Origin: Cellulophaga sp. RHA19
Lineage (GTDB): Bacteria; Bacteroidota; Bacteroidia; Flavobacteriales; Flavobacteriaceae
Reading direction: 5' to 3'
Length of the DNA: 64,000 bases
NCBI RefSeq assembly: GCF_002813425.1
Contig: NZ_PHUL01000001.1
Location: 2,487,001-2,551,000, forward strand
In this document: positions 1 through 64,000 of the stretch, piece by piece
Position numbering within the stretch: the first letter of the stretch is position 1
How the letters are laid out: each line of letters begins with the position of its first letter
Program-made: the position numbers and the translations under genes
The notes under the pieces: model-generated
The model's database searches: none
What the model was told of the DNA's origin: nothing
The model's input: only the letters and a program-made list of their open reading frames with translations

Positions 1-1002
1 GAAGGAATATCTTGGAACAATCATGTAGAAATGGGTTTGTGGGCAGATTTAATGGTTATTGCTCCGGCAACAGCAAATACTTTGTCTAAAATGGCAAATG
101 GTGTTTGTGATAATTTATTATTGGCAACGTATTTATCTGCTAAATGTCCTGTGTTTTTTGCTCCGGCAATGGATTTAGATATGTATAAGCATCCGTCTAC
201 TTTGGCTTCTTTTGATAAGCTTAATTCTTTTGGTAATATTATGATACCTGCAGGGGAAGGTGAGTTAGCTAGTGGTTTACACGGTGAAGGTAGAATGGCA
301 GAGCCAGAAGATATAGTGCAGCACTTAAAACAATTTTTAAATACAGGTTTGCCGCTAAGTGGTAAAAAAGTGATTATTACAGCTGGTCCTACTTATGAAG
401 CAATAGATCCTGTGCGTTTTATAGGCAATCACTCATCTGGTAAAATGGGGTATGAGCTTGCTTTGGCAGCAGCAAACAAAGGAGCTAAAGTAGTTTTAGT
501 TTCTGGCCCGTCACACCTAACTATTTCTCATGATAATGTTACACTTGTACGTGTAAAATCTGCAGATGAAATGTATGATGAAGTACATAAACATTATGCG
601 CATTTTGATATTGCTATATGTGCTGCTGCAGTTGCAGACTATAAGCCTAAAACTATTGCAGATCAAAAAATAAAAAAGAATGATGCTGAGATGCAAATAA
701 CTCTTGTTAAAAATAAGGATATTTTATTTTCTTTAGGAGAACAAAAGAAGCATCAATTTTTAGTAGGCTTTGCGTTAGAGACTCAAAACGAAGTGGAAAA
801 CGCTACAAAAAAGCTTAAAAAGAAGAATTTAGATATTATAATACTTAACTCTTTAAATGATACAGGAGCTGGTTTTGGAAAATCAACCAATAAAATATCA
901 ATTATAGATAAGAAATTAAATATAAAAACGTTTAAACTAAAGACAAAGGCAGATGTTGCCTTAGATATTGTAAATGAAATTATTATAAAAACGAATGTAT
1001 AA
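1..1002 (+). CDS. coaBC: Bifunctional phosphopantothenoylcysteine decarboxylase / phosphopantothenate-cysteine ligase, 5'-truncated
   Basis: This cytosolic enzyme makes 4'-phosphopantetheine precursors of coenzyme A: the N-terminal CoaC half is a flavin-dependent decarboxylase and the C-terminal CoaB half is a ligase. The reading frame is already open at base 1, so the amino-terminal part (the start of the flavoprotein domain) lies outside the window and the internal Met at base 31 is not the real start. Visible CoaC signatures are APATANT followed by KMANGVCDN, then the PAMDLDMY stretch. The CoaB half begins near the GKKVIITAGPTYEAIDPVR segment, with NHSSGKMG and later AAAVADYKP and KKND, all standard for this family. 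It overlaps the next gene by 8 bases. A second CoA gene, coaE, lies 5.5 kb downstream on the same strand. Confidence 0.95.
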   Translation, partial: EGISWNNHVEMGLWADLMVIAPATANTLSKMANGVCDNLLLATYLSAKCPVFFAPAMDLDMYKHPSTLASFDKLNSFGNIMIPAGEGELASGLHGEGRMAEPEDIVQHLKQFLNTGLPLSGKKVIITAGPTYEAIDPVRFIGNHSSGKMGYELALAAANKGAKVVLVSGPSHLTISHDNVTLVRVKSADEMYDEVHKHYAHFDIAICAAAVADYKPKTIADQKIKKNDAEMQITLVKNKDILFSLGEQKKHQFLVGFALETQNEVENATKKLKKKNLDIIILNSLNDTGAGFGKSTNKISIIDKKLNIKTFKLKTKADVALDIVNEIIIKTNV

Positions 1003-1885
1003 ATTTATAATTGCTTTTTTTTGTTTTGCTATTTTTTCTACTGCCACGGCACAAGAACTTAACTGTACAGTAACAGTAAACTCTGACCAAGTAGGGCAAA
1101 CAAACCAGCAAGTTTTTAAAACATTAGAGCGTGCGCTTAATGATTTTATGAATAAAACTAAGTGGACAAATCGTATTTACAAAGAGCAAGAACGTGTAAA
1201 CTCTAGAATGTTTATTACTGTTACAGAGTACTCATCTAATAGTTTTAAAGCAAATATTCAAATACAATCTTCTAGACCTGTTTTTAACACATCATACGAG
1301 ACACCTATTTTTAATTATAAAGACAATCAGTTTAATTTTAATTATATAGAATTTCAACCATTGGTGTATAACCAAAATACGTTTGATTCTAATTTGGTAG
1401 GTGTAATGTCTTACTATGCATATGTTATGTTAGGTTTAGATGCAGATAGTTTTGCTCTAGAGGGAGGTACAGAACATTTTAAAAAAGCACAAGGTATTGT
1501 TACTCAAGCTCAGGGTAGTAGTGCAGCAGGGTGGAGTCAGTCTTCTAGTGAAAGAACTCGTTTTGAGCTTGTAGATAACATTTTATCTAACGCTTACAGG
1601 GAATATAGAGTTGCAATGTATAACTACCATAGAAAAGGTATGGATGTGCTTGCAGATAATAACAGTACAGGAAAACAAGTAATTTCTGGTACAATACGCT
1701 TGCTGTCTACTATAGCTAAGCGTAGAACTAATGCGTTTGTGTTGCAAACATTTTTTGATGCAAAATCAGATGAAATAGTAAGTATTTTTTCTGATGGTCC
1801 AAAAATGGATGTGGTAAAACTTAAAGAAGTTTTAAATACAGCCGCACCTTTTTATTCTAGTACGTGGAATAAAATAAAATATTAA
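995..1885 (+). CDS. porD: DUF4835 family protein (PorD-like, type IX secretion associated)
   Basis: A 296-residue secreted protein with an N-terminal signal peptide ending around TATAQ (residues 16-20), so it acts in the periplasm or outer membrane. The sequence reads as the Bacteroidota-specific DUF4835 family, which public annotation often labels type IX secretion protein PorD; the biochemical role is not established from sequence. Recognisable family stretches are FKTLERALNDF near the N-terminus, VMSYYAYVMLGLDADSF in the middle and NIL..AYREYR followed by RLL..IAKRRTN towards the end. The ATG overlaps the end of coaBC, so the two are probably co-transcribed and translationally coupled. coaBC-DUF4835-recN is an order I associate with Flavobacteriaceae, which argues for a vertically inherited housekeeping gene. 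Confidence 0.8.
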   Translation: MYKFIIAFFCFAIFSTATAQELNCTVTVNSDQVGQTNQQVFKTLERALNDFMNKTKWTNRIYKEQERVNSRMFITVTEYSSNSFKANIQIQSSRPVFNTSYETPIFNYKDNQFNFNYIEFQPLVYNQNTFDSNLVGVMSYYAYVMLGLDADSFALEGGTEHFKKAQGIVTQAQGSSAAGWSQSSSERTRFELVDNILSNAYREYRVAMYNYHRKGMDVLADNNSTGKQVISGTIRLLSTIAKRRTNAFVLQTFFDAKSDEIVSIFSDGPKMDVVKLKEVLNTAAPFYSSTWNKIKY

Positions 1886-1937
1886 CCCTCACTTTTTATA
1901 TTATAATTATATTTGATGTAATTTTTAATTACACAAA

Positions 1938-3590
1938 TTGTTAGTAACACTTTCTATAAAAAATTACGCTTTAATAGACCATTTAAATGTGTCTTTTACC
2001 AATGGTTTTACGGTAATAACCGGAGAAACTGGCGCGGGTAAATCTATCTTATTAGGTGGTTTAGCATTGGTGCTAGGTAAGCGAGCAGATTTATCATCAT
2101 TAAGAGACAAGGAAAAAAAATGTGTTATAGAGGCAGAGTTCTCTATAGGAAAATACAATCTTAAGTCTTTTTTTAATGATAATGATGTGGATTATGAAGA
2201 ACACACTATTATTAGGAGAGAGATACTGCCAAGTGGCAAGTCTAGAGCTTTTATTAATGATTCTCCTGTTAGGTTAGCAACTTTAACCACTTTAGGAGAT
2301 GGTTTAATAGATGTTCACTCTCAAAACCAAACGCTACAATTAGGAGATAATGCTTATCAATTTAAAGTAATAGATGGTTTAGCTTCTAATGCAGATCTTT
2401 TAGCTATTTATGAAAAAGATTTGCGTTCATTTAAAAAGGAAACCAAAGCATTAGAGTTACTGCTACAAGAAAAACAAGATGGTATTAAAGAACATGATTA
2501 TAATACTTTTTTGTTAAGTGAGTTAGAAAGTGCGCCTTTAAAAGAAGGAATTTTAGAAGAATTAGAAGAGCAGTACGAGCAGCTTAATAATGTAGAAAAC
2601 ATTATGGAGCACTTGTCTAAAGGACACCAGTTAATTTCTGATGAGCAAGTTGGTATTTTAAATTTATTAACAGAATTAAAACAAGCATCTAGCAAATTGG
2701 CAGGTTTTGGTTCGCAATTCACAAGTTTAAACGATCGTGTACAATCTGTTTTTATAGAGGTTGATGATATTTTTGAGGAGTTTGAAAGTTTAGAGAATAG
2801 CGTAGAAGCTAATCCTAAATTGCTTGAAGAGGTAAACGCTAAATTGCAACTGTTGTACGATTTGCAAAAAAAGCACGGTGTTTTAGAGATTGAAGAGTTG
2901 TTAAAAATAAAAGAAGAATTAGCTGTCAAGGTTGATGCTACAGAGAATATAGATGCAACTATAAAAGCAAAAGAAGCAGAAATTGAGGCTAAAGAAAAAG
3001 CACTAAATACAATTTGTGCAAAAATATCTAAGCAGCGTAAGGCAATTGTGCCAGAGTTAAAAAAGCAACTAGAAGCAATTTTAGAGTCTTTAGGTATGCC
3101 AAGCGCAGAATTTAAGATAGAAATAAATGCAGCACAAAGTTTTATGTATAATGGTAAAGATGAACTTGTTTTTCAGTTTTCTGCAAATAAAGGATCTGCT
3201 TTTGGTGAGTTGAAAAAAGTGGCATCTGGAGGAGAGCTTTCTCGTATTATGTTAGCTATAAAGGCAGTTTTAGCTAAATATGAAGATTTACCAACCCTTA
3301 TGTTTGATGAGATAGATACAGGAGTTTCTGGAGAAATATCTAACAGAATGGGAGTTATTATGCAAGAGATGAGTAGTAGTATGCAGATATTCTCTATTAC
3401 ACACTTACCGCAAGTAGCATCTAAAGGTAATCATCATTACAAAGTATATAAAGAAGATAAAAATAACGTAACGCACACGCAAATGAAGCAACTTACTACA
3501 GAAGAAAGAGTAGTGGAGTTAGCAGAAATGTTGGGAGGTAAAGATTTATCAGATTCTGCTATTGCACACGCAAGGCAGTTATTGAATTAG
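1938..3590 (+). CDS. recN: DNA repair protein RecN
   Basis: RecN is an SMC-like ATPase that acts at double-strand breaks during recombinational repair. The 550-residue length is normal for the family. Residues 29-36 form the Walker A motif GETGAGKS. The central third is a long coiled coil rich in Glu, Lys and Leu. Near the C-terminus the ABC signature ASGGELS occupies about residues 429-435, and the Walker B segment TLMFDEIDTG has its acidic pair at about D457/E458, followed by SITHLPQVAS. The chosen start is a TTG, because the family N-terminus (hydrophobic residues, then SIKNYALID) begins exactly there and no ATG lies nearby. It sits 52 bases after the PorD-like gene, likely in the same transcription unit. 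Confidence 0.96.
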   Translation: MLVTLSIKNYALIDHLNVSFTNGFTVITGETGAGKSILLGGLALVLGKRADLSSLRDKEKKCVIEAEFSIGKYNLKSFFNDNDVDYEEHTIIRREILPSGKSRAFINDSPVRLATLTTLGDGLIDVHSQNQTLQLGDNAYQFKVIDGLASNADLLAIYEKDLRSFKKETKALELLLQEKQDGIKEHDYNTFLLSELESAPLKEGILEELEEQYEQLNNVENIMEHLSKGHQLISDEQVGILNLLTELKQASSKLAGFGSQFTSLNDRVQSVFIEVDDIFEEFESLENSVEANPKLLEEVNAKLQLLYDLQKKHGVLEIEELLKIKEELAVKVDATENIDATIKAKEAEIEAKEKALNTICAKISKQRKAIVPELKKQLEAILESLGMPSAEFKIEINAAQSFMYNGKDELVFQFSANKGSAFGELKKVASGGELSRIMLAIKAVLAKYEDLPTLMFDEIDTGVSGEISNRMGVIMQEMSSSMQIFSITHLPQVASKGNHHYKVYKEDKNNVTHTQMKQLTTEERVVELAEMLGGKDLSDSAIAHARQLLN

Positions 3591-3657
3591 AAGCATTGCA
3601 TTCTACTTTTTTTGAATATCTTTACGCGCACATAAAAATTACCAAAATAAACAGCAA

Positions 3658-4473
3658 ATGGCATACAATTTATTAAAAGGAAAAAGAGGTATTATATTTG
3701 GAGCATTAGATGAAAATTCTATTGCTTGGAAAACTGCAGAAAGAGTACACGCAGAAGGTGGTACTTTTGTGTTAACTAACGCACCTATAGCAATGCGTAT
3801 GGGGCAAATAAAGCAGTTGGCAGAAAAAACAGGATCAGAAATTATACCTGCAGATGCAACTAGCGAAGAAGATTTAAACAACTTGGTAGCAAAGTCTACA
3901 GAAATTTTGGGTGGTAAATTAGATTTTGTTTTACACTCTATAGGAATGTCTGTAAACGTAAGAAAAGGTCGTGCTTATACAGATGAGAAGTATGATTTTA
4001 CAGCAAAAGGTTGGGATGTTTCTGCATTGTCTTTTCATAAAGTAATGCAAAGTTTATATAAAGCAGATGCAATGAACCAGTGGGGAAGTATTGTAGCTTT
4101 AACTTATATGGCTGCACAACGTACATTTCCAGATTATAATGATATGGCAGATAATAAAGCATATTTAGAATCTGTAGCTCGTAGTTTTGGTTATTTCTTT
4201 GGTAAAGAAAAGCAAGTACGTGTAAATACAATTTCTCAGTCTCCAACGCCAACAACAGCAGGTCAAGGTGTTAAAGGTTTTGGTGGTTTTATTGCTTATG
4301 CAGATAAAATGTCTCCTTTAGGTAATGCAACTGCTCAGGATTGTGCAGATTATACTGTTTCTTTGTTTTCAGACCTTACAAAGAAAGTAACTATGCAAAA
4401 CTTATTTCATGATGGAGGTTTTTCTAACACAGGAGTTAGCCAAGAGGTAATAGAGCATTTTACAGAAGAATAA
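3658..4473 (+). CDS. fabI: Enoyl-[acyl-carrier-protein] reductase (NADH), FabI type
   Basis: FabI carries out the last reductive step of each fatty-acid elongation cycle, reducing enoyl-ACP with NAD(P)H in the cytosol. The protein is 271 residues, standard for FabI. The N-terminus GKRGIIFGALDENSIAW is the divergent Rossmann nucleotide loop typical of the family. The catalytic pair of tyrosines is visible as Y150 (in LTYMAAQ) and Y160, with Lys at K167, giving the FabI Tyr-X6-Lys spacing rather than the Tyr-X3-Lys of classical SDRs. The segment NTISQSPTPTTAG replaces the usual IRT-SGP loop near the substrate. A strong terminator follows the stop codon, so this gene appears to end the upstream transcription unit. 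Triclosan-type inhibitors target this family. Confidence 0.96.
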   Translation: MAYNLLKGKRGIIFGALDENSIAWKTAERVHAEGGTFVLTNAPIAMRMGQIKQLAEKTGSEIIPADATSEEDLNNLVAKSTEILGGKLDFVLHSIGMSVNVRKGRAYTDEKYDFTAKGWDVSALSFHKVMQSLYKADAMNQWGSIVALTYMAAQRTFPDYNDMADNKAYLESVARSFGYFFGKEKQVRVNTISQSPTPTTAGQGVKGFGGFIAYADKMSPLGNATAQDCADYTVSLFSDLTKKVTMQNLFHDGGFSNTGVSQEVIEHFTEE

Positions 4474-4492
4474 GAATAATATAATATAGTAA

Positions 4493-4520
4493 GAGCCATC
4501 CTTTTTTTGGGGTGGCTTTT
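4493..4520 (+). terminator. Rho-independent terminator after fabI
   Basis: An 8-bp stem (AGCCATCC pairing with GGGTGGCT, one G-U pair) encloses a loop containing seven T residues and is followed by TTTT. It lies 20 bases after the fabI stop codon and just before the glycosyltransferase start. Confidence 0.75.
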
Positions 4521-4539
4521 ATGTTTACAGTGGTACTAC

Positions 4540-5541
4540 ATGAATTTTTTGTTTTCTTTTATAGTTCCGGTTTATAACAGGCCTAATGAAATTAGAGAGT
4601 TGTTGCAAAGTTTAGAGCAACAAACCTACACAAAACCTTATGAGATTGTTATTGTGGAAGATGGTTCTACTATTAGCTCAGAGGAAGAGGTTTCTCGTTT
4701 TTCTAGTTTACCAATATCATATTATAAAAAAGAGAATTCAGGACCAGGAGATTCTAGAAATTACGGAATGCGAAAAGCTAAGGGTAATTACTTTATAGTC
4801 TTAGATTCAGATTGTATTTTACCATCACATTATTTAGAAACTGCAGAAGCATCACTGCAAAAAGACTATGTAGACTGTTACGGCGGGCCAGATGCGGCAC
4901 ATGAATCTTTTTCTACAGTACAAAAAGCAATTAATTACGCAATGACATCGTTTTTTACAACAGGTGGTATACGCGGAGGTAAAAAGGCAGTAGATAAATT
5001 TCAGCCTCGTAGTTTTAATATGGGTATTTCTAAAGAGGCTTTTGAGCAAACTGGTGGCTATGGTAATATTCATCCTGGTGAGGACCCAGATTTAACTATT
5101 AGAATCTGGAATAGCGGTTTTAAAACCAAATTAATACCAGAAGCTTACGTGTATCATAAGCGTAGAATAGACTGGAATAAATTTTACATTCAGGTAAACA
5201 AGTTTGGTATGGTGCGCCCAATATTAAACAAATGGCATCCTGAAACAGCTAAAATTACGTATTGGTTTCCGGCTTTATTTTGCTTTGGGTTTTTAGTTTC
5301 AATATTGGCTTCGTTTTTAGGACTACCTTGGTTTTTATATTGTTATAGTTTGTATTTTACGCTGTTATTTATAGATTCGCTTATAAAAAATAAAAGTATT
5401 GTAATTGCGTTTTTATCTTTAGTAGCTGTTACAATACAATTTTTAGGGTATGGTTATGGCTTTTTAAAATCTACTTTAACTTTAAACTCAAGTAAAAAGA
5501 CTGCACAAGAATTATTTCCTAAATTATTTTTTAAATTATAA
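4540..5541 (+). CDS. Family 2 glycosyltransferase with C-terminal membrane segments
   Basis: A predicted inverting GT2 glycosyltransferase of 333 residues, likely adding sugars to a cell-surface polysaccharide or lipid; the donor and acceptor cannot be read from sequence. The GT-A fold markers are FIVPVYNRP at the N-terminus, VEDGS, the metal-binding LDSDC (a DXD motif), and HPGEDPDLTIRIW, which is the ED..D catalytic region. The last about 90 residues contain two or three hydrophobic stretches, so the enzyme is membrane-anchored on the cytoplasmic face. The frame stays open upstream to a TTG inside the fabI terminator, but the ATG at 4540 gives the proper family N-terminus. The next gene starts 2 bases after the stop, so the two are probably co-expressed. 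Confidence 0.88.
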   Translation: MNFLFSFIVPVYNRPNEIRELLQSLEQQTYTKPYEIVIVEDGSTISSEEEVSRFSSLPISYYKKENSGPGDSRNYGMRKAKGNYFIVLDSDCILPSHYLETAEASLQKDYVDCYGGPDAAHESFSTVQKAINYAMTSFFTTGGIRGGKKAVDKFQPRSFNMGISKEAFEQTGGYGNIHPGEDPDLTIRIWNSGFKTKLIPEAYVYHKRRIDWNKFYIQVNKFGMVRPILNKWHPETAKITYWFPALFCFGFLVSILASFLGLPWFLYCYSLYFTLLFIDSLIKNKSIVIAFLSLVAVTIQFLGYGYGFLKSTLTLNSSKKTAQELFPKLFFKL

Positions 5542-5543
5542 AG

Positions 5544-6503
5544 GTGTTAAGTAAAATAAAAAACGGACTAAATAAACGTAAAGTGAAAATATTTTCACTG
5601 TTTTTACTATGTGCTACTATGGCGTGGTTTATTAGTAATTTGTCTGATTCTTATACAGCAAATACTTATTTTAATTTAGAGTACATAAACGTACCAGATA
5701 GTTTATTTTTTGCAGAAAAACACCAGAAAGAAGTTCAGGTAAAAGTACACGCAGGAGGTTTTCAGTTGTTACGTTTAAATACTTTTAGAAAAAATATAAA
5801 AGTAGATTTAAAAAGTGTAGAACATAAAGGAGATAAGTTTTTTCTACGACAGTCTGTGTTTAGGAAGCAAATAGAACAACAATTGCCCAACTCATTATCT
5901 TTAACAGAAGTTGGTTTTAGTGACACTTTGTATTTAGATTTGTATAAGTTGCATACAAAAAAAGTTCCTGTTATATCTAGTGTTAAAGTAGATTTAGCGC
6001 AAAACTATGTGCTAGATAAAGAGCTTAAAATAACACCAGATTCTATAAAAATTTCTGGACCAAAAACAGAGATAGATTCTATTAACTATGTTAGATCAGA
6101 AGAATATGATTTTAGTAATATTTCTTCAAGCTTTAAGCAAAAATTAGGTTTATTGTTACCTCAAGATCTAACCAATACAAAGTTTTCTAACGAGAGTGTT
6201 GTTGTTTCTGGTGAGGTCTTTCGTTTTTCAGAGAAAATAATTACAGTGCCAGTTACTGTGTTAAATTTACCAGAAGAAGTAAGTATTAGAACGTTTCCTA
6301 ATAAAGTTTCTATTTTGTGTAAAGCAAAAGTTACAGATTTAAAAGAGGTTAAAGTGTCTGATTTTAGTTTAACTGCAGACTTTAATGATTATGTTGATGA
6401 AAACTCACCAATTTTAAAGTTAAAACTAAGTAAAAAGCCAGAGGGTGTATATAGTGCTAAGTTAAAAGAAGAAGCTGTAGAATTTATTTTAAATAGAAAA
6501 TGA
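5544..6503 (+). CDS. YbbR-like domain protein (CdaR-related)
   Basis: A 319-residue membrane-anchored protein with a short cytoplasmic N-terminus (KNGLNKRKVK), one transmembrane helix at about residues 14-32 and a long extracytoplasmic part made of YbbR-like repeats. Typical repeat wording is visible twice, for example ITPDSIKISGPKTEID and the later FPNKVSILCKAKVTDL. In Firmicutes YbbR/CdaR modulates a diadenylate cyclase; no cyclase gene lies next to this copy, so that link is family knowledge only. The start is a GTG that follows the glycosyltransferase stop by two bases. The last codons overlap the start of coaE in an ATGA arrangement, which indicates translational coupling of the pair. 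Confidence 0.8.
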   Translation: MLSKIKNGLNKRKVKIFSLFLLCATMAWFISNLSDSYTANTYFNLEYINVPDSLFFAEKHQKEVQVKVHAGGFQLLRLNTFRKNIKVDLKSVEHKGDKFFLRQSVFRKQIEQQLPNSLSLTEVGFSDTLYLDLYKLHTKKVPVISSVKVDLAQNYVLDKELKITPDSIKISGPKTEIDSINYVRSEEYDFSNISSSFKQKLGLLLPQDLTNTKFSNESVVVSGEVFRFSEKIITVPVTVLNLPEEVSIRTFPNKVSILCKAKVTDLKEVKVSDFSLTADFNDYVDENSPILKLKLSKKPEGVYSAKLKEEAVEFILNRK

Positions 6504-7084
6504 AAATAGTAGGTTTAACAGGAGGTATAGGTAGTGGAAAAAGTACAGCAGCAAAAATGTTTGCAGATTTAGGTGTTCCTGTTTATAATTCGGACCTAGA
6601 AGCTAAACAGTTAATGCATACTTCTGTTAGTGTTAAAGAGCAAATAGCAAGCCTATTAGGTAAAGATGCTTATGTAAACAATGTTTTAAATAGAGAATAT
6701 ATAGCAGAAAAGGTATTTGCGGATGCTAGTTTGTTAGAGCAACTAAATAATATTGTACACCCAGCTGTAAGAGAGCACTTTTTAGAGTGGACTAAAAAAC
6801 AAGACGCACCCTATGTTATACAGGAAAGCGCAATTATTTTTGAAAATAAAAACCAAGATTTCTACGATTACATAATTTTGGTTACAGCACCTTTGGAAGT
6901 CAGAATTAATAGGATTTTAAAAAGGGATAATACTACACGAGAAAAAATTCTTTCTAGAATGAACAATCAATGGACAGATGAAAAGAAAGAAAAAATGTCT
7001 GATTTTAAGTTAATAAATGAAGATATTGTAAATTTAGAGTTAAAAATAAATGAAATTCACTCTATATTAAGGAGCTTGTCTTAA
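6500..7084 (+). CDS. coaE: Dephospho-CoA kinase
   Basis: CoaE phosphorylates the 3'-hydroxyl of dephospho-CoA with ATP, the final step of coenzyme A synthesis in the cytosol. The 194-residue length fits the family. The P-loop GLTGGIGSGKST is at residues 5-16, followed by the conserved NSDLEAKQLM (the acidic catalytic residue lies in this segment) and the lid/CoA-binding region containing HPAVREHF. The C-terminal portion holds RI..RILKRDNTTREKILSRMNNQ, a typical CoaE lid-and-arginine segment. It overlaps the YbbR-like gene by four bases. Together with coaBC at the window start it gives two steps of the CoA pathway within 7 kb. Confidence 0.95.
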   Translation: MKIVGLTGGIGSGKSTAAKMFADLGVPVYNSDLEAKQLMHTSVSVKEQIASLLGKDAYVNNVLNREYIAEKVFADASLLEQLNNIVHPAVREHFLEWTKKQDAPYVIQESAIIFENKNQDFYDYIILVTAPLEVRINRILKRDNTTREKILSRMNNQWTDEKKEKMSDFKLINEDIVNLELKINEIHSILRSLS

Positions 7085-7166
7085 TAATCGTTAAAGTTTA
7101 ACTATTAGTGTTAAGGTTAGGTTAAACAGGAGAGACTATATATGTTAAAATCTTAATTTTGCCCAA

Positions 7167-8750
7167 ATGAACAAGAAGTTATTGGTTGTACTTATTGTGT
7201 TAATGACCTTGTCTTTGCTAGGAATAATATTTGTTCAGGCGTATTGGATTAAAAAATCTATAGAGGACAAAGAAGAGCAATTTTATCAGACAGTATCTCA
7301 GGTACTAGATAATGTAGCAAGCAAAATAGAAACAAGAGAAATAAATGAGTATGGAGATAAGTTTATAGCGCTAAAAGATAGTGTTGGTAAACCATCAGAA
7401 TACCAAATTAGAGATATTTTTTATAGAGAGGTAGATGAAGACTCTAGAGAAGTAACTATTTATAATCACGGAATATTAAAAGAGAATTACAATGTTCCAC
7501 CTTCGTTCTTTGACAATGATCTTTTAAGTGATAGTACAACAACTATTACTAGTTATACAAGCAAAACTGTAGAAACTGTTTTAAAAGAAAATTTTGGTAT
7601 GGATGGTAAAGGTTACAGCTTTACACCCATAAAAAAAATAACAAAATTTGGAGATATTTCTAGGTTTGAAAAATTACAGTTTGAGGAATCTTTTAGAGAT
7701 GAGGCAAACAGAAGGCCAATGTATAAACGGGTTTCTAAAAAAGAGATTAGAACAGCTTTAGAAAAAGAATTTAAAAACAGAAAAATTGATATTGATTTTG
7801 AGTATGGTATTTATAGCAAAGGCCTACCAACATCTGTAAAATCTAGAAAATTTAAATTTGACCCAGAAACAATAAATAGAACACCTATTTTTAGGGATAG
7901 CGAAGGAAAAACAGATTTTTCGTTACTGGTTTCTTTTCCCGATAAAAAGGAATACTTAATTGGTTCTATTTTAGGAATGGCATTAATTACATTTTTATTT
8001 ACCACTATTATACTTATAACGTATGTAGGTGCTATTTATCAATTAATTAGACAAAAGAAAATATCTGAAATAAAAACAGACTTTATTAATAATATGACGC
8101 ACGAGTTTAAAACCCCAATTGCTACTATAAATTTAGCAGTAGAGGCCATTAAAAACCCTGCAACCATAGGAGATAAAGAAAAAGTTGGTCGTTACTTACA
8201 AATGATAAGAGACGAAAATAAAAGAATGCACGCACAAGTAGAGAATGTGTTGCGTATATCTAAATTGGAGAAGAATCAATTAGATATTAGTAAGGAAAGA
8301 GTAGATGTACACGACATAATTGAAGATGCTATTACACACGTAGAGTTAATAGTAGATGATAGAGGTGGTTATATTAATACACACCTAAATGCTAAGCGTA
8401 CAGATGTTTTGGCTAATGAAATGCACTTTACCAACGTGTTGGTAAATGTTATGGATAATGCTATTAAATACTCTCCCGAAGCACCAAAAATTGATGTGTA
8501 TACAGAGAGTACTAAAAATAGTATTGTTATAAAAATTAAAGATCAAGGGTCTGGAATGAGTAAAGCTGTTCTGAAAAAAGTTTTTGAAAAATTTTACAGA
8601 GAGCACACAGGAGATATACATAATGTAAAAGGGCACGGTTTAGGACTGGCCTACGTAAAAAAAATAATAGATGATCACCAAGGTGAAGTTTATGCAGAAA
8701 GCGAAAAAGGAAAAGGAAGCACTTTCTACATTAAATTACCTATAATTTAA
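7167..8750 (+). CDS. Sensor histidine kinase (RprX-like)
   Basis: A 527-residue membrane sensor kinase. TM1 is at about residues 4-26 and TM2 at about 264-293, bracketing a periplasmic sensor region of about 240 residues. The HisKA segment NNMTHEFKTPIA carries the phospho-accepting His at residue 312. The ATPase domain shows the N box (NVMDNAIKYSPEAP), the G1 box (DQGSGMS) and the G2 box (GHGLGLAYVKKI). The paired response regulator starts five bases downstream, so they form one operon. The overall pattern resembles the RprX/RprY system of Bacteroidota; the signal is unknown. A TAATTTTG sequence at 7154-7161 resembles the -7 promoter box and ends only five bases before the ATG, but no matching -33 element was seen. 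Confidence 0.93.
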   Translation: MNKKLLVVLIVLMTLSLLGIIFVQAYWIKKSIEDKEEQFYQTVSQVLDNVASKIETREINEYGDKFIALKDSVGKPSEYQIRDIFYREVDEDSREVTIYNHGILKENYNVPPSFFDNDLLSDSTTTITSYTSKTVETVLKENFGMDGKGYSFTPIKKITKFGDISRFEKLQFEESFRDEANRRPMYKRVSKKEIRTALEKEFKNRKIDIDFEYGIYSKGLPTSVKSRKFKFDPETINRTPIFRDSEGKTDFSLLVSFPDKKEYLIGSILGMALITFLFTTIILITYVGAIYQLIRQKKISEIKTDFINNMTHEFKTPIATINLAVEAIKNPATIGDKEKVGRYLQMIRDENKRMHAQVENVLRISKLEKNQLDISKERVDVHDIIEDAITHVELIVDDRGGYINTHLNAKRTDVLANEMHFTNVLVNVMDNAIKYSPEAPKIDVYTESTKNSIVIKIKDQGSGMSKAVLKKVFEKFYREHTGDIHNVKGHGLGLAYVKKIIDDHQGEVYAESEKGKGSTFYIKLPII

Positions 8751-8755
8751 GAGAT

Positions 8756-9472
8756 ATGGAAACAGTAAACAAGAAAATACTTTTGGTAGAGGACGATCCA
8801 AACTTTGGAATAGTTCTTAAAGATTATTTAGGAATGAATAATTTTGATGTAGTATTAGCTAAAAACGGAATGGAAGGTTTTGAAAAGTTCAAAAAAGACA
8901 TTTATGATGTTTGTATTTTGGATGTGATGATGCCTTATAAAGATGGTTATACTTTAGCTAGAGAGATTAGAGAAAAGAATGAAAACGTGCCAATTGTTTT
9001 TCTTACTGCTAAAACAATGAAAGAAGATGTACTAAAAGGTTATAAAGCAGGTGCAGATGATTACTTAAATAAGCCTTTTGATTCTGAAGTTCTTTTAATG
9101 AAGCTAAAAGCTATATTACAAAGAAAATCTTCTAATACTATGGCAGATAGTAAAAAGTTTGAGTTTACAATTGGTGATTTTAAATTGAACTCTAAACTTA
9201 GATTCTTAAAATTTAAAGAAGAAGAAGCTGTTAAATTATCTCCAAAAGAAAACGATCTTTTACGTTTGTTGGCTTTACACGAAAACGATTTAATGCCAAG
9301 AGAATTAGCATTAACTAAAATATGGAGAGATGATAACTATTTTACATCTAGAAGTATGGATGTTTATATAGCTAAGCTTAGAAAGTATTTAAAGAAAGAT
9401 GAGAATGTAGAGATATTAAACATTCACGGTGAAGGTTTCCGTTTGGTAATTAAAACTGAAGAAGAGTCTTAA
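8756..9472 (+). CDS. OmpR-family response regulator (RprY-like)
   Basis: A 238-residue DNA-binding response regulator. The receiver domain (about residues 6-122) has the acidic pocket VEDD at 11-14, the phosphorylation site D56 in CILDVMMP, the switch threonine T84 in FLTAKT and the conserved K106 in LNKPFD. The C-terminal winged-helix domain (about 135-235) contains LSPKENDLLRLLA and the recognition region ending in VYIAKLRKYLKKD and NIHGEGFRL, all classical for OmpR/PhoB output domains. It is the cognate partner of the kinase five bases upstream. The gene is followed by a strong hairpin terminator shared with the convergent miaA gene. Confidence 0.95.
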   Translation: METVNKKILLVEDDPNFGIVLKDYLGMNNFDVVLAKNGMEGFEKFKKDIYDVCILDVMMPYKDGYTLAREIREKNENVPIVFLTAKTMKEDVLKGYKAGADDYLNKPFDSEVLLMKLKAILQRKSSNTMADSKKFEFTIGDFKLNSKLRFLKFKEEEAVKLSPKENDLLRLLALHENDLMPRELALTKIWRDDNYFTSRSMDVYIAKLRKYLKKDENVEILNIHGEGFRLVIKTEEES

Positions 9473-9500
9473 AATATTTTTATTATAAAATATACAAAAC

Positions 9501-9533
9501 AAAAAACCATCCTATTTAAGGATGGTTTTTTTT
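9501..9533 (+). terminator. Bidirectional terminator between the response regulator and miaA
   Basis: The arms AAAAAACCATCC (9501-9512) and GGATGGTTTTTT (9520-9531) form a 12-bp perfect stem with a 7-nt loop. The A-run and T-run make it work on either strand, as expected between convergent genes; its T-run touches the miaA stop codon. Confidence 0.9.
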
Positions 9534-10443
9534 ATGCTTGTAACTTTTCTTTAATAGTTGCTATTATGTTTTTAGGATCATCATTAAAATTTACCCAAAG
9601 TGTTTCTTTATTTTTTTTAAACCAAGTAAGTTGTCTTTTAGCAAATCTTCTGGTATTTTTTTTAATTTCAGATAACGCAAACTCTAGCGTCCAATTACCA
9701 TTAAAAAACTGAAATAGCTCTCTGTAGCCAACAGTTTGTAGTGCGTTAAGGTTTTGGTGTTCTGTTAGTGCTTTGGCTTCGTTTAATAAGCCATTTTGCT
9801 CCATTAGATCTACTCTAGTATTAATTCTGTCATAAATAATTTCACGATCTGCCGTAATACCAATTGTAATTACATTAAATGGTCTTTTAGGTTTTTCCTG
9901 ATTTAAAAAAGTAGAGTAGGGCTTCCCAGATCCAATACAAACCTCTAAAGCTCGTATTAATCTATGTGGATTGTCTTTATCTACTTTGTTGTAATATTCA
10001 GGATCTAAATTTTCTAATTTTTGTTGTAATGCAGTAATACCTTCTTTTTCAAATAAAGTATTTAAACTTGCTCTAACACTAGCATCTATTTTAGGGAAAC
10101 TATCTAAGCCTTTGGTAACAGCATCTACATACAAACCGCTACCGCCAACAAGTACTACAATGTCTTTTTCTTTAAATAGATTGTCTAATTTTTTAAGCGC
10201 TTCTTTTTCAAAATCGCCAACAGAATAAGATTCTAAAATACTTTTATGCTGAATAAAATGATGTGGTGCAGCAGCTAGTTCATCTTTATCAGGAACAGCA
10301 GTACCAATAACCATTTCTTTAAAAAACTGACGAGAATCTGCAGATATTATTTCTGTATTAAAATGCTGTGCTAATGTAATTGCTAATTTTGTTTTTCCAA
10401 TAGCGGTAGGGCCAACAACAGACAGTAGAGTTTTAGTATTCAC
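9532..10443 (-). CDS. miaA: tRNA dimethylallyltransferase
   Basis: MiaA transfers a dimethylallyl group from DMAPP to N6 of A37 in tRNAs reading codons that begin with U. The 303-residue protein has the P-loop GPTAIGKT at residues 11-18, followed by ISADSRQFFKEM with the catalytic Asp, the HHFI motif, VGGSGLYVDAVTKGLD, and DPEYYNKVDKDNPHRLIRALEV in the middle, all family landmarks. The C-terminal KKNTRRFAKRQLTWFKK is the tRNA-binding stretch. The start is a GTG that overlaps the stop codon of the upstream channel gene by one base, implying translational coupling. Transcription ends at the shared hairpin immediately downstream. Confidence 0.96.
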   Translation of the reverse strand: MNTKTLLSVVGPTAIGKTKLAITLAQHFNTEIISADSRQFFKEMVIGTAVPDKDELAAAPHHFIQHKSILESYSVGDFEKEALKKLDNLFKEKDIVVLVGGSGLYVDAVTKGLDSFPKIDASVRASLNTLFEKEGITALQQKLENLDPEYYNKVDKDNPHRLIRALEVCIGSGKPYSTFLNQEKPKRPFNVITIGITADREIIYDRINTRVDLMEQNGLLNEAKALTEHQNLNALQTVGYRELFQFFNGNWTLEFALSEIKKNTRRFAKRQLTWFKKNKETLWVNFNDDPKNIIATIKEKLQA

Positions 10444-11306
10444 TATGCTTCTTTTTCGTTTTCATCTTCATCTTCTTGGTTTAAGTTGTAGCCACACTTT
10501 CTACAATAATCAGCATCAGATCGTTTAATTTCACAACTACAATTAGGACAAGATCTTCCTTCGTCCATAGTTTTATTTGTGTTTAAGTTAGATGCGTACT
10601 CGGCAGATACAATACCTGTGGGTACAGCAATAACTCCGTAACCAATAATCATAATTAAAGTGGCTAAAAACTGCCCAAGTGGTGTTTGCGGAGAAATATC
10701 ACCATAACCAACGGTAGTTAATGTAACTATTGTCCAGTAGACACTATGTGGTATACTGTTAAATCCGTGGTCTGGACCTTCAATTAAATACATTAATGTA
10801 CCTAATAGTACAGATATTATCAATACAAAAAATACAAAAACTGATATTTTGGTTCTACTTGCTCTTAATGCATTTATAAGTTTATTAGATTCACCAACAA
10901 AACGCACTAGCTTTAATATTCTAAAAACACGCAATAACCTTAGTGCTCTAAATGCTGTAAAATACTGCGATCCCATAAAAAAGAAAGCTAAATATTTAGG
11001 CACCGTAGATAAAAAATCTATAATACCAAAAAAGCTAAAAATATACTTTTTAGGTTTGTTTATAATAATAACGCGTAATATGTATTCTATAGAGAATAAG
11101 ATAGTTACTACCCATTCTGATATGTTTAAAAACTCGTGATATTTGGTGTCAAACCTAGGAACACTCTCTAGCATTACAATAATAACGCTGTAAACAATAA
11201 GTACAAGTAATAAAATATCAAACAATTTACCAGCAGGCGTGTGCGTACCGTAAATTATTTCGTGTATTTTGGCTTTCCAGCGTTTAGATGGTTTTTCGTT
11301 TTTCAA
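10443..11306 (-). CDS. Voltage-gated potassium channel subunit with C-terminal zinc ribbon
   Basis: A 287-residue six-transmembrane ion channel subunit of the Kv type. The S4 voltage sensor is RALRLLRVFRILKLVRF at about 120-136, with an Arg or Lys at roughly every third position. The pore carries the K+ selectivity filter TTVGYGD at 197-203. After S6 (about 215-235) comes a compact four-Cys zinc ribbon: C253 and C256, then C268 and C271 (the second pair in YCRKCGYN), ending in a very acidic tail. The start appears to be a TTG four bases after the exonuclease stop, because no ATG fits before S1. Context with miaA and the exonuclease looks like operon packing rather than a shared pathway. Confidence 0.9.
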   Translation of the reverse strand: MKNEKPSKRWKAKIHEIIYGTHTPAGKLFDILLLVLIVYSVIIVMLESVPRFDTKYHEFLNISEWVVTILFSIEYILRVIIINKPKKYIFSFFGIIDFLSTVPKYLAFFFMGSQYFTAFRALRLLRVFRILKLVRFVGESNKLINALRASRTKISVFVFFVLIISVLLGTLMYLIEGPDHGFNSIPHSVYWTIVTLTTVGYGDISPQTPLGQFLATLIMIIGYGVIAVPTGIVSAEYASNLNTNKTMDEGRSCPNCSCEIKRSDADYCRKCGYNLNQEDEDENEKEA

Positions 11307-11309
11307 TGG

Positions 11310-12674
11310 TTAGTCTAGTTGTATTTGTTGTACTCTTTTACTTTTTCTTAGGTAAGCTAAAATAAGATGAATAGTATTTGGAGTGCTTTTCATCTCTGTA
11401 ATAATAGACTCTAAGATATGAATATTATTTATTTGATGGTTTAAATTATAGTACCCGTAGCCTTTAAACTCTCCGTCTTTTATTAAAATAGCAGAATATT
11501 CGCCTATTTCTCTTCCTTTATCTTTTATTAAAATATTTTTACCCACAAGGCTATATCTAGCAATTACTTCTTGTACTCTTAGGTTGTAAGATGCTGCATC
11601 TTCTTTATTAATACAAGCGCCATTGCAATTGCCATCTTCATAATTGCCGCAATTTGTTTTAGCCTCAGAAATAAGATTAACCTTATTGCACAAAGTATAT
11701 TCCTTAGATATTTTATGAAGAAAGTTTTTAGCAGAAATAAAGCTACTAAAAGTTCCAATAGCATTTTCTGTTGTAGTTGTTTTTTCTATTTGAAGTGAAA
11801 TGTAACCATTTTCGTTTTCTTTTTGAAAAATGCCGTAGTTAAACAAGCTCTTGCGTAAACTACTATTGTATTTAGGTTTTACTCTGCGTAATTCTTCGTT
11901 TTCTTTTAAGGTTGAAATTAGCTCGTTTCCTGTTTTTTCAAAAGTAACTTTACGTGTTTGCTTTTGCAATTTTTTAGCAACATTAGAAGTTCCTGTAAAG
12001 TGTTTGTTTACTTTTTTCTTAATGTCTGATGATCTACCTAAGAAAATTAAGTCGCCATCTTTGTCGTACATATAGTAAACACCAGTATCATTGGGCAATT
12101 GTTCTACAAGGTTTATTTGCCTGTCTGATAGTTCTCCCATAGAACCTTCTTTAATAACACTTTTTATAATGGTTTTATCTAAGTCTTTTGCAAGTAGTAA
12201 TTTAAATAATTGCAATGTAGCAAGAGCATCGCCATTGGCTCTATGCCTGTCACTTACAGGAATACCAAGGGAACGCACTAATTTACCTAAGCTATAAGAT
12301 TCTTTATCTGGTATTAATTCTTTAGATAAATTAACGGTACAAAGCGTTTTACGTTCAAAGTTAAAACCTAAGCGTCTAAACTCAGTTCTAAGAATTCTAT
12401 AATCAAACTGAGCATTGTGAGCTACAATAACTGCGTCTTCAGTAATTTCAACAATACGTTTGGCAACCTCGTAAAACTTAGGAGCGGTACGCAACATTTT
12501 ATCGTTTATACCAGTAAGTTTTACAACAAATGGCTGTATTTCTTTTTCCGGATTTACTAAGCTAATAAATTTGTCTACAACCTTATGCCCATCAAACCTA
12601 TGAATGGCAATCTCTGTTATTCCTTCTTCATTAAATTTACCACCAGTGGTTTCAATATCTAAGATTACGTACAT
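11310..12674 (-). CDS. DnaQ-type 3'-5' exonuclease fused to a GIY-YIG (UvrC N-terminal-like) domain
   Basis: A 454-residue protein. Residues about 1-170 form a DEDDh exonuclease like the epsilon subunit of DNA polymerase III: ExoI YVILDIETTG with D6 and E8, ExoII VAHNAQFD, and ExoIII RHRANGDA with the general-base His and metal Asp. Residues about 195-275 resemble the GIY-YIG nuclease of UvrC (TGVYYMYDKDGDLIFLGRS), although the second motif reads FLG rather than YIG. The C-terminus has a Cys cluster (CNKVN, then NCG, GNC and GAC). This fusion is recurrent in Bacteroidota; a role in DNA repair is likely. The frame extends upstream to a GTG-like start, but that would overlap yggS and adds 20 non-family residues, so the ATG at 12674 was chosen. 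Confidence 0.88.
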   Translation of the reverse strand: MYVILDIETTGGKFNEEGITEIAIHRFDGHKVVDKFISLVNPEKEIQPFVVKLTGINDKMLRTAPKFYEVAKRIVEITEDAVIVAHNAQFDYRILRTEFRRLGFNFERKTLCTVNLSKELIPDKESYSLGKLVRSLGIPVSDRHRANGDALATLQLFKLLLAKDLDKTIIKSVIKEGSMGELSDRQINLVEQLPNDTGVYYMYDKDGDLIFLGRSSDIKKKVNKHFTGTSNVAKKLQKQTRKVTFEKTGNELISTLKENEELRRVKPKYNSSLRKSLFNYGIFQKENENGYISLQIEKTTTTENAIGTFSSFISAKNFLHKISKEYTLCNKVNLISEAKTNCGNYEDGNCNGACINKEDAASYNLRVQEVIARYSLVGKNILIKDKGREIGEYSAILIKDGEFKGYGYYNLNHQINNIHILESIITEMKSTPNTIHLILAYLRKSKRVQQIQLD

Positions 12675-12696
12675 CAAATTTGTTCTAGCCTGTTGT

Positions 12697-13365
12697 TTAT
12701 GAATAATTTCTACTTCCAAAAATACTGCTACCAATACGTACCATTGTACTTCCTTGGTCTATAGCAAGTTTATAATCGCCACTCATACCCATAGATAGTA
12801 TTTTTACATCTAAGTTAGTAGATTTTATGCTTTGTAAAGAAGAGAATATTTCTTTTAACGTAGCAAACTCTTTTTTTACTTGGTTTTTATCATCTGTAAA
12901 TGTTGCCATTCCCATAAGGCCAACAACGTTTATGTTTTCTAATGTTTTAAAAATGTCAGAATCTATAAGATTGTTTAATTCTTCTTTATCCAAACCAAAT
13001 TTTGTGCTTTCTTCTGCAATATGCATTTGTAACAAACAGTTTATAACTCTGTTGTGTTTTTTTGCTTGTTTGTTTATTTCTTTTAGCAGTTTTAGGCTGT
13101 CTACACCGTGTACTAAAGAAACATATTCTGCCATATACTTTACCTTATTGGTTTGTACGTGGCCAATCATATGCCATTGAATATCTTTTGGCATAACCTC
13201 CCATTTTTGGGTCATTTCCTGAATTTTATTTTCACCAAAAATACGCTGACCAGCAGCATAGGCTTCTTCTAAATCAGAAACAGGTTTTGTTTTAGACACA
13301 GCTACAAGTGTAACCGTATCTGGTAATTCTTTTTTTATTGTTAATAAGGATTCTTTAATTGACAT
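12697..13365 (-). CDS. yggS: YggS family pyridoxal phosphate homeostasis protein
   Basis: A 222-residue single-domain PLP-binding protein of the alanine-racemase fold that helps keep vitamin B6 and amino-acid pools balanced; no catalytic reaction is established for the family. The PLP lysine is K25 in AVSKTKP. Other signatures are FGENKIQEM, WHMIGHVQTNKVKY, and the phosphate-binding C-terminus SMGMSGDYKLAI followed by VRIGSSIFGSR. It ends 22 bases before the exonuclease gene and begins 15 bases after the DUF1015 gene, placing it inside a long leftward run of closely spaced genes from the Gfo/Idh gene to miaA. Confidence 0.95.
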   Translation of the reverse strand: MSIKESLLTIKKELPDTVTLVAVSKTKPVSDLEEAYAAGQRIFGENKIQEMTQKWEVMPKDIQWHMIGHVQTNKVKYMAEYVSLVHGVDSLKLLKEINKQAKKHNRVINCLLQMHIAEESTKFGLDKEELNNLIDSDIFKTLENINVVGLMGMATFTDDKNQVKKEFATLKEIFSSLQSIKSTNLDVKILSMGMSGDYKLAIDQGSTMVRIGSSIFGSRNYS

Positions 13366-13380
13366 AATTTTAATTAAAAA

Positions 13381-14619
13381 CTAAAATTCATAAATAGTAA
13401 CGCCACTTCTTAACTTAGGCTCTATAAAAGTACTTTTAGGAGGCATTTGCAAGCCATCATCAGCAATACTTTTTAATTCTTGAATATTGGCAGGTAACAT
13501 ACCAAAGCCAACCCTAAATTTACCACTATCTATTTTATTAACTAAACTTACAATCTCTTTTTTACCACTTAAATAATCTATTCTGTCATTTTTACGTAAA
13601 TCTGTAATCCCTAGAATAGGTTTTAAAATGGTATTGTAAAGTAGTTGTGCATCTAATTTATCTAAAGAGTTTTTAAATGTGTAAATAGATTTACGTAGGT
13701 GTAAAGAATAAAATTCGCCATCTAAATACATACTAAAGTGATGTTTTTTATTTGGCTTGTATGGTATTGCACCTCTATTTTCTATACGGTAAACAGCATC
13801 TAACTTTATTAAAAACTCTTCTTTGGTTAAACCATTAAGGTCTTTAACTAGTCTGTTAAATTCGTGTATTTTAAGCTCAGACTCAGGAATAAAATAACTC
13901 ATAAAATAGTTATAGTTTTCTGTGCCATTATGTTCTTTATTTTGCTCTTTACAGTCTAAACAAAGTAATTCTGATGATGACGATCTGTGGTGCCCATCTG
14001 CAATATAAACTGTAGGTATATTTTTAAAAGCTTGTACAATAGCGTCTATATCTTCTTTTTCTGTAATAAGCCAAAGGTAATGTGTGTCTCTATACGTAGT
14101 TGTAAACTCATACTCTGCACGTTCTTTTTGCTTATTACTCATAATGGTTGTAACCTCTTTATTATCTGGATAGGTAATAAGTACTGGTTCTGCATTAAAA
14201 CCAACTGTTTTTAAATAATCTTTAAAAACAATCTCTTTACTAGTAATAGTGTCCTCGTGCTTTTTTATAACATTGTTTTGGTAATCTTCTACGCTGGCGG
14301 CGGCAACAATACCATTAAACACTTGGTTGTCTCTGTCTACAACTTTATAAATGTAGAAAAACGGAGTAGAATCTTGTGTAAACACTCCGTCTTCTTTAAA
14401 TTCTGAATATCTATTTTTTACCAATTGGTAACGTTCTACACCAGATATTTCTTTATCATATTTATAACCAGGGTTAACAATATGTAAAAAAGAATACGGA
14501 TTATGGTCTAGCCGAGCCTCACGCTGTGCTTGCGTGTAGCTTTGGTAAGAACGAGAAGCAACTAAACTAACCTTATCTCTGGTTGGACGTACTGCTTTAA
14601 ATGGTTTTATATTAGCCAA
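13381..14619 (-). CDS. DUF1015 family protein
   Basis: A 412-residue cytosolic protein of the DUF1015 family, whose members often neighbour serine-biosynthesis or HTH genes and whose activity is unknown. Family signatures are KPFKAVRPTRDKV at the very N-terminus, NPYSFLHIVNPG, the central YIADGHHRSSSS motif with its conserved Asp and His pair, and the C-terminal VGFGMLPANIQELKSIAD followed by MPPKSTFIEPKLRSG. The start is a TTG at 14619-14617, chosen because family members begin with a few residues before KPF; only six bases separate it from the upstream stop codon. Adjacent to the hydroxybutyryl-CoA dehydrogenase in a probable operon. Confidence 0.9.
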   Translation of the reverse strand: MANIKPFKAVRPTRDKVSLVASRSYQSYTQAQREARLDHNPYSFLHIVNPGYKYDKEISGVERYQLVKNRYSEFKEDGVFTQDSTPFFYIYKVVDRDNQVFNGIVAAASVEDYQNNVIKKHEDTITSKEIVFKDYLKTVGFNAEPVLITYPDNKEVTTIMSNKQKERAEYEFTTTYRDTHYLWLITEKEDIDAIVQAFKNIPTVYIADGHHRSSSSELLCLDCKEQNKEHNGTENYNYFMSYFIPESELKIHEFNRLVKDLNGLTKEEFLIKLDAVYRIENRGAIPYKPNKKHHFSMYLDGEFYSLHLRKSIYTFKNSLDKLDAQLLYNTILKPILGITDLRKNDRIDYLSGKKEIVSLVNKIDSGKFRVGFGMLPANIQELKSIADDGLQMPPKSTFIEPKLRSGVTIYEF

Positions 14620-14625
14620 TAGATT

Positions 14626-15516
14626 TTATTTAGCAAACTGAGAAGCTACTTTCTCTGCTTTTCTAGATTCTGAATAATCGTAAAAACCTTCACCAGACTT
14701 TATACCTAATTTTTTTGCCATAACCATATTTACAAGTAGTGGGCAAGGTGCGTATTTAGGATTTTTAAATCCGTCGTACATCACATTTAAAATGCTTAAA
14801 CAAACATCTAAACCAATAAAATCTGCTAATTGTAATGGTCCCATTGGGTGTGCCATACCTAGTTTCATTACGGTATCAATTTCATCTACACCAGCAACAC
14901 CATTGTAAAGTGTTTCTATAGCCTCATTAATCATAGGCATTAAAATTCTATTAGCAACAAAACCAGGGTAATCATTTACCTCTGTAGGTGTTTTTCCTAA
15001 TTTAGTAGACAACTCCATAATAGTAGCAGTAACCTCATTAGATGTGTTATAACCTCTAATAATCTCTACCAATTTCATAATAGGTACAGGGTTCATAAAG
15101 TGCATGCCAATTACTTGTTCTGGTCTGTTGGTAACAGCAGCAATTTGTGTAATAGAGATAGATGATGTATTTGTAGCCAAAATAGTTTTAGCATCACAAG
15201 TAACATCTAAATCTTTAAAAATCTTTAATTTTAAGTCTACATTTTCAGTAGCAGCTTCTACTACTAAATCTACACCTTTAACACCATCTGCAAGTACAGT
15301 GTGTAGTGTAATGTTAGCTAGAGTATTGTTTTTATCTGCTTCAGATATTTTTTCCTTAGCAACCATTCTATCTAAATTTTTAGTAATGGTAGCTAAACCT
15401 TTATCTAAAGATGCTTGTGCAATATCTATTAAGTTAACCTTATAATTATTTTGTGCAAAAACGTGGGCAATACCATTACCCATTGTACCTGCTCCTATAA
15501 CTGCTATATTTTTCAT
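14626..15516 (-). CDS. 3-hydroxybutyryl-CoA dehydrogenase
   Basis: A 296-residue NAD(P)-dependent 3-hydroxyacyl-CoA dehydrogenase acting in the cytosol on short-chain acyl-CoA (beta-oxidation or butyrate-type chemistry). The Rossmann loop is GAGTMGNGIAH at residues 8-18. The catalytic His is H139 in IGMHFMNPVP, with the partner Glu in the following LVEII segment. The C-terminal domain shows DYPGFVANRILMPMINEAI, GVAGVDEIDTVMKLGM and HPMGPLQLADFIGLD, all typical. The length equals that of the clostridial Hbd. It is a single-domain enzyme with no hydratase fusion. The Gfo/Idh gene sits 10 bases upstream and DUF1015 6 bases downstream, suggesting one operon. Confidence 0.94.
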   Translation of the reverse strand: MKNIAVIGAGTMGNGIAHVFAQNNYKVNLIDIAQASLDKGLATITKNLDRMVAKEKISEADKNNTLANITLHTVLADGVKGVDLVVEAATENVDLKLKIFKDLDVTCDAKTILATNTSSISITQIAAVTNRPEQVIGMHFMNPVPIMKLVEIIRGYNTSNEVTATIMELSTKLGKTPTEVNDYPGFVANRILMPMINEAIETLYNGVAGVDEIDTVMKLGMAHPMGPLQLADFIGLDVCLSILNVMYDGFKNPKYAPCPLLVNMVMAKKLGIKSGEGFYDYSESRKAEKVASQFAK

Positions 15517-15526
15517 TTTATGTATA

Positions 15527-16486
15527 TTAAAAAGATTCTATAATTTGTAAAGCTACTCGTAATGCGTTTGTTCCTTGTTCTAAAGTTACAATAGGAGTAG
15601 TGTTATTGTTTATGGCGTCTGCAAAAGTTTCAAGCTCATCTAAAATAGCGTTGTTACCTGCAACTTCTGGGTTTTCAAAATAAATTTGTTTTTTCTCTCC
15701 TTCAGCATTTTGTAAAATCATATCAAAATCACCTGCTTGTTCTGGCGCATCTTTCATTTTTACAACTTCAACCTTTTTCTCTAAAAAGTCTACAGAAATA
15801 TAGGCATCTTGCTGAAAAAATCTTGATTTACGCATATTTTTTAAAGAAATTCTACTTGCAGTTAGGTTAGCAACACAACCATTTTCAAACTCTATACGTG
15901 CATTTGCAATGTCTGGAGACTTACTAATTACAGACACGCCACTAGCATTAATATTTTTAACCTTAGAATTAACTACACTTAATATAGCATCTATATCATG
16001 TATCATTAAATCTAAAACCACCGGCACATCTGTACCACGAGGGTTAAATTCTGCTAATCTGTGTGTTTCTATAAACATTGGGTTTACAATGCTGTCTTTT
16101 ACAGAAGAAAAAGCTGGGTTAAAACGCTCTACGTGTCCTACTTGCCCTTTTACATTGTATTTGTTCTTAAGTTCTATAAGTTCTTCGGCCTCTGCCAAAG
16201 TATTTGTAATTGGTTTTTCAATAAAAATATGCTTACCTTTTTCAATAGCTTTTTTTGCACATTCAAAATGAGAAAGGGTAGGTGTTACAATGTCTAAAAC
16301 ATCTACGGCATCCATTAGTTTATTTATGTTATCGTAATATGTATAACCAAATTCGGCTTCTACTTTTTTACCGTTTATAACATCTGGATCATAAAATCCA
16401 ACTAAAGAATATTTTTCTGATTCGTTAAGCAAACGCAAATGGATTTTCCCCAAATGACCTGCTCCCAAAACTCCAACATTAAGCAT
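15527..16486 (-). CDS. Gfo/Idh/MocA family oxidoreductase
   Basis: A 319-residue NAD(P)-dependent oxidoreductase of the Gfo/Idh/MocA family. The nucleotide-binding loop GAGHLGKIH is at residues 8-16, and the family EKP motif is at 90-92 in IFIEKPITNTLAEAEEL. The mid-domain reads GQVGHVERFNPAF, then DLMIHDID, the usual catalytic-region His/Asp element. Most relatives act on sugars or inositol, but some Bacteroidota members with this short form have no known substrate, so none is assigned. A TTG three codons further upstream is possible; the ATG at 16486 matches the family N-terminus. It is probably the first gene of the leftward operon running to miaA. Confidence 0.88.
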   Translation of the reverse strand: MLNVGVLGAGHLGKIHLRLLNESEKYSLVGFYDPDVINGKKVEAEFGYTYYDNINKLMDAVDVLDIVTPTLSHFECAKKAIEKGKHIFIEKPITNTLAEAEELIELKNKYNVKGQVGHVERFNPAFSSVKDSIVNPMFIETHRLAEFNPRGTDVPVVLDLMIHDIDAILSVVNSKVKNINASGVSVISKSPDIANARIEFENGCVANLTASRISLKNMRKSRFFQQDAYISVDFLEKKVEVVKMKDAPEQAGDFDMILQNAEGEKKQIYFENPEVAGNNAILDELETFADAINNNTTPIVTLEQGTNALRVALQIIESF

Positions 16487-16671
16487 AAAAATCAATTTTC
16501 AACAAAAATAAGGATAATGTTTGTTCTATGGTTTATTGTATTTTAAAAGTTTACTTAGATAGAATTAAAAAAATGATATAAAAGCACCGCTAAACACAAC
16601 TTATTTTATGTAATAGTTACAAATTAGTTTAATAATTGTAAATTTAGCAACCAAATTAAATACTCAAAAGA

Positions 16672-18747
16672 ATGAAATTGAACACTTTTAAAACTGCATT
16701 TTTTGCAGCATTGTCTCTAGGTACAATTACAGCCGTGTCTGCACAAGATAAGCTAAAAAAAATGCCTGGTTATGAGCAATATGTAAAAGTTGCTCCGCAA
16801 ATTAGAAGAGCTGTAAATACGTCTCCAACTTACGTTAAATGGAATGATGCAGGAACTGCTTTTCAATATATAAAAGACGGAGAAGCTAAAGAGTTTACTA
16901 TTGGTAAAGGTGAAGCAACTGCTACAACTAAATTAAAAGACGATAGATACGCTAAATGGGCTAACAGGCCAGCTCGTGGTAGACAATATGCATCTGCAGA
17001 GTCGCCAAACGGTAAATACAAAGCTTTTACTAAAGACAGAAATATGTTTTTTAGTAATGCTGATGGCTCTAATGTTGTTGCTATAACTACAGAAGGGAAT
17101 GATGAAAACCAATTAAAGTTTGGTATTGCTACTTGGGTTTATGGTGAAGAATTAAGTCAAAACACAGCAATGTGGTGGTCTCCAGATAGTAAAAAGGTTG
17201 CTTTTTATAAGTTTGATGAAAAAGAATCTAAAAAATACTATGTTTTATATGATCAAACACAAATACAAGACTCAGTAGAAATTGAAGCATACCCTAAAGT
17301 TGGAGCTAAAAATTTACCTGTAGATTTAATGGTGTATGATTTAGAAACTAAAAAAGTACAACAATTAGATCTTAGAGATGGTAAACCTTATAATGACGGT
17401 GATTTAGGTACTTATATTTATGACGTTAGCTGGACACCAGATGGTAAGGAGTTATTGTACCACAGCACAAACCGTAAGCAAAATATAATGGAACTTAGAG
17501 CTGCAAATCCTAATACAGGAGCTTCTAGAACCGTAATTAGAGAAGAATGGTTGCCTAGTTACACAGAAAATAGTCCGGAAATGCACGTTTTAAAAAACGG
17601 AAAGCAATTTATTTGGGCATCTGAGCGCTCTGGTTTTAACAACTATTATTTATATGATTTTAGTGGTAAACTAGTTAAACAATTAACCAAACATAATTTT
17701 GAGGTAGACGGTATTGTAAGTGTAGATGAAGCTAAAAAAGTGATGTACTACACAGCGCGTAGTGGAGAAAACCATATGAAAATACAGTTGCATAGTGTAA
17801 AACTAAACGGTTCTGGAGATAAGAGATTAACAGACCCTGCTTTTAATCATTCTGTATTTTTAGCGCCAAATAATAAGTACTTTGTAGATGTTGCACAAAC
17901 TCATAATACTGCACCAGTTACTACTTTAAGAACTATTAAAGGTAAAAAAGTTGCTGTAGTTGGTACGTCAGATATATCAGAATTTAAAAAGTTAGGTTTA
18001 AAAACTGTAGAAGCATTTACGTTTACTTCTGCAGATGGTAAAACAGAATTACACGGGTTTTTACATTTTCCTTCTAATTTTGACCCTAATAAAAAATATC
18101 CACTTCTTTTAAGCAACTACGGTGGCCCTGCAACTAACGAGTTTACAGAGCGTTTTACAACACCAAACCCATTAACAGAATTTGGTTTTTTAGTAGCAGA
18201 GGTAGATGGTAGAAACGTAAAAGGTAGAGGTAAAAGATTGTTAGATAATTTATACCAAAACTTAGGTTTTACAGAAATGGATGATTTTGCAGCAGGTATA
18301 AAATCTTTATATAACAGACCTTATTTTAATAAAAATAAAGTTGGTGTTTATGGTACATCATACGGTGGTACTACATCTGCAACTTTATTATTGCGTTACC
18401 CAGAGGTTTTCCATGCGGCTGTTGCAAACTCTGCAGTAACAGATTGGCGTAATTATGATAACGTGTATACAGAGCGTTATATGGGCCTATTAGAAGAAAA
18501 TAAAAAAGGGTATGAGGCAAGTAGTTTAATTACTATGGCTAAAGATTTACAAGGTGAGTTAATGATTTTCTTTGGTACTAGTGATAACAATGTACACCCA
18601 GCAAACTCTTTACAATTTATAAAAGCATTGCAAGATGCTGGTAAAAGTTTTGAAGTACAAATTGGTCCGGATAAAGGACACACAGCAATGGATACCAGTA
18701 GAATGATGGAATTTTTTATAGAGCATTTAGTTTTAGATAAAGAATAA
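16672..18747 (+). CDS. S9 family peptidase, dipeptidyl-peptidase IV type
   Basis: A 691-residue exported serine peptidase that removes N-terminal dipeptides, usually X-Pro, from peptides in the periplasm. It has a signal peptide ending near VSAQ (residues 22-25). The N-terminal half is the DPP-IV beta-propeller, including the double-Glu substrate anchor E159/E160 in WVYGEELS. The C-terminal alpha/beta-hydrolase domain holds the catalytic triad S563 (GTSYGG), D638 (GTSDNNVH) and H670 (DKGHTA). The N-terminal segment is shorter than in P. gingivalis DPP-IV, but all key residues are present. It is transcribed alone: the gene to the left is divergent and a strong terminator follows. Confidence 0.93.
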   Translation: MKLNTFKTAFFAALSLGTITAVSAQDKLKKMPGYEQYVKVAPQIRRAVNTSPTYVKWNDAGTAFQYIKDGEAKEFTIGKGEATATTKLKDDRYAKWANRPARGRQYASAESPNGKYKAFTKDRNMFFSNADGSNVVAITTEGNDENQLKFGIATWVYGEELSQNTAMWWSPDSKKVAFYKFDEKESKKYYVLYDQTQIQDSVEIEAYPKVGAKNLPVDLMVYDLETKKVQQLDLRDGKPYNDGDLGTYIYDVSWTPDGKELLYHSTNRKQNIMELRAANPNTGASRTVIREEWLPSYTENSPEMHVLKNGKQFIWASERSGFNNYYLYDFSGKLVKQLTKHNFEVDGIVSVDEAKKVMYYTARSGENHMKIQLHSVKLNGSGDKRLTDPAFNHSVFLAPNNKYFVDVAQTHNTAPVTTLRTIKGKKVAVVGTSDISEFKKLGLKTVEAFTFTSADGKTELHGFLHFPSNFDPNKKYPLLLSNYGGPATNEFTERFTTPNPLTEFGFLVAEVDGRNVKGRGKRLLDNLYQNLGFTEMDDFAAGIKSLYNRPYFNKNKVGVYGTSYGGTTSATLLLRYPEVFHAAVANSAVTDWRNYDNVYTERYMGLLEENKKGYEASSLITMAKDLQGELMIFFGTSDNNVHPANSLQFIKALQDAGKSFEVQIGPDKGHTAMDTSRMMEFFIEHLVLDKE

Positions 18748-18774
18748 TTATTGTTCTAAATTTAAAGTAAAAAC

Positions 18775-18809
18775 AAAAAAGGCTTCATTTAATTATGAAG
18801 CCTTTTTTT
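18775..18809 (+). terminator. Terminator after the S9 peptidase, usable in both directions
   Basis: GGCTTCAT (18781-18788) pairs with ATGAAGCC (18795-18802) around a 6-nt loop. The stem is flanked by an A-run on the left and seven Ts on the right, between a rightward gene and the leftward sulfur transporter genes. Confidence 0.9.
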
Positions 18810-18876
18810 ATTGTATGATGTAATTTTAGCGTGATGTTTTACTTATAAAACATTAAACTAAAGATTTTAAATAAAT

Positions 18877-19290
18877 TTAATGTGGTAATTTATCTCTAAG
18901 AATACCATATAAAAATGTTCCTAAGATTGAAAAAGCAATTACAATTAAAATAGGAGCAAAACCTGCGCCTACTAAAGTAAACATAGGTCCAGGACAAGCA
19001 CCTGCTAATGCCCAACCTAAACCAAAAATAATACCACCAAAAAGATACCTGCTAATACTTTTGTTTTTAGGAATAAACTTTATTTCTTCTCCGTGAATAG
19101 ATTTTAATTTATAACGTTTAATAAGTTGTGTAATAATAACACCTAGTCCAACAGCAGAGCCTATAATACCGTACATATGAAAAGACTGTAGTTGAAACAT
19201 CTCATAAATACGAAACCAAGATGCGGCTTCGGACTTAAACATAGTAATACCAAATAAAATGCCGATAAGTAAATATAAAAGGGTTCTCAT
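18877..19290 (-). CDS. YeeE/YedE-like sulfur transporter, second half (DUF6691 type)
   Basis: A 137-residue membrane protein with about four transmembrane helices. Its hallmark is FGLGWALAGACPGPMFTLVGAG, which carries the Cys-Pro-Gly core found in YeeE/YedE thiosulfate and sulfur-compound transporters. The other half of the transporter is encoded four bases upstream, and the two small proteins together equal one full-length YeeE. Family work links such split pairs (often called PmpA/PmpB) to uptake or export of sulfur compounds and to detoxification with rhodanese/ETHE1 enzymes; the exact substrate here is unknown. The pair shares an operator with the CstB-like gene 2 kb away, supporting a common sulfur function. 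Confidence 0.88.
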   Translation of the reverse strand: MRTLLYLLIGILFGITMFKSEAASWFRIYEMFQLQSFHMYGIIGSAVGLGVIITQLIKRYKLKSIHGEEIKFIPKNKSISRYLFGGIIFGLGWALAGACPGPMFTLVGAGFAPILIVIAFSILGTFLYGILRDKLPH

Positions 19291-19294
19291 AGTC

Positions 19295-19852
19295 TTAAAA
19301 AATTAAAGGGTATAATACGTGAATCATAAATAAACCACCAATAAAAAAGCCAATAACAGCTATTAAAGATGGTAACTGTAAGTTACTTAAGCCAGATATT
19401 GCGTGCCCAGATGTGCAGCCACCTGCATACCTAGTTCCAAAACCTACTAAAAGTCCACCTATAGCTAATATTATAATACTTTTTATATCTGTTAAGGCAT
19501 CTAAACTATAAAGTTCTGTTGGTAAGTAAGCATTACCAGCACTAGAAAAGCCAAGTTCTTGTAAATTTTTTATGGTCTCTGGATTTATGTCTACGGCAGT
19601 AGTTTCTGTTAAAAAATTAGCACCAATATAGCCGCCAATAATGGCTCCAATCATCACAATCAAATTCCATCTTTGGTTTTTCCAATCAAACTTAAAAAAG
19701 TCCGACTTTTTATCTGCTCCGCAAATGGTACACAGTGTTCTAAGATTACTAGACATACCAAAGTTTTTACCAACAAAGAGTAATAAAAATAATACTAAGG
19801 CTATTAAGGGGCCAGACACATACCACGGCCAAGGTTGAAAAATTGAATCCAT
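19295..19852 (-). CDS. YeeE/YedE family sulfur transporter, first half
   Basis: A 185-residue inner-membrane protein with about five hydrophobic helices. Near the C-terminus it has the signature LVGFGTRYAGGCTSGHAISG, with the conserved Cys that relays sulfur compounds through YeeE-type channels. A second Cys pair (LCTICG) lies in a cytoplasmic loop near residues 40-45. It begins the two-gene unit and overlaps nothing; the partner starts four bases after its stop. The start codon is 60 bases downstream of the palindrome GTAACTTATGTTAC, which also precedes the CstB-like gene, so both are probably switched on by the neighbouring Crp/Fnr regulator. Confidence 0.9.
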   Translation of the reverse strand: MDSIFQPWPWYVSGPLIALVLFLLLFVGKNFGMSSNLRTLCTICGADKKSDFFKFDWKNQRWNLIVMIGAIIGGYIGANFLTETTAVDINPETIKNLQELGFSSAGNAYLPTELYSLDALTDIKSIIILAIGGLLVGFGTRYAGGCTSGHAISGLSNLQLPSLIAVIGFFIGGLFMIHVLYPLIF

Positions 19853-19881
19853 TTTTGCTAATAAAATAGTTATAATATTTA

Positions 19882-19925
19882 CAAAGTAACTTTATTTTAT
19901 TGAGACGGTAAGTAACTTATGTTAC
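19882..19925 (-). promoter_or_regulatory. Promoter of the YeeE/YedE pair with Crp/Fnr-type operator
   Basis: The palindrome GTAAC-TTAT-GTTAC occupies 19912-19925. On the minus strand it is followed 22 nt later by TTACTTTG (19889-19882), one mismatch from the TAnnTTTG -7 box. There is no TTTG at the -33 position; the operator sits there instead, centred near -40. The same arrangement precedes the CstB-like gene. Confidence 0.7.
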
Positions 19926-19997
19926 TAAGCACAGTAATTTAATGTTTTAGACATTTTTAAACTTAATAGCTTAGTTTTGTGATACTATAATTTATAT

Positions 19998-20996
19998 ATG
20001 GATTCTTTAACGCAAATAGTATTAGGAGCAGCAGTAGGTGAAGCTGTTTTAGGAAAAAAAATAGGAAACAAAGCAATGCTTTATGGTGCTATTGCAGGTA
20101 CAATACCAGATTTAGATACTTTTGCATCTTTTTATACAGATACTGTTACAGGCTTAGAACTACATCGTGGTTTTACACATTCGGTGTTATTTTCAGTTTT
20201 ATTTGCGCCAATTTTTGCGTGGTTGGTTACTAGGTTTGAAAAGTACAAGGATTTTAAAGGTTGGTGTTGGCTTTTTTTTTTAGCATTTGTAACGCACCCA
20301 ATATTAGATGCACATACAACGTGGGGTACACAGTTGTTTTGGCCTTTAGAAAACCGATTGGCATTTAAAACTATTTTTGTTGTAGACCCCTTGTATACAG
20401 TACCATTTTTAGTGTTTCTTATTTTAACAATGTTTCAAAAGAAGACAGATCCTAAACGTAGAAAATACAATAACTTGGGTTTAATACTAAGTAGTAGTTA
20501 TTTGGCGTTAACTTTTGCTTTAAAAAGTGCTGCTTTTTATCAATTTAAAAAACAATTAGAAGAACAAAATATAGCTTATACAGAAATTGAAACAAAACCA
20601 TCTCCCTTAAATACAATTTTATGGACTGCCAATGTAGAGACTAAAAATGCTTATTATATTGGACATTATTCTTTTTTTGATACAAAGCCAATCAAATTTT
20701 CAAAATACACTAAAAACCATCATTTATTAGGTGATTTACTTAACAATACTAAAGTACAAAGGATGATTGCTATTAGTAAAGGTTGGTATACCGTAGATAT
20801 TTATAACGATAACTTGTATTTTAATGATTTGCGTTTTGGAACATTAAGTATGAATTATAAGGCACACGATTTTGTTTTTAGCTACAAGATAAACACTTAT
20901 GAGAATGGGACTATTGTTTTTGAAGAAAAGCCAAAAAATAGAGCTCAGGCTAAAAAACTACTAGCAGATTTGTGGAAACGTATTAAAGGTAATTGA
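19998..20996 (+). CDS. YdjM/YbcI-type membrane-bound metal-dependent hydrolase
   Basis: A 332-residue inner-membrane protein of the LexA-binding, inner membrane-associated hydrolase family (PF04307). The conserved N-terminal motifs are present: MDSLTQIVLGAAVGEAVLG, then GAIAGTIPDLD with its metal-ligand Asp pair, HRGFTHSVLF with two His, and THPILDAHTTWGTQ. About five membrane helices occupy the first 190 residues, and a soluble tail of about 140 residues follows. The substrate is unknown for the family. A TAGTTTTG box at 19972-19979 may be its -7 element. It is divergent from the sulfur transporter genes, with the operator between them, so it could be affected by the same regulator, but nothing proves this. 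Confidence 0.88.
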   Translation: MDSLTQIVLGAAVGEAVLGKKIGNKAMLYGAIAGTIPDLDTFASFYTDTVTGLELHRGFTHSVLFSVLFAPIFAWLVTRFEKYKDFKGWCWLFFLAFVTHPILDAHTTWGTQLFWPLENRLAFKTIFVVDPLYTVPFLVFLILTMFQKKTDPKRRKYNNLGLILSSSYLALTFALKSAAFYQFKKQLEEQNIAYTEIETKPSPLNTILWTANVETKNAYYIGHYSFFDTKPIKFSKYTKNHHLLGDLLNNTKVQRMIAISKGWYTVDIYNDNLYFNDLRFGTLSMNYKAHDFVFSYKINTYENGTIVFEEKPKNRAQAKKLLADLWKRIKGN

Positions 20997-21005
20997 TTAA
21001 AAAAG

Positions 21006-21049
21006 AAAAATGCTAAAGCGATAAAATTAATAAAGCCTTAGCATTTTTT
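21006..21049 (+). terminator. Terminator between the YdjM-like and CstB-like genes
   Basis: AAAAATGCTAA (21006-21016) pairs perfectly with TTAGCATTTTT (21038-21048), with extra T residues after it. The 21-nt loop may fold further. Convergent genes on both sides make it likely to act on both strands. Confidence 0.8.
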
Positions 21050-21054
21050 ATTTT

Positions 21055-22461
21055 TTACAATGTAGATGGGCAAACATAGTTGCTTACAGGTATTTTAATA
21101 TCTTTTATAGCATTAAAACCTCCGTTTACATTAATTAAATTATGTATGCCTCTGCTTTTTAAGATAGATGCAGCAACCATACTTCTGTAACCACTAGCAC
21201 AGTGAATATAAAAGTTTTCATTAGAAGGAAAATCTTTTATATACTTATTTATAAAATCTAAAGGAGTATTAATAGCTCCAATCATATGTTCAGAAAGGTA
21301 CTCACTCTCTTTTCTAACATCATAAACTTTGGTACTACTATCTAATTCATTACTTAAATTAGACGCAGTTGTAGTATTCACAGTATCATACTCTTTAGCG
21401 GCTTTTTTCCAAGCATTAAATCCGCCTTTTAAATACCCTAAAGTATTGTCAAATCCAACTCTAGATAATCTTATAACTGTTTCTTCTTCCTTACCTTCTG
21501 GAGTAACCAAAATTATAGGTTGTTCTACATCTGCAATTAATGCGCCAACCCAAGGAGCAAAACTACCATCTAAACCAATAAAAATAGATCTAGGAATGTG
21601 CCCTTTTGCAAAATCGTCTTGGTGTCTAACATCTAAAATAATAGCTCCTGTTCTGTTAGCTAAAGCTTCAAGCATATCTGGGTCTAATGCTATTGTACCT
21701 CTTTTTATAATATCGGCAATATCATCATATCCTTCTTTATTCATTTTTACATTTAACGGAAAGTAACTAGGAGGCGGTAATAAACCATCTGTAACCTCTT
21801 TTATAAACTCAGCTTTAGTCATATTAGCACGTAAAGCATAGTTCGTATTCTTTTGGTTACCAAGCGTATCAACGGTGTCTTTACTTAGGTTTTTTCCGCA
21901 AGCAGAACCAGCTCCGTGTGCAGGGTATACTAAAACAGTATCTGCTAAAGGCATAATTTTATTACGTAAACTATCAAACAAAAAGCCAGCTAAATCTTCT
22001 TCTGTAATTTCACCTGCTTTTTGCGCTAAATCTGGCCTACCTACATCACCTAAAAATAAGGTGTCTCCGCTAAAAATAGCGTGGTCGTTTCCGTTTTCAT
22101 CTTTTAAAAGATAGGTAGTACTTTCCATTGTATGACCAGGCGTATGTAAGGCAATTATTGTAACATTACCAATTTTAAATTCCTGATTGTCTTTAGCTAT
22201 AATAGCATCAAAAGAAGGGTCTGCCATAGGTCCGTATACGATAGGAGCTCCAGTTTTTTGAGCTAATGTAACGTGTCCGCTAACAAAATCTGCGTGAAAA
22301 TGAGTTTCAAAAATATATTTAATTGTAGCGTTATTCTCTTTAGCTCTTGTGGTGTAAGGAGAGGTTTCTCTTAAAGGATCTATAATAGCAGCCTCGCCAT
22401 TACTTTCTATGTAGTATGCGCCTTGAGATAGGCAGCCTGTATATATTTGTTCAATAATCAT
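21055..22461 (-). CDS. CstB-like persulfide dioxygenase-sulfurtransferase (metallo-beta-lactamase fold plus two rhodanese domains)
   Basis: A 468-residue cytosolic enzyme that probably oxidises persulfides to sulfite and transfers sulfur to make thiosulfate, detoxifying reactive sulfur. Residues about 1-240 are an ETHE1-type metallo-beta-lactamase domain: THFHADFVSGH (H54, H56, D58, H63), HTPGHT, FSGDTLFLGDVGRPDL and PAHGAGS. The middle rhodanese-like domain (about 260-350) has VTPEGKEEE where the active Cys loop should be, so it is degenerate. The C-terminal rhodanese (about 365-468) has the active C421 in HCASGYRSM. This order (dioxygenase, inactive rhodanese, active rhodanese) is that of staphylococcal CstB. 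Its promoter carries the Crp/Fnr-type palindrome, and the regulator gene lies directly upstream. Confidence 0.92.
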   Translation of the reverse strand: MIIEQIYTGCLSQGAYYIESNGEAAIIDPLRETSPYTTRAKENNATIKYIFETHFHADFVSGHVTLAQKTGAPIVYGPMADPSFDAIIAKDNQEFKIGNVTIIALHTPGHTMESTTYLLKDENGNDHAIFSGDTLFLGDVGRPDLAQKAGEITEEDLAGFLFDSLRNKIMPLADTVLVYPAHGAGSACGKNLSKDTVDTLGNQKNTNYALRANMTKAEFIKEVTDGLLPPPSYFPLNVKMNKEGYDDIADIIKRGTIALDPDMLEALANRTGAIILDVRHQDDFAKGHIPRSIFIGLDGSFAPWVGALIADVEQPIILVTPEGKEEETVIRLSRVGFDNTLGYLKGGFNAWKKAAKEYDTVNTTTASNLSNELDSSTKVYDVRKESEYLSEHMIGAINTPLDFINKYIKDFPSNENFYIHCASGYRSMVAASILKSRGIHNLINVNGGFNAIKDIKIPVSNYVCPSTL

Positions 22462-22487
22462 AACTATGTAGTTTTAAATTTGGACTA

Positions 22488-22531
22488 CAAACTTATGAGT
22501 TATTAATATGTGTTACAGTAACTTATGTTAC
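22488..22531 (-). promoter_or_regulatory. Promoter of the CstB-like gene with Crp/Fnr-type operator
   Basis: The palindrome GTAACTTATGTTAC at 22518-22531 is identical, base for base, to the one before the YeeE/YedE pair. On the minus strand TAAGTTTG (22495-22488), a perfect TAnnTTTG box, follows after exactly 22 nt, the same gap as at the other promoter. An extra half-site makes GTTAC-A-GTAAC at 22512-22522. The start codon is 57 nt downstream of the palindrome. Confidence 0.78.
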
Positions 22532-22533
22532 AC

Positions 22534-23169
22534 TTAACTTAGATTTATGATTTTAAGGCTATTTCTATGTAATTCTATTTTACCAAGTTTCTCTAATTTT
22601 TTTAATAGTCTAGATATTACTACTCTAGAGCTATGAAGATCATAAGCAATTTCTTGATGCGTTTTGTTTATTGTAATGCTTTTGGTTACACGAGACATTT
22701 CTTTTAAGTAATTTAAAAGTCGTTGATCCATATTTAAAAAAGCAACACTATCTACTGTTTGTAGGAGCTCGTTAATACGATTGTGATAGCTTTCAAAAAC
22801 AAAATCTCTCCAAGATTTATATTTGCTGGTCCATATTTCCATTTTCTCTATAGGAACCATAATTAACTTAGTGTTAGTCTCTGCTATGGCTCTAATTTCA
22901 CTTTTTTTATGTCCAATACAACAAGCCATTGTCATTGTGCAAGTTTCTCCTTTTTCTAAATAGTAGAGTAGTAGTTCATCTCCATCTTTATCTTCTCTAA
23001 GTATTTTTATGGCACCAGAAACTAGCAAAGGCATAGATTTTACATAGTCTCCTATTTCTATCATTTTAAAACCCTCAGGAACTTCTTTATAGGTTGCAAC
23101 TTCAAGAATTTCTTGTAATAATTCTTTTTCAAATAAATTACCGTAGCTGTTTTTTAGTTCCTCTATCAT
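22534..23169 (-). CDS. Crp/Fnr family transcriptional regulator (candidate sulfur-stress activator)
   Basis: A 211-residue regulator with an N-terminal cyclic-nucleotide-binding-like domain (about 20-115) and a C-terminal winged helix (about 145-210). The recognition region reads THQEIAYDLHSSRVVISRLLKKLEKLG, the usual Crp/Fnr helix-turn-helix. It lacks the Fnr N-terminal iron-sulfur cysteines. Instead, three cysteines cluster where the ligand pocket would be, in ETCTMTMACCIGHKKSEIRA (about residues 76-95), which suggests a thiol or metal sensor; that is inference. It lies between the CstB-like gene and its own TTTG-type promoter. The 5-4-5 palindrome in front of both sulfur units has the geometry of an Fnr box, making this protein the best candidate to bind it. 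Confidence 0.9.
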   Translation of the reverse strand: MIEELKNSYGNLFEKELLQEILEVATYKEVPEGFKMIEIGDYVKSMPLLVSGAIKILREDKDGDELLLYYLEKGETCTMTMACCIGHKKSEIRAIAETNTKLIMVPIEKMEIWTSKYKSWRDFVFESYHNRINELLQTVDSVAFLNMDQRLLNYLKEMSRVTKSITINKTHQEIAYDLHSSRVVISRLLKKLEKLGKIELHRNSLKIINLS

Positions 23170-23176
23170 AGTATGT

Positions 23177-23204
23177 CAAATTTAATAAATAGTGAGTAAG
23201 ACAA
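23177..23204 (-). promoter_or_regulatory. Predicted promoter of the sulfur-module Crp/Fnr gene
   Basis: On the minus strand TTG (23204-23202) and TAAATTTG (23184-23177) are separated by 17 nt, fitting the Bacteroidota consensus TTG-N17..23-TAnnTTTG. It ends eight bases before the start codon. No GTAAC palindrome is present, so the regulator itself does not seem autoregulated through that site. Confidence 0.6.
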
Positions 23205-23271
23205 CTGTTAAAAGTCCATAATTCTGTTTTTTTTATGTAGTTGTGAAAGTAATACATAGTATGATTTTAAG

Positions 23272-23329
23272 TTTATTTAGAATAAATAAAAATAATGTTT
23301 GGTTCGTATTGTTTCCTGTAATATGTTTG
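23272..23329 (+). promoter_or_regulatory. Predicted promoter and possible Fur-type sites of the TonB receptor operon
   Basis: TTTG at 23298-23301 and TATGTTTG at 23322-23329 are separated by 20 nt and match the -33/-7 consensus. Upstream, TTTATT-TAG-AATAAA (23272-23286) is a perfect 6-bp inverted repeat. A second AT-rich imperfect palindrome, TTTAAATAAATCTAAA, lies at 23345-23360 between promoter and start codon. Iron-regulator binding is plausible for a siderophore receptor but is inferred. Confidence 0.55.
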
Positions 23330-23368
23330 CATTATAAATATTATTTTAAATAAATCTAAATAAGAATA

Positions 23369-25792
23369 ATGAAGAATTTAATTACGTTAGCATTTTTATT
23401 TGTGGCATTATTTGTTGCAAATGCACAAGAAAGTAAGCTAACAGGAAAAGTTACAGATGTAGAAAATAACCCGTTAATGGGTGTAAACGTTTCTGTAGTA
23501 GGTACAGGTTTAGGAGCACAAACAAATTATGATGGAGCTTTTAGTATATCAAATTTGGAAGCAGGTAGTTATACAGTTTTAGTTTCTTATATTGGGTTTA
23601 AAACTAAAGAGGTAATAGTAACTATTACCACAGGAGTGGAAAACACTCTAGATACAGTACAACTTTATGAGGGTAATGAAATTTTAAAAGAAGTAGTAGT
23701 TAATGGTGAGCGAAGAAATAAGTTCTCTAGAAAAGAAACTGCGTATGTAGCAAAATTACCTTTAAAAGATTTAGAAAACACTCAGGTTTACAATACCATT
23801 ACATCAGATTTATTAGTGTCTCAAATAACAACAAAGTTTGATGATGCATTAAAAAATGCAGTTGGTGTAGACAAGTTATGGAGTTCTACAGGACGTGGTG
23901 GTGATGGTTCTGGGTACTATAGTATTCGTGGGTTTAGTGTGCAACCGCAGTTGGTTAATGGTATGCCAGGTTTAACAAATGGTACTATAAATGCAGCAAA
24001 TATAGAGCGTATAGAAGTTATAAAGGGACCATCTGCTACATTATTTGGTAGCTCTGTAACGTCTTACGGTGGCTTAATTAATACAGTTACAAAAAAGCCT
24101 TACAAAGGATACGGAGGTCAAATTTCTTTAACAGCAGGTTCTTATGGATTGTCTGTTATATCTGGTGATTTTAATACAGCGTTAGATAAAAATAATGACA
24201 TCTATTTTAGATTAAATACAGCATACCATACAGAAGATAGTTTCCAAGATGCTGGTTTTCAAAAATCGTTTTTTGTAGCACCCTCTTTATCTTATCGTGT
24301 AAATAACAAATTATCTTTTTCTGTTTACGCAGAAATTACTGAGTCTGAACAAACAAATGCAACATCATTGTTTTTAAATAGAGCAGCAGTATCTGCATCT
24401 TCAAGCATTTCAGAGTTGGGGTATAATAATAAATTATCATACACCTCTAATGATTTGTCTATAGAGAATCCTACATCTAATTACAGGGTAGAAATGGATT
24501 ATAAGTTATCTGATGCTTGGAAATCGCAAACCATATTATCTAAAAGTAATACATCTTCAAAAGGATATTACTCTTATTTATATGAGTACGGAACATTAGA
24601 TCCTAATACATTCTCTAGAATGATAAATAAAGAGAATAGCACAACTAATACAACAGACATACAACAAAATTTTATAGGAGATTTTAAAATAGGAACTTTA
24701 CGTAATAGAGTAGTAGCTGGTTTAGATTATTACCAAGCAACAAACATAAACCAAAGTTCTGGTTACTCTTTTTATGGTAACGTATTACCAAACGGAGATA
24801 CAAACGGTGATAACCCTTTTACACCAGAAGTAGAAACAGATGCTTACCCGCTAACAGAGGCAGGAGTATTGTCTGTCTTGGCATCACAAACAGCTAACAA
24901 TATAAAATCAGAAACTAGTACCTACAGTGCTTATGTATCTAATGTTTTAAATATTACGCCAGCTTTATCTGCAATGGCAAGTTTACGTGTAGATAGGTTT
25001 GATAATGAAGGTGATGTTACTACAGATGTAGATGATTATGCGCAAACGGCATTTTCTCCTAAGTTTGGTGTTTTATACCAACCAATTTTAGACAAACTAT
25101 CTGTTTTTGCTAATTACCAAAACGGATTTACAAATATTGCGCCTAGTCTAGTTGGTGATCCTGCAGATGGCCCACAAACCCTTAAATCTTTTGATCCAGA
25201 GCAAGCAAACCAGTTAGAGTTTGGTTTTAAAACAAACTTATTTAATGGCAAATTAAATGCAACGGTTAGTTATTATGATATTACGGTGTCTGATAAAGTT
25301 ATGACAGACCCAACATCTACATTTAATAAAATACAAGATGGTGAAGTAGAAAGTAAAGGTTTAGAGATAGAAATTAATGCAAACCCTATTAACGGATTAA
25401 ATATTAAAGCTGGTTTTAGTAATAATGATAGTGAAATTACAAAGACCGATAATGCTATTTTAGCAGGTACACGCCCTGTAGAAGCAGGAGCTGAAACGTT
25501 ATACAACCTTTGGGCAAATTATGAGTTTCAGGTTGGTAGTTTAGAAGGTTTTGGAGTAGGTTTTGGTTTAAATGGAGCTAGTGAAAGCTCTATAATTAAC
25601 TATGGCCCTGGCGGAACTTTTGATTTGCCAAGCTACACCATTTACAATTCTTCTGTTTTTTATCAAGCAGATAAATATAGAGTAGGGTTAAAGCTTAATA
25701 ATATGTTTAATGAAAACTATTATAAAGGGTGGACAACCATTACGCCACAACAACCAAGAGCATTATTAGCAAACTTTACATATAAGTTTTAA
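23369..25792 (+). CDS. TonB-dependent siderophore receptor
   Basis: An 807-residue outer-membrane active transporter. A signal peptide ends at about residue 20 (VANAQ). Residues about 22-107 form a carboxypeptidase-regulatory-like domain (LTGKVTDVENNPLMGVNV), typical of Bacteroidota receptors. The plug covers about 125-245, with YYSIRGFSVQPQL and NIERIEVIKGPSATLFG followed by GGLINTVTKKP, the wording seen in the FhuE/FpvA siderophore-receptor group. The remainder is the 22-strand barrel, finishing with the C-terminal aromatic F of LLANFTYKF. It is followed by two small membrane proteins and a PepSY protein, the set that accompanies ferric-siderophore reduction in other bacteria, so the cargo is most likely a ferric siderophore. 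Confidence 0.92.
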   Translation: MKNLITLAFLFVALFVANAQESKLTGKVTDVENNPLMGVNVSVVGTGLGAQTNYDGAFSISNLEAGSYTVLVSYIGFKTKEVIVTITTGVENTLDTVQLYEGNEILKEVVVNGERRNKFSRKETAYVAKLPLKDLENTQVYNTITSDLLVSQITTKFDDALKNAVGVDKLWSSTGRGGDGSGYYSIRGFSVQPQLVNGMPGLTNGTINAANIERIEVIKGPSATLFGSSVTSYGGLINTVTKKPYKGYGGQISLTAGSYGLSVISGDFNTALDKNNDIYFRLNTAYHTEDSFQDAGFQKSFFVAPSLSYRVNNKLSFSVYAEITESEQTNATSLFLNRAAVSASSSISELGYNNKLSYTSNDLSIENPTSNYRVEMDYKLSDAWKSQTILSKSNTSSKGYYSYLYEYGTLDPNTFSRMINKENSTTNTTDIQQNFIGDFKIGTLRNRVVAGLDYYQATNINQSSGYSFYGNVLPNGDTNGDNPFTPEVETDAYPLTEAGVLSVLASQTANNIKSETSTYSAYVSNVLNITPALSAMASLRVDRFDNEGDVTTDVDDYAQTAFSPKFGVLYQPILDKLSVFANYQNGFTNIAPSLVGDPADGPQTLKSFDPEQANQLEFGFKTNLFNGKLNATVSYYDITVSDKVMTDPTSTFNKIQDGEVESKGLEIEINANPINGLNIKAGFSNNDSEITKTDNAILAGTRPVEAGAETLYNLWANYEFQVGSLEGFGVGFGLNGASESSIINYGPGGTFDLPSYTIYNSSVFYQADKYRVGLKLNNMFNENYYKGWTTITPQQPRALLANFTYKF

Positions 25793-25820
25793 AAATAGTT
25801 TAAGTTGGATTTTTTGCAGT

Positions 25821-25857
25821 AACATCTTAGTCTGGCTATGTACCAGGCTAGGATGTT
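25821..25857 (+). other. Intercistronic hairpin after the TonB receptor gene
   Basis: AACATCTTAGTCTGG (25821-25835) pairs with CCAGGCTAGGATGTT (25843-25857), a 15-bp stem containing two G-U pairs and a 7-nt loop. No T-run follows, so it is not a classical terminator. It may protect the 3' end of a receptor-only transcript or partly limit read-through to the membrane protein genes. Confidence 0.65.
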
Positions 25858-25878
25858 TACATTAAACAGAATTAAAAA

Positions 25879-26205
25879 ATGACCATATTAATTTTAGTAA
25901 CCACCCTTGCTTGTTTGCTACATTATAGTACCTCTAAACGAGCCGTAATTACAAAACAGTTTAAACTATTATTTTGGTTACATAACAAACCCAAAAGTGT
26001 AAAAATAGCAGCAATTGTGCTTTTTTTATATAGTTTTTTTTTAGCTGTTTATGCATTTGGATTAGGAGCAGGGCTTATAATTTTTACAATTATTTTAATG
26101 CTAAGTTGGAGTTTAATTGTCCTGTTAGCTCCTTTAAAAATTGTAAACTACAAATTACTAACACTACTTTTTTTAGTAGCCTTTTTATTAGAAAAATCAC
26201 TATAA
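25879..26205 (+). CDS. DUF3325-like small membrane protein
   Basis: A 108-residue inner-membrane protein with three predicted helices (about residues 1-15, 38-58 and 62-85). Its pattern (an early Leu-Ala-Cys-Leu segment, a basic loop and two adjacent hydrophobic helices) fits DUF3325, a family found next to PepSY proteins and siderophore receptors. The biochemical role is unknown; in related systems such small proteins accompany an iron-reductase complex that releases iron from the siderophore at the inner membrane. It begins 86 bases after the receptor gene, past a hairpin, and is followed three bases later by the DUF3649-like gene. The family call is by resemblance and order, not by a strong motif. 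Confidence 0.7.
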   Translation: MTILILVTTLACLLHYSTSKRAVITKQFKLLFWLHNKPKSVKIAAIVLFLYSFFLAVYAFGLGAGLIIFTIILMLSWSLIVLLAPLKIVNYKLLTLLFLVAFLLEKSL

Positions 26206-26208
26206 ATT

Positions 26209-26511
26209 ATGCCAGCAAATTCTAAATATTTAACAACAAATCCTTGGCAACAGTTTGCTAAAATATCTGCAGGTATTGTAGGCGGTTATATTGTAGCATC
26301 ATTAGTACATATAGCATTAGCGCTTTGGTTACCAGATCCAAAAGTAATTTTGGCAACATCTATTTATACCATATTTATAGTTTGGGGAGCATTAATAGTT
26401 GTTCCTTTTTTATTTAAAAACGGATGGTTGGTTTGGCTAGTGTATTTAGTACTAAGTCTACTGTTAGCTATTGCAATTTATCTAGGAAAACTTAATTCAC
26501 CTTTAGTATAA
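26209..26511 (+). CDS. DUF3649-like small membrane protein
   Basis: A 100-residue inner-membrane protein with three hydrophobic helices (about 20-40, 46-66 and 72-94). WQQFAKISAGIVGGYIVASLVH near the N-terminus and the LPDPKVILATSIYTIF stretch resemble DUF3649, a family that occurs between siderophore receptors and PepSY reductases. Its stop codon overlaps the start of the PepSY gene by one base (TAATG), a sign of translational coupling. No catalytic residues are evident, so a structural or assembly role in the inner-membrane complex is the most that can be proposed. Confidence 0.72.
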   Translation: MPANSKYLTTNPWQQFAKISAGIVGGYIVASLVHIALALWLPDPKVILATSIYTIFIVWGALIVVPFLFKNGWLVWLVYLVLSLLLAIAIYLGKLNSPLV

Positions 26512-28562
26512 TGAGTAAACGTAATTACAATGTTTTTTTTCATACACATACCGTTAGCGGTATTGTAATTAGTGTAGCCTTATACATTATATTTTTTGCA
26601 GGAGCCTTTGCTCTTATAAAAGATGAAATTACTGCATGGGAAAAAGGAAATACAGCAGAAATTTTAGCACCAAAGGACATAGATTTTAATAGGCTTATTA
26701 AAAGCATAGAAGCAGAAGGGCATACACTTTACGGTAGAGATATACGTATAATACCACCAGATGCTAAAAAAGAAATTTATGTACAATTAACAGATTCACA
26801 AGACACCACAGTTGTTAATGTACCAGAAAAACCAACTTACTTTTATGCAGATCAAGAAACGTATAAAATAAGTGAGTATTATGCATTTTATAGTTTGGGA
26901 GAGCTATTATACAGGTTACATTTTTTTCATCAACTACCAACAATAGGTATTTACATAGCTGGTTTTGTAGCATTCTTTTTCTTGTTTGCAATTGTAACAG
27001 GTGTAATTGTACATTGGAAAAAAATGGTATCTAATTTTTATGTTTTTAGACCTAAAACTAAGCTAAAAACTGTTTGGACAGATGCACACACGGCATTAGG
27101 CGTAATAGGTTTGCCTTTTCAGTTTGTATATGCAGTTACAAGTTGCTTTTTATGTATGTCTGTTTTTGTATTGTTACCAGCTAATTATGTGTATAACAAT
27201 AACCAAGATAAGCTTTTAGAGGATATACGTCCAATGATGAAAACCTATCCGTTAGAAGAAAAGTTAGATACTGTTTTAGATGTAAATTCTTTTATGGCTA
27301 AGGCCGATAAAAAATGGGAAAACTTTACAGCGCAGCAAATTTATATTAAGAATTACGGGGCAACTAATATGATGTTTCAGGTTGATGGTTTACTAGCTTC
27401 TAAAGAAAAGTTTTTAGGTAACGGAAGAGTTGTTTATAAAATGGCAACCAATACTATTGAATCTGAAAAAAGCCCATATGTAAACAGCTATGTAGAAGAT
27501 GTAGAGCTTACCATACGTAAACTGCATTTTGGAGATTTTGGAGGTATGTACTTAAAAGTAATATACTTTATACTAGCCTTAATAACCTGTTTTGTAATTA
27601 TATCAGGTGTACTTATTTGGTTAGAGGCACGTAACAAAAAAAATATATCTGCAGCAAAGCAATTGTATAATAGGCGAGTAGGGCACGTGTATTTGGCCAT
27701 ATGTTTAAGTCTGTTTCCTATAACAGCGTTATCATTTATAGCATCTAAACTAATACCAAGAGATTTAGATGCAAGTAGGCAAACCATTTTATATCTCGTA
27801 TTTTTTGTAGGCTGGTTGCTATTAACCATTTATTTTAAAAGTAAAAGAGACAATTACATTACCAACAAACACAGTTTGTTATGGGGTAGTATTTTAGGAT
27901 TTTTAATACCAATAGTTAATGGTTTGGTATCTGGTAACTGGTTTTGGAAAACCTTTGCAAACAATCAATTAGATGTTTTTACAATAGATGCCTTTTGGTT
28001 GGTATTAGCTTCGGTTGCTTTGGCTATATATTTTAAGTTGGAACGTAAAGTACCAAAGGTAAGTCACGCTAAACTACTAGCGGAATACCAGAAAACAGTT
28101 TTAGACCAAAGAAAAGAACAAGAAAACCAGCAAGAAGTAGAAAAAGATCAATCTAAAAAAATAAAATTTATGAGAACAAAAATTTCAATATACTGGTTGC
28201 TAATTGTAGTAGGCTTTATACTGCACCACGTTTACGGTTTATTTGGTGTGTATTATAATGAGAGTTTAATGATAGAAGGTGCTACAGGAGATGTACCCGT
28301 AGAACACCACTTGTACCGCATATTTTTTGAAGGTATAGCAATGCTTTTTTGTATAGCAACTTTAGAAATATCTAAACAGTGGTTTAGACTAACCTCTATA
28401 ATTTGGGCAATTTTATTAGGTATTTTTAATATATATCATTTTATAACAGCTATAGCTTATGAAGCTTCTAACATATCAGAAATATTAATACTAGCTTTAA
28501 TGGGAGTTGTAAGTGTATTATTAGTAAAGACACTTTTACAATGGCGAAAAGAAATAGTCTAA
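26511..28562 (+). CDS. PepSY-associated TM protein (probable ferric-siderophore reductase)
   Basis: A 683-residue polytopic inner-membrane protein. The N-terminus FFHTHTVSGIVISVALYIIFFAGAF is the typical PepSY-TM first helix with conserved His. Further helices lie at about 145-165, 195-225 and 345-370, plus a C-terminal block of about six helices after residue 380 that extends the protein well past the basic PepSY-TM length of about 400. The His pairs RLHFFHQLP and HTALGVIG, and the later KLHFGDFGG, are candidate haem ligands. In pseudomonads, proteins of this family reduce ferric siderophores in the periplasm. Being last in the receptor operon supports that role here; direct evidence is lacking. 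Confidence 0.85.
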   Translation: MSKRNYNVFFHTHTVSGIVISVALYIIFFAGAFALIKDEITAWEKGNTAEILAPKDIDFNRLIKSIEAEGHTLYGRDIRIIPPDAKKEIYVQLTDSQDTTVVNVPEKPTYFYADQETYKISEYYAFYSLGELLYRLHFFHQLPTIGIYIAGFVAFFFLFAIVTGVIVHWKKMVSNFYVFRPKTKLKTVWTDAHTALGVIGLPFQFVYAVTSCFLCMSVFVLLPANYVYNNNQDKLLEDIRPMMKTYPLEEKLDTVLDVNSFMAKADKKWENFTAQQIYIKNYGATNMMFQVDGLLASKEKFLGNGRVVYKMATNTIESEKSPYVNSYVEDVELTIRKLHFGDFGGMYLKVIYFILALITCFVIISGVLIWLEARNKKNISAAKQLYNRRVGHVYLAICLSLFPITALSFIASKLIPRDLDASRQTILYLVFFVGWLLLTIYFKSKRDNYITNKHSLLWGSILGFLIPIVNGLVSGNWFWKTFANNQLDVFTIDAFWLVLASVALAIYFKLERKVPKVSHAKLLAEYQKTVLDQRKEQENQQEVEKDQSKKIKFMRTKISIYWLLIVVGFILHHVYGLFGVYYNESLMIEGATGDVPVEHHLYRIFFEGIAMLFCIATLEISKQWFRLTSIIWAILLGIFNIYHFITAIAYEASNISEILILALMGVVSVLLVKTLLQWRKEIV

Positions 28563-28578
28563 AAAGCGTATAGTGAAA

Positions 28579-28616
28579 CTAGAAAAGCATTTAGGTTATT
28601 CTAAATGCTTTTCTAG
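28579..28616 (-). terminator. Long perfect hairpin overlapping the 3' end of the 119-residue gene
   Basis: CTAGAAAAGCATTTAG (28579-28594) and its exact complement (28601-28616) form a 16-bp stem with a 6-nt loop. It sits between convergent genes. The minus-strand stop codon is in the loop, and one stem arm encodes the last residues of that gene. There is no long T-run, so termination strength is uncertain. Confidence 0.7.
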
Positions 28617-28955
28617 TTCTTTAAACTTTCTGTGAATAAACATAATTTCTTTTAAAGAAAACTCTTTTTCTTGAAACCAGTCGTAAGCTTCAATTTTGGC
28701 ATTTTCTACCTGTGCATCTCTTATGGCTTCTAATGTAACAATGTGCCAATGCGCACCTTTGTTTTTAGAAACAGGATAACCAACATCACTAATAATGTAA
28801 GATTTACGAGGCTGATTTACCAATCTTACTCCGTTTTTTAAAACAGCTAAGGTTTTGGTAAGTGAAATAACCTCTGAGAAAGAGTAACGTGCAAAGTCGT
28901 TAAAACCATCTCGTTTTACATTAAAAAGCTTATCGCCAACTTCTAAATATCGCAT
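28596..28955 (-). CDS. Conserved hypothetical protein, 119 residues
   Basis: A small soluble protein with no signal peptide and no membrane segment. The N-terminal half looks like a small beta domain (YLEVGDKLFNVKRDG, then ISLTKTLAVLKNGVRLV), followed by a loop YPVSKNKGAHWHIVTLE and a charged C-terminal helix pair (FSLKEIMFIHRKFKELEKHLE). I do not recognise a named family. It is transcribed away from the siderophore operon and ends inside the shared hairpin. Codon use and length look ordinary, so I take it as a real gene, but the function is unknown. Confidence 0.72.
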   Translation of the reverse strand: MRYLEVGDKLFNVKRDGFNDFARYSFSEVISLTKTLAVLKNGVRLVNQPRKSYIISDVGYPVSKNKGAHWHIVTLEAIRDAQVENAKIEAYDWFQEKEFSLKEIMFIHRKFKELEKHLE

Positions 28956-29121
28956 AATTTATTTTACAAAGAGTTAGCAAAAATAGAACGATTATCCCTT
29001 TTTTGCTTTACTACCAAGCACTACTTATTAACAATGGTAAGGGTTTTGTAGCTATTAAGCTGATACTGATAATTTTTAAGAGTTATTTTTTTGTAGAATT
29101 ATAGTAAATTAGTTTCTCTGT

Positions 29122-29183
29122 TAGTGCACACATTTTACTTGTTTGCTTACTCTTTATGGCACGAGCGTGACGCTCGCGTTAGC
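29122..29183. repeat. Composite REP-like element, copy 1
   Basis: Two modules lie side by side. 29122-29150 matches 31298-31326, and 29151-29172 continues the match, 51 nt in all with about six differences. The second module, 29158-29183, read on the minus strand, is GCTAACGCGAGCG-TCA-CGCTCGTGCC, a hairpin of the same family as those at 29984 and 31836. No T-run follows, so it is not a terminator. Confidence 0.75.
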
Positions 29184-29217
29184 AGGGCGGTCTCACACTC
29201 AATTTGTATTTTATAAT

Positions 29218-29748
29218 TTAAGATTTAATATTCTGATAGATGTTTATTAAGACTATTAACTTACATTCTTCTCCCTCAAACCAAGTAACTTTATATTTGT
29301 CATTCATAAACTGGGTCATATCAAAATTTTCATAAGTAAAACCTTCTGGAAGATTTCCTGACATTCTAATTTCATCAATTTTTGAAGTTGCTTCTAAGAT
29401 TTTTGAAATATTAGGGTTTTGTTTTGTAGCAGCTATAAAACAAGCTTCTACTTCTTTAGAAGAAAAATCTTGAGAAAGGTTAAGAGGTAATATTATTTTT
29501 TTTAATTCTTCAAAGGAATCTCCTTTAAATAAATCATAATCTGTAATAGTTCTAATAAACAATTTTTTATAACTCTCTGGGCTATTATCTACAAGAAACT
29601 TATTACTTATGAGTTTCTCTTCTGCAATCGAAATATTCATTAACAAATTGTCATCTGTAAAGCAAGAAAATATTTGACTATTAGATCTATTACAGGAAAC
29701 AATAAAAAAAAATCCAATAAAAATTAGTGATATTTTATTAATATACAT
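29218..29748 (-). CDS. Hypothetical lipoprotein
   Basis: A 176-residue exported protein. The N-terminus MYINKISLIFIGFFFIVSC is a lipoprotein signal with the acylated Cys at residue 19 in IVSCN. The mature part is hydrophilic and predicted mostly helical, with no motif I recognise. It includes ACFIAATKQNPNIS, which loosely resembles small helical domains of Bacteroidota lipoproteins. The gene is flanked on both sides by REP-like repeats, at 29122-29183 and 29984-30009, and lies in a patch of genes with no recognisable relatives, so it may be part of a variable locus. No partner gene suggests a function. Confidence 0.6.
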   Translation of the reverse strand: MYINKISLIFIGFFFIVSCNRSNSQIFSCFTDDNLLMNISIAEEKLISNKFLVDNSPESYKKLFIRTITDYDLFKGDSFEELKKIILPLNLSQDFSSKEVEACFIAATKQNPNISKILEATSKIDEIRMSGNLPEGFTYENFDMTQFMNDKYKVTWFEGEECKLIVLINIYQNIKS

Positions 29749-29983
29749 TTACCATATGTGTTTTTTTCAAATTTATATAGAATTCGAACAAATTCCTAAT
29801 AGGACAGCAAAGTGTGTATGTAGGCTTTCAATTTTTTGAGACCCTAAAGTAAGTTCTATCAATATTGTTTTTTAAACAGAGAAAATAGATGGCAACTAAT
29901 TAGAGTAAAATACATCTATTTTTTTTGATACTTGGAAGTTTATTCGAGTGTAGCAAAATGATTATTATACTAGTAAAACCAAC

Positions 29984-30009
29984 GCTAGCGCAAGCATCTT
30001 GCTTGTGCC
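29984..30009 (+). repeat. REP-like hairpin, copy 2
   Basis: GCTAGCGCAAGCA-TCT-TGCTTGTGCC: an 8-bp stem (CGCAAGCA with TGCTTGTG, one G-T pair) and a 3-nt loop. It matches the copy at 31836-31861 at 25 of 26 positions. It is intergenic, just downstream of the minus-strand beta-propeller-like gene. The rest of 29749-30024 shows nothing else that I can assign. Confidence 0.75.
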
Positions 30010-30024
30010 GTTGAATGCATCTAA

Positions 30025-31080
30025 CTAAATTAAATCAGTTTCTTCTTTCTCAAAAATATGAAGAGTTCCACCTGCTGTTAACACAGCAATCATACTATCA
30101 TTTACCTTAATTTTATCTATATGATACCAGTTATCTTCATTAGAAATTTTTTTGGGATCTTTTAAGAGTTCATAATAATCTATAATCTTATTTGTTTTAA
30201 GGTCTAAGACAGCCAATATACTGGCTATTAATGTTTCTCCTTGCTGTATAGCTAAGTATAATTTATTATTGTGAACAACACTAGATTGGTGTTTAATACT
30301 CCAATTATTAGTAGGAAAAATAGTGTTTAGCGTTGTTGTTTTGCACTCCTCTGTATCTAAATTAAAAATACTTAACGTTTGTATGTTATTAAAAATGCCA
30401 GAAGTAGCAATAACTTCTTTGTTATTGTTATTATATAAAAAGCCTTTAAGGCTAGGTATTTCTTTGTGTACTTTACCAGTATCTGTGTTTATTACAATAC
30501 TTCCTGTGGCGTTTAAACTGCTATTTGCAAAAGATAAAAACAACAAATTATTTATTACTAATAACTCGTTAGAAATTAAGTGATTGTTAATTTGTTTAGT
30601 ATACTGTTGAAAGTTAAAACTCCACACTTCTTTTCCTGTATCTAAATAATAACAGTTTATATCTGTGTCATTTTTAGAAAGAAATGTATTATGTATTATT
30701 TTCTTAACTCTTTTATTACCTATACTTGTATGATTAACTACTTCAAAATCATCTAATGTCACTGAAGAAACACGATACTCATTATTAATTGAAGTCTCAA
30801 CCCATAACTTATCCTCTATAGTTTCTATAGGAAATATATCTTCCTCAATTTTTTTAATTAGTTTAGCATTTAGGCTATTTAACTTTTCGATTTTTTTGTA
30901 ATTTGTATAAATAAAAACTGAATTTTTATGTTCAAAAAGTAAATGTTGTGTATCAATGTTTTTCTTCCATATATTTTTATCATCATATTTGATTAAAATA
31001 TCTTTTTTTGTGAATAAATATATACACTTATAACTTAAGTAAAAATTACTAATATTATTTATAGATTGTTTCAAATACAT
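30025..31080 (-). CDS. Hypothetical protein, possible PQQ-like beta-propeller
   Basis: A 351-residue protein without a signal peptide. Several stretches read as beta-propeller blades of the PQQ/WD type: CYYLDTGKEVWSFNFQQY, GSIVINTDTGKVHKEIPSLKG, LSIFNLDTEECKTTTLN, LAVLDLKTNKIIDYYELL and MIAVLTAGGTLHIFEKEE. The regular spacing of about 45-55 residues suggests five or six blades. Function is unknown; cytoplasmic propellers of this sort often act as binding scaffolds. Its start overlaps the end of the small upstream ORF by 26 bases in another frame, which would couple their translation. It lies within the repeat-bearing accessory patch. Confidence 0.6.
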   Translation of the reverse strand: MYLKQSINNISNFYLSYKCIYLFTKKDILIKYDDKNIWKKNIDTQHLLFEHKNSVFIYTNYKKIEKLNSLNAKLIKKIEEDIFPIETIEDKLWVETSINNEYRVSSVTLDDFEVVNHTSIGNKRVKKIIHNTFLSKNDTDINCYYLDTGKEVWSFNFQQYTKQINNHLISNELLVINNLLFLSFANSSLNATGSIVINTDTGKVHKEIPSLKGFLYNNNNKEVIATSGIFNNIQTLSIFNLDTEECKTTTLNTIFPTNNWSIKHQSSVVHNNKLYLAIQQGETLIASILAVLDLKTNKIIDYYELLKDPKKISNEDNWYHIDKIKVNDSMIAVLTAGGTLHIFEKEETDLI

Positions 31081-31309
31081 TTATTTCTGTTATTTTATTT
31101 ATAAAATCATCTATTGAGCTTATTCTTTCATTTGGAAAAAATTCCTGAAGTTTATTAATTTTAGCTAATTCTTTTAACGCATCTTTAGCTTTTGTTGTAG
31201 ACAGTATATTTTTTAAATCACTTTGCGTAAAAACTTGTTCAAAAATATGCCATTGTGTAATATCGTTTAAGCTACTGGCATTAAAAAAGTCCTCCGCTAG
31301 CGTAAGCAT
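31055..31309 (-). CDS. Small hypothetical ORF whose start lies in a REP-like repeat
   Basis: An 84-residue ORF (MLTLAEDFF at the start), predicted helical and acidic-hydrophobic, with no recognised domain. Its ATG and first codons are contributed by the repeat element at 31296-31350, and the same frame is open further upstream through the repeat without another clear start. Either the repeat supplied a new start codon or the ORF is the 3' remnant of a gene cut by repeat insertion. It overlaps the beta-propeller-like gene by 26 bases and could form a coupled pair with it. I regard it as a possible but not certain gene. Confidence 0.4.
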   Translation of the reverse strand: MLTLAEDFFNASSLNDITQWHIFEQVFTQSDLKNILSTTKAKDALKELAKINKLQEFFPNERISSIDDFINKITEINVFETIYK

Positions 31310-31350
31310 TTTTCTTGTTTGCTTACTCTTTACGGCACGAGCGTGACGGT
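31296..31350. repeat. Composite REP-like element, copy 3
   Basis: The left module (GCTAGCGTAAGCA...) is a diverged form of the 29984/31836 hairpin, and forms a new 7-bp stem GTAAGCA (31302-31308) with TGCTTAC (31320-31326). The right module, 31327-31348, matches copy 1 and is a truncated inverted hairpin. The 35 nt at 31314-31348 match 29138-29172 at 34 positions. Confidence 0.7.
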
Positions 31351-31359
31351 CTCTATTAA

Positions 31360-31776
31360 TTATGATAAAATATTTAAAGATTTTGTGTAATCATCATTAA
31401 TAAATAATTTATCTAAAAACAGCGCTATTTCTTTAATACTAGATTGTCTTGGGAATTTACAATTTTCAGAGTTTGACATTCTTTGTGTTGGGCTTGTAAA
31501 ATATAATATCTCATCATCTATTATCTCATCTAACTCTTTTAGTAAAAAAATGGCCTGTTTAATTTCTCCTTCTATTTTCATAACATGACCATGGTCAAAT
31601 ATTGTATAGCTTAAGGTGTCTTTTGAAAACAATTGATAAACTGAGCTTACTTCTTTTGTTTTTCTTTGAATAGTAAAGTTAAATGAAGTTCTTCTTTCAA
31701 AATTAGAACAAAATTCTTTTAAATTAGATTCAATGATAATTCCTTCCTCATTAAATATATAAATTACTGTTTTCAT
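31360..31776 (-). CDS. Hypothetical protein, 138 residues
   Basis: A small soluble protein with no signal peptide. From the Met at 31776 it reads MKTVIYIFNEEGIIIES, then a basic-hydrophobic domain (FTIQRKTKEVSSVYQLF), then a helical C-terminus (AIFLLKELDEIIDDEILYF, and later KEIALFLDKLFINDD). The frame could start five codons earlier, at 31791; the internal Met gives a cleaner N-terminus. No named family is evident. Size and neighbourhood (unrecognised genes interspersed with REP-like repeats) are compatible with an immunity-type or other accessory gene, but no toxin gene is visible, so this is only a possibility. Confidence 0.55.
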   Translation of the reverse strand: MKTVIYIFNEEGIIIESNLKEFCSNFERRTSFNFTIQRKTKEVSSVYQLFSKDTLSYTIFDHGHVMKIEGEIKQAIFLLKELDEIIDDEILYFTSPTQRMSNSENCKFPRQSSIKEIALFLDKLFINDDYTKSLNILS

Positions 31777-31835
31777 ATTTATGGCTTCCATAGTACTAGT
31801 TCTATTTTTGTTCGAACATTATATTAGTTCCCCCC

Positions 31836-31861
31836 GCTAGCGCAAGCATCTTGCTTGTGCT
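31836..31861 (+). repeat. REP-like hairpin, copy 4
   Basis: Same 26-nt hairpin as at 29984-30009, with one difference at the last base. It is preceded by a run of C residues. It sits in the gap between the 138-residue hypothetical gene and the S10 peptidase gene and marks the right border of the repeat-bearing patch. Confidence 0.75.
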
Positions 31862-31901
31862 GTTACACAAACTAAAATTATTTAATATCACTACAAAAAC
31901 T

Positions 31902-33407
31902 CTAATACTTAGCAGCTTTACCATTAGCAGCACTGTTTTTAATAAATGCTCTTATGTCTTGGTTAGCAGATTTTAAATCTTCTTTACGCAAGTACATCAT
32001 ATGTCCGCTTCTGTAGCCTTTAAAAGTAAACCTGTCTTTTAGTTTTCCGCTTGGGTCTGTTTGCCACATACTATATTTAGAGGTAAAGTAGGTTGTAGCA
32101 CCATCATAATACCCAGTTTGGTACAATACTTTTAGGTATGGGTTTTCTGCCATTGCTTTACGTAAACCTTCTCTAACATTATTATTGCTATTGTCCCAAG
32201 GGTGTACACTACCAAACATATTGTATTTAAGATCTGTTTTAAAGTTTAAGTGCTCTCTAAGGTAAAAGTTAATTGCAGGTGTAAAAGAGTGTAACCAAGA
32301 GGTTAGCTCTGCATTATAGTCGGGCTTTGTGCCAGCAGCCATTTTGTCTATACCTAAATACCTAGAGTCTAAACGCCCAATTGTATGTCCGCTTTTATTG
32401 CGTAGTAAATCTTTCCAAAAGAAAGATGTAGGCACCATTAAGTTATGGTCTAAAATTGCTTTTTTAGACATACCAGAGTAGTACGCCATTTTTTCTGCAA
32501 CTTCTTGCTTCTCGGCATCTGTTATAAAACCACCTCTAGCAATGGCAGGCATAAGCTTGTCTATGGTATATTCTTCTACTTCTGGTAATACCTCTAACAA
32601 GTCTTTTTGTTGTAAAGCCGCAGGTAACATTTTATGGTGCCAAGCAGCAGCAGTAAAATAAGGTAAGTTTATACCAGAAGATAAAGGTCCGTCTGCATTG
32701 TATATTTTATAATCTGCTGGTGATACCATAATAACACCATTTAAATACATCCATTGTGACTCTTGTAGTTCTAAGGCTAAACCAGATACACGCGTACCAC
32801 CATAACTCTCACCAATAATATATTTAGGAGATTGCCACCTGTTGTTACGTGTAACAAAAGTATTTACCCAGGCTGCCAAGTATTTAATATCTGCATTAAT
32901 ACCAAAAAACTGTTTGCGGTCTGGCATTTTTCCGTCTTTTTGTGCTACCATTCTAGAGTAACCCGTATTTACAGGATTTACGTAAACAATATCTGCTACG
33001 TCTAAAATAGAATACGGATTGTCTTTAATACCATAAGGTTGTACAGGGTAACCCTCGTCATCAATATTTAAAATTTTAGGTCCAGTATATGCAATGTGCA
33101 TCCAGACAGATGCCGAGCCAGGGCCACCATTAAAAGATATAACCAATGGGCGTTCTTCTCCTTTATTAACATTTGTCCTTTTATAATAGGTATAAAATAA
33201 CGTAGCAACCACATTATCTTGTTTATCCCAAACGGGTTGCGTACCAGTAGTGGCAGAGTAGGTAAGTTTAGTGCTGTTAATAGTAGCAGTGTGGTTTGTT
33301 ACTACTGTAGTATCTACAGCAATTTTTAAATCTTGAGCTTTTGTTTGTGTAGTAAAACTAAATACCGCTAAAACGGTAACGACTTTTAAAAACGCTAATT
33401 TTTTCAT
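31902..33407 (-). CDS. S10 family serine carboxypeptidase-like protein
   Basis: A 501-residue secreted peptidase with a signal peptide ending near TKAQ (residues 22-25). It carries the S10 signatures: the oxyanion-hole and N-terminal motif SFNGGPGSAS (91-100), the nucleophile S201 in IIGESYGG, Asp D435 in QTGYYDGATTY and His H469 in YRSGHMMYLR. Family members remove C-terminal residues from peptides in acidic or neutral compartments; in Bacteroidota they are periplasmic or lipid-anchored. The gene stands alone, divergent from the CAP-domain lipoprotein gene, just outside the repeat-bearing patch. With the DPP-IV gene at 16.7 kb it suggests peptide-based nutrition. Confidence 0.9.
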   Translation of the reverse strand: MKKLAFLKVVTVLAVFSFTTQTKAQDLKIAVDTTVVTNHTATINSTKLTYSATTGTQPVWDKQDNVVATLFYTYYKRTNVNKGEERPLVISFNGGPGSASVWMHIAYTGPKILNIDDEGYPVQPYGIKDNPYSILDVADIVYVNPVNTGYSRMVAQKDGKMPDRKQFFGINADIKYLAAWVNTFVTRNNRWQSPKYIIGESYGGTRVSGLALELQESQWMYLNGVIMVSPADYKIYNADGPLSSGINLPYFTAAAWHHKMLPAALQQKDLLEVLPEVEEYTIDKLMPAIARGGFITDAEKQEVAEKMAYYSGMSKKAILDHNLMVPTSFFWKDLLRNKSGHTIGRLDSRYLGIDKMAAGTKPDYNAELTSWLHSFTPAINFYLREHLNFKTDLKYNMFGSVHPWDNSNNNVREGLRKAMAENPYLKVLYQTGYYDGATTYFTSKYSMWQTDPSGKLKDRFTFKGYRSGHMMYLRKEDLKSANQDIRAFIKNSAANGKAAKY

Positions 33408-33454
33408 TTTTGAGTTGTAGTTGAGTTCAGATCTAAAAGTATATAATTACTGTA

Positions 33455-33474
33455 GAGAATAAAAATGTATTCTC
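33455..33474. promoter_or_regulatory. Inverted repeat in the divergent S10/CAP promoter region
   Basis: GAGAATA (33455-33461) and TATTCTC (33468-33474) form a 7-bp inverted repeat with a 6-nt gap, 48 nt upstream of the S10 start codon. It may be an operator or a leader hairpin. A TAACTTTG box at 33651-33658 could be the -7 element of the CAP gene. Nothing else is assignable in 33408-33689. Confidence 0.35.
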
Positions 33475-33689
33475 CTTTTAACTTTTTTACTATTAATTAA
33501 AAAGTGGCTAACCCTAGATAATCTGCATATTTTAGGGATGAAAAATTTTGACGATTTTTTTTATAGATGCTTTAAGGACACAATTCTGCAGTTCACCGTT
33601 TAAAATAGTGCGTTCATTTGATAATTTAAAAAAAGGCTTTAAAGGCGTGGTAACTTTGTCTCAGATTTAACCTACAAATGTTTTTTACC

Positions 33690-34175
33690 ATGTCAAAATT
33701 TAAATTTTTACCAATAGGACTTTTAGCTTTATTTATTACAATGACTTCTTGTACTACAGAGAGCGTTGAGCAAGAAGATGCTATTTACGCACAAGTAGAT
33801 ACTTCTAGTGAATTAGAGAAAGAAGTAATAGCGTTGGTAAACGAGTACAGAGTTTCTAAAGGTTTAAATACTTTAGAATATGGTAAAGTAGCATACGGTT
33901 ATGCAGCACAGCACAATGATTATATGATTGATGCAGGAAAAATTAGTCACGATAATTTTGATTTACGTGCATCTAATTTAGCTGTAGAGGCAAAAGCAGA
34001 TTTTGTATCAGAAAACTTAGCTAAAGATTTTAGAACAGCAAACGGTGTTGTAAAAGCTTGGATTAATAGTCCAACTCACAAAAAAGTAATGGAAGGTGAT
34101 TTTACATATACAGCTATAAATATTAAAGCTGATGAAAACGGAAAATTATACTTTACACAATTATATTTTAAATAG
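33690..34175 (+). CDS. CAP-domain (SCP/PR1-like) lipoprotein
   Basis: A 161-residue lipoprotein: MSKFKFLPIGLLALFITMTSC is a type II signal with the acylated Cys at residue 21. Residues about 45-160 form a bacterial CAP domain: EVIALVNEYRVSKGLNTLEY, AAQHNDYMIDAGKISHDNF (with the cavity His), VSENLAKDF and VVKAWINSPTHKKVMEGDFT, which together carry the two His and two Glu of the CAP cavity. Bacterial CAP proteins are of unknown activity; proposals include metal or cell-wall binding. The ATG at 33678 is also in frame but would put MFFT before the lysine-bearing n-region, so 33690 is preferred. It is monocistronic with its own terminator. Confidence 0.87.
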   Translation: MSKFKFLPIGLLALFITMTSCTTESVEQEDAIYAQVDTSSELEKEVIALVNEYRVSKGLNTLEYGKVAYGYAAQHNDYMIDAGKISHDNFDLRASNLAVEAKADFVSENLAKDFRTANGVVKAWINSPTHKKVMEGDFTYTAINIKADENGKLYFTQLYFK

Positions 34176-34207
34176 GATTTTTTAGGTTAAAATCTATTTT
34201 ATTGCTG

Positions 34208-34249
34208 CACTTTTAAGACAATGTAAATTGTTTTAAAAGTGTTTTTTTT
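34208..34249 (+). terminator. Terminator after the CAP lipoprotein gene
   Basis: CACTTTTAAGACAAT (34208-34222) pairs with ATTGTTTTAAAAGTG (34227-34241), 15 bp with one G-U pair and a 4-nt loop, followed by eight T residues. Confidence 0.92.
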
Positions 34250-34306
34250 GTTACATATTTTATAAATAGTTAATTTTTAAAAGATTGAGTTATTTTTAAA
34301 AATTAC

Positions 34307-34320
34307 TGCAAACGTTTGCA
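34307..34320. promoter_or_regulatory. LacI-type operator-like palindrome
   Basis: TGCAAACGTTTGCA is a perfect 14-bp palindrome with the central CG and arms typical of LacI/GalR family operators. It lies 142 nt upstream of the adhesin operon start. No LacI-family gene is present in the window, so the binding protein is unknown. Confidence 0.45.
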
Positions 34321-34345
34321 TAATCTTCAATTTCTTAAAATTTTA

Positions 34346-34378
34346 TGTATTTCATCGAAATGGGGTGTATTTCATCGA
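34346..34378 (+). promoter_or_regulatory. Tandem 13-nt direct repeat upstream of the T9SS adhesin operon
   Basis: TGTATTTCATCGA occurs at 34346-34358 and 34366-34378, exactly 20 nt apart (about two helical turns). Such spaced direct repeats are characteristic of LytTR-family response-regulator sites; that identity is inferred. It is 84 nt upstream of the adhesin start codon. No convincing -7 box was seen between. Confidence 0.5.
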
Positions 34379-34461
34379 GTAAACACAATAAGTGGAGAAT
34401 ACTTATGAGCTAGGTTACGTTATAACTATACCAAATTAGTTCTTAACCAAAATCTAACTAA

Positions 34462-37400
34462 ATGAAAATAATTTTACCCCAGAAAATTAGAATCATTTTT
34501 GTGGGAGTCTTACTCGCGCTTACCACAAATTTAAAATCACAAACAAAAAATTACGCTACAACAATTCCTATACAAGATAGGGTAGACAATGCCAATAATG
34601 CAGTAGACGGTAATTTATTAACTAAAGCAGACATAAATGCTAGCTCCGGAATACTTGTAGGTATAGGTGCTTACACAGGACATTTAGAGTTGCAGTACCC
34701 TACAAATTTACCTGCAAATACTACAAGTTACACTAAAATAGAAACTCAAGACGATATACTGTCTAGTCTATTGGGTGGTAGTTTAGGAGGTCTGTTATCA
34801 GACATTACAGGTGTTTTACTTTTAGGTAACCAGGAGTTTGCTGTAAAAGCACAAAATAATGCAGTTACTGTATTAGAAAAATTTTCTAATGCAACTAATG
34901 GCTTTTCTACAGAAGATGTTCGTGTGGTTGCAGACAAAGACAATAACTATTTTTTAGCAGTTACACCAGACCAAGAATATAATAGAATACGTATTGACAA
35001 TTCTATGGGATCTTTAATAGGGTTAAACAACACTAGGCAATTAGGTGTTTATGAGTCTTACTATACTACAGGAACAGCTGGTTGCGGCTTACCAAGTTAT
35101 ACTTCTTTTAGTGGTAGCGGAATATCTTTAGACCTATTAAATTTAGGAGGTGCAGGTGTTGCAAATCCTAACTTTGCTTTAGATGGCGATGCATCAACCT
35201 ACTCAGAATTAGGATTAGGAGTTTTAGATGTTGCTGCAAGCATACAGCAAACTATTTATTTTGATTCGGGTTCAGACCAAGACGATGTTATATATATACG
35301 TTTAGCTGTAGACCCTTCTCTTGTTAATTTAGGCTTATTAAACAATGTAAGTATTAGTGCAAGTAATGGTACAGAGCAAGTTTATACTTCAGATGCATCA
35401 AGCTTGTTGTCTTTAGACTTACTAGGATTATTACAGAGTGGAAATAGTACAGTATTAGCGTTTAAGCCAGGAGAATCTGTTAATAGGGTTACCGTTAGTT
35501 TGTCTTCGTTATTAAACGTAGCTGTTGGTCAACAAATACGTATTTATGATATTTATAGAGCTCCAGAGCAACCAATTTTATCTACATCTACTACAGATAT
35601 AAATATATGTAGTGACTCTACAGCAGACCTAGTAGCTACGGCACAAGGTGCAACAGTAGAATTACGTTGGTATGATGCAGAAACAGGTGGTAATTTACTA
35701 GCAACTGTAAATTCTGGAGATACATTTACTACTCCTGCTTTAAACAGTAGTGCAACTTACTATGTAGCATCTGCTCATATCGGTTGTCCAGAAGAATCTG
35801 CTAGAGTAGAGGTTCCTGTTAATGTAATAGCAACACCTACAGCTGCAGATATTACCGTAATTGGTAATGAAAACCCTATATGTTCACAAAGTACAGTTGT
35901 ATTAGTACCTTCTAGTGCTATAGATGCAACATATAATTGGTTTTTAGACAGCGCAGAAACAATGCCAATTACAGATGGTATGGTTTTAAACGGTGCAACT
36001 TATAATATAGATGAAAACGGAGTATTATCTATTACGGGTTTAACAGATGTTAATAGTCCCTATACTTTTTATGTAGGTAGTACAGATAATCTTGCTGGTT
36101 GTAAAAATGCAGATGGCGATTTAAAACCTGTAGAAGTAACTATAGTAGATTCTGCAAGTACAGCAGTAGATGTTACTTTAGATACAGATATTAGCTTAGC
36201 TAACTTAATTAATATTTTCCAGGTAAACCCAGCAACAAATATTACAGGTTCTGTAACAGGAGATGTTAATGCTGGTGATGAAATTACTGTTGCGCTAAAC
36301 GGTACAACTTACACAGGTATATTGGATGCTAACTTAGAATTTAATATTGCAGTAGATGGTACAGATCTTTTATCAGATATAGATAATTTATTAGAAGTTT
36401 TTATATCAGGAGGTCTTTGTAGTATTACAGATGATGTTATAGTTACAATTCCAGATTTTATACTAGATAATTTAAATCAGGTTTTTTGCGCTTCTGATAA
36501 TGCAACGTTACTAGATTTAGATGTAAATGGTAATAATGTTGTGTTTTTTGATAGCCTATTAGGCAGTGCAACGGTAGATGCTAATACAGTATTAACAGAT
36601 GGTGGTACTTACTATGTAGGACTTTTAAATGTTCCTTTATCTGTATTACCGCGTATACAAATTACAGTAACAATATTAGATACACCTGCGCCAACTACTA
36701 CAAGCACTACGCAAGTTTTCTGCGAAGCAAACAATCCTGTAGTTGGAGACTTACAAGTTAATGAAACTAGTGTTGTTTTTTATGACGCAGAAACAGGAGG
36801 TACAATGTTAGATCCTTCTACAGCTTTAGTAGATGGTACAACATATTATGTTGCTAATACAGAAAATGGTTGTGAAAGTAGTACAAGATTAGCTATTACA
36901 GTAACCTTTACACAACCTGCACCAACAACGAGTAACACTGCACAAGAATTTTGTAGCACAAGTAATGCTACCTTGGCAGATATACAGATAAACGAAACGG
37001 CTGTTGTTTATTATGATGCAGAAACAGGAGGTACAATGCTAGCTTCTGATACAGTTTTGGAAGATGGTACAACATACTATGTAGCAAACTTAACATCTGG
37101 ATGTGAGAGTGATGATAGGTTAGCAATAACTATTACAATAGAAGAAGCAGAACAAGCTACAATTACAGGTATTTTTGAAGAAGCCTGTTTAGAAGATTCC
37201 TATATGTATACTACAGAAACAGGCAAGCAAAATTATGTTTGGACAGTTACTGGAGGTACAATAACAGAAGGTGGTACAAGTACAGATAGCTTTGTAACTG
37301 TTACTTGGGAAGATTTATCAAATACAGAAATTACAGTTACTTATGATGGTGCTACAGGATGTACATCTGAACAAGAAACGTTAGAAGTAGGAGTCATTTC

Positions 37401-37713
37401 TTGTGGAGAGGTTTTAGGTGAAGAATTTTGCTTATTTGTTTACAATGAGTTTTCACCAAACAATGATGGTTATAACGATTTTTTTAAAGTAAAATGTATT
37501 GAAGACTATGCGTCTAATACAGTACAAATCTTTAACAGAAACGGTAACCAAGTTTTTGAAGCTGTTAATTACAGAAACGACTGGAACGGTGTTGCCAATG
37601 TAAATGGTGTTTTAATCAAAGGAGACCATTTACCATCTGGTACTTACTATTACATTATTGCTATTCCGGAGTTAAACAGAACGCTTAAGGGCTGGCTGCA
37701 AATAGCAAGATAA
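34462..37713 (+). CDS. Large secreted Ig-like repeat adhesin with type B T9SS sorting domain
   Basis: A 1083-residue cell-surface protein. After a signal peptide (about residues 1-26) comes a region of about 340 residues rich in Leu, Gly and Ser, then several Ig-like modules. Three carry the phrase YDAETGG followed by TYYVA and a conserved Cys, at about residues 400, 775 and 850; the last two modules are close copies. The C-terminal about 95 residues form the gliding-motility-associated C-terminal domain (CHU_C, type B sorting): NEFSPNNDGYNDFFKV, IFNRNGNQVFE, LPSGTYYYII and the final LKGWLQIAR. It is thus exported by T9SS and needs a SprF-like partner, encoded 36 bases downstream. Confidence 0.9.
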   Translation: MKIILPQKIRIIFVGVLLALTTNLKSQTKNYATTIPIQDRVDNANNAVDGNLLTKADINASSGILVGIGAYTGHLELQYPTNLPANTTSYTKIETQDDILSSLLGGSLGGLLSDITGVLLLGNQEFAVKAQNNAVTVLEKFSNATNGFSTEDVRVVADKDNNYFLAVTPDQEYNRIRIDNSMGSLIGLNNTRQLGVYESYYTTGTAGCGLPSYTSFSGSGISLDLLNLGGAGVANPNFALDGDASTYSELGLGVLDVAASIQQTIYFDSGSDQDDVIYIRLAVDPSLVNLGLLNNVSISASNGTEQVYTSDASSLLSLDLLGLLQSGNSTVLAFKPGESVNRVTVSLSSLLNVAVGQQIRIYDIYRAPEQPILSTSTTDINICSDSTADLVATAQGATVELRWYDAETGGNLLATVNSGDTFTTPALNSSATYYVASAHIGCPEESARVEVPVNVIATPTAADITVIGNENPICSQSTVVLVPSSAIDATYNWFLDSAETMPITDGMVLNGATYNIDENGVLSITGLTDVNSPYTFYVGSTDNLAGCKNADGDLKPVEVTIVDSASTAVDVTLDTDISLANLINIFQVNPATNITGSVTGDVNAGDEITVALNGTTYTGILDANLEFNIAVDGTDLLSDIDNLLEVFISGGLCSITDDVIVTIPDFILDNLNQVFCASDNATLLDLDVNGNNVVFFDSLLGSATVDANTVLTDGGTYYVGLLNVPLSVLPRIQITVTILDTPAPTTTSTTQVFCEANNPVVGDLQVNETSVVFYDAETGGTMLDPSTALVDGTTYYVANTENGCESSTRLAITVTFTQPAPTTSNTAQEFCSTSNATLADIQINETAVVYYDAETGGTMLASDTVLEDGTTYYVANLTSGCESDDRLAITITIEEAEQATITGIFEEACLEDSYMYTTETGKQNYVWTVTGGTITEGGTSTDSFVTVTWEDLSNTEITVTYDGATGCTSEQETLEVGVISCGEVLGEEFCLFVYNEFSPNNDGYNDFFKVKCIEDYASNTVQIFNRNGNQVFEAVNYRNDWNGVANVNGVLIKGDHLPSGTYYYIIAIPELNRTLKGWLQIAR

Positions 37714-37749
37714 AATTAACCTACACAACAACCCCAAATTAGTATCAAA

Positions 37750-38673
37750 ATGAAGTTAACCAAAAATATAAAATATACACTGCTATTACTTAGTCTGTTT
37801 GGATTAAGTGTTGCAAATGCACAGCAAGCACCGCAGTACACACAATATATGCACAACACTATGGCACTTAACTCTGGTTATACAGGAACAAGTGGCAAAT
37901 TAGAAGCAACCATTTTACACCGCTCTCAATGGGTAGGTTTAGAAGGGGCACCAAACAACCAGTCTTTTTCTATACAAGGTAAATTTGGAGAAAAAGTTGG
38001 TTTAGGATTAAGTGCTATTAATGATAAGCTAGGAGCATCTAACAACATTACTGTAAACGGTAATTTTGCTTATGAACTGCCTCTAGGCTATGTAACTAAA
38101 CTATCATTAGGTATAAACGCTGGTGTAGACATTTTAAACATAGATTGGTCTAAAGGATCTTATGAAGATAATATGGATCCTGTTTTTAATGAAAACAATA
38201 AAGATGTACGTCCTGTATTAGGAGTAGGAGCATTTATGTACGGAACAAAATGGTACGCAGGTGTATCTACCCAAAATCTTTTTAACTCGTCTGTTTTAAA
38301 AGATAATGATGAGGTTGTAACAGACCGTAAAAGTCAGTACTACGTAATGGGTGGTTATGTGTTTGATTTGTCTAACAATTTAAAGTTTAAACCAACTATT
38401 TTAACCAAGCACGTATCTGGAGCGCCAATTACTGTAGATGTTTCTGGTAATTTTTTAATAAAAGAAAAGTTTAGTTTAGGAGCAGCTTACCGTTATGACG
38501 ATGCCGTTAGTGCACTAGCAGGTTTTAACATAACCAAAGAATTATTTGTTGGTTACGCATATGATTATACGTTAACAGATTTAGGAGATTATAATAATGG
38601 ATCTCATGAAGTTATTTTAAAGTACAGTGTTTTCAATTCTAAAAAGAGAGCATTATCACCAAGATTCTTTTAA
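37750..38673 (+). CDS. PorP/SprF family type IX secretion membrane protein
   Basis: A 307-residue outer-membrane beta-barrel protein with a signal peptide ending near ANAQQ (residues 22-26). The family signature QAPQYTQYMHNTMALNSGYTG is at the mature N-terminus, followed by HRSQWVGLEGAPN and repeated beta strands up to the end. SprF proteins hold their cognate type B secreted protein on the cell surface; the adhesin just upstream is the obvious client. The downstream OmpA-family gene begins 10 bases after the stop. The set adhesin, SprF, OmpA is a well-known T9SS arrangement in Flavobacteriia. Confidence 0.94.
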   Translation: MKLTKNIKYTLLLLSLFGLSVANAQQAPQYTQYMHNTMALNSGYTGTSGKLEATILHRSQWVGLEGAPNNQSFSIQGKFGEKVGLGLSAINDKLGASNNITVNGNFAYELPLGYVTKLSLGINAGVDILNIDWSKGSYEDNMDPVFNENNKDVRPVLGVGAFMYGTKWYAGVSTQNLFNSSVLKDNDEVVTDRKSQYYVMGGYVFDLSNNLKFKPTILTKHVSGAPITVDVSGNFLIKEKFSLGAAYRYDDAVSALAGFNITKELFVGYAYDYTLTDLGDYNNGSHEVILKYSVFNSKKRALSPRFF

Positions 38674-38683
38674 AAATATAGAT

Positions 38684-40600
38684 ATGAAAAAAAGTTTATT
38701 CATTTTAAGTATACTTTTTGCTTCATTATCTGTAGCACAAAGTAAAGAGGAAAGAGCAGATGTTTATTTTGAAGATTTTAAGTTTAGTGAAGCTATAAAA
38801 TTATATTCGAGCGTAGCATCAGAAAAAAGAAAACCATCACTACACGTTATACAACGTTTAGCAGATAGTTATTTTAATATAAACGATTACCAAAATGCAA
38901 AAGACTGGTATGGTAAGTTATATAGCATAAAAGGAAAAGAAGTAGGTGAAAGCAACCTTATAAAACTAGTACAAAGTTTAAAAGCTAGTATGGATGTAGA
39001 TAGGGCAGATGAGCTTTTAAAAGAGTATTATACAAACCCTACTAAACTAAAAATGATTTTATTACAAAAGGCGTATTTAGATAGCATTTCTAAGACAAAA
39101 CCAAAATATACTATTAAAAATATGCCTTTTAATAGCTCAAAGTCAGACTTTGCACCCGCAATGTATTCTAGAGGGTTGGTATTTGCCTCTGCAAGAGACA
39201 CTGCTAAGTCTAGCAAACTTTATCCTTGGAACAAACAACCTTATTTAGATTTGTATTTTACAAACCCTAAGCAACAAGATTTTGTGCCAGAAAAGTTTTT
39301 AGAAAATATGGAGTCTAGTTTTCATGATGCAACCATAGCAATATCTAACAACGGAAGAACTGTATATTTTACACGTAATTTTATCAAAAAAAATAAGCTT
39401 ACAGCCAATGCAGATGGGTTATCTAATATGCAAATATTAAAGGGTACAATTGCAGATAATAAGTTAATTAATGTAATGTCTTTAAGTATCAATAGCAAAA
39501 ACTATTCTTGTGGTCATCCTGCATTAAGTGCAGATGGTCAGCATTTGTATTTTACATCAAATATGGATGGTGGTTATGGTTCTAGTGATATTTATATGGT
39601 AGAATTATCTTCATCAGGAGATGTGGTGGGTAAACCTGTTAATTTAGGGCCAACTATAAATACAAGGGGTAGAGAAATGTTTCCTTTTGTAGACAAGGAC
39701 GAGTTGTATTTTTCATCAGACGGACATTATGGACTAGGTGGTTTAGATATTTTTGCATCTAAAATACTACCAAATAGTGAGTATTCATTACCACTAAATA
39801 TGGGGAAACCTATAAATAGTAATATGGACGATTTTTCTTTTATTAGAGAAATGGCTTCCAACAGCGGTTACATAGCATCTAACCGTTATGGTGGTATGGG
39901 AGATGATGATATTTATCATTTTGAAGGAGCAAAACCTGTTAACTGTCTAGAGTACTCTGGTAATGTATATAATAAGCTAACCCAACAGCCATTAGAGCGA
40001 GTATCAGTTGCTATTTATGATGAAGATGATACGCTAATAGAAAATAGTAAAACAGATGTAAATGGTTATTATAATTTTGTTTTGCCTTGTAACCAAACAA
40101 GTAAAATTGTATTTGCTAAGGATAAGTATTCTAAAAAAACAATAACAATAGCAACACAAGAAAATCCTAAAGAACCATCTTTAAATAACAAAGTGTTTTT
40201 AACACCTTTTGAAAGCTTAATTGTAAAGGAGGATAACGTAGAAAAAATAAAAGTTGATCCTATTTATTTTGATTATGATAAGTATGACATTACACCAAGA
40301 GCAGAAATAGAATTACAAAAGGTGCTTTTTGTTTTAAATGAATTTCCAAAGACTAAAATAAAAATAGAATCGCATACAGACTCTAGAGGCAAAGATGCCT
40401 ATAATTTAGAATTGTCTGACAATAGAGCAAAATCTACCAGAAGATACCTAATATCTAAAGGTGTAGATATAGACCGCATAGAAAGTGCCAATGGTTTTGG
40501 CGAAATAAAACTTAAAAATAAATGTAGCAACGGTGTTAAATGTACAGAACAAGAGCATTTAATAAACAGAAGATCTGATTTTATAATTGTTGCAAAATAA
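38684..40600 (+). CDS. OmpA-family peptidoglycan-binding protein with PD40 repeats (SprE/GldN-style T9SS accessory)
   Basis: A 638-residue exported protein with a signal peptide ending near SVAQ (residues 15-18). The N-terminal about 120 residues look like TPR helices (YQNAKDWYGKLY). The middle has WD40-like PD40 repeats: HPALSADGQHLYFTSNMDGGYGSSDIYMV and two similar units. Next is a carboxypeptidase-regulatory-like beta domain (YSGNVYNKLTQQPLERVSVAIYD). The C-terminal OmpA domain has IYFDYDKYDITPRAEIEL and IKIESHTDSRGKDAYN followed by LSDNRAKSTRRYL. It probably anchors the SprF-adhesin complex to peptidoglycan. The ATG at 38684 is chosen because a signal peptide follows; the longer frame overlaps sprF. 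Confidence 0.92.
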   Translation: MKKSLFILSILFASLSVAQSKEERADVYFEDFKFSEAIKLYSSVASEKRKPSLHVIQRLADSYFNINDYQNAKDWYGKLYSIKGKEVGESNLIKLVQSLKASMDVDRADELLKEYYTNPTKLKMILLQKAYLDSISKTKPKYTIKNMPFNSSKSDFAPAMYSRGLVFASARDTAKSSKLYPWNKQPYLDLYFTNPKQQDFVPEKFLENMESSFHDATIAISNNGRTVYFTRNFIKKNKLTANADGLSNMQILKGTIADNKLINVMSLSINSKNYSCGHPALSADGQHLYFTSNMDGGYGSSDIYMVELSSSGDVVGKPVNLGPTINTRGREMFPFVDKDELYFSSDGHYGLGGLDIFASKILPNSEYSLPLNMGKPINSNMDDFSFIREMASNSGYIASNRYGGMGDDDIYHFEGAKPVNCLEYSGNVYNKLTQQPLERVSVAIYDEDDTLIENSKTDVNGYYNFVLPCNQTSKIVFAKDKYSKKTITIATQENPKEPSLNNKVFLTPFESLIVKEDNVEKIKVDPIYFDYDKYDITPRAEIELQKVLFVLNEFPKTKIKIESHTDSRGKDAYNLELSDNRAKSTRRYLISKGVDIDRIESANGFGEIKLKNKCSNGVKCTEQEHLINRRSDFIIVAK

Positions 40601-40631
40601 AATACGACTGTTCCCCTCAAATCTTGAATAT

Positions 40632-40656
40632 AAAGCACCGTTTTTACGGTGCTTTT
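40632..40656 (+). terminator. Terminator of the T9SS adhesin operon
   Basis: AAAGCACCG (40632-40640) pairs with CGGTGCTTT (40647-40655) around a 6-nt T-rich loop and is followed by TG and more T residues. It is 31 bases after the OmpA-family stop codon. Confidence 0.8.
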
Positions 40657-40732
40657 GTCTTTGTTAAAATATATTTAAAATACTAGTGTTTTTTATTGCA
40701 TTTTGTTATTTTCAATCTAAAATTTTAAGAAT

Positions 40733-41095
40733 ATGAAAAAAATAATAACATTAGTAATGAGTTTATGTTTGGTAGTGGTTTTACACGCAAATACAAAACC
40801 TTTAAATTCAGACATTAAAGTAGGTACAGAGCTTAGAATAGGAGAAGCATCTTCTGCTACTTATCAACATTTAATTTTACCCAAAAAAAACTTTATCATT
40901 AAACGTGGTGGACTTGCAAATTATAAGAGTTTAAAAAACCTTACTGTTGTAGTTACGGATATAAATACCAATAAAAATGGTAATGTTGAGGTTACTTTAA
41001 AGCGTAAAAATGGTAAAAGGTTTTTTAATAGTCATCCTACAATTAAGGCAAATTATAATAAGGCATTAGAGCAGAAAGAGTTATTAAAAAAGTAA
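40733..41095 (+). CDS. Small secreted hypothetical protein
   Basis: A 120-residue exported protein with a signal peptide ending around LHANT (residues 17-21). The mature part is a small basic beta-rich domain: GTELRIGEASSATYQHLILPKKNF, GLANYKSLKNLTVVV and NGNVEVTLKRKNGKRFFNS. I have seen the general pattern in flavobacterial genomes but cannot name a family; no catalytic motif is present. It is monocistronic, between two terminators. Confidence 0.75.
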   Translation: MKKIITLVMSLCLVVVLHANTKPLNSDIKVGTELRIGEASSATYQHLILPKKNFIIKRGGLANYKSLKNLTVVVTDINTNKNGNVEVTLKRKNGKRFFNSHPTIKANYNKALEQKELLKK

Positions 41096-41186
41096 TTTTA
41101 ATAGTGATGTTGTAAGATTACAATTGAGATTAAAATTGGTTTTTTAATAGTTAAATAAATAGTTGTTTTAAAGGTTACTTTATATT

Positions 41187-41214
41187 AAAAGCATCGCACA
41201 AGCGGTGCTTTTAT
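41187..41214 (+). terminator. Terminator after the small secreted protein gene
   Basis: AAAAGCATCGC (41187-41197) pairs with GCGGTGCTTTT (41202-41212), 11 bp with one G-U pair and a 4-nt loop. It is 92 bases after the stop codon. The rest of 41096-41338 shows no other feature. Confidence 0.75.
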
Positions 41215-41338
41215 TGTTTGTTAAAGATTTGTTTTTAGTATTGAAAGGTTTCTATTATATATTCGTCCAATCTTATATTCTTTTTGTAAATTAAGCAATA
41301 GAAAATAACCACTAATAATACCTACAACCAAACCACCT

Positions 41339-42952
41339 ATGAAAAAACCAATTGTACTTGCCCAAGTAAGCTCTTTAGAAAATAAAAAACCAGAACACGC
41401 ATTAGTAAATGGATTGGATTTAGTAATAGTAAAATTTGATGACGATATTTCTGTATTGTACGGCAGATGTTTGCACAGAGGAGCTTTAATGTCAGATGGT
41501 CACGTAGACGGTCATAATCTTATTTGTGGTGTTCATGGTTGGGATTATAGAGTTGATACTGGAGTGTCTGAGTATAATAATGCTGAGGTACTACATAAGT
41601 TTACCACAAAAATTGATGGAGATAATCTTTTTGTAGATGAGGCAGAGATAAATGCTTATTTGACAGATAGTCCACAACCATTTAATAGAGATGCATATTT
41701 AGGAGCTTATGCAGATACGCACCCAGAAGAGACAGAGCCATACACTGGTTATATTAAAGAATTAGCTACCAACGGGTTAAAGAATTTAGGGCACCATGGT
41801 TTTTCGGACTCTATGGGAGTAGATAGAAATACCTTACCAAAATGGAGCGATATTCAGTTTTTACCAGCGCAATTAGCAAGTAGACCGCTGCTAGATGAAG
41901 ATAATGTGGCAACTAAAGTAATTATTGGCCCTAAAGCTAAAAAGCCTTTGCGTTTAGATATTCCTTTATTTGTTAGTGATATGAGCTTTGGAGCATTATC
42001 TAGAGAAGCCAAAATAGCACTGTCTAAAGGAGCAGAATTGGCTGGTACAGGTATTTGTTCTGGTGAGGGAGGTATGTTGCCTCAAGAACAAGAAAGTAAT
42101 AGTAAATATTTTTATGAACTTGCATCAGCAAAATTTGGCTTTTCTTGGGATAAGCTAGACAATGTGCAGGCGTTTCATTTTAAAGGTGGGCAAGGAGCTA
42201 AAACAGGAACTGGCGGACATTTACCAGGTTCTAAGGTAAGTAAAGAAATTGCAGAAGTTAGAGGTTTAAAAGAGGGTGAAACAGCAATATCACCTGCTAC
42301 TTTTCCAGATTTTCACGGAGTGGATGATTTTAAAGTTTTTGCAGCGCAAGTAAGAGAACGTACTGGTGGTATTCCAATAGGGTTTAAAATTGCAGCAAGT
42401 CATATAGAAAAAGACATACAGTTTGCACTAGATGTAGGCGTAGACTATATTATTTTAGATGGTAGAGGAGGAGGGACTGGCTCTGCTCCAACTATTTTAA
42501 GAGATAACATAAACATTCCAACAATTCCAGCTTTGGCAAGAGCCCGTAAATATTTAAATAAAGTAGGTGCTACAGATGTAACCTTAGTGATAACAGGAGG
42601 TTTACGTATTGCAGAAGATTTTGCAAAAGCTATGATGTTAGGCGCAGATGCCATTGCAGTATCTAATTCTGCTTTACAGGCTATTGGCTGTTTAGGAATG
42701 CGTGCTTGCGGTAGTAATAACTGTCCAGTTGGTATTGCTACTCAAAAAGAATCGTTACGTAGTAGATTAATTATTGACTCCTCAGCAAAGCAATTACACA
42801 ATTATTTTGATGCAACAAACAATTTAATAAAAGTAGTAGCAAGAGCATGTGGTCACGATGATATTTCTAAGTTTAACTTTGATGATTTATCTACTTTTAA
42901 TTATGATATGCATAAACTAACAGGTATTAACTACGCTGGTATTAACGCCTAA
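41339..42952 (+). CDS. Rieske domain fused to a glutamate synthase-like FMN domain
   Basis: A 537-residue protein. Residues about 5-105 form a Rieske [2Fe-2S] domain: C44 and H46 in RCLHRGA, C63 and H66 in CGVHGW. The rest is the FMN-binding central domain of glutamate synthase (GltB/GltS2): PLFVSDMSFGALSREAKIALS, GEGGMLPQE, KGGQGAKTG, LDGRGGGTGSAP, and the [3Fe-4S] motif C451-x5-C457-x4-C462. It lacks the glutaminase domain, so ammonia transfer must come from elsewhere or the reaction is different. The fusion may accept electrons through the Rieske cluster. It leads a tight four-gene operon (gaps 12, 2 and 6 bases). The substrate is unknown. Confidence 0.88.
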   Translation: MKKPIVLAQVSSLENKKPEHALVNGLDLVIVKFDDDISVLYGRCLHRGALMSDGHVDGHNLICGVHGWDYRVDTGVSEYNNAEVLHKFTTKIDGDNLFVDEAEINAYLTDSPQPFNRDAYLGAYADTHPEETEPYTGYIKELATNGLKNLGHHGFSDSMGVDRNTLPKWSDIQFLPAQLASRPLLDEDNVATKVIIGPKAKKPLRLDIPLFVSDMSFGALSREAKIALSKGAELAGTGICSGEGGMLPQEQESNSKYFYELASAKFGFSWDKLDNVQAFHFKGGQGAKTGTGGHLPGSKVSKEIAEVRGLKEGETAISPATFPDFHGVDDFKVFAAQVRERTGGIPIGFKIAASHIEKDIQFALDVGVDYIILDGRGGGTGSAPTILRDNINIPTIPALARARKYLNKVGATDVTLVITGGLRIAEDFAKAMMLGADAIAVSNSALQAIGCLGMRACGSNNCPVGIATQKESLRSRLIIDSSAKQLHNYFDATNNLIKVVARACGHDDISKFNFDDLSTFNYDMHKLTGINYAGINA

Positions 42953-42964
42953 AAAGATAAAAAA

Positions 42965-43699
42965 ATGGAAAAAATGATGCACTTAGCGGCACAATATTTA
43001 GCCGCAGCAGGAATAAGTTTTTTAGAGAAGAAGTCAGATGATAGTCATACCAATCTTGGTTTTTCAATTGAAAAACAACGTTTAGAAACGCATCCATTAT
43101 CTTTAAACGGAGATATGTTGACCTTAAACTATGCTACATTTTCATTAGAATGGATTTTGCCTAAAGTAAACGCTTCTATTTTGTTAGACGGAAAAACACA
43201 TCAGCAGGTATTGGAATGGCTACGTAATTCTTCAGAAACGTTTTTGGGAAAGAAATATACATATGATTTTCATTATAATCTACCGTATTCAATTGATGAT
43301 TCTTTCATCTTTAAACTCAATGCTTCAAAATTAAAGGAGCTTACAGATTTAAGAACATTGACGCAATTAAGTATAGAGAAAACATTAGAAATGAATGGTT
43401 TGGAGTCTAGTATTCGAATTTGGCCACATCATTTTGATTCTGGTGCTTATGCCAGTTTAACCAAAGATATAGCTGTAGGTTTTGGCTTGGCTGTGCCAGA
43501 TAGTATGGTTAACGAGCATTATTTTTATATTAGTGGCTACAAAGGTCACTCTGGGCTAGATACTTCTAAGTTTGATTCACTTTCATTAGGCGAATGGAAA
43601 AACGACGGATTTAAAGGGGCAGTGTTACCAACCACAAAAATTAATGAAGAGCAAGTGGTTAAGTTTTTTACTGAAGCCATAAATACCTATAAAAAATAA
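42965..43699 (+). CDS. Uncharacterised protein, DUF5996-like
   Basis: A 244-residue cytosolic protein, no signal or membrane segment. Motifs worth noting are RIWPHHFDSGAYAS (a WPHHFD core), the following VGFGLAVPDSMVNEHYFYIS, and the C-terminal WKNDGFKGAVLP. These three in this order resemble DUF5996 proteins, whose function is unknown; the His-His-Asp cluster suggests metal binding. It sits between a Rieske/glutamate-synthase fusion and NAD(P)HX epimerase, 2 bases before the latter, so it probably takes part in the same redox or repair process. Family assignment is tentative. Confidence 0.6.
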   Translation: MEKMMHLAAQYLAAAGISFLEKKSDDSHTNLGFSIEKQRLETHPLSLNGDMLTLNYATFSLEWILPKVNASILLDGKTHQQVLEWLRNSSETFLGKKYTYDFHYNLPYSIDDSFIFKLNASKLKELTDLRTLTQLSIEKTLEMNGLESSIRIWPHHFDSGAYASLTKDIAVGFGLAVPDSMVNEHYFYISGYKGHSGLDTSKFDSLSLGEWKNDGFKGAVLPTTKINEEQVVKFFTEAINTYKK

Positions 43700-43701
43700 G
43701 C

Positions 43702-44355
43702 ATGCAAGTAACTAGTCTTTCTTTAGACGCTTTTAAAGAAATGGATTATTGGGCTGTAGAAAAGTACAATTTGTCTGTTGTTCTAATGATGGAAAATGCG
43801 GGTTTACAATTGGCTAGGTTAGTGGCTAAAAGAGCAACAAAAAACTATGTAGTTACTATTGGTATTGGTAATGGAAATAATGGCGGTGGTGGATTAGTAG
43901 CTGCACGTAGACTTGCTGCTTGGGGTTTTAATGTTAATTTAGATTTAGCGGTTTCTATCACTAAAGATTTACCTAAAGCACAATTAAAAAAAGCATTACT
44001 GTTTGGAGCAAAAGAGGGTATTCCTGAGAAGACAGATATTTGGGTAGATGCTTATTTGGGTTTTTCTCAAAGATTGCCATTGTCAGATGCTTTTATTAAG
44101 AGTATCGCATTAGCAAACACATCATCGGCATTTAAAATTTCTTTAGATATTCCTGTGGGTATTTCTAAAGATGGAGAACTATTTGGCTTTAAAGCAAACC
44201 AAATAATGACTTTGGCAGCTCCTAAAACTATACTAGAAAAATTGCCAAGTGGTGTAGAAGTGTTTGTAGCAGATATAGGAATTCCAAAGTCGGTTTATGA
44301 GCATTTTAATATTAAGATGCCTAATTTTAGTGAAAACCAACTGATATCTTTATAA
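43702..44355 (+). CDS. nnrE: NAD(P)H-hydrate epimerase (YjeF N-terminal domain only)
   Basis: A 217-residue cytosolic protein of the AIBP/YjeF_N fold, predicted to interconvert R- and S-forms of hydrated NAD(P)H so that the dehydratase can repair it. The N-terminal helix holds VVLMMENAG, followed by the binding loop GIGNGNNGGGGLVAARRLAAWG and later WVDAYLGFS and SLDIPVGIS. In most members the loop reads GNNGGDG; here the Asp is Gly, and the VDA-x-G segment has Tyr, so activity may be altered. The dehydratase half (NnrD) is absent from the protein and from the window; a separate full-length YjeF would be expected elsewhere. Third gene of the four-gene operon. Confidence 0.85.
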   Translation: MQVTSLSLDAFKEMDYWAVEKYNLSVVLMMENAGLQLARLVAKRATKNYVVTIGIGNGNNGGGGLVAARRLAAWGFNVNLDLAVSITKDLPKAQLKKALLFGAKEGIPEKTDIWVDAYLGFSQRLPLSDAFIKSIALANTSSAFKISLDIPVGISKDGELFGFKANQIMTLAAPKTILEKLPSGVEVFVADIGIPKSVYEHFNIKMPNFSENQLISL

Positions 44356-44361
44356 AGTGAT

Positions 44362-44994
44362 ATGATAAACGATAAAGAAAAAGCGAAAGAAATTGATAAG
44401 CAATTACGAAAAGAATTGGGTATTGATAAAGAGAAGCTAAAAGAGCTAAAGAAAAAGCTTTTAAAAGTAGAGCCACGTTCTGAGCGCGGTGCAGAAACAT
44501 TGTTTCGTTTGGTGTCTAAAAATCAGTATACCTTAAACACAATGATTGATAGAAAGTCTAATATTCTCATTTCTATTAATGCACTTATTCTTTCTATAAC
44601 TTTAGGTACTGTACTTAACCAGTTAGATAAAGACCCGCATTTAATTTTTCCTGCTACAATTATGTTGCTTACCAACCTAATTTCTATAGGGTATGCTGTT
44701 TTTGCAACAAGACCAGAGCTTACACACGGTAGTAAAAGCACGAATAATTTATTGTTCTATGGCAATTTTAATACTATGAATGAAGAAGAATATACAGAAG
44801 AACTGACTAGTTTAATGTACAAAGGTGATGAGCTATATAAGACCATAGCAAGAGATACATTTCATTTGGGGAAGACCATTGATAGAAAATTTAAGCTTTT
44901 AAGATCCTCTTTTCACATTTTTTTAGTCGGCATTATTTTAGCCGTGATAGGTTTTATTGCTTGTCATTTAATGTTTGGTAATTACTTTGTCTAA
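44362..44994 (+). CDS. Pycsar effector-like membrane protein (DUF5706/PycTM), without cyclase partner
   Basis: A 210-residue membrane protein. The N-terminal about 45 residues form a charged helix (KEKLKELKKKLLK). The remainder matches the DUF5706 or PycTM pattern: RGAETLFRLVSKNQYTLN, DRKSNILISINALILS (TM1, about 67-85), a second helix at about 95-115, FNTMNEEEYTEELTSLMYKG, DTFHLGKTIDRKFKLLRSS and a final helix. Homologues with cytidylate/uridylate cyclases form Pycsar anti-phage systems in which the TM protein damages the membrane on binding cCMP or cUMP. No cyclase gene is in the window, and the HD domain seen in many flavobacterial members is missing. It ends the Rieske-GltB operon, suggesting a role outside phage defence or an orphan effector. 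Confidence 0.82.
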   Translation: MINDKEKAKEIDKQLRKELGIDKEKLKELKKKLLKVEPRSERGAETLFRLVSKNQYTLNTMIDRKSNILISINALILSITLGTVLNQLDKDPHLIFPATIMLLTNLISIGYAVFATRPELTHGSKSTNNLLFYGNFNTMNEEEYTEELTSLMYKGDELYKTIARDTFHLGKTIDRKFKLLRSSFHIFLVGIILAVIGFIACHLMFGNYFV

Positions 44995-45150
44995 AGCTTT
45001 TTTTTTATAATACCTTGTGGTCATTGTTATAGAATTTGACAAAATGTTGCCTGTATCAAGTAATGAGTTGTAAATAGGAACATACTTAGTCATTTATTAT
45101 TAATAACTTTACAAGGTTTATAGGTCATAGTAATAATTTAATAAATTTAA

Positions 45151-46032
45151 ATGAGGAGTAAAAGTCTGTTGTTTGTAATGTTATTGTGTTTTGTAACCGT
45201 GTCTGCACAAATATCAGATTTTGCAAGAATAGAATATAAAGTTTTACCTAGAGGTAGTTCTAATTTTGGTTACAGTCGTGCAAGAGCAGCCGTTAATTAT
45301 CCAATAGAACTTAAGAATAGTAATTATTTATTATTAGGGTTAGACTACAGTAATATAGAAATGTCTTTTGACCCTGAAATAGCAGAGTTTAATTCAGACA
45401 TTATTCAGGATTTTCAAATGCTAGAATTTAATTTAGCATACATTAAAAAATTAAAGAATGATTGGCGCTTGGGTGTGCGTTTTACACCAGGTTTTAGCTC
45501 TAATTTAGGTAGTAAAATTACTTTTGAGGATGCTGTTTTTGCAGGAGATGTAGTATTTATTAATGATAAAAGAGATGATACTACAATAGACAAACCCTAC
45601 CGTTTAATAGTTGGAGTTTCATATTCTCAAAACAGAGGTATTTCTTTTCCTTTACCATTTATTAGTTATTACCGTAAGTTTCATCCAAAGTGGTCTTATA
45701 ATTTAGGTGTTCCTAAGTCTAACATACAATATCATATCTCTAAAAAATCTAGACTAAAATTGGTAACAGAGTTAGATGGTTTTACTGCTAATATACAAGA
45801 AGGATTGCCCGTTAATAATGAAGAAGATTTAGCAAAAAAAATAAATGTATCTCTTATTTTAGGAGGATTGCGCTACGAGTTTAAAATAAAAGAGCACCTA
45901 GAACTTTTTTGTAATTTTTCTGGCGTACTTATGGAGGCAGCTGAGTTAAGAAATAAAGACAACGATAAGGTGTCTACCGTAGATAAAAAAAACACCATCT
46001 ATTTTGGTACAGGAATACGTATTAGAAGATAG
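45151..46032 (+). CDS. DUF6268-like outer membrane protein
   Basis: A 293-residue exported beta-barrel-like protein with a signal peptide ending near VSAQ (residues 17-20). The mature chain consists of alternating beta strands with Tyr, Phe and Gly at membrane-facing positions (LLLGLDYSNIEMSF, WRLGVRFTPGFSSNLGS, RLIVGVSYSQNRGISFPLPFISYYRKFHPKWSYNLGVP) and ends in GTGIRIRR. The pattern fits DUF6268, an uncharacterised outer-membrane family of Bacteroidota. It is a single gene; its stop codon abuts that of the convergent K+ uptake regulator with no base between, so no separate terminator is visible. Confidence 0.75.
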   Translation: MRSKSLLFVMLLCFVTVSAQISDFARIEYKVLPRGSSNFGYSRARAAVNYPIELKNSNYLLLGLDYSNIEMSFDPEIAEFNSDIIQDFQMLEFNLAYIKKLKNDWRLGVRFTPGFSSNLGSKITFEDAVFAGDVVFINDKRDDTTIDKPYRLIVGVSYSQNRGISFPLPFISYYRKFHPKWSYNLGVPKSNIQYHISKKSRLKLVTELDGFTANIQEGLPVNNEEDLAKKINVSLILGGLRYEFKIKEHLELFCNFSGVLMEAAELRNKDNDKVSTVDKKNTIYFGTGIRIRR

Positions 46033-46713
46033 TTAATCTAAAAACATTTTAATGTCTTTATTGCTACCGTAAATTACTAAAATATCATCTTTGTTAAGTA
46101 CATTATCTGGGTTGGCAACACCTTTAACTTTAGTGATATTTTTAGTTTTACCCACAATGCTTTTTACCTCTTTATTAGCTATTGTTGTTAAAACAAGCAA
46201 GTTATATTTTTTTCTAATATTAATTTCTCTAATGGTTTTACCATCGTATTTTAAAGGTAATTCTGCTTCAACAATACTAAAATCATCATTAAGTTCAAAA
46301 GAGTTTAAAACACCTTTTAAACATAGTTTTTTAGCCCATCTTTCTGCAGATTCTTCTTCTGGGTGTACAATTTCATCAATCCCAATAGCGTGTAAAACTT
46401 TTTCATGTAAAGAATCTATAGCTCTACTAATTAATCGTTTTACTTGTAAATTTTTAAATAAAGCAGTAGCCATAATGTTGGCACCTTTATTTTCGCCAAT
46501 GGCAACAACAACCAAATCTGTATCTTTTAAAGGTAGTCCAGATACAGTGTGCTCATCTGTAGCATCCATACAAATACAATGAGATATACTTTCTTTGTAC
46601 ATATCTACACGGTTCATATTAGTATCTATACCAATAACCTCGTTACCTTGTTCTGTTAGTTTTATGGCAATAGAAGCACCAAAACTTCCTAATCCTACAA
46701 TTATATATTTCAT
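46033..46713 (-). CDS. ktrA: KtrA-type potassium uptake regulator (RCK domain)
   Basis: A 226-residue cytosolic gating subunit of a K+ transporter. Residues about 1-135 form the RCK_N Rossmann domain: YIIVGLGSFGASIAIKL, with the loop GLGSFG at 7-12, and IGIDTNMNRVD, whose Asp contacts the ligand ribose. Residues about 140-226 are an RCK_C domain. The single-RCK length fits KtrA rather than the double-RCK TrkA. It starts six bases after the stop of the ktrB-like gene, so the two form an operon. Together they import K+ driven by membrane potential or Na+. ATP/ADP or c-di-AMP control is typical of the family; nothing in the sequence shows which applies. Confidence 0.92.
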   Translation of the reverse strand: MKYIIVGLGSFGASIAIKLTEQGNEVIGIDTNMNRVDMYKESISHCICMDATDEHTVSGLPLKDTDLVVVAIGENKGANIMATALFKNLQVKRLISRAIDSLHEKVLHAIGIDEIVHPEEESAERWAKKLCLKGVLNSFELNDDFSIVEAELPLKYDGKTIREINIRKKYNLLVLTTIANKEVKSIVGKTKNITKVKGVANPDNVLNKDDILVIYGSNKDIKMFLD

Positions 46714-46719
46714 TTTAGT

Positions 46720-48489
46720 TTAATTTATAGTCAATTCTTCAGTTGGGTATTTGTAATTTCTGTGTTTGGTTTTTTTAACCAAAGCAATAAGTAGTGTAAG
46801 CATACTTACTCTACCAATAAACATTATGCCAATAATAACAAGTTTACTAGGCGCACTTAAATCCGCTGTAATACCAAGACTTAAGCCTGCAGTGCTGTAA
46901 GCGGAAAAGCACTCAAAGGCAATGTCTAACAGTTTTTTTTCGCTATCAAAAATAGAAACTAGTATAATTCCAGATCCTATAACTAATAGTGATAGGGATA
47001 TAACAGCAAAAGCTCTACGTACAGAGACCTCTGCAATTTCTCTTCTAAAAACTTCTATTTTAGATTTACCTTTAGCTAAACTTAAAAAGTTAAGTGTGGC
47101 AATAGCAAAAGTATTTGTTTTTATACCACCCCCTGTAGATGATGGAGAAGCACCAATCCACATTAGTAAAAAGATTAGCATAATGGTAGAAAAGTTTAAG
47201 GCAGACATATCTACTGTATTAAAACCAGCAGTTCTAGGTGTGGTAGCACCAAATAAAGCAGTTACAAACTTACCAATACCGCTATGTTCTTTTAACGTAT
47301 TGTTATATTCATTAATATAAAAAATAATAGTACCAATAACCGTTAAGGAAATGGTTGTAACTAGTGTAATACGACTATTAATATTTAACACCCAAGGTTT
47401 ATGAGTTTCTGTTTTTCCTGATAAATAAAATAATTTTCTAACAAAAAAGTACTTTAGGTATTTAATTAAATTTACGACTATAGGAAAACCCAATCCACCT
47501 AAAACAAAAGAAGCAATTAAAATGCTATGAAGCATATAATTGTGTTTAAACCCTGTTTGGTATAAACTATTTGATAACGTAGAAAAACCAGCGTTACAAA
47601 ATGCAGAAATAGAATGAAAAAGAGAGAAAAAACAACGTTCAAAAAAAGAACTAAACAATGTTTTATCTACACTACTATAGATTAATAAAGTTGCTAAAAT
47701 CTCTATAGAAAATGTAATTACTAAAATACGTTTAAGAGTAGAAAATACTTTTCCTAACTTAGAAGCACCAGTAATATCACTTAAAGAAAGCTGATTTTCA
47801 TAACTAGCACTACCTTTAAAAAAATAACTAAAATAACTAGCAACGGTAAGTATACCAATACCACCTGCTTGTATAAGACATAATATTATGGCTTGCCCAA
47901 ATGTGGTAAAATAACTGCCTGTATCTACAACAATTAAACCTGTAACGCAAACCGAACTAGTGGCCGTAAAAAGAGCATCTAAAAAAGAGATGCTGGTATA
48001 GGTTGCATTAGGTAACATTAACAACAATGTACCTATAAAAATAATACCTAAAAAGCTAATTATAAAAAGCTGTGCAGGATTAAATACGGTACGTTTATAG
48101 TTTACATTTTGCTCTGAAAATTCTCTTATAAAAGTTAGTATAATCGCAAATTTAACACACGTGTCATTATATAAAAAAGAAATATGTTTGTGTGCTTCTT
48201 CGCCTAAAAAATGAGCATATAAAATGGTTAAGGTGATAAGTATTGTAGCACTATCAAAAATAAGAACGCCATGTTTTATAGTCTTATGTCGCTTAATATA
48301 GCGTAACAGTGTGGCTAAAATACCTAATGTTATAACTATAAAGTAGTAGACATTAAAAACGTACTGTAATTGCGGAGATTTGTTATACCCAAAATCTATA
48401 ACAAAAAGGAACAAACCAATTACACTACATATAAAAGTAATACGGTATAGTTGTTTAAAGTACTGTTTGTAATTATTTAAAAAATTCAA
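46720..48489 (-). CDS. ktrB: KtrB/TrkH-type potassium transporter subunit
   Basis: A 589-residue inner-membrane K+ channel-like subunit. It has four pore repeats, each carrying the selectivity Gly: SVCVTG, AFCNAG, TPRTAG and AYSTAG. GASPSSTGGGIKT follows the third, with the conserved Gly-rich gate loop. An additional N-terminal part of about 130 residues with four hydrophobic helices precedes the usual start of about 450-residue KtrB proteins; extended members of this sort are common in Bacteroidota. The start is a TTG at 48489-48487, with no ATG nearby. CAAAGGTA at 48523-48530 (TACCTTTG on the minus strand) is a plausible -7 box. Confidence 0.93.
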   Translation of the reverse strand: MNFLNNYKQYFKQLYRITFICSVIGLFLFVIDFGYNKSPQLQYVFNVYYFIVITLGILATLLRYIKRHKTIKHGVLIFDSATILITLTILYAHFLGEEAHKHISFLYNDTCVKFAIILTFIREFSEQNVNYKRTVFNPAQLFIISFLGIIFIGTLLLMLPNATYTSISFLDALFTATSSVCVTGLIVVDTGSYFTTFGQAIILCLIQAGGIGILTVASYFSYFFKGSASYENQLSLSDITGASKLGKVFSTLKRILVITFSIEILATLLIYSSVDKTLFSSFFERCFFSLFHSISAFCNAGFSTLSNSLYQTGFKHNYMLHSILIASFVLGGLGFPIVVNLIKYLKYFFVRKLFYLSGKTETHKPWVLNINSRITLVTTISLTVIGTIIFYINEYNNTLKEHSGIGKFVTALFGATTPRTAGFNTVDMSALNFSTIMLIFLLMWIGASPSSTGGGIKTNTFAIATLNFLSLAKGKSKIEVFRREIAEVSVRRAFAVISLSLLVIGSGIILVSIFDSEKKLLDIAFECFSAYSTAGLSLGITADLSAPSKLVIIGIMFIGRVSMLTLLIALVKKTKHRNYKYPTEELTIN

Positions 48490-48627
48490 AATGAGTAGTA
48501 GATTTATTTTAAATATTTATAACAAAGGTAAAACTTAAAAAATCTAGTAGTCTTAATAAAAAACTAAATTATAAAATCACTATTTACAGGGAAGATCTAG
48601 AGTAATTGTTACATTATATTTGTTGTT

Positions 48628-49614
48628 ATGGATATTGGATTTAAAGAGATTGTTATTGGTATTTTAGTTTTACTTGTTGTATTATTTTACACATTAAAAT
48701 ATAAATATATGCTGTCTGAGAAAATGGCAACCAAAAATTTAAATGCTTTTTTAAATGCGAATTATGGTACTACATTAAAACACAAAGATTTATATAGGTT
48801 TTTTAATACAGCAACTATGAATCCTAATTGTTTTAAGGCTGTAATTTATGAAGTTGAAAATCCAAAAATAGAAATGTATTTAACTTTTGATGCGGGAAAA
48901 ATTGCAGATCAAAAAGATGTTAAATCTATGTATCCAGACGGTTTGTCTTTTCATCAATCTTATATGCAAAAACAAGAAGTGGTAGCATCACAAGCTGTAA
49001 TAGAAGATAAAATGTTAGCTCTAGGAGTTAGTTTAAAATGGAGCTATGATGTTGTTGAGCTGGTTTTTGATGAAGAATACTCAGAAACAGAAATAGCACA
49101 GAAAGAACAGTATTTTTTAGATTTATTTAGTAAAGAAGACACAGATAAATTTGGTTATTACCATAGTTTTAATTTAAAATTAATGTTTTTAAATGATACC
49201 TATGCTGGCTTAATACATCATATAGAAAAAGAGCACAGTGAGTGGGTACTAAAAGATATAAAACTTAATAAAGATGAAGTTGGTTTTAAATCTATAGATG
49301 AATATGTTAAAACAACAATACATAGGTATTTGAAAGAGACACAGCCTAAATTAATACTAAGTAATTATTTTGGTACATTAGTAAACAAGTCCGACTTTAA
49401 TAGGGTTATTTGGGTAGAATATACAGAGAATAAAAGAACAAAAAGAGAAATAGAAGAGGCTAAAAAAGGAGTATATGTGTCACCAATAAACGGATATGTT
49501 GTTCTGTACTGGAATATTTATAAAAAGCAGGCGCAACACATAGCATTTGTACCTTTAAAAGAGCACCTTACGAGAGCAGAAATATTAGAGATAGAAAAAG
49601 AAAAATTACTATAA
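48628..49614 (+). CDS. Hypothetical membrane-anchored protein
   Basis: A 328-residue protein with a single N-terminal transmembrane helix (about residues 6-24, IVIGILVLLVVLFYTLKY) and a soluble cytoplasmic or periplasmic domain of about 300 residues. The soluble part mixes helices and strands; conspicuous wording is KMYPDGLSFHQSYMQKQ-like and FGYYHSFNLKLMFLNDTYAGLIHHIEKEHSEW. I do not recognise a family. It is divergent from the K+ uptake operon, with 138 bases between them. No catalytic motif stands out. Probably a lineage-specific envelope protein. Confidence 0.7.
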   Translation: MDIGFKEIVIGILVLLVVLFYTLKYKYMLSEKMATKNLNAFLNANYGTTLKHKDLYRFFNTATMNPNCFKAVIYEVENPKIEMYLTFDAGKIADQKDVKSMYPDGLSFHQSYMQKQEVVASQAVIEDKMLALGVSLKWSYDVVELVFDEEYSETEIAQKEQYFLDLFSKEDTDKFGYYHSFNLKLMFLNDTYAGLIHHIEKEHSEWVLKDIKLNKDEVGFKSIDEYVKTTIHRYLKETQPKLILSNYFGTLVNKSDFNRVIWVEYTENKRTKREIEEAKKGVYVSPINGYVVLYWNIYKKQAQHIAFVPLKEHLTRAEILEIEKEKLL

Positions 49615-49722
49615 TTAAATATAGTTTTACACACTCCTTTAACATATTTTTATAAGTGGTACACTTAAACCATAATTCTTTTTTAGAGTCCAAATAGTAG
49701 TTAACTTTAAAATAGAGAGATT

Positions 49723-50274
49723 ATGGATTTTAAAATTAAAAAAATAGTTGTTGCTGCTTTAGTTGTATTTTTTATTGCATTTTCTGCTAATGCGCAAAGT
49801 AGGTCATCTAAAAAAGCAGTAACCAAAACAACAGTAACTAAAACTAAGGTTGTTTACAAAACTCCAAAACCTAAAGTAAGAGTTGTACGTACGTTACCAG
49901 CAAAAACAGTTGTGGTAAAAAGAAACGGAGTAAATTACCACTATGCTAATGGTAATTATTACAGGCATAATAATGGGCGTTATGTTGCTGTTACGCCACC
50001 AATAGGATTAAAAATAAAAACAATACCTACAGGATATAGAAAAGTAGTAATTAGAAATAAACCATACTATTATTTTGGAGGTACTTTTTACATAAAATCT
50101 GGTAGTAATTATAAAGTGGTAGAAGCTCCTACAGACGCTATTGTTTATAGTTTACCAGATGAGGCAGACGCTGTTTATATAGATAATAAAGAATACTATA
50201 GTTACGACGGTAAACTGTATGAGATTGTAATTACACCAAATGGTAAAGCATTTAAAGTTGTGGGTAGTTTATAG
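49723..50274 (+). CDS. DUF6515-like secreted protein
   Basis: A 183-residue exported protein with a signal peptide ending near SANAQ (residues 21-25). The mature N-terminus is basic and low-complexity (a Lys/Thr/Val-rich stretch with several KTK and VYKT units). The rest is made of short repeating beta units containing YYY or YHY: NGVNYHYANGNYYRHNNGRYV, NKPYYYFGGTFYIKSGSNY and NKEYYSYDGKLYEIV, each about 45 residues apart. This matches the pattern of DUF6515, uncharacterised secreted proteins with such aromatic repeats. Monocistronic, with its own strong terminator. Confidence 0.78.
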   Translation: MDFKIKKIVVAALVVFFIAFSANAQSRSSKKAVTKTTVTKTKVVYKTPKPKVRVVRTLPAKTVVVKRNGVNYHYANGNYYRHNNGRYVAVTPPIGLKIKTIPTGYRKVVIRNKPYYYFGGTFYIKSGSNYKVVEAPTDAIVYSLPDEADAVYIDNKEYYSYDGKLYEIVITPNGKAFKVVGSL

Positions 50275-50301
50275 TTTTTCAGTTTAACTTTTTAAAATAG
50301 T

Positions 50302-50336
50302 AAAAGCCTCAATATTAATTATATTGAGGCTTTTTT
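50302..50336 (+). terminator. Terminator between the DUF6515-like gene and the leftward hypothetical cluster
   Basis: AAAAGCCTCAATAT (50302-50315) pairs perfectly with ATATTGAGGCTTTT (50321-50334), a 14-bp stem with a 5-nt loop; T and A runs on both ends suit both strands. Confidence 0.93.
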
Positions 50337-50350
50337 ATACATATCATTTA

Positions 50351-50983
50351 TTAATTAAAAACAATAGCTGTCTTGTTTTTTATGCTGTAGTTGGCAGCTT
50401 CAAAAAGTGTTAGCCAAACTATTTTTTCTATCCAAAAATCACCTTGATTATCAATGGTTTTATAGAGTGTTTCTTTGTTTTGTACTTCTAAATTTTCATT
50501 TAGTTGTACACCTAACTTTTTTGCAACGCTTTTTAAATCTGTTAACAAACCATAAGAAGAACCAATCATAGCTCCAGGCACGTTAATTTCTTCTGTATCA
50601 AAAATTACATCTTCCAAATCTATAGGAATGTAATACCCTGCGCAGTCTGAGTGAACTAAAAGATGACTATAAAACATAGATGATTCTTCTTCTACAATAG
50701 CATCTGCTGCAGGATCTAAATTTTTATCAAAAGGAGTAGGAGTCCAATTTTCATCATTCATATGATACGCAAAAAATCGTCTTAAATAATGAAGAAAAGA
50801 ATAAGGGAAACCGCCAATATGTATAGGCTCTACATCTAATTTGTCTGGTTCTATGTGTGGTTTATAGCCATTTAATTCTAGTAGCTTATTTACTTGATCA
50901 AATTCAGCTTTATAAGCCTCATAGCCATCAGGTTCATTTTTTATAAAGTCAGCTAAAATGCCGCTTGTAATAGTTAATCCCAT
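50351..50983 (-). CDS. Hypothetical cytosolic protein, 210 residues
   Basis: A soluble acidic protein without signal peptide or membrane helix. Noticeable stretches are EPIHIGGFPYSFLHYLRRFFAYH near residue 52, LLVHSDCAGYYIPIDLEDVIFD in the middle and GSSYGLLTDLKSVAKKLGV. The HSDCAGYYIP segment, with Asp, Cys and Tyr, recurs in uncharacterised proteins of varied bacteria, and some of these occur beside secreted toxins as immunity-type genes; no toxin is evident here. It ends a leftward series of unrecognised genes and is followed by the shared terminator. Function is unknown. Confidence 0.7.
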   Translation of the reverse strand: MGLTITSGILADFIKNEPDGYEAYKAEFDQVNKLLELNGYKPHIEPDKLDVEPIHIGGFPYSFLHYLRRFFAYHMNDENWTPTPFDKNLDPAADAIVEEESSMFYSHLLVHSDCAGYYIPIDLEDVIFDTEEINVPGAMIGSSYGLLTDLKSVAKKLGVQLNENLEVQNKETLYKTIDNQGDFWIEKIVWLTLFEAANYSIKNKTAIVFN

Positions 50984-51000
50984 TTTATCTTTTTTATCGC

Positions 51001-52272
51001 TTATTTTTTATCGCAAACAGTATAATTTATAGACCTTTTATCTATTTTAAATTGCTTTTGTTCTTGTGTTACATTTTCTAACATTTCATATTTATTTACT
51101 TGTAAAAAGTTATGATAATCGCTTGTTTCTTCTTCGTAAGTAGATGGAACTTTTCCTTTGTATTTATAATTATTTAGCTTTTTATTGTACTTGTAACTTT
51201 TAGAGTTTATTTCTTCGCTTTTAAACTCTTTATACCCAAAGTTGTAATATATAGTTTTGGGAGTAAAGTTAAGTGCAGACATTTTTTTTATGAAATTGTC
51301 ATTTTCTGAGCCTGGTTTTGGCAAAGGAGATTTTTGTGTTATTTGATGCTCCCCAAAGACTAATTTATTACCATCTATTAAAACTCTTATGGGCATTTTA
51401 TTTTCTGCTCTTGTATATTCAAAAATAATAAAGTCATTAAAATTAGTATTGTTTTTAAAGTTATATAGTGTTATTTCTTGATTTTCAGATGTCTCATAAG
51501 ATTGATTAAATGCTAAAGATATTTGTTGGGGTACACTAGTTGTTTTGTGCACATAAGGAAAATCAAAACAATTGGCATCTTTATTAAAAATAGGAGTTAG
51601 GTTTACTGGGCTTTCATTAGTTTTACTGTACGTAATAAGTGTTCTATAGCTAAATCTATCACCCAAAAAAGAAGTTTTAGTAGAGTCTCCAATACTAGGA
51701 TTGTAACGACCATATACACTAAATGGATATTTAGCTTTATTAGGGTTTAAGTGCAAATACTTTTCTTTTACTACGCGCCAAGTACCTGTTTGTACTTCTC
51801 CAAAAGAAGCTATCACATATCTATTATTATGGTAAAGAAATAGCGTTGGGCTACCTTCTGGAGATCTATTACCAAAAGATAAGCCATAACTACCAAGTAA
51901 GTCTTCTTCTATGTTTTTATATTGTTTTTCTGTGTTATATAAAGAGTCCATATTAGTAATTAAGTAACTTTCTCTAAGTTTTGTTAATTTAGTTTCTATA
52001 GCATTACAATTTTCAAATAATTTAGATTGTAAAAGTTTATCATATTCCTTAAAAGTAGTTTGTTTAATTACCTTTGTAGAGTCTTTTGTACTAAGCGCTG
52101 CACAAGATTTTAGCTTTATTTCAAAATCTGCTTGACTATCTATGTACTCAATTTTTTCTATACAATTACAAGTAGCAGAAGCTTTATCGTTAACAATTTC
52201 TTCAATACTCTGCGCATTACCCTTGAGTATAGTTATAAATAAGAAGAGAGTTACTAGTATTATGTTTTTCAT
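51001..52272 (-). CDS. Hypothetical secreted protein, 423 residues
   Basis: An exported protein with a signal peptide ending near GNAQS (residues 18-22) and no lipobox. The mature N-terminus contains CNCIEKIE and a few more Cys (SCAALS, ENCNAIE), an all-helical Cys-containing domain of about 75 residues. After it, EDLLGSYGLSFGN and EVQTGTWRVVKEKYLHLNP suggest a beta-barrel (lipocalin-like) module. The remaining 250 residues have no recognisable motif. The downstream gene starts 17 bases after the stop and the upstream DUF6688-like gene ends 23 bases before the start, so it appears to be in an operon of envelope proteins. Confidence 0.68.
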   Translation of the reverse strand: MKNIILVTLFLFITILKGNAQSIEEIVNDKASATCNCIEKIEYIDSQADFEIKLKSCAALSTKDSTKVIKQTTFKEYDKLLQSKLFENCNAIETKLTKLRESYLITNMDSLYNTEKQYKNIEEDLLGSYGLSFGNRSPEGSPTLFLYHNNRYVIASFGEVQTGTWRVVKEKYLHLNPNKAKYPFSVYGRYNPSIGDSTKTSFLGDRFSYRTLITYSKTNESPVNLTPIFNKDANCFDFPYVHKTTSVPQQISLAFNQSYETSENQEITLYNFKNNTNFNDFIIFEYTRAENKMPIRVLIDGNKLVFGEHQITQKSPLPKPGSENDNFIKKMSALNFTPKTIYYNFGYKEFKSEEINSKSYKYNKKLNNYKYKGKVPSTYEEETSDYHNFLQVNKYEMLENVTQEQKQFKIDKRSINYTVCDKK

Positions 52273-52295
52273 AGGTACTTTGGTTAGTTTTACAG

Positions 52296-53387
52296 TTACA
52301 TTTTATACTGATTATTAATCTTTTTTTCTGGATTAACACATAGTAGGTATAATGATATTAAAAAGATCCACTCTAAGGGTTTCATTAAAATATAGGTGAT
52401 GTTAGACCCCATTTTTGAGTTAATTTTTAAAGAAAGATTATAGCCATACTTGTCATAATTTTTTCTGATAAAAGAGTGTAAGCCAGGAGATATATCAGTA
52501 ATCATTTCTTCAAAAGCATTGGCAATTTGTAATTGTCTGTTTACAATAATAGTATTCTTATGTCTTTTACCTAAACGAATAGGCTTTACAATTTTGGGAT
52601 CTCCTTTAGCAGCTACAGTGCATAAATAATGACCTTTATGGTCTAGAATAGGAGGGTGCATTTTTTGTGAAAAAGCCCAAGTAGTAGTTTCTGTAAAAAC
52701 CTTGGTAATAGAGTTTACATCTTGTCCAAATAATAGTAATATTACTGTAACAATAATAAAAACAGGAATAAAAAGTAGTAATGCCCAAACGGACTCGTTA
52801 AATCTACTAGCTAAAAAGGTATTGCAACTATTAAGAAACTTATTTTTGTACACTTTGTTTTTAGCCTGTATTTTTTCTTCTTTAATTACTTTTAACAGAA
52901 GTCCTACGGCAATAATTAAACTTATAGCAGGTGTAAATACAAATAAGAATGTACCTGTGTTTTCAGCATAAATGCCAAAGCTATCTAAGTTATGATGGGT
53001 TATTTGTATAAGTATAGCAGTATTAATACATATGCCGATTATTAAAAAAACTAAGAATAATACAAGCGATAACGGAGGTAGTTTACGGCCTTTAATCCAT
53101 ATAAAACCAGCAGAGATATTAAAGAAAATAAAATAAACAATAAGAGTTAGTATGTGTTTGCCGCCAAACGGTATATAACATTCTGGGTCTATAGGGTCTA
53201 TGGCTTCTGTATGCTGGTGTATATGTGTAAGTATACCCAGAGCAAACAAAAGAAAAGAAAGCAAATACAAAACAAATACAGTAACCTCTATATTACTTAT
53301 GCCTTTTTTATTCTTTTTTAATGCTTTAACAGTAAAAAATATGAGGACAAAAAATAAAATAAGTAGTAAAGGGATAATCATTGACAT
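52296..53387 (-). CDS. DUF6688-like membrane protein
   Basis: A 363-residue inner-membrane protein with about six hydrophobic helices in the first 225 residues and one near residue 345. The diagnostic block is GHYLCTVAAKGDPKIVKPIRLGKR followed by IIVNRQLQIANAFEEMI, which I associate with DUF6688, a family without known function. The helices flank a cytoplasmic basic loop (IKEEKIQAKNKVYKNK). It lies directly downstream of the frameshifted membrane gene, 16 bases away, and upstream of the secreted 423-residue protein. Together these may form a membrane-associated set of unknown role. Confidence 0.65.
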   Translation of the reverse strand: MSMIIPLLLILFFVLIFFTVKALKKNKKGISNIEVTVFVLYLLSFLLFALGILTHIHQHTEAIDPIDPECYIPFGGKHILTLIVYFIFFNISAGFIWIKGRKLPPLSLVLFLVFLIIGICINTAILIQITHHNLDSFGIYAENTGTFLFVFTPAISLIIAVGLLLKVIKEEKIQAKNKVYKNKFLNSCNTFLASRFNESVWALLLFIPVFIIVTVILLLFGQDVNSITKVFTETTTWAFSQKMHPPILDHKGHYLCTVAAKGDPKIVKPIRLGKRHKNTIIVNRQLQIANAFEEMITDISPGLHSFIRKNYDKYGYNLSLKINSKMGSNITYILMKPLEWIFLISLYLLCVNPEKKINNQYKM

Positions 53388-53403
53388 AAGCTTTTCTTTT
53401 TAA

Positions 53404-54118
53404 TTAAACACAATACTTGCTTCTTAGCTCTTTTGCTTCTTTATCTGTTCTATAACCGTGTAACAGTATGCCTTCTGTACAATTAATTTTTTTAGAGGTT
53501 ATTTGCTTAATAACAAATGCTTTATAATCTTCAGTTTTGTTAAAATCTGAAGGTATTAATTTAATATGCTTTTTGGCATCTTTGATACCTAATTTTTCAC
53601 TTAAGACTAAATTAAAAATTGTTTTTTTTTAGTTCTTTTGTATGTATGGCGTGATCTAATTTAAAGTTATACGTAAAAGATTTATCCCAGGTAGCTATAA
53701 CTATTGTATTTTTTACGCCTAAGCTCTTCTTTTCTATAGGATTTTCGTAATACTGGTTTATAGTTTGTCCGTAATAGGCATCTATATTAATCTTTAAGTC
53801 AGTAACATCTTCATAGTTAATTTTGTTATTGTAATCAATAATAAACTCGTTAGTACTAAACTCTATGTGTCCTTCCTTTGCACAGTTAATTAATTCATAA
53901 TCATAAAATTGATATATATGTGCTAAACCCAAAAATAGAATAGAAATTATAAATATGGGAGCAATTATTGGCAGAATATTATCGGTTAATGGAAATTTAG
54001 TATTTAAAAAAAGTATTATCAACCCGAAAACAAAAAGAACAAAACTAGAATAAACTATTTGTTTTGTTATAGAAAGTTTTTCTTTAATAATTCTGTATTT
54101 ATAAGCAGTAAATTTCAA
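53404..54118 (-). pseudogene. Membrane protein gene split by a homopolymer frameshift (or slippage-controlled)
   Basis: The intact N-terminal part, 54118 to 53612, encodes 168 residues with two membrane helices (about 23-40 and 48-68, VYSSFVLFVFGLIILFL and IIAPIFIISILFLGLAH). It runs into a nine-A tract (nine T at 53622-53630 on the plus strand) and stops a few codons later. In the frame one base away an open stretch continues to a stop at 53404-53406, encoding about 70 residues (LVLSEKLGIKDAKKHIKLIPSDF and later SKKINCTEGILLHGYRTDKEAKEL). With eight A the two would join into a 237-residue protein. This may be a mutation, an assembly error or phase variation. No family is recognised. Confidence 0.72.
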
Positions 54119-54143
54119 ATTACATTAGGTGTTTATTTAAATT

Positions 54144-55091
54144 CTATCTTTGTTCTTTAATAATATCAGCTACAGCTTGTTTGTACTTAAATTGGTTGCC
54201 AGCTTTTTTTATTGCTTTGTATGTTTTTTTGGGGTTGTTAGTTGCTAATGAAAAGAACTCCCAAAAACCTAACATTTTCATTTTTATTGGTGTTGGTCCA
54301 GATAGTAATTCATCATACTGATGGTAAATAGTATCGTGAAATTCTTTAAAAATTTGCCATTTATTTTTAGGATATTCTGTTGTGTTGTTTTTTATCATAC
54401 TTGGTAAAAACGGATCTGCAATTAATCCACGCCCAATCATAAAATGTTGTATGCTAGGGAACTGTTCTTTCATTTTTTTAAATTGAGCCACTGTTGTTAT
54501 ATCGCCATTATAATACAATGTATGTTTGGCAACATCTACACATTTTTGAAAACCTTCTAAATCTACACCGCCTTTATATAATTGTTTGCCTAACCTGGCG
54601 TGTATAGCAATACTTTTTAGAGGATATTTATCTAGTACAGAAAAAGATTCTAGTATTTCGTTACTATTCTCGTATCCTAATCTCATTTTCATAGACACGG
54701 TAACATCTGTTTCACTATGTGCACGATCTAAAATATGGTCTATTTTCTCTGGATTACAAATAAGTCCAGATCCCATACCACTATTTGTAACCATAGGATA
54801 GGGGCAACCTAAATTCCAATTAAGCTCTTTATACCCTAAAGACTGTATGTATTTTATAGCAAATATAAATTGGTCTGCATCTGCTGTCATTACCTGTGGT
54901 ATAAGGTTTAAAGATGTATTTACCTCCGGATTTAAGTCTCTTTGATAAGAACCTTTTATCACCATTTTTTTATTAAACCTAATGTAAGGCGCATAATACG
55001 TATCTATGCCACCAAAAAACTTTTGGTGAGCATTTCTAAAGTTATAATCTGTAAACCCTTGTAACGGGGATGATAATAGTTGGTATGACAT
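54144..55091 (-). CDS. tRNA-dihydrouridine synthase family protein
   Basis: A 315-residue FMN enzyme that reduces uridines in the D-loop or nearby positions of tRNA using NAD(P)H. The TIM-barrel N-terminus SSPLQGFTDYNFRNAH is the Dus signature, and the catalytic Cys is C96 in NWNLGCPYPMV, followed by GSGLICNPEKI. Later motifs are TVSMKMRLGY, SIAIHARLGKQLYKG, YNGDITT and MIGRGLIADPFL, the FMN-phosphate site. The length and the short C-terminal helical domain fit bacterial DusB/DusC-type enzymes; the exact uridine target cannot be told. It is the only housekeeping gene inside the leftward hypothetical cluster. Confidence 0.93.
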   Translation of the reverse strand: MSYQLLSSPLQGFTDYNFRNAHQKFFGGIDTYYAPYIRFNKKMVIKGSYQRDLNPEVNTSLNLIPQVMTADADQFIFAIKYIQSLGYKELNWNLGCPYPMVTNSGMGSGLICNPEKIDHILDRAHSETDVTVSMKMRLGYENSNEILESFSVLDKYPLKSIAIHARLGKQLYKGGVDLEGFQKCVDVAKHTLYYNGDITTVAQFKKMKEQFPSIQHFMIGRGLIADPFLPSMIKNNTTEYPKNKWQIFKEFHDTIYHQYDELLSGPTPIKMKMLGFWEFFSLATNNPKKTYKAIKKAGNQFKYKQAVADIIKEQR

Positions 55092-55136
55092 TAATTGCTT
55101 TTAAGCAGCAAATATAAACTTTTGCAAACCTCTTTT

Positions 55137-56240
55137 TTAGTTATAAGTCTTCTCTGAAACTACTTTATCATTTTTGTACTCAACTTCTTTAGAAATTTTA
55201 CCATTTAATTTATAATATTTCCACACGCCTGTTTTTTCATCATTCTTATACAATCCTTCACTTTCTACTTTTGCAGCTTCATTATATGTTTTAGCAATTC
55301 CGTTTCTTCTTCCATTTATATATGTATAGGTTGTTTCTAGCATATCATCACTATTGTAGTATTTCCACTCGCCAGATTTATATCCTATTTTAAAATCACC
55401 TTCTGTAACAAGATTTCCGGTTTTAGAATATTTTTGGTACAAACCATCTTTATAACCGTCTTTGGAGTTTACTACTTCTTTTTTATTGCCATTATCATAA
55501 AAACTAGTTTCTGTTATTGGATAGCTAGCAGCATATGTTCTTTCACTCAGTAAAAGTCCGGCAGAGCTATAATATTTACTACTACCATCTTTTTTATTGT
55601 TTATATATGTTTCTACAGAAGTTAGTTTACCATTTGGGTAATATTCTTTTTTAATATAATTTTTGGGTGCACTATACTCTTTTTCCCAAATTACACGGTT
55701 GTCTTCTGTTTTTTGAGACCATTTTCCTGTTGCTTTATCAGCATTGTAAAAAGATGTTTCTACCAATTTAGTACCCGTATTCCCATCCTTTAAATAGGTA
55801 ACCCACTTGCCGTCTTTTAAGTCTTTTTTGTAATTTTCTAAACGTTGTACTTTTCCTTTTTTGTCAAAGGTTTTCCACTCACCATCTTTAAGTCCGTTTT
55901 TATAATTAAAATCCTCAAAAACATCACCGTTAGTGTAGTATGATGTACTTTTACCATTGGCTTTTCCGTTTTCATCAAAAACCATTTCTTGTTCTAAATT
56001 ACCAGAAAAATCATAGTTTTTTTTAGTGCCTACCATTTTACCATTTGCAAACGTTACCTCTGTATATGCACCACTGTTTTCTGCAATTTTGTAGCTTCCA
56101 TTTAAAAGTTTATTGTCTGTTTTAAATAATGTTTCCTTACCAAAACGTTGTGTATCTACGTTTTCCCACATTAGGTAGTTTACTTGTGCATTTGTAGTTA
56201 CAGCAAGCAAAAAGGTTAGTATTAGTACAATGTTTTTCAT
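55137..56240 (-). CDS. Secreted MORN-repeat protein (YwqK-like)
   Basis: A 367-residue exported protein with a signal peptide ending near TTNAQ (residues 15-19). Nearly all of the mature chain consists of MORN/YwqK-type repeats of about 22-24 residues, each with a core like G-x-W-x-x-Y-x-x-x-G or NGKxxG: KDGEWKTFDKKGKV, KDGKWVTYLKDG, DGLYQKYSKTGNLVTEG and SGEWKYYNSDDMLETTY. About twelve units are visible. Public databases label such proteins as toxin-antitoxin YwqK-family antitoxins, but that label comes from B. subtilis neighbours and does not fit a secreted protein with no toxin gene nearby. A binding or structural envelope role is more likely. Confidence 0.85.
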   Translation of the reverse strand: MKNIVLILTFLLAVTTNAQVNYLMWENVDTQRFGKETLFKTDNKLLNGSYKIAENSGAYTEVTFANGKMVGTKKNYDFSGNLEQEMVFDENGKANGKSTSYYTNGDVFEDFNYKNGLKDGEWKTFDKKGKVQRLENYKKDLKDGKWVTYLKDGNTGTKLVETSFYNADKATGKWSQKTEDNRVIWEKEYSAPKNYIKKEYYPNGKLTSVETYINNKKDGSSKYYSSAGLLLSERTYAASYPITETSFYDNGNKKEVVNSKDGYKDGLYQKYSKTGNLVTEGDFKIGYKSGEWKYYNSDDMLETTYTYINGRRNGIAKTYNEAAKVESEGLYKNDEKTGVWKYYKLNGKISKEVEYKNDKVVSEKTYN

Positions 56241-56303
56241 AATAATTTTTTTTAACTAAATGTTAGTTTGTTTTCTGTTATTTAATTTTTTGGCTAGAAC
56301 AAG

Positions 56304-57212
56304 TTAATATTCTAAACTCTCTGCGTTTAGTTCATCTACATCTAATTCTTCTGGTTCAAGTTGTTCTGTAGTTACATTAATATGAAACTCTTTAAGTAAC
56401 TCATAAACATAATCTGCATTACCTTCATGATGTCTTCTAGCCCAAAATGTATATAAATAAGTTAATCTGTCTTCAGTTTTTAAATCAGTTGTTAAATAAG
56501 TTTCTTTTTTATAGGTAGAGTAGTTTTCATACTTTAAAATAGTTTTTAATTCTTTTAAAATGCTATCATCTACAGTTTTAGAAATAAAGTCATCAATTTC
56601 AATATTATTACCTTCTTTGGCCATAGAATATATTTCTTTCAGTATATATTCATTTTCTCCAATATCATCATAAATTAATAATGAGGATTTTAACATAGCC
56701 TCTGCACCAGAGTTTTTATAAATTTTATTATTTTCAAAAAGCTTGTAAATATTATCTTTAACTTGTGGAGTAAATATTTTTTTTAAACTTTCTGGACTTC
56801 TATCAATTTTAGAAACTATATAAGAATAATATTCGCTTTTTGTTTCAAAATCAGAAAACCCATTGTAAGAGTAAAAAAAATAGCTAACTGCAATACCTCT
56901 ACGTGCATCACTATTATCTAGATCAAAACTATCAAAGAGATGCTGAATCATTTGTTTTTTATCAGTTAAAATGTCAATAGATTCTGCTATTATTGAATTT
57001 TTAGACTCTTCAGTTTCCTTATTTTTAGCTATTTCATCTCTTAGACCAGCAATAGTATTATTTAATCTTTCATTTTGTCTTTCTTTGGTACTACTTCTTA
57101 TTTTTTCTTTTTTAATTACTTTTTCTAATTCAACTATTTTATCATTAGTACTAGTCTTTTTACAAGAAATAACCAGAGTAATAATAAGAGCAATTATAAT
57201 TTTTTTTATCAT
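56304..57212 (-). CDS. Coiled-coil lipoprotein
   Basis: A 302-residue lipoprotein: MIKKIIIALIITLVISC is a type II signal with the acylated Cys at residue 17 (ISCKK). Residues about 24-90 are a predicted coiled coil, heavily charged (VELEKVIKKEKIRSSTKERQ and onwards). The remaining 210 residues are largely helical with frequent Asp, Glu and Tyr, ending in an acidic tail (EPEELDVDELNAESLEY). No known domain is recognised. It is 63 bases from the MORN-repeat gene and forms part of the row of envelope-associated genes. Confidence 0.7.
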   Translation of the reverse strand: MIKKIIIALIITLVISCKKTSTNDKIVELEKVIKKEKIRSSTKERQNERLNNTIAGLRDEIAKNKETEESKNSIIAESIDILTDKKQMIQHLFDSFDLDNSDARRGIAVSYFFYSYNGFSDFETKSEYYSYIVSKIDRSPESLKKIFTPQVKDNIYKLFENNKIYKNSGAEAMLKSSLLIYDDIGENEYILKEIYSMAKEGNNIEIDDFISKTVDDSILKELKTILKYENYSTYKKETYLTTDLKTEDRLTYLYTFWARRHHEGNADYVYELLKEFHINVTTEQLEPEELDVDELNAESLEY

Positions 57213-57366
57213 TGGATTTAATTTTGATTGTTATTTAGTTCTAGCATTGTTTTTTAATGAAAGAACTATTACAACTATCAATATTAAGTATATTACCCTG
57301 AGCGGTAATTAGCCAATTAATATTCGTAAGGTATTATTGTATTTTTGAATGATGATGTTCTTAGAA

Positions 57367-57900
57367 TTATAAAACCCTATTATTTTTATTTATAGCTTCT
57401 TTGTAAATTTTTGAATCTCTTAACTGTAGATCTGTTGCTAATGCTTTTATATAAGTAATACCTAAATCTTCCCACTCACTAACTTGTGCAGCATTCAATC
57501 TTATTTCTCTAACCTGGTTTGCAATACCGCCAAGAAAAACCCATAAATGGTAATGGTTTGTACTTGTTTTACTAAATATATAAAACCAATCTTCCCAATG
57601 TATAAGGGTATCTTTAGATTTTAATAGTTGTAAATGTATTTGCTTAATACTTATGTTATTATCAAGTACAGATAACTCAAAAAAATCTTGGTTACTATTG
57701 TTTACATAGTTAAATATTTCTGATTTATTTTTATCAGATAGTTTATAATCAACCTTTAAAAAAATGACTAATTCTTCTAAATTTGTAAAGTTTAATGAGG
57801 TTTTGTAGTAATATAATTTGTCTTGCCAAACTTTATAACTAGTAGTAATTTTAGATAAAATAAACTTGTCTGTTTTGGTATAAATTAAATCTAAAGGCAT
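57367..57900 (-). CDS. Hypothetical cytosolic protein, 177 residues
   Basis: A soluble protein without signal peptide or membrane segment. Visible stretches are TKTDKFILSKITTSYKVWQDKLYYYK at the N-terminus, a Lys/Asp/Asn-rich middle and LIHWEDWFYIFSKTSTNHYHLWVFLGG (Trp-rich), then QVREIRLNAAQVSEWEDLG. I cannot assign a family. It lies 20 bases downstream of the 372-residue lipoprotein gene and is likely co-transcribed with it. Its mid-size, lack of export signal and company of lipoproteins are unusual, but no function can be proposed. Confidence 0.6.
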   Translation of the reverse strand: MPLDLIYTKTDKFILSKITTSYKVWQDKLYYYKTSLNFTNLEELVIFLKVDYKLSDKNKSEIFNYVNNSNQDFFELSVLDNNISIKQIHLQLLKSKDTLIHWEDWFYIFSKTSTNHYHLWVFLGGIANQVREIRLNAAQVSEWEDLGITYIKALATDLQLRDSKIYKEAINKNNRVL

Positions 57901-57920
57901 ATTAAATTCACTGTATTTAA

Positions 57921-59039
57921 TTATAATTTAGTAAGCAGTACTTCTTTAAAATATTTATAATAAATTTCATCATTATAATAGCCCGAATTGTCGTTCTCTA
58001 AAAAAAATAAAAGCTCTTTATCTGGTAAAAAAGATAAAATAATGTTCTCAAAACCATCATCTATAATAAACGTATTTGTATCTTCTGTGTGTAAAATTTC
58101 AATATAGTCTGATGAGTAACTAATTTGATCTTTAAGAACACGTAAAGATTCTTTAGTGTATTTATTTTTTATTTTGATTTCTTTTTTAACTGGCGTTTGC
58201 TTTAAGTCTTTTAATAATTTAACTAAAGATGAATCTTTAACAATTGAAAATTCAAAATCTAACTTATTAGGTTCGTAAGTGTACCTAAAATTTTTAGGTT
58301 GCCTTTTGGTGTTCACAATTATAGTATCTATAAGAGAATTACTAAAATACCTTGGAAAATGTAACGGAACAACATTGTCTAGTTTTTCCCAATTTAGTTC
58401 TTTTTGGTTTTTATCATTTAAATGTTTTGCCATACGTAGTATGTCAATACTTTCATATAAAATTTCAGTATCTGTAATGTCTTTATTAAAACCTGGTATT
58501 TTTTGACTATGAAAAAGGTCAAATCCTTTTTTTAACCTATTGTATTTAAAGTGTATTAACTCTAAACCAGGTATTATACTTGTACTATCTGCATAATCAA
58601 TCCTATTGTGTTGCTTTATTAATTTTTCTTTAGTTATAGCTAATGAATCTTCACTAGGTAAAAAAAACAAAAAAGTATTTCTCATCCCATCAGATCTAAA
58701 ATCTTCTTCTTGGGTTAAAAATCGTATTGGATTATACTTATTAACCTCTTCGGTAATTACTAAATCTCCTACCTTAACTCTGTATTTACCAACAGTACTT
58801 TTAAAAGCTCTAAAATTTATAGGAACTAATAGTTTTCTATCTTCTTCGGTTACATATCTACAAACTGATGGTTCAGAAATTAAATTTTTAATGTCCTCAT
58901 CAGTAGGTATTTTTAGCGTGTCTTCTAGTTCAGGGGTTATATAAAAAGTATCAAACCTTAAATTTAAGTCTAGATTTAGGCAACCACTTAAAAGGAAAAT
59001 ACAAGTTAGTGCTAAAGTTAATTTTATGTAGAATTTCAT
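57921..59039 (-). CDS. Hypothetical lipoprotein, 372 residues
   Basis: An exported lipoprotein: MKFYIKLTLALTCIFLLSGC carries a clear lipobox (LSGC), Cys at residue 20. The mature protein is hydrophilic with mixed helices and strands and no transmembrane part. Stretches such as KYRVKVGDLVITEEVNKYNPI, MRNTFLFFLPSEDSLAITKEK and YIEILHTEDTNTFIIDDGFENIILSFL suggest a few beta-rich modules, but no named domain is recognised. It begins the run of unrecognised genes downstream of the DUF1080 gene, from which it is separated by 29 bases. Confidence 0.68.
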   Translation of the reverse strand: MKFYIKLTLALTCIFLLSGCLNLDLNLRFDTFYITPELEDTLKIPTDEDIKNLISEPSVCRYVTEEDRKLLVPINFRAFKSTVGKYRVKVGDLVITEEVNKYNPIRFLTQEEDFRSDGMRNTFLFFLPSEDSLAITKEKLIKQHNRIDYADSTSIIPGLELIHFKYNRLKKGFDLFHSQKIPGFNKDITDTEILYESIDILRMAKHLNDKNQKELNWEKLDNVVPLHFPRYFSNSLIDTIIVNTKRQPKNFRYTYEPNKLDFEFSIVKDSSLVKLLKDLKQTPVKKEIKIKNKYTKESLRVLKDQISYSSDYIEILHTEDTNTFIIDDGFENIILSFLPDKELLFFLENDNSGYYNDEIYYKYFKEVLLTKL

Positions 59040-59068
59040 TTTGTTTTACATTAAGTTTAAAAGAGCAT

Positions 59069-59860
59069 TTATTCTAGTTCTTTAATCATAATATTTTTAA
59101 AAGCTATGCCTTGGCCTTCTGCTTGTAGTGCAATATAGCCACTGGTTAGGGGAGTGCCATCAATTTTAAGTTCTGGATTATAACCGTGTACAACACCGCC
59201 ACCAATTTTTGGTTTGGTATATTCTAAAACCTTTACGCCATTAACTTTGTGTATAATTAGAGAGTCTCTGTAAACAATAAGTTCACCTTGTACCCATTGG
59301 TCCCATTTAAATGTTTTAGAAGTAGATCTAATACAGTGGCGAGCATCTTCTTTTCCTTTAAAAACTATATCTGTACCAGGAGAACACATATTACCTGTAG
59401 GTCTTGGTTCACCTTCTTTTTCCTCTGCAAGTATTTGGTATTCTATTGATATTGGCCAGTCTTGTTCTTTTAAAATAGTTTTAGGATCTTGAGAGTGAAA
59501 CATAATACCGCTGTTTCTGTACGTAAATTTAGGAGCATCTCTTAACCATTGGTCTGTAAACTTATATTCAAATTTAAGATGATATGATGAAAATGGCTCA
59601 TTGTAGAATAAATGTCCATTACGCTTATCAAAAGTTGTGTAATCGTCATAATTTACAGCTATAGTACCATTGGTTACTCTAAAGGTATTTGCATAATTAT
59701 CTCCCGTAACGTGGTGATTTAATTTAGGAGTCCACCCGCTTAAATCCTTGCCATTAAATAAACTACGCCATTCTCCTTTATCACTTTTTACTTTTTTACT
59801 ACCACAAGAAATGGCAATTACTATTATAAGTACTGTTAAGCACGTTTTTACTGTTTTCAT
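59069..59860 (-). CDS. DUF1080 (3-keto-disaccharide hydrolase-like) lipoprotein
   Basis: A 263-residue lipoprotein: MKTVKTCLTVLIIVIAISC has the acylated Cys at residue 19 in AISCG. Residues about 30-262 form a DUF1080 jelly-roll domain: WRSLFNGKDLSGWTPK at the start, HLFYNEPFSSYHLKFEYKF, FTYRNSGIMFHSQ, and SGYIALQAEGQGIAFKNIMIKEL at the end. Members hydrolyse 3-keto-glycosides or bind sugars, and act in the periplasm or on the cell surface. The internal EYQILAEEKEGEPRPTGNM loop holds the acidic residues seen near the active site of the family. The gene has no sugar-metabolism neighbours. Confidence 0.9.
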   Translation of the reverse strand: MKTVKTCLTVLIIVIAISCGSKKVKSDKGEWRSLFNGKDLSGWTPKLNHHVTGDNYANTFRVTNGTIAVNYDDYTTFDKRNGHLFYNEPFSSYHLKFEYKFTDQWLRDAPKFTYRNSGIMFHSQDPKTILKEQDWPISIEYQILAEEKEGEPRPTGNMCSPGTDIVFKGKEDARHCIRSTSKTFKWDQWVQGELIVYRDSLIIHKVNGVKVLEYTKPKIGGGVVHGYNPELKIDGTPLTSGYIALQAEGQGIAFKNIMIKELE

Positions 59861-59976
59861 TATGGAGTTTTTTTTAATGGGTATAAGTTATGGTGTTTAT
59901 TTATGTAGCTAAATATAAATATTTATGTATTAGAAGTCTTAAATGTAATGGTTTATGCGGAGTAAACGAAGTAAAA

Positions 59977-60010
59977 ACAAAAAAGCGCTTAGTTATAATA
60001 CCAAGCGCTT
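59977..60010 (-). terminator. Terminator of the SDR gene
   Basis: On the minus strand AAGCGCTTGG is followed by a 9-nt loop and TAAGCGCTT, then a run of T residues. It lies 28 bases after the SDR stop codon; the stem arms GCGCTT/AAGCGC are at 59985-59990 and 60003-60008. Confidence 0.7.
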
Positions 60011-60037
60011 CACTTTATTTTTGTATAAAATTAGTTT

Positions 60038-60649
60038 TTAATATGCATCTACATACAAAACTTGTCCGGTTATAAAACCATCTACAGACCTCTCAAAAGC
60101 TTTACCAACCAGTCTCCCTGGTACTGGTTCAAAACCAGGCATCATTTCTCCGTAAACATCCCAAGCTTCTTCTAATACAGTTGGGTTTATAGAGTTTACG
60201 CGTATACCTCTTGGCATTTCAAAAGCAACACATTTTACAAAAGTATCTATAGCTCCACTGGTAGTGGCATCTGCAATTGCAAACGGAATAGGTTTTACAT
60301 TTAAAATTCCTGTTATTAAAGTAAAAGAACCCTTGTCTGCAATATATTCTTGGCCAATACGCACAATGTTTATTTGTCCCATCATTTTACTTAGTATAGT
60401 GCTCATCCATTGCTCCTCTGTCATTTCTGTAAAGTTTGCGTATTCACATACTCCAACTGTGTTTACAACAGCATCAAAATGACCTACATCTGTATATAAT
60501 TTTCTTAAAGATGTTTCACTAGTAATATCTACCTGATAGTCATAATTTCCGGCAGAACGCCCTGCGGTTATAATTTTATGTTTCTTAAGACCAGTTAACG
60601 CTGCTTGTCCCATTTTTCCGTTTGCTCCAATTAAAATTATTGTTTTCAT
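60038..60649 (-). CDS. Short-chain dehydrogenase/reductase lacking the catalytic tyrosine
   Basis: A 203-residue Rossmann-fold protein of the SDR superfamily. The N-terminus IILIGANGKMGQAAL is the NAD(P) loop in a compact variant, followed by NTVGVCEYANFTEM and LITGILNVKP. In place of the Tyr-x-x-x-Lys active pair it reads ADATTSGAIDTFVKCVAFE, so the Tyr is absent. This is usual for one short subfamily found in many bacteria, so catalysis by the normal mechanism is doubtful. The adjacent, upstream Crp/Fnr gene and a palindrome in the shared gap suggest direct regulation. The stop precedes a hairpin terminator. The substrate is unknown. Confidence 0.85.
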   Translation of the reverse strand: MKTIILIGANGKMGQAALTGLKKHKIITAGRSAGNYDYQVDITSETSLRKLYTDVGHFDAVVNTVGVCEYANFTEMTEEQWMSTILSKMMGQINIVRIGQEYIADKGSFTLITGILNVKPIPFAIADATTSGAIDTFVKCVAFEMPRGIRVNSINPTVLEEAWDVYGEMMPGFEPVPGRLVGKAFERSVDGFITGQVLYVDAY

Positions 60650-60680
60650 ATGATATATTTTTTGTGTTAAAAATCATATG

Positions 60681-60725
60681 CAAATTTATTATGAGTTAGT
60701 AGGGTAGGACTAGGACATTTGTCTA
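60681..60725 (-). promoter_or_regulatory. Predicted SDR promoter with possible Crp/Fnr operator
   Basis: On the minus strand TAAATTTG (60688-60681) is a perfect -7 box. Upstream is AGGAC-ATTT-GTCTA (60712-60725), whose inner GAC/GTC arms are palindromic. Its centre is 34 nt from that of the -7 box, almost the same placement (33 nt) as the sulfur-regulon palindrome, and no TTTG lies at -33. It overlaps the stop codon of the upstream Crp/Fnr gene. TAGGAC is also repeated in tandem at 60705-60716. Confidence 0.45.
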
Positions 60726-61298
60726 ATAATCTATATTAGCTCTTATTCTGCTTAAATGTCTTTGTGTAACTCCTAGGTAAGAAGCTATATAAACTAAAGG
60801 AATTTCTTTAATATACTTTGGCTGTTTAGTTATTAAATCTAAATAGCGTTGTTGTGCTTTATCTTTTTGATGATTAAAAATCCATTTTTCTAATTCTAGA
60901 TATTCTTGTTCTGCAATTATTTTTAAAAACTGTAGCCAATTAGTATTAGATTTTGCTAAGTTATTTAAGGTTGTTTTTGGAATAGTAATTATTTTAGAAT
61001 TGGTTAATGCTTGTATATTTTCTTTAGATCCCTCACCTGATATAAAAGATGAATAAGCCATTAATAAACTATTTTGAAAAGTGAAGCAATAAGTAATTTG
61101 ATCTTGAGAATTTGAATGGTAAAAAGAGCGAAAGATGCCAGAAACAACAAAAGAAATATTGTCGCATATTTCATCTTCCATTAAAAAAAAGTCATTTTTT
61201 TTTAATGTTTTATACTCGCAGATATCAAGAAAATTTTCAATCTCTTCATTACTAAATAAATTAAATGATTCTAAATATGCCTTCATTGTATCTTTCAA
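60723..61298 (-). CDS. Crp/Fnr family transcriptional regulator (second)
   Basis: A 191-residue regulator with a cyclic-nucleotide-binding-like domain (about residues 20-120) and a short C-terminal helix-turn-helix (about 150-190). The latter reads IPLVYIASYLGVTQRHLSRIRANI, the form typical of Bacteroidota Crp/Fnr proteins that lack iron-sulfur cysteines. It is paired head-to-tail with the SDR gene, 73 bases downstream, a recurrent partnership in this phylum. The effector is unknown: the residues that bind cAMP in E. coli Crp are not conserved in KENIQALTNSKIIT and neighbouring positions. The start could also be the Met four residues later. Confidence 0.87.
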   Translation of the reverse strand: MKDTMKAYLESFNLFSNEEIENFLDICEYKTLKKNDFFLMEDEICDNISFVVSGIFRSFYHSNSQDQITYCFTFQNSLLMAYSSFISGEGSKENIQALTNSKIITIPKTTLNNLAKSNTNWLQFLKIIAEQEYLELEKWIFNHQKDKAQQRYLDLITKQPKYIKEIPLVYIASYLGVTQRHLSRIRANIDY

Positions 61299-61479
61299 TT
61301 TTTATGAGCTGTAATTATTCTAATATAGTAAAGAATATAAGCTTTATTTAGTTTATAAGTATAGAAGCTTCCTTTTTTTTAATGTATACCTATAAGTGTA
61401 TCATTTTTAATACTTTATAATTTGAGTTAATCTTAGCATAAGCAGTTTCATCAATTAATATAACAATCAAAAGTATAGC

Positions 61480-61569
61480 GGTTTTGTTGCATTAAATACG
61501 CATAGCCTAAAGCATTAATAAAAATTAAACGCAACTTTGTTGCATTAGTAGTTCCTTTATATATATTTG
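61480..61569 (+). promoter_or_regulatory. Predicted zinc-type (Zur-like) operator and promoter of the AztD-like gene
   Basis: The palindrome GCAAC-TTT-GTTGC (61531-61543) contains a TTTG (61536-61539) that is followed after 22 nt by TATATTTG (61562-61569), matching -33/-7 consensus. The operator thus covers the -33 element, as expected for a repressor. TTTGTTGCATTA is repeated upstream at 61483-61494. The remaining part of 61299-61597 shows nothing else. Confidence 0.6.
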
Positions 61570-61597
61570 CGCACCAATAAATAATTTAAAACATAAT

Positions 61598-62812
61598 ATG
61601 AAAAAGATTAATTTTTTGCCTTTTTTGGCAGCAACTATTTTATTTACAGCTTGCTCTAAAGATGATGACAGCTTAGATGATCAAGTAGATCATAATGATG
61701 ATCATAAAAACGTTTCGTTATTAATTTCTGATGTTAATTCTACAGAAATTAACTTTTTAAACCCATATAGTAAAGAGGTTCAAACCTACCAAGCATCTTA
61801 TGCTAAAGGTGCTGTATATGCTACAGAATCTGGTAGATATGGTGTTATAACACATAGAGATAATAATTACACAGAAACTTTTAATATTGGAGGAGAAATT
61901 GATCACGGAGATCATAGTCATGATTTAGGTGAAACCGGTTTAGCAGCTATAGGTTTTGAAAGTGAAAAACCAACTCATTTTAAATCTGAACATGGTTACG
62001 TAGCGGTTTATAATGATGGGGATGCTACGCTTAGTATTTTTAATGAGGAAACAATTGTAAATAGTAGTGCTGTTAAACACATACCAACAGGTACAGTTGC
62101 TCACCATGGTGCTATGGTATTTTTTAAAAACGGTACTATAGCAGTTACTAATTTAGGAGATGGCGCCAGCTTACCTTTAAAAGTACACATTATAAATGAA
62201 GACGGAGAAGTTGTATCAGATGAAGAGCAAAGCTTAGTTACATCTGGTATTCACGGTAGTGCAGGCAATAATACTACAGCAATATTTGGTTCTAACACAG
62301 GAGTTTTAGTTGTAGATGATTCTGGAGATCAAAAAATTATAGATTACCCATCTAGTTTTGAAGAAAATGTATGGTTTGGTAGCCTTTTAGCAACTAGCTC
62401 ATCTAATTTATTTGTTGGGTATACCACAAGTAAAGGTGTATATTTTATAGATATAGACACAGAAGAAATAACACCAATACATGAAACTACAGAATTATTT
62501 AAATGCATGGTTTCTAAGGATAAAGAAGAAATTGTAAGTTTAACTAAGAGTGGAGAATTAAAAGTAACAGATATATCTACAAAAACAGCAGTATTTAACA
62601 CTGTTTTATCTGTAGATATGGATACAGAATCTAAAGGACATACATCTGTAACTAGCTCAATAGATTATTATGACAATTATTTATTTGTTTCTGTACCGTC
62701 TACTAAAAAAGTAATACAATACAGTTTAGATGATATGGAGATTAGTAATGAGTTTCAATTAAATATTACTCCTTACCAGTTTAAAGTTTTAGCTTACGAT
62801 ATAGAGCACTAG
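61598..62812 (+). CDS. AztD-like zinc-binding lipoprotein
   Basis: A 404-residue lipoprotein: MKKINFLPFLAATILFTAC carries a lipobox with Cys at residue 19, followed by SKDDDSLDD and the acidic, His-containing stretch DQVDHNDDHKN. A second metal-binding-like loop reads IDHGDHSHDLGETG at about residue 102. The rest resembles the beta-propeller zinc chaperone AztD: FKSEHGYVAVYNDGDATLS, VAHHGAMVFFKNGTIAVT, GIHGSAGNNTTAIFGSNTGVLVVD. AztD delivers zinc to the AztABC importer; no ABC transporter gene is near, so this copy may store or deliver zinc to another system. A palindrome covering the -33 element supports zinc control. Confidence 0.78.
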   Translation: MKKINFLPFLAATILFTACSKDDDSLDDQVDHNDDHKNVSLLISDVNSTEINFLNPYSKEVQTYQASYAKGAVYATESGRYGVITHRDNNYTETFNIGGEIDHGDHSHDLGETGLAAIGFESEKPTHFKSEHGYVAVYNDGDATLSIFNEETIVNSSAVKHIPTGTVAHHGAMVFFKNGTIAVTNLGDGASLPLKVHIINEDGEVVSDEEQSLVTSGIHGSAGNNTTAIFGSNTGVLVVDDSGDQKIIDYPSSFEENVWFGSLLATSSSNLFVGYTTSKGVYFIDIDTEEITPIHETTELFKCMVSKDKEEIVSLTKSGELKVTDISTKTAVFNTVLSVDMDTESKGHTSVTSSIDYYDNYLFVSVPSTKKVIQYSLDDMEISNEFQLNITPYQFKVLAYDIEH

Positions 62813-62833
62813 AAATAACTTACTTTATAAAAG

Positions 62834-62860
62834 AAAAACCGAGTGTAAGCTCGGTTTTTT
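62834..62860 (+). terminator. Bidirectional terminator between the AztD-like gene and mnmE
   Basis: AAAAACCGAG (62834-62843) pairs with CTCGGTTTTT (62850-62859), a 10-bp stem with a 6-nt loop and a T-run. Confidence 0.88.
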
Positions 62861-62913
62861 TATACTAAAAAACTGAGTTTAACTAACTCTTTTTTTAAAC
62901 TATATATGATTAT

Positions 62914-64000
62914 TTATTTCCCAATACAAAAGTTCGCGAAAATATTACCAAGCAACTCATCATTAGATACTTGCCCAGTAATTTCACCCAAGTGGTACAA
63001 CGCATCTTTAAGATCTATAGATAGTAAATCTCCAGAGATACCGCCATCCATACCAAGTTGCACTCTTTCTATACTTTCTAAAGATTTTAGTAAAGCATCA
63101 TAATGTCTGGTGTTGGTAACAATAGTCTCGTTATTACGCAAAGCACCTGTATTTACAAACTCTAGAAGTTTGTTTTTTAATGCTTCTACGCCATCACCTG
63201 TTTTAGCAGATATAAAGAGCGTAGCAGGTATTTCGGTCTCTATAGCTTCTATTTGTTCTGGAGTATATAAATCTTTCTTATTGGTAATTACAACAAGTGT
63301 TTTTAACGGAAACTGATTTTTTATTTTTTCAATCTCTATTTTTATACTTTCTAAGTTTTCTATAGCTGGTGTAAGCGGACTTAAATACAACACAACCTGT
63401 GCTTGTTCTATTTTTTCAAACGTTTTTTTAATACCAATACTCTCTACCACATCTTGCGTTTCTCGTATACCCGCAGTATCTATAAATCTAAAACCAATAC
63501 CACCAATAGATATTTCGTCTTCTATAGTATCTCTTGTAGTACCAGCAATATCACTTACAATAGCACGGTCTTCGTTTAAAAAGGCATTTAATAAGGTAGA
63601 TTTACCCACATTAGGTTCGCCTACAATAGCAACCGGAATTCCGTTTTTAAGTACGTTACCAACTGCAAAAGAATCTATTAATCGTTTTAAAACGTGTTGT
63701 ATTTTAGATAATAGTGTTATAAACTGTGTACGGTCTGCAAATTCTACATCTTCTTCTGCAAAGTCTAGTTCTAACTCTATTAAAGAGGCAAAATTTAGAA
63801 GTTCTTCTCGTAGTTTTTTAATTTCAGAAGAAAATCCGCCACGCATTTGTTGCATTGCTATTTGGTGACTAGCCTCATTATCAGACGCTATTAAATCTGC
63901 TACAGCTTCAGCCTGACTAAGGTCTATTTTTCCGTTTAAAAAGGCACGTAATGTAAACTCACCTGCATCTGCCATTTTACAACCATTACGCAAAAATAAT
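62914..64000 (-). CDS. mnmE: tRNA-5-carboxymethylaminomethyluridine modification GTPase, 5'-truncated
   Basis: MnmE works with MnmG to add carboxymethylaminomethyl groups at U34 of certain tRNAs, using GTP and a folate-derived C1 unit. The frame is open at the window edge, so roughly the first 110 residues (the folate-binding domain) are missing, and the TTG at 63993 is not the start. The visible part begins LFLRNGCKMADAGEFTLRAF, where the family has its helical linker. The G domain shows GEPNVGKSTLLN (G1), DIAGTTRDTIED (G2), DTAG (G3) and TNKKD (G4). The protein ends with the invariant CIGK, whose Cys is needed for activity. All catalytic features of the visible part are present. Confidence 0.95.
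   Translation of the reverse strand, partial: LFLRNGCKMADAGEFTLRAFLNGKIDLSQAEAVADLIASDNEASHQIAMQQMRGGFSSEIKKLREELLNFASLIELELDFAEEDVEFADRTQFITLLSKIQHVLKRLIDSFAVGNVLKNGIPVAIVGEPNVGKSTLLNAFLNEDRAIVSDIAGTTRDTIEDEISIGGIGFRFIDTAGIRETQDVVESIGIKKTFEKIEQAQVVLYLSPLTPAIENLESIKIEIEKIKNQFPLKTLVVITNKKDLYTPEQIEAIETEIPATLFISAKTGDGVEALKNKLLEFVNTGALRNNETIVTNTRHYDALLKSLESIERVQLGMDGGISGDLLSIDLKDALYHLGEITGQVSNDELLGNIFANFCIGK

Follow-up and report, generated by a model that had tools for sequence, protein, structure and literature searches.

A conserved palindromic operator at fixed promoter spacing, and a putative Crp/Fnr-family activator, for sulfur-detoxification genes of Cellulophaga sp. RHA19 and its relatives

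Two sulfur transcription units lie on the minus strand of the window, the 64,000-nucleotide stretch of the Cellulophaga sp. RHA19 genome that was analysed here, and each is preceded by the same 14-bp palindrome. The locus raises the question of whether this palindrome is an operator and, if so, which protein reads it, whether that protein activates or represses, and which signal it answers. The features concerned are as follows.

18877–19290, minus strand: second half-transporter, DUF6691/YeeE-like, 137 aa (PF20398 49.7 bits, PF04143 36.5 bits)
19295–19852, minus strand: YeeE/YedE half-transporter, 185 aa (PF04143 62.6 bits)
19882–19889, minus strand: −7 box TTACTTTG, 22 nt past the YeeE operator (consensus TAnnTTTG, from an excerpt of PMC9723704)
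19912–19925, minus strand: operator of the YeeE/DUF6691 operon, reading GTAACATAAGTTAC on this strand (genome search, shuffles, conservation)
21055–22461, minus strand: CstB-like MBL-rhodanese-rhodanese enzyme, 468 aa (PF00753, and PF00581 in two stretches; 3tp9 and 3r2u matched over the full length)
22488–22495, minus strand: −7 box TAAGTTTG, 22 nt past the MBL-rhodanese operator (inspection of the sequence)
22518–22531, minus strand: operator of the MBL-rhodanese gene, reading GTAACATAAGTTAC on this strand (genome search, shuffles, conservation)
22534–23169, minus strand: Crp/Fnr-family regulator, 211 aa, the proposed operator binder (PF00027, PF13545 and PF00325 above cut-off)
22609–22629, minus strand: core of the recognition helix, SRVVISR, codons 181–187 (R182, S186 and R187 in 81/81 orthologues, V183 in 80/81)
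22918–22941, minus strand: codons 77–84 with C77, C83 and C84, the only cysteines of the regulator (C77 in 81/81 orthologues, C83 in 79/81, C84 in 78/81)

The YeeE/YedE genes at 19295–19852 and 18877–19290 form a two-gene operon. The protein encoded at 21055–22461 carries an MBL domain (PF00753) followed by two rhodanese domains (PF00581) over its full length, the CstB-type arrangement, and its residues 1–452 match 3r2u, which we take to be CstB, at an E value of 2.7e-60; it is probably a persulfide dioxygenase. A YdjM gene, transcribed in the opposite direction, lies between the MBL-rhodanese gene and the YeeE operon. An operator role for this divergent gene was rejected, as the plus strand has no −7 box at a gap of 22 nt.

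Operator copies and promoter spacing

The 14-mer GTAACTTATGTTAC occurs at 19912–19925 and 22518–22531 and nowhere else in the 3.93-Mb single-contig genome, so that the preliminary description, which had reported two identical copies in front of the two sulfur units, is confirmed beyond the window. The half-site pattern GTAAC-N4-GTTAC has 10 sites in the 3.93-Mb genome, of which just two share the spacer of GTAACTTATGTTAC; the reversed control has 7, indicating no genome-wide enrichment, and in many relatives' genomes the pattern is rarer than the reversed control. Genome-wide over-representation was therefore dropped as a test of an operator: the position of the sites, not their number, is non-random, and the analysis leaned on position and co-occurrence. 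One further genomic site, at 2705698, was rejected as an operator, since it comprises a GC-rich hairpin followed by T's and looks terminator-like by eye.

The background rate of the bare pattern is what would be expected if the two copies were due to chance or to a dispersed repeat. This explanation has a practically negligible probability, as two copies of GTAACTTATGTTAC arose in 0 of 100 dinucleotide shuffles of the window (mean 0.00), and as the conservation and spacing described below contradict it.

To place the sites relative to the promoter, two sets of loci were used. The first comprises up to 18 kb around each of 80 Crp relatives with at least about 50% identity, from 73 genomes representing 73 genera of the family; its counts include the window, giving 81 loci. 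The second comprises 80 named loci, from which 6 repeats of the first set were dropped.

Exactly 22 nt separate the site from the −7 box in both promoters of the window on the minus strand, just as first described, while 59 and 56 nt, respectively, lie between the site and the start codon; the previously given distances of 60 and 57 nt count the A of ATG. When both strands were scanned for the box following each exact site, the TTTG of the 8-base box lay at gap 22 in 94 of 316 site-orientations of the first set (6 at the next best gap) and in 124 of 420 of the second (7 at the next best gap). The full TAnnTTTG stands at gap 22 in 106 instances of the second set, and at any other gap at most once. 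When the half-site is not assumed, GTAAC is still the most frequent half-site among 5-4-5 palindromes that have TTTG at this gap, with 92 against 6 in the first set and 138 against 5 for the next best in the second, duplicates kept; at 40 more distant loci, the corresponding counts are 6 for GTAAC and 5 for GTGAT. The preliminary description had named occurrence at random sites and rates as evidence against an operator; the rate of the bare pattern is indeed near background, but the placement is precise to one base.

According to an excerpt of PMC9723704, the σA −7 box of F. psychrophilum spans positions −12 to −5. If this box position holds for the promoters studied here, the operator spans −48 to −35 and is centred at −41.5, which fits class II geometry, in agreement with the earlier estimate of a class II palindrome centred near −40. 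Specifically, a site near −41.5 is combined with an intact −10/−7 element, as in class II promoters, the box position again being that of F. psychrophilum in the PMC9723704 excerpt. An alignment of 198 promoters shows, as its strongest further positions, a T at −49 (82%) and a G at −33 (57%), the latter present in the MBL promoter and absent in the YeeE promoter. The −33 element is thus reduced rather than absent: the earlier statement that both promoters lack TTTG at −33 and have the palindrome instead stands as to the reduction, but not as to a general absence, since the MBL promoter keeps the G.

The promoter geometry bears on the direction of regulation. BigR, SqrR and CstR are reported to repress and to be released by sulfur compounds. 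By analogy, the same protein on the same operator could act as a repressor that sits on the −35 region until sulfur compounds are present; the overlap of the site with the −33 region would suit such a role, and in A. baumannii BigR represses a yeeE-yedE-pdo2 operon (excerpt of PMC7315123). Nevertheless, we consider repression unlikely, because the one-base-precise distance to the −7 box, the weak −33 element and the class II position all favour contact with RNA polymerase, and a repressor would be expected to tolerate other positions. We infer that the regulator activates, rather than represses, these promoters.

Conservation of the operator and co-occurrence with the regulator

To assess conservation, GTAAC-N4-GTTAC was sought within 200 nt upstream of MBL and YeeE genes, excluding matches with less than 45% identity, without a start or with too little upstream DNA, and was compared with 59 control palindromes that permute the same letters. 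The first set, with the window included, has the site before MBL at 28 of 48 loci (controls, at most 1) and before YeeE at 12 of 28 (controls, 0); in the second set, it precedes MBL at 41 of 56 (controls, at most 2) and YeeE at 17 of 24 (controls, 0). Pooled, these counts amount to 69/104 for MBL and 29/52 for YeeE, with controls at most 2 and 0. The preliminary description had held that absence of the palindrome from orthologous promoters would speak against its reading; the site is present in them. The exact site is missing upstream of 35 of the 104 MBL genes and 23 of the 52 YeeE genes, and many of these have one base changed. The spacer bases of the operator are free to vary among loci. 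Thus, judged from its distribution, the palindrome behaves as an operator, kept at fixed spacing before sulfur-detoxification genes in many relatives.

The sites are also linked to the regulator gene. In the window, 2 nt lie between the end of the gene at 22534–23169 and the second site; the gene is on the same strand, upstream of the MBL-rhodanese gene, which verifies the earlier observation that a Crp/Fnr gene adjoins one of the promoters. Of 81 loci, 37 have a site within 120 nt past the crp stop codon (controls, 0), and 5 loci in the two sets have one in front of crp. Furthermore, 25 genomes of the family have no good Crp orthologue: 17 lack any match at E 1e-20 and 8 have a distant one. 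Completeness is 90% or more and contamination 5% or less in 15 of the 25. An MBL relative is found in 21 of these genomes, and the operator, exact or degenerate, is present in 0 of these 21 upstream regions, or 0 of 19 when two relatives with 35–36% identity are removed by the 45% filter. Sites average 2.22 per Mb in the 72 genomes whose orthologue is strong, 1.40 in the 23 whose orthologue is weaker and 0.67 in the 25 without a good one; the density of the reversed control falls too, though less (3.03, 2.32 and 1.96 per Mb; p 0.012 for 3.03 to 1.96).

Since the number of Crp matches at E 1e-20 rises to four in some relatives, and since sites can be common to several Crp/Fnr proteins, another Crp/Fnr paralogue of the genome might bind the operator instead. 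This is very unlikely: the genome of Cellulophaga sp. RHA19 has a single match at E 1e-20, and the sites adjoin the crp gene, while MBL promoters do not have them in genomes that lack a good orthologue, as detailed above. The protein encoded at 22534–23169 is thus the probable ligand of both operators.

Farther out in the phylum, residue 183 of the regulator is often Glu, and the half-sites are GTGAC or GTGAT. Among loci with boxed sites (6 duplicate named loci kept), a GTGA half accompanies Glu183 in 17 of 18 cases and Val183 in 36 of 157. On a tree of 169 regulators, with about four changes at residue 183, covariation of helix and operator by descent is not significant; the 3–4 independent pairs comprise about two that agree, none that opposes and one without a difference. 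One locus, L170, combines Glu183 with GTAAC and contradicts the covariation. Strict helix–operator covariation was dropped on account of this exception and the non-significant number of independent pairs.

The regulator and its candidate signal

The regulator belongs to the Crp/Fnr superfamily, with scores of 29.8 bits for PF00027 (cut-off, 27.5) and 35.9 bits for PF13545 (cut-off, 27). The structural model predicted by AlphaFold has the Crp fold, with a mean pLDDT of 88 and a pTM of 0.64; its confidence is lower near the cysteines (pLDDT 65 for residues 81–90). The closest named Crp relative, in a search that may omit the source genome and very near ones, is from C. fucicola and is 85% identical.

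The preliminary description read the site as one of the Fnr/Crp kind. The 5-4-5 geometry is indeed that of the Crp/Fnr class, but the half-site is NtcA-like rather than Fnr- or Crp-like: GTAAC-N4-GTTAC fits GTAN8TAC, and the recognition helix reads SRVVISR where NtcA reads STRVTVTR. Matches to NtcA reach E 1e-3 or better for each of the 30 rows of A1. The regulator was nonetheless rejected as an NtcA equivalog, scoring 47.1 bits against an NCBIfam cut-off of 244.95. In CRP, a loop holds cAMP and a Glu residue of the loop contacts it; C77, C83 and C84 of the regulator align with this loop, and Met79, present in 79/81 orthologues, aligns with the contacting Glu. An assignment to CRP was rejected on account of this Met79 and of a score of 58 bits against an NCBIfam cut-off of 266. 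FNR carries an N-terminal cysteine cluster for [4Fe-4S] and recognizes TTGAT-N4-ATCAA; an assignment to FNR was rejected, as the only cysteines are those at 77, 83 and 84, with no N-terminal set, and as the half-site is GTAAC.

The conserved cysteines C77, C83 and C84, together with the persulfide-handling genes of the regulon, are what would be expected of a sulfane-sulfur sensor, for which at least two conserved cysteines are needed. All 14 Glu183 relatives that were aligned have both C77 and C83, and a distant group with C77 alone has a boxed exact site at 0 of 9 Val183 loci. Judging from the regulon, the signal is most likely sulfane sulfur, in the form of polysulfide or persulfide, read by C77, C83 and C84.

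It is also possible, though distinctly less probable, that the activator answers another signal, such as an iron-sulfur cluster, a disulfide, NO, O2, sulfite or another ligand. It is the regulon alone that suggests sulfur; a set of three cysteines might serve in metal binding or disulfide formation; cydA under crp-type control would also fit oxygen or NO; and the paralogues L116 and L118 have lost C83 and C84 yet adjoin boxed sites, with other copies in their genomes. On the other hand, the genes belong mostly to persulfide, rhodanese, sulfite-export and sulfate/thiosulfate-transport families, and the N-terminal Fnr-type cysteine set is missing, which speaks against these alternatives.

The regulon and its relation to known systems

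A whole-promoter search of the genome returned 12 places at up to two mismatches, 6 inside ORFs and 6 in promoters with a gene 46–64 nt downstream: those of MBL-rhodanese, YeeE, rhodanese-thioredoxin-TPMT, cydA, DUF983 and fatty-acid hydroxylase. Two of the six have poor boxes (TAATTTTA and GATATTTA), and all six belong to families that recur elsewhere or are rhodanese-type. At three mismatches, the search gives 96 places in all against 68 for the control. Hence, YeeE/YedE and the CstB-like enzyme do share one regulon, as the preliminary description had it, but a regulon of two units is too small, and at least six operons are included.

In the two sets, 212 boxed sites stand before an ORF, 204 of them before recurrent or sulfur-related families; the other 8 are unexplained or spurious. 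The families, which are single-linkage clusters each named from one representative, are TauE/SafE (54), MBL-rhodanese (51), YeeE (23), DUF983 (14), outer-membrane efflux protein (11), SulP (11), fatty-acid hydroxylase (7), Tll0287-like/cytochrome c (7), YgaP-like TM (7), crp itself (5), SQR-like (4), cydA (3) and NrfD/4Fe-4S (3). Single cases comprise another SQR-like protein, a SorA-like molybdoenzyme, and a thioredoxin and a peroxiredoxin named from their sequences; the SQR and SorA matches are under the NCBIfam cut-offs. The representative of the DUF983 family, L143, has no Pfam match, and the Cellulophaga sp. RHA19 member has one. No link to sulfur is evident for DUF983 or the fatty-acid hydroxylase.

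At the level of sequence comparison, the operator, its fixed spacing, its regulon and its co-occurrence with the regulator are established. On this basis, we consider the following model probable as a whole. A dimer of the 22534–23169 protein would bind each GTAAC-N4-GTTAC palindrome, centred at −41.5, through its NtcA-like recognition helix, and the bound dimer would activate, in class II fashion, σA promoters with a TAnnTTTG −7 box and a reduced −33 element. The outcome would be a coordinated sulfide/sulfane-sulfur regulon, comprising here the CstB-like persulfide dioxygenase, the YeeE/YedE transporter and a rhodanese-thioredoxin-TPMT operon, as well as cytochrome bd, DUF983 and fatty-acid hydroxylase, and, in relatives, TauE exporters, SulP permeases and SQR-like enzymes. 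Sulfane sulfur on C77, C83 and C84 would switch the regulator. Our confidence is evenly balanced for a broader proposal, namely that, across much of Bacteroidota, a sulfide-defence regulon is activated in class II fashion by a Crp/Fnr-fold sensor whose C77, C83 and C84, in the loop that corresponds to the cAMP loop of CRP, take up sulfur, a Val/Glu change in the helix accompanying the GTAAC/GTGAY change in outlying lineages.

Our literature search found no description of the operator or the regulator, although a survey of Crp/Fnr target motifs (Matsui et al. 2013) might hold one, subscription literature being mostly outside the scope of the search; nor did the search find an account of sulfide or polysulfide sensing in Bacteroidota. 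For such sensing, the analysis points to one named regulator and a regulon, to an exact operator and to cysteines that are candidate sensors. In addition, the recognition helices and operators form a natural series, and the promoter architecture, defined to a single base, can serve regulon annotation in marine flavobacteria.

As a class II Crp/Fnr activator, the proposed device would belong to a known kind; its sulfur regulon and cysteine motif are the parts for which the search found no description. The E. coli proteins CRP and FNR share with the regulator the superfamily, 5-4-5 or similar dyad sites and the proposed class II activation, and differ from it in the half-site, in the Glu of CRP where the regulator has Met79, and in the N-terminal cysteines of the Fnr type. 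The best-scoring solved relative of the family profile, 3dv8 (a Crp/Fnr protein of Eubacterium rectale, 86 bits), has cysteines at the positions of C77 and C83, but its helix core aligns as SHREVITR; we found no function or operator for 3dv8. CstB of Staphylococcus aureus is likewise an MBL-rhodanese-rhodanese enzyme over its full length, whereas its regulator, CstR, is a CsoR-like repressor.

BigR repressors are of the ArsR type. The BigR/FisR system of Acinetobacter baumannii controls a similar kind of regulon, although BigR is a repressor and FisR a σ54 activator, and neither belongs to Crp/Fnr. According to an excerpt of PMC7315123, the A. baumannii BigR/FisR regulons combine yeeE-yedE with persulfide dioxygenase, TauE and SQR, and CydAB is upregulated by sulfide and refractory to it.

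The closest parallel in DNA recognition is NtcA of cyanobacteria, which has the same Crp/Fnr fold and shares the helix core S-[ST]-R-V-x-[VI]-[ST]-R. Promoters activated by NtcA correspond to class II promoters, with GTAN8TAC placed at about −41.5 (excerpt of PMC3898017). NtcA, however, answers 2-oxoglutarate and nitrogen status, whereas the regulator described here sits with sulfur genes, has cysteines in place of the ligand loop and works with a Bacteroidetes −7 box.

Further promoters with predicted operators

Outside the window, the following features carry predicted sites for the Crp/Fnr regulator, in contig coordinates of this genome (C1):

C1:2570645-2572056: cydA and the rhodanese-thioredoxin-TPMT operon (loci L336 and L330)
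C1:2616992-2617035: fatty-acid hydroxylase (PF04116) gene with a predicted operator (L337 / L008)
C1:1564003-1564046: DUF983 gene with a predicted variant operator containing a GTGAC half (L328)

The rhodanese-thioredoxin-TPMT operon is followed directly by cydA, which has a separate operator variant, and this arrangement suggests that one common response takes in cytochrome bd and thiol methylation. Boxed operators, in which a −7 box lies 22 nt from the palindrome, also occur at seven other loci encoding relatives of the fatty-acid hydroxylase, and the DUF983 family accounts for 14 boxed sites outside this genome.

Neighbouring and discarded sites

Window 19998-20996: YdjM-type membrane protein gene, divergent from the YeeE operon

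This gene and the YeeE operon have a common intergenic region, and on the YdjM side no −7 box is positioned 22 nt from the operator. The GTAAC-N4-GTTAC match at C1:2705698-2705711 (L009) resembles a terminator rather than an operator: the hairpin that contains it is GC-rich and has T's directly after it.

Variant regulators at other loci

The regulator at L170:9001-12007 (69% identical) is an exception to the helix-operator trend: its recognition helix carries Glu in place of the Val seen in the others, yet its two boxed sites are both GTAAC-type. A distant regulator group (L256, L259-L261, L263-L265, L267 and L268) combines the helix Val with a SCIMS motif, in which C77 alone is kept; these loci contain no boxed GTAAC operator, and the group probably controls a different regulon.
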